Translations under genes and position numbers: made by a program
Part shown: positions 1-5,882 of the stretch, piece after piece
Numbering within the stretch: the first letter of the stretch is position 1
How the letters are laid out: the number at the start of each line of letters is the position of its first letter
Notes under the pieces: generated by a model
The model's database searches: none
What the model was told of the DNA's origin: nothing
What the model saw: only the letters and a program-made list of their open reading frames with translations
From: Planctomycetota bacterium
GTDB taxonomy: Bacteria > Planctomycetota > Phycisphaerae > SM23-33
Assembly (NCBI GenBank): GCA_003644335.1
Contig: QNCB01000093.1
Coordinates: 1 to 5,882 of the forward strand
DNA: 5,882 nucleotides
Direction of reading: 5' to 3'

Positions 1-62
1 AGGAGTCAGGATTCAGGAGTCAGGATTCAGGAGTCAGGATTCAGAATTGAGGAGCCAGAATG
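1..62. repeat. Left heptad-repeat array (CAGGAGT/CAGGATT), cut by the window edge
   Basis: The first 62 bases can be read as a continuous series of 7-bp units: a cut AGGAGT, then CAGGATT, CAGGAGT, CAGGATT, CAGGAGT, CAGGATT, CAGAATT, GAGGAGC and CAGAATG. The first three pairs are identical, so they also look like a perfect 14-bp repeat. The last unit contains the ATG of the following gene, and the unit before it supplies AGGAG at 50-54, five bases upstream of that ATG. The array starts inside a unit, so it probably extends beyond the window. It is the inverted counterpart of the array at 404-453. The heptad form resembles the short tandemly repeated repetitive (STRR) sequences described from cyanobacteria, but that is only a likeness in kind. 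Confidence 0.93.
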
Positions 63-452
63 AGGCCACCAGCTAGAACATTTAAGGACTTGATTGTCTG
101 GCAGAAATCGCACCAGTTCGTGCTTGCGGTTTACCGCCTGTCCCGGTCGTTTCCGAAATCCGAGACATACGGCCTGACATCACAATTTCGGCGCGCCGCT
201 GTTTCGATAGCGGCGAACATTGCCGAAGGGTTTCGCAAGCGAGGCCAAGCGGACAAAAAGCGTTTTTTCAATATTTCACAAGGCTCTGTTGAGGAATGTC
301 GATATTATTTGATTCTTGCTAAAGACCTTCAATACGGCGATGTTATCGAGATGAATCAGTTGCTGGAAGAAGTCAGTAAACTACTGAATGCCTATTCGCG
401 GAGCATTCTGACTCCTGCTCCTGACTCCTGGCTCCTGACTCCTGAATCCTGA
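60..452 (+). CDS. Four-helix-bundle protein, 23S rRNA intervening-sequence (S23/IVP) family
   Basis: This 130-residue protein matches the family found inside 23S rRNA intervening sequences and as free-standing genes (TIGR02436-type). Visible signatures, in order, are DLIVWQK (residues 10-16), FPKSETYGLTSQFRRA (31-46), SIAANIAEG (49-57) and the SQGSVEE stretch (73-79) leading into the last helices. The fold is known to be an all-helical bundle that forms multimers; its role is not settled, and nucleic-acid binding is the usual suggestion. The start is supported by AGGAG at 50-54, which belongs to the repeat array. Residues 116-130 (proline-rich, ending LLTPES) are encoded by the right-hand repeat array and are probably not part of the fold, since family members usually end near residue 115-120. 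The gene is more AT-rich than ruvA next door, which suggests separate origin. There is no rRNA and no reverse transcriptase in the window, so neither an rRNA insertion nor a diversity-generating retroelement is shown. Confidence 0.9.
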   Translation: MRPPARTFKDLIVWQKSHQFVLAVYRLSRSFPKSETYGLTSQFRRAAVSIAANIAEGFRKRGQADKKRFFNISQGSVEECRYYLILAKDLQYGDVIEMNQLLEEVSKLLNAYSRSILTPAPDSWLLTPES

Positions 453-453
453 C
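404..453. repeat. Right heptad-repeat array, inverted relative to the left array
   Basis: Read on the minus strand from 451 to 404, the units are CAGGATT, CAGGAGT, CAGGAGC, CAGGAGT, CAGGAG (one base short), CAGGAGT and CAGAATG. The innermost unit, CAGAATG, is the same as the innermost unit of the left array. A perfect 21-bp inverted match joins 433-453 with 5-25, and again with 19-39 because of the repeat period. On the plus strand the units read ACTCCTG, which includes CTCCT, complementary to Shine-Dalgarno sequences. The array encodes the tail and stop codon of the four-helix-bundle gene and ends three bases before the ruvA ATG. Confidence 0.92.
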
Positions 454-455
454 CT

Positions 456-1088
456 ATGATTACTAGAATAGCCGGACAACTTGAAGAGGTCGGCAGCAGC
501 TCGGCGGTAGTTAGCCTGGGCGGGCTGTGGTACGAGGTTATGATCGCTGCCTGCGATGTGGACAGGCTGTCGGGCAAACTCGGGCGGGAGATCGTGCTGT
601 ACACGATTCATATTATCGAGGGCGACCCGTCGCGCGGGCAGGTCGTGCCCAGGCTGATTGGTTTCCAGGCCCAGGCTGACCGGGAGTTTTTCCGGGCGTT
701 TACGAAGGTCAAAGGCATCGGGCCGAAGAAGGCTTTGCGAGCGTTGGTCAGGCCTATCGCGGAAGTTGCCGCAGCTATCGAGAACAAAGACGCCAAGTCG
801 CTGGTGGCCTTGCCTGAGATCGGCAAGCGGACAGCGGAGCTGATAATCGCCGAGCTGCACGGCAAGATGGGGCAGTTCGCTGGCGACTACGCTGCGGATG
901 GGCCTGGGGAGGCGGTGCAAAATATTTCCGAGCCTGGCATCGAAGCGGTGGCTATTCTCGTTCAGCTTGGCGAGCGACGAGCTGACGCGATGGCCCTGGT
1001 CGAGCGGGTGCTAGCCTGCGATGCCGAGATTGACTCGCCGGGGGAAATCGTCCAACACGTGTACAAGTTGAAAGCCGGCGGGGCGTAG
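456..1088 (+). CDS. ruvA: Holliday junction branch migration complex subunit RuvA
   Basis: RuvA binds four-way DNA junctions as a tetramer and loads the RuvB motor, so that branch migration can proceed before RuvC resolution. The 210 residues fit the family (about 190-205). The N-terminal OB-fold covers about residues 1-68 and begins with the typical MI-R-I-G-L pattern, including LGGLWYEV at 21-28. Two helix-hairpin-helix motifs follow: VKGIGPKKAL (85-94) and LPEIGKRTAE (119-128). The C-terminal RuvB-contacting domain is about 155-207. The loop at about 50-66 (IHIIEGDPSRGQVVPR) is longer than in E. coli RuvA. The ATG at 456 is the correct start by alignment, yet the bases before it are the CTCCTG repeat array and contain no Shine-Dalgarno sequence. 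The upstream gene stops at 452, so translation is probably coupled to it. ruvB and ruvC are not in the window. A hairpin and T-run just downstream should end the transcript. Confidence 0.97.
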   Translation: MITRIAGQLEEVGSSSAVVSLGGLWYEVMIAACDVDRLSGKLGREIVLYTIHIIEGDPSRGQVVPRLIGFQAQADREFFRAFTKVKGIGPKKALRALVRPIAEVAAAIENKDAKSLVALPEIGKRTAELIIAELHGKMGQFAGDYAADGPGEAVQNISEPGIEAVAILVQLGERRADAMALVERVLACDAEIDSPGEIVQHVYKLKAGGA

Positions 1089-1096
1089 CCGTGGCT

Positions 1097-1119
1097 TGGG
1101 CGTCTCGCCCATGTTTTTT
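1097..1119 (+). terminator. Rho-independent terminator of ruvA
   Basis: A hairpin with arms TGGGCG (1097-1102) and CGCCCA (1106-1111) around the loop TCT is followed, after two bases, by six T residues (1114-1119) and a further T-rich tract to 1129. It begins eight bases after the ruvA stop codon. The stem is short but all GC apart from one pair. The hairpin core looks like a stand-alone dispersed repeat that could recur elsewhere in the genome. Confidence 0.7.
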
Positions 1120-1129
1120 CTTTTTCTTT

Positions 1130-1155
1130 GTTATTCCCGCGCAGGCGGGAATGAC
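1130..1155. repeat. Palindromic repeat ATTCCC-N8-GGGAAT (dRS3-like)
   Basis: Positions 1133-1152 match ATTCCC, eight bases, GGGAAT. The inner bases extend the stem to ATTCCCGC/GCGGGAAT around a GCAG loop. Including flanking GT/AC pairs and one G-U-type position, the arms reach 11 bp (1130-1140 and 1145-1155). The same consensus defines the dRS3 repeat of Neisseria, and similar sequences occur dispersed in many unrelated genomes. Here it sits between two terminators in a convergent gap. It has no T-run on the plus strand; on the minus strand it is followed by a purine-rich tract, so it is probably not a terminator itself. Confidence 0.7.
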
Positions 1156-1170
1156 ACGGCACCCGACCAC

Positions 1171-1200
1171 AAAAAAGCCACAGCCGGGGGCGGCTGTGCT
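1171..1200 (-). terminator. Rho-independent terminator of pheT
   Basis: On the minus strand a hairpin with arms CACAGCCG and CGGCTGTG around a CCCC loop (plus-strand arms 1179-1186 and 1191-1198) is followed by six T residues (1176-1171). With a one-base bulge at 1178 the stem extends by two more pairs. It begins 15 bases after the pheT stop codon. The shape and the T-run are those of a strong intrinsic terminator. Confidence 0.85.
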
Positions 1201-1215
1201 ACATGTTTGGGCCAA

Positions 1216-3240
1216 TCACGCGGTGCGGATGTCGGCGGCGAATTTTTGTTGTAGCGGCTCGAGCAACTCAGCTATCTGGGCGTCCACTTCCTCGCCGGTG
1301 AGCGTCCCTTCCGCCCAGCGATATTCCAGGCTCATCGTTACGGATTTCTTGCCGGGGGGCAGGGGCTTGCCTCGGTAGGTCGTTACATATTTCTCGCCCA
1401 CGCGCAGCGGCTGGGTTACCAGACGCAGGGTCTGGATAAGTTCGCCCCAGCTGACCTGTTCGTCGAGGATAAGCGACAGGTCTCGGCAGATGGGCGGGAA
1501 CTTCGCCAACACGTGCGCCCGGCGGGTGAGGTTCGCGAGCTTGGACAAAGCCTCCAGTCGAAGCGTCGCTACGGCGATGGGTTTCTCCAGGCCGAAGTGC
1601 TTCATCACAGCGGAGGAGGTTTCTCCGATGACGCCGGCGTCCTGGCCATCGAGCAGCACCGTAGCGGAGACCCCCCCGGCCAGGCCTGGCACATCCCCAG
1701 GCTGAACTGTTATCGCAGCGTCGGGAGCGATGCGGCCTATGACAGCGTCAAGGCAGCCTCGCACGTCTCGCAGGTCCGTGGTGGACACCATGGCCAGGGT
1801 GATATGCTCGCTGTCCAGGCTGGGGAACACCGCTGCCAGCTCGAATAGGCTCACCGCCTGGTTGCCCGCGGAGAAGTTACTTTTGCACGCTCGCAGCAGG
1901 CTCGGCAGCAGCGTCGGGCGCAGGGCGTTGTTCGTTTTGCGAACCTGCGAGTCCACGCAAATTGGATTGGCCAGGCCAAACAACTCCGCTTCGACGGCGT
2001 CGATGAAGCTGAAGGTTATCGCTTCGCTGTAGCCCGTCGCAGCCAACGAGCGGGTTATCTCCCGGCGGATTCGTTCGGTCTGGCCCATCGGCGTTACGCG
2101 GTGGGAAACCTTCTCCCGCAGCGGAATCTGGTCGTAGCCTACCAGGCGGGCGACCTCTTCTATAAGGTCTACCTCGCGATGCAGATCGGCGCGGAAGGGT
2201 GGAATCTCGCAGGCGATTTTCGCTTCGGCACTGTCGTCGGTAAGCTCCGGCGAGAGCCCAAGCCCGGCGAGAATTTCCACTTGCCTGGCTGCGGGGATAT
2301 CCATGCCGAGTAGCTTGTTCGTGCGCTGTGGTCGAAGTTCCACCGTCGGAGCCTGGTATGGCTGGGCCCAGACGTCGAGGAGACCAGCTACCATTTCCCC
2401 GCCAGCCAGTTCGCATATCAACGCGCAAGCCCGTTGCGAGGCTGTGTCGATGGCGACGGGGTCCACGCCTCGTTCGAAGCGGAAGTTGCTCTCGCTCATA
2501 ATGCCCAGCGCCCGGCTGGTTCGGCGGGTGGCTAGCGGGTCGAACTGGGCAGCTTCGATCAGCACGGTCGTCGTCTCGGCGGTTACTTCGGTGGCTTGGC
2601 TTCCCATTATTCCAGCAAGGGCGACCGGGCCTGAGCCGTCAGCGATTACGAGCATCTCGTCGGTCAGCTCGCAGTCGGTTTCGTCGATACTGGTTATCTT
2701 CTCGCCACCCTTGGCCCGGCGGACAACGATACGACCCTGGGCCAACTTGTCATAGTCGAAGCTGTGCAGTGGCTGGGCGTATTCCATCAGCACGAAGTTC
2801 GTGATATCCACGATATTGTTGACGCTCCGCAGGCCTATGGCCTGGAGATAGTCTATCAGCCACTGCGGACTTGGCCCAACGGTAACGTCGCGGATCAGCC
2901 TGGCTGTGTATCGCGGGCACAGCTCGGGCGAGAGGACGTCCACGGACATACAATCCGCGATTTGCGTAGCACATTCGCCCTCGGCTGTGTTTTTGGCTGG
3001 CAGGGTAAACTTCGGCAGGCGAAGCTCGTTGCCCGTGGCCACCGCCAACTCGCGAGCTACGCCGATGTGTCCCAGGCAGTCGGACCTGTTCGATGTTACC
3101 TCCAGGTCGAACACGACATCCTGCCCGGTTGCGTCTATGCCTTCGCAATTCAAGCCGATGCGGGTAAACAGCTCGCCCATCTCCTCCGCCGGAAGGTCAA
3201 CGTCAACATAATCCGTAAGCCAATTCAGGGAAATATACAT
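1216..3240 (-). CDS. pheT: Phenylalanine--tRNA ligase beta subunit, short form lacking the B2 tRNA-binding domain
   Basis: PheT pairs with PheS in an alpha2beta2 enzyme that charges tRNA-Phe with phenylalanine in the cytoplasm. The order of domains is clear: B1 segment (1-40 and 42-110, with the conserved VTSNRSDCLGHIGVARE at 49-64), B3/B4 editing domain (about 112-285), B5 (about 298-372, with PPFRADLHREVDLIEEVARL at 347-366), the catalytic-core-like B6/B7 region (about 374-575) and the FDX-ACB anticodon-binding domain (about 580-673, starting KFPPICRDLSLILD). The total of 674 residues is about 120 shorter than E. coli PheT (about 795). The missing part falls between residues 33 and 42, where the EMAP-II-like B2 OB-fold (about residues 39-148 in E. 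coli) should be. AGGTG at 3245-3249, four bases before the ATG, supports the start. pheS is not adjacent: the gene upstream is an aminotransferase, 162 bp away, and pheT has its own likely promoter. Confidence 0.97.
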   Translation of the reverse strand: MYISLNWLTDYVDVDLPAEEMGELFTRIGLNCEGIDATGQDVVFDLEVTSNRSDCLGHIGVARELAVATGNELRLPKFTLPAKNTAEGECATQIADCMSVDVLSPELCPRYTARLIRDVTVGPSPQWLIDYLQAIGLRSVNNIVDITNFVLMEYAQPLHSFDYDKLAQGRIVVRRAKGGEKITSIDETDCELTDEMLVIADGSGPVALAGIMGSQATEVTAETTTVLIEAAQFDPLATRRTSRALGIMSESNFRFERGVDPVAIDTASQRACALICELAGGEMVAGLLDVWAQPYQAPTVELRPQRTNKLLGMDIPAARQVEILAGLGLSPELTDDSAEAKIACEIPPFRADLHREVDLIEEVARLVGYDQIPLREKVSHRVTPMGQTERIRREITRSLAATGYSEAITFSFIDAVEAELFGLANPICVDSQVRKTNNALRPTLLPSLLRACKSNFSAGNQAVSLFELAAVFPSLDSEHITLAMVSTTDLRDVRGCLDAVIGRIAPDAAITVQPGDVPGLAGGVSATVLLDGQDAGVIGETSSAVMKHFGLEKPIAVATLRLEALSKLANLTRRAHVLAKFPPICRDLSLILDEQVSWGELIQTLRLVTQPLRVGEKYVTTYRGKPLPPGKKSVTMSLEYRWAEGTLTGEEVDAQIAELLEPLQQKFAADIRTA

Positions 3241-3275
3241 GTAGCACCTATTTTCTATATCCTGGAAAGAGCCCC

Positions 3276-3303
3276 ATGTTATCGGCTTTTTCGGCTATGT
3301 CAA
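3276..3303 (-). promoter_or_regulatory. Likely sigma-70-type promoter of pheT
   Basis: On the minus strand there is a perfect TTGACA (-35, plus-strand 3298-3303), a 16-bp spacer, and TAACAT (-10, 3276-3281; four of six bases match TATAAT). Transcription would start near 3268-3270, giving a leader of roughly 30 bases before the pheT ATG. No attenuator-like leader peptide or T-box fits in so short a leader. The assignment is by consensus only; promoters of Planctomycetota are poorly characterised. Confidence 0.55.
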
Positions 3304-3315
3304 ATGACAGTTGTC

Positions 3316-3338
3316 GGTTGACTGGTTGATTGGTTAAC
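3316..3338. repeat. Three-copy 8-bp degenerate tandem repeat (GGTTGACT)
   Basis: GGTTGACT (3316-3323), GGTTGATT (3324-3331) and GGTTAAC (3332-3338) stand in a row. The block lies just upstream of the pheT -35 box and is the first of three adjoining short-repeat blocks in the pheT/aminotransferase gap. Confidence 0.7.
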
Positions 3339-3341
3339 AGA

Positions 3342-3369
3342 TATTTTCGTCACTCGGAATTCGTTATTC
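3342..3369. repeat. Degenerate heptad repeat (GAATNAC-type)
   Basis: On the minus strand four 7-bp units follow each other: GAATAAC (3363-3369), GAATTCC (3356-3362), GAGTGAC (3349-3355) and GAAAATA (3342-3348). All start with GA and share a GA-T-C skeleton, with the last the most diverged. The 7-bp period equals that of the arrays at 1-62 and 404-453, though the sequence is different. With only four degenerate units, chance is possible. Confidence 0.5.
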
Positions 3370-3411
3370 CCTCTATCCCCTATTTAGCTATTCCCTACTT
3401 GCCTATTTATC
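3365..3411. repeat. Two-copy 23-24 bp imperfect direct repeat overlapping the aminotransferase stop codon
   Basis: Copy 1 (3365-3388) and copy 2 (3389-3411) both begin TATTCCCT and both contain CCTATTTA near the end; the middle bases differ. On the minus strand the pieces read as purine-rich AATAGG-type units of 7-8 bp. Copy 2 overlaps the last two codons and the TAG stop of the aminotransferase gene (3403-3411). Confidence 0.65.
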
Positions 3412-4638
3412 TTTTATCTTGCTTGCTGTCGGGGCGAAGATTCCTTTGTTCATCGCCCGGTCGATATTTCGGATAGCTTGTTTTAGTCTTTGTTCGTTTT
3501 CTACCAGTGCGACTCGGGCGTATCCCTCGCCATATTCGCCAAAAGCTCCGCCGGGCGCTATGGAAACTTCAGCCTGGTCCATCAGCCTTAGTGCGAAGTC
3601 TATCGTGCCCTGGCCGGCCAGGTGTTCCGGAGAGACCTTAGCCCAGGCGAACATCGTGCCGCGCGGGGACTCGACTTCCCATCCCAGTTTGTTCAAGCCA
3701 TCGACGAGGATATCCCGCCGAGCCTGGTAGAGATTGTTTTGCTCGGCGATGTCTTCTTCGCATTCGCGCATGGCGATGATGGAGGCTATTTGGATGGCCT
3801 GGAACATGCCGTAGTCGTAGTAGCCTTTTATCGTAGCCAGGGCGCGGATCATTTCCGGATTGCCCACACAGAAACCCATTCGCCACCCAGCCATGTTGTA
3901 AGGCTTGGAGAATGTTACAAACTCCACGCCCACGTCCTTGGCTCCGCGAGCCTGCATAAACGACGGAGCCTGGTAGCCATCGAAACACGTCCGCCAATAT
4001 GCGAAGTCGTGTATGACATAGATGCCCGTCCGCTTGGCCAGGTCTACGACAGCTTCGTAGAAGTCCACGCTGTCGACGGTCATGGCGGTGGGGTTGTGCG
4101 GATAGTTCAGAATCAGCACCTTTGGCCTGGGAAATGTATGCTCGACGACAAAAGCGACCCGGTCGAGAAAGGCCTGATCGTTGCCCAGCTCGACGTTTAT
4201 TACGTTTCCCCCAGCCAGGGCTACGGCATAAACATGAATGGGGAAAAACGGGTCGCCTACGATGGCGGTGTCGCCCGGCCCCATCAGTGCCAGGCACATG
4301 TGCGAAAAGCCTTCCTTCGAGCCGATGGTCGCGATGACCTCGTCCTTGGGGTTCAGCGAGACATTATAAACGCGTTCGTACAGGCTGGCCAGGTCTCGGC
4401 GAAGGTTGAACACGCCTGTAGCGTTGCTGTATCGCTGGTTGCGCGGGTCGTGGGCAGCTTCGCAGAGCTTGTCGACGATTTTCTCCGGGGTCGGGTCCAT
4501 CGGATTGCCCATGCCCAGGTCGATAATATCCACGCCGGCTTTGCGCTTCTCGTATTTCATCTGGTTAATTTGGCCAAACAGATAAGGCGGCAGCCTGCGA
4601 ATCCTGTCAGCTACGTCGATATTCCAATCAGTGGTCAT
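3403..4638 (-). CDS. alaC: PLP-dependent class I/II aminotransferase, AlaC-like (alanine aminotransferase)
   Basis: The 411-residue protein lines up along its whole length with E. coli AlaC (about 412 residues), which makes alanine from pyruvate with glutamate as donor. Shared stretches include RLPPYLF (15-21), DLGMGNP (40-46), IGSKEGF (105-111), the cofactor-contacting NYPHNPT (178-184), HDFAY (210-214; Asp211 should pair with the pyridine nitrogen), and SKPYNMAGWRMGF (244-256), with Lys245 as the Schiff-base lysine. Arg375 in YARVALVE should bind the substrate carboxylate. The residue after the lysine is Pro rather than the Ser of AlaC. Related enzymes act on other amino acids, including LL-diaminopimelate, so the substrate is a family-level guess. 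AAAGG at 4645-4649, six bases before the ATG, lies inside the end of the preceding gene, only 3 bp away, so the two are probably cotranscribed and coupled. I see no terminator after the stop. Confidence 0.9.
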   Translation of the reverse strand: MTTDWNIDVADRIRRLPPYLFGQINQMKYEKRKAGVDIIDLGMGNPMDPTPEKIVDKLCEAAHDPRNQRYSNATGVFNLRRDLASLYERVYNVSLNPKDEVIATIGSKEGFSHMCLALMGPGDTAIVGDPFFPIHVYAVALAGGNVINVELGNDQAFLDRVAFVVEHTFPRPKVLILNYPHNPTAMTVDSVDFYEAVVDLAKRTGIYVIHDFAYWRTCFDGYQAPSFMQARGAKDVGVEFVTFSKPYNMAGWRMGFCVGNPEMIRALATIKGYYDYGMFQAIQIASIIAMRECEEDIAEQNNLYQARRDILVDGLNKLGWEVESPRGTMFAWAKVSPEHLAGQGTIDFALRLMDQAEVSIAPGGAFGEYGEGYARVALVENEQRLKQAIRNIDRAMNKGIFAPTASKIKDK

Positions 4639-4641
4639 TTG

Positions 4642-5652
4642 TTACCTTTGCTCTTTTTTAGAGCGGATAATCGGGTTTACATATTCAATGTTCGGCTTGG
4701 CTTTGTTGATGAGTTCCTGCAACACCAGCTGCCTTGCCCGGGCGATTTTACGATACCGCACAGCCTGGCCAAGCTCGTCGGCAACCTCGCTGTACTTTGC
4801 ATCAGTTGGAGGGATTATAGTCTCCAGCTTCAAAATATGAAAGTTCGTTCCCACCTGCACCGGGTCGGAAACCTCGCCGGGCTTCCGCATCGCCCGGGCA
4901 GCTGCCAGCAGGGCCGGGCCTATCCCAGGTGGGGCGTCGCGCGTGCCGATCTTACCAAGCCAGGCGCCCGTCTTAGCTGATGGGCTGGTCGAGTATTTGT
5001 ACGCTATGGCTGAAAAATCCCCGCCCCTGCCAAGCTCGCGAAGAACCTTCTGGGCCACGTCGAGCGTGGGCACCTGGATATGACGCACCTTCAGCTTGCC
5101 GTCATATCGGCGGTAAAACTCCTGCTGAATATCCTCCTCGGTAACCTTCACCTGCCCAGCTGCGATCCGCCCCAGCCTGACGTTGCGAGCTATCGTCGCA
5201 GCCCACTGCCTGCGGGTATTGTTCCGCTTGGCGAGGAATTGGCCAAGCAGCGTGTCCATCTGCTGCGGCGAGGGTTTCTTGGCTCCGCTTGCGAAATTAA
5301 AAATCGCGTCGAGCGTCCGGGCGTTTTCCTCCGCCATTTGCTGCTGGGTTACCGTATCGTCCAGGCCCAGCCTGGCTAGCTCCTGGCGGACGACCTCGTC
5401 CACTATCAACTGTTGGGCGATGGGCAAGCCATAGTCCGCCACCAAAGCGTCGTACAAAGGAGCCATGTATATAGGCTTGCCGTTGACCTTGGCGAGAATT
5501 TGTTTGCTCGGGGGCAAAGCTGGCGTGGGCTTGGGTGGCTCGATTCGCACGGACTTGCCCGGGGCGGCGTCGCAGTAGGCTGCCATGGCTGTCAGCGAGA
5601 TAAACGTTACCAGACAAACAGAAAACATGGAAATTCGCGTTTGATTATTCAT
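4642..5652 (-). CDS. Secreted parvulin-type peptidyl-prolyl cis-trans isomerase (SurA/PpiC-like)
   Basis: The 336-residue protein starts with a signal peptide (hydrophobic core about residues 8-25, cleavage likely near 27-30). A proline-rich linker (about 37-48) and a SurA-N-like helical region (about 50-180, starting ILAKVNGKPIYM) follow. A rotamase domain runs from about 187 to 278. It holds the parvulin landmarks: VRHIQV with His191, the GAWLG turn (229-233, in place of the usual GGDLG), the KPGEVSDPV loop (257-265) and FHILKLE with His272. A charged helical tail (about 284-320) ends the chain. Such proteins help outer-membrane or exported proteins fold in the periplasm. GGAG at 5660-5663 lies seven bases before the ATG. 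The start overlaps the end of the upstream phosphatase gene by 8 bp, and the stop is 3 bp before the aminotransferase. Cys27 follows Tyr rather than Gly or Ala, so a lipoprotein is unlikely. Confidence 0.9.
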   Translation of the reverse strand: MNNQTRISMFSVCLVTFISLTAMAAYCDAAPGKSVRIEPPKPTPALPPSKQILAKVNGKPIYMAPLYDALVADYGLPIAQQLIVDEVVRQELARLGLDDTVTQQQMAEENARTLDAIFNFASGAKKPSPQQMDTLLGQFLAKRNNTRRQWAATIARNVRLGRIAAGQVKVTEEDIQQEFYRRYDGKLKVRHIQVPTLDVAQKVLRELGRGGDFSAIAYKYSTSPSAKTGAWLGKIGTRDAPPGIGPALLAAARAMRKPGEVSDPVQVGTNFHILKLETIIPPTDAKYSEVADELGQAVRYRKIARARQLVLQELINKAKPNIEYVNPIIRSKKEQR

Positions 5653-5882
5653 TCATTTGCTCCGCAGCTGGAAGGCATTTAACTATGACAAGCGTTATAT
5701 CGTCGTCCTGGGCCCGGTCGGCCTGGAATTGGCCTACCGCCTCGACGATGGCGTCGTAAATTTCGTGAGCTGACTTTTCGCTATTGGCCCGGACGACCTC
5801 GACAAGCCTGGCCTGGCCAAACATTTCCCCAGCTGGGTTTTTCGCCTCGCCAATGCCGTCGGTGCTCATAACCAGCAGGTCG
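5645..5882 (-). CDS. SpoIIE/RsbU-type PP2C serine phosphatase, C-terminal end only
   Basis: Only the last 78 or so residues are in the window; the gene continues past the right edge. The segment starts DLLVMSTDGIGEAKNPAGEM, the typical metal-binding block of SpoIIE-like phosphatases with Asp in STDG. It ends with the second landmark, AQDDDITLVIVK, where the Asp residues also bind metal. Phosphatases of this family remove phosphate from anti-sigma-factor antagonists or other regulators and often carry an N-terminal sensor or receiver domain, which cannot be seen here. The in-frame Met at 5867-5869 is internal to the conserved domain and is not the start. The stop codon (5645-5647) lies inside the next gene, giving an 8-bp overlap that points to translational coupling with the prolyl isomerase. 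Confidence 0.92.
   Translation of the reverse strand, partial: DLLVMSTDGIGEAKNPAGEMFGQARLVEVVRANSEKSAHEIYDAIVEAVGQFQADRAQDDDITLVIVKCLPAAEQMNE

Follow-up and report, generated by a model that had tools for sequence, protein, structure and literature searches.

Why should a gene for a small four-helix-bundle protein stand between two inverted arrays of a 7-nt word, immediately upstream of ruvA? The question is raised by the left end of a 5,882 nt stretch of DNA from a Planctomycetota bacterium (termed the window, meaning the whole stretch that was analysed). An initial annotation of this DNA took the layout to suggest either a mobile unit, small and non-autonomous, or an RNA element that its arrays fold, and considered that the encoded protein perhaps binds the arrays. 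To our knowledge, there is no accepted cause for bacterial heptad repeats and no accepted function for proteins of the PF05635 family. The features of the locus are as follows.

1–59, plus strand: left (5′) arm, tandem heptads AGGAGTC/AGGATTC, truncated by the window start (TRF, sequence).
5–39, plus strand: left member of the best inverted pair; across 35 nt it is 94% complementary to its partner at 419–453 (inverted-match comparison; 5–25 and 433–453 pair perfectly).
56–62, plus strand: inner heptad CAGAATG, which contains the start codon (sequence).
60–452, plus strand: IVP/S23-family four-helix-bundle gene, 130 aa (PF05635, 129.1 bits versus a cut-off of 33.8; TIGR02436, 121.3 bits versus a cut-off of 24; closest PDB relative 2gsc, E=1.9e-17).
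404–410, minus strand: right-arm inner heptad CATTCTG, the mirror image of CAGAATG (sequence).
404–453, minus strand: right (3′) arm, tandem heptads, an inverted copy of the left arm that overlaps the end of the gene (TRF at 408–453, inverted match).
456–1088, plus strand: host gene ruvA, 2 nt past the array; insertion context, outside the element (TIGR00084, 117.9 bits).

TRF reports the period-7 arrays at 1–53 (7.6 copies) and 408–453 (6.7 copies), and the mismatch-free portion of the inverted pair extends over 21 bp. Both the inverted arrays around an IVP gene and the matching inner heptads of the initial annotation are therefore confirmed. Its further statement that the gene is exactly bounded can apply at most to the right edge, the left edge being beyond view since the window begins inside the left array. 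Gene and arrays are interlocked at both ends. The left arm supplies the ATG and, 5 nt ahead of it, the sequence AGGAG; the last right-arm heptad contains the stop codon, so the C-terminal tail of the protein is array-encoded. The window has no Rfam match, which places the element outside a 23S rRNA gene and bears out the claim of a layout like that of rRNA intervening sequences (IVSs) away from rRNA. Inspection of the window ORFs revealed no transposase, integrase or reverse transcriptase gene in the element, and the other ORFs examined in the 5.9 kb, which extends to the right of the element, are ruvA and unrelated housekeeping genes. A search with defence models (PADLOC) returned no families at E≤0.1.

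Two other intergenic regions of the window also carry repeats. A short 8-mer array (GGTTGACT, 2.5 copies) at 3316–3335 and a 15-mer array at 3373–3407 (TRF) occupy the gap between the phenylalanyl-tRNA synthetase beta and aminotransferase genes, and possibly represent another decayed element. Past ruvA, at 1130–1155, the sequence TTATTCCCGCGCAGGCGGGAATGAC resembles by eye a dispersed palindromic intergenic repeat.

The layout is widespread. A scan with one genome per species found 245 relatives, and the best 80 of these (L001–L080) span at least 15 phyla by their record titles. When these 80 loci and the window are scored for a period of 7, both flanks reach a lag-7 score of at least 18 in 56 of 81 loci; 1.3% of background stretches reach that score, and at control lags so do 4 of 81 upstream and 4 of 81 downstream flanks. 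Forty host genomes, picked because they already hold an IVP relative, contain between 1 and 19 PF05635 matches each among the matches listed. Removal of duplicates and of short flanks from 197 HMM matches left 168 distinct elements (L174, which has no match, was dropped), for which we took the best of lags 5–12 on each flank without a threshold. A period of 7 or 8 scores best in 145 of the 168 upstream flanks and in 147 of the downstream ones, compared with 20 of 192 background stretches (54 ties). This holds within the clade of the window protein (73 of 87 upstream, 83 of 87 downstream) and among the divergent elements (72 and 64 of 81). Period 7 or 8 is also the best in two additional clades, the cyanobacterial relatives of L093 and the acidobacterial relatives of L127, with 27 of 30 and 28 of 30 upstream flanks and 26 of 30 and 29 of 30 downstream flanks; the loci in these clades are mostly best matches, and their sampling is biased accordingly. 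Heptad arrays are thus present beside other IVP genes, which contradicts the idea, raised with the initial annotation, that they might occur nowhere else.

Inverted arrays are close to a rule among relatives. The stronger claim that every IVP gene has them was rejected, because neither flank passes the threshold in 23 of 141 elements outside the window clade (the 141 include two repeats, L377 being L093 and L407 being L127). Arrays are weak in 29 Bacteroidota loci, of which 10 have inverted arrays at a score of at least 30. PF05635 is present in 193 of 247 genomes taken from the phylum of an Aquimarina genome (G040), a survey whose loci are likewise mostly best matches and to that extent biased. 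Twenty further IVP loci, selected mostly for weak arrays, gave no Rfam match, and 3 of 12 candidate stretches from viral contigs encode a relative.

The two arms of an element match each other far more often than they match the arms of other elements. An inverted match between own arms at a score of at least 36 is seen in 47 of 87 window-clade elements versus 10% of permuted partners, in a clade that shares its unit. The corresponding counts in more distant bit-score classes are 9/13, 16/23, 3/18 and 11/27, and for members below 100 bits 30 of 68 elements have inverted own arms versus 0.2% of 541 permuted pairs at the same score. In the L093 and L127 clades the arms are inverted in 25 of 30 and 23 of 30 elements, versus 4.7% and 2.6% after permutation. 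Wherever both arms pass the threshold their periods are equal (77 of 77; period 7 in 72, period 8 in 4 and period 9 in 1), as they are in 74 of 75 cases in a second, overlapping set.

Divergent IVP genes are flanked by different units, among them GGGCAGT, TTTCAGT, GGGTAAA, GTCGTTA and 8- or 9-mers. Across genomes, protein identity correlates with unit similarity (Mantel r=0.75; 0/500 permutations). Within a genome, IVP genes less than 55% identical have a common unit in just 1 of 57 pairs (0 of 27 in one set and 3% of 30 in the other). Outside the window clade the unit is common to 71% of 31 pairs at more than 70% protein identity, to 22% of 41 pairs at 60–70%, and to 1–2% below 50%. The array unit follows the protein rather than the host genome. 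Consensus heptads of window-clade elements from different genomes are 79% identical (43 elements; 39% for 29 divergent elements by the same procedure), their proteins average 67% identity, and fourfold-degenerate sites are 31% identical versus 25% expected, so that word and protein are both conserved despite near-saturated silent sites. These patterns support, indirectly and from sequence comparison, the protein–array link that had been put forward; the covariation could also stem from co-inheritance rather than binding. We also observed that the IVP genes L073 and L160, 73% identical, share one 8-mer unit that runs in opposite directions with respect to the two genes.

Near-identical replicons reveal what is gained or lost as a unit. 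Site A lies in a plasmid conjugation operon and is filled in two Trichormus variabilis plasmids and one Scytonema plasmid. Six other plasmids match its flanks at 97.4–97.8% identity across 81% of the query; the three of these that were fetched have a 13-nt gap with no array and no IVP match, and a seventh plasmid (Nostoc C052) holds a shortened remnant of the element. The empty sequence GTAATTAAC corresponds to GTAA-element-GTAATTAAC at the filled site, with GTAA repeated at both junctions. At site B, the element lies between cas10 and cmr3 in Picosynechococcus PCC 7003, and PCC 7002 has a 12-nt gap. The copy in question (L362) is on a plasmid and stands in sense within a type III-B CRISPR operon. 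Site C is filled in three Nostoc plasmids (in L369 with the IVP frame split into two pieces) and is a 3-nt stop-to-start gap in five; L374, which is empty here, carries an element of a second IVP clade with a different unit one gap downstream. The site of L227 in Nostoc chromosomes is filled in three and empty in four, with no array in the empty ones. Among these sites, a target duplication can be read at site A alone, site C and the Nostoc L227 site having no clear one.

The L020 element differs in its occurrence among Brocadia-type genomes: G043 carries it, G041 has a copy with an internal deletion, and it went undetected in G042, G045, G046 and G048; in G044 the same gap is occupied by a different IVP gene, L193, with 8-mer-like arrays. 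Two candidate sites were set aside. The L033 site of Nostoc T09 could not serve as a clean empty site, since other sequence is found there in six relatives. For the window copy, we fetched the ruvA loci of 20 Planctomycetota genomes, the best among 315 with a match out of 343 genomes, and the window-clade HMM found no IVP match beside ruvA in them; RuvA in these loci is just 38–45% identical, which makes them weak evidence, and they were rejected as an empty site. In another Planctomycetota genome (L275), an array of the heptad GAAATCG lies immediately upstream of ruvA, with no IVP match there.

The orientation of the insertions is strongly biased. For the 81 of 168 elements that were usable, with neighbours called by a longest-ORF rule, the IVP gene runs in the same direction as both of its neighbours in 57 and against both of them in 2, at median distances of 62 and 59 nt. 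Gene and arrays arrive jointly, in sense, between the stop and start codons of operon genes. The proposal of a mobile unit is thereby borne out for the relatives at plasmid and Nostoc chromosome sites, the window copy aside.

Arrays also occur alone. A 24-base heptad pattern was found in 24 of 40 host genomes, with up to 1570 overlapping matches (G022), and the reversed pattern gave 6 matches in total. Among 46 array loci fetched regardless of genes there are 33 solo arrays, 11 inverted pairs without an IVP gene and 2 with one, a count that omits four overlapping loci and in which L278, which holds the same array as L311, is entered as a pair for another array. Array pairs within 600 nt point inward without exception, and gene-less pairs surround unrelated sequences. 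Gene-less pairs and solo arrays together outnumber gene-bearing copies. A gene-less, array-bounded unit of 128 bp (L228, 1779–1906) interrupts an IVP gene with TA repeated at both junctions, and an internally deleted copy adjoins L009. In G030, arrays of differing units are adjacent within one intergenic region (L320, L325), as if insertions favoured places already holding an array.

Several of these words have been described before. Passages of two studies (PMC4679880, PMC4692102) report that heptad repeats are over-represented in many bacterial genomes and propose polymerase slippage as their source. In its passages on GGGGA(C/T)T and GGGAATC, one of them denies a general association of heptads with mobile elements (PMC4692102), and a passage of the other suggests a TAACTGA-binding protein as a possible mobile element (PMC4679880). 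Each Nostoc IVP paralogue has its own unit, which for L461 and L466 is GGGGACT/GGGGATT. Tripled GGGAATC occurs in 1 of 369 sampled genomes of the gammaproteobacterial class. The single PF05635 match of that genome, which covers 64 of 106 model positions and may be frame-shifted, has inverted heptads of the GGGAATC type on its two sides and lies between genes that we named accB and accC by eye. The structure closest to the window protein, 2gsc, is presumably that of a protein of the Xanthomonas strain in which GGGAATC was studied. TAACTGA heptads are inverted around an IVP gene in L187 and stand on both sides of one, in the same orientation, in L170, and an IVP protein fits the TAACTGA-binding role suggested in the passage cited above (PMC4679880). 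Within the open-access literature, leaving aside subscription papers and outside preprints, we found no paper that links S23/IVP genes with heptad arrays.

The layout and its generality, the shared ends, the filled and empty sites, the sense bias and the covariation of unit and protein lead us to read the window element, with a probability of about 0.7, as a one-gene mobile cassette of about 0.4–0.45 kb that has the arrays as its ends and encodes the protein that recognises them. Each end would be a tandem array of a short unit (AGGAGTC in the window), inverted with respect to the other. Each IVP protein most likely recognises its own unit, as DNA or RNA, and would be needed for spread or maintenance. 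Strand transfer would come from a separate enzyme, since the cassette itself is recombinase-free. By inserting in sense between two genes that are transcribed together, the cassette would be expressed from the host promoter. Solo arrays and gene-less pairs would be deletion derivatives or copies mobilised in trans.

The best-placed alternative is an RNA element like the 23S rRNA IVS, in which the two arrays would base-pair once transcribed, the resulting stem would be a substrate of RNase III, the protein would be an RNA binder, and copies would spread through reverse transcription by an enzyme supplied in trans. PF05635 is the IVS protein family, the window protein shows sub-cut-off relatedness to the Avd proteins of diversity-generating retroelements (bAvd, 25.5 bits; NF033474, 24.6 bits), and known IVS ends are complementary and cut by RNase III, as a passage of PMC4990558 describes. 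The transcript also folds strongly (window 1–455, z=−8.4; none of 100 shuffles equally good), and the sense bias of 57 versus 2 is in keeping with this reading. Mismatches between arms, however, are G·U in 133 cases versus A·C in 117, an excess that is not significant (p=0.34), with 42 elements leaning to G·U and 30 to A·C; we claim no RNA-pairing signature between the arms. Furthermore, the GTAA duplication at site A fits staggered DNA cutting, and the window has no reverse transcriptase. The part of the initial annotation that favoured an array-folded RNA is thus left with a strong fold and mostly sense insertions in its favour and the missing G·U excess against it, and we consider such an element unlikely, if still worth weighing.

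An ordinary MITE would have as its ends the terminal repeats of a known DNA transposon, with the transposase acting in trans and the IVP gene a passenger. The GTAA duplication at site A, the TA at the nested 128-bp unit and the gene-less derivatives all agree with this. In contrast, the IVP family has very many units, each common to related proteins, and a passenger would not track the ends; the protein is also conserved, at a mean identity of 67% in pairs with near-saturated fourfold sites. We judge this explanation improbable. Still poorer is the prospect that the heptads are simple-sequence repeats produced by slippage, as put forward in passages of PMC4692102 and PMC4679880, and that IVP genes simply happen to insert in or close to them: heptads are indeed abundant in many genomes without IVP, but empty sites have no array, the arms are inverted with unit and period in common, and the unit tracks the protein across genomes. 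Scarcely credible is a vertically inherited gene that is resident in the operon, serves the host and is flanked by regulatory repeats, for although the gene has the same position in four Balneola-type records (L050, L057, L059, L060), close relatives have filled and empty sites, genomes hold up to 19 copies among the matches listed, and no IVP gene stands beside ruvA in the 20 Planctomycetota loci (RuvA 38–45% identical).

The cassette reading would explain where several short repeats of bacteria come from for which no carrier had been known. Once heptad repeats and PF05635 are linked, both become testable: for every protein a recognition word is predicted, and plasmids that are almost identical show the state before and after insertion. 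Should the protein read the word, the family would be a rich natural source of 120-residue proteins matched to targets of 7–9 nt. We suggest, tentatively and at somewhat less than even odds, that IVP elements form a class of recombinase-free mobile cassettes whose small oligomeric protein co-evolves with a 7–9 nt word as lock and key, that the Nostoc, Xanthomonas-type and other heptads are their spent ends, and that the 23S rRNA IVSs are copies that landed in rRNA.

Eukaryotic foldback transposons have long inverted ends of short tandem sub-repeats, unrelated interiors and an uncertain mobilising enzyme. The IVP element is alike in its inverted sub-repeat ends; it is bacterial, measures about 0.4 kb and encodes a cognate four-helix-bundle protein. 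REPIN/RAYT systems and MITEs are likewise short inverted units in intergenic DNA whose dispersal depends on a factor in trans; the IVP element differs in ending in tandem arrays that change from one protein clade to another, and it contains no transposase. The cyanobacterial STRRs are published short heptad repeats. Resemblance to the described heptads TAACTGA (PMC4679880) and GGGAATC and GGGGA(C/T)T (PMC4692102) extends to unit length, intergenic position and dispersal, and these words flank some IVP genes here, whereas the passages of those papers name no S23/IVP gene. Avd is a distant homologue of the window protein (as judged from the profile scores and a passage of PMC10053308), which scores below the family cut-offs (24.6 versus 80 bits for NF033474, 25.5 versus 40 bits for bAvd); the adjacent reverse transcriptase and template repeat of diversity-generating retroelements are absent from the 5.9-kb window. 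The 23S rRNA IVS shares with the window element a PF05635 protein, an ORF between complementary ends and a similar size, given as 428–444 nt for Coxiella in a passage of PMC4990558. In contrast to the IVS, the window element lies between protein genes, outside rRNA, and the ends of IVP elements are tandem arrays of 7–9 nt units around a single IVP gene that recurs many times in a genome.
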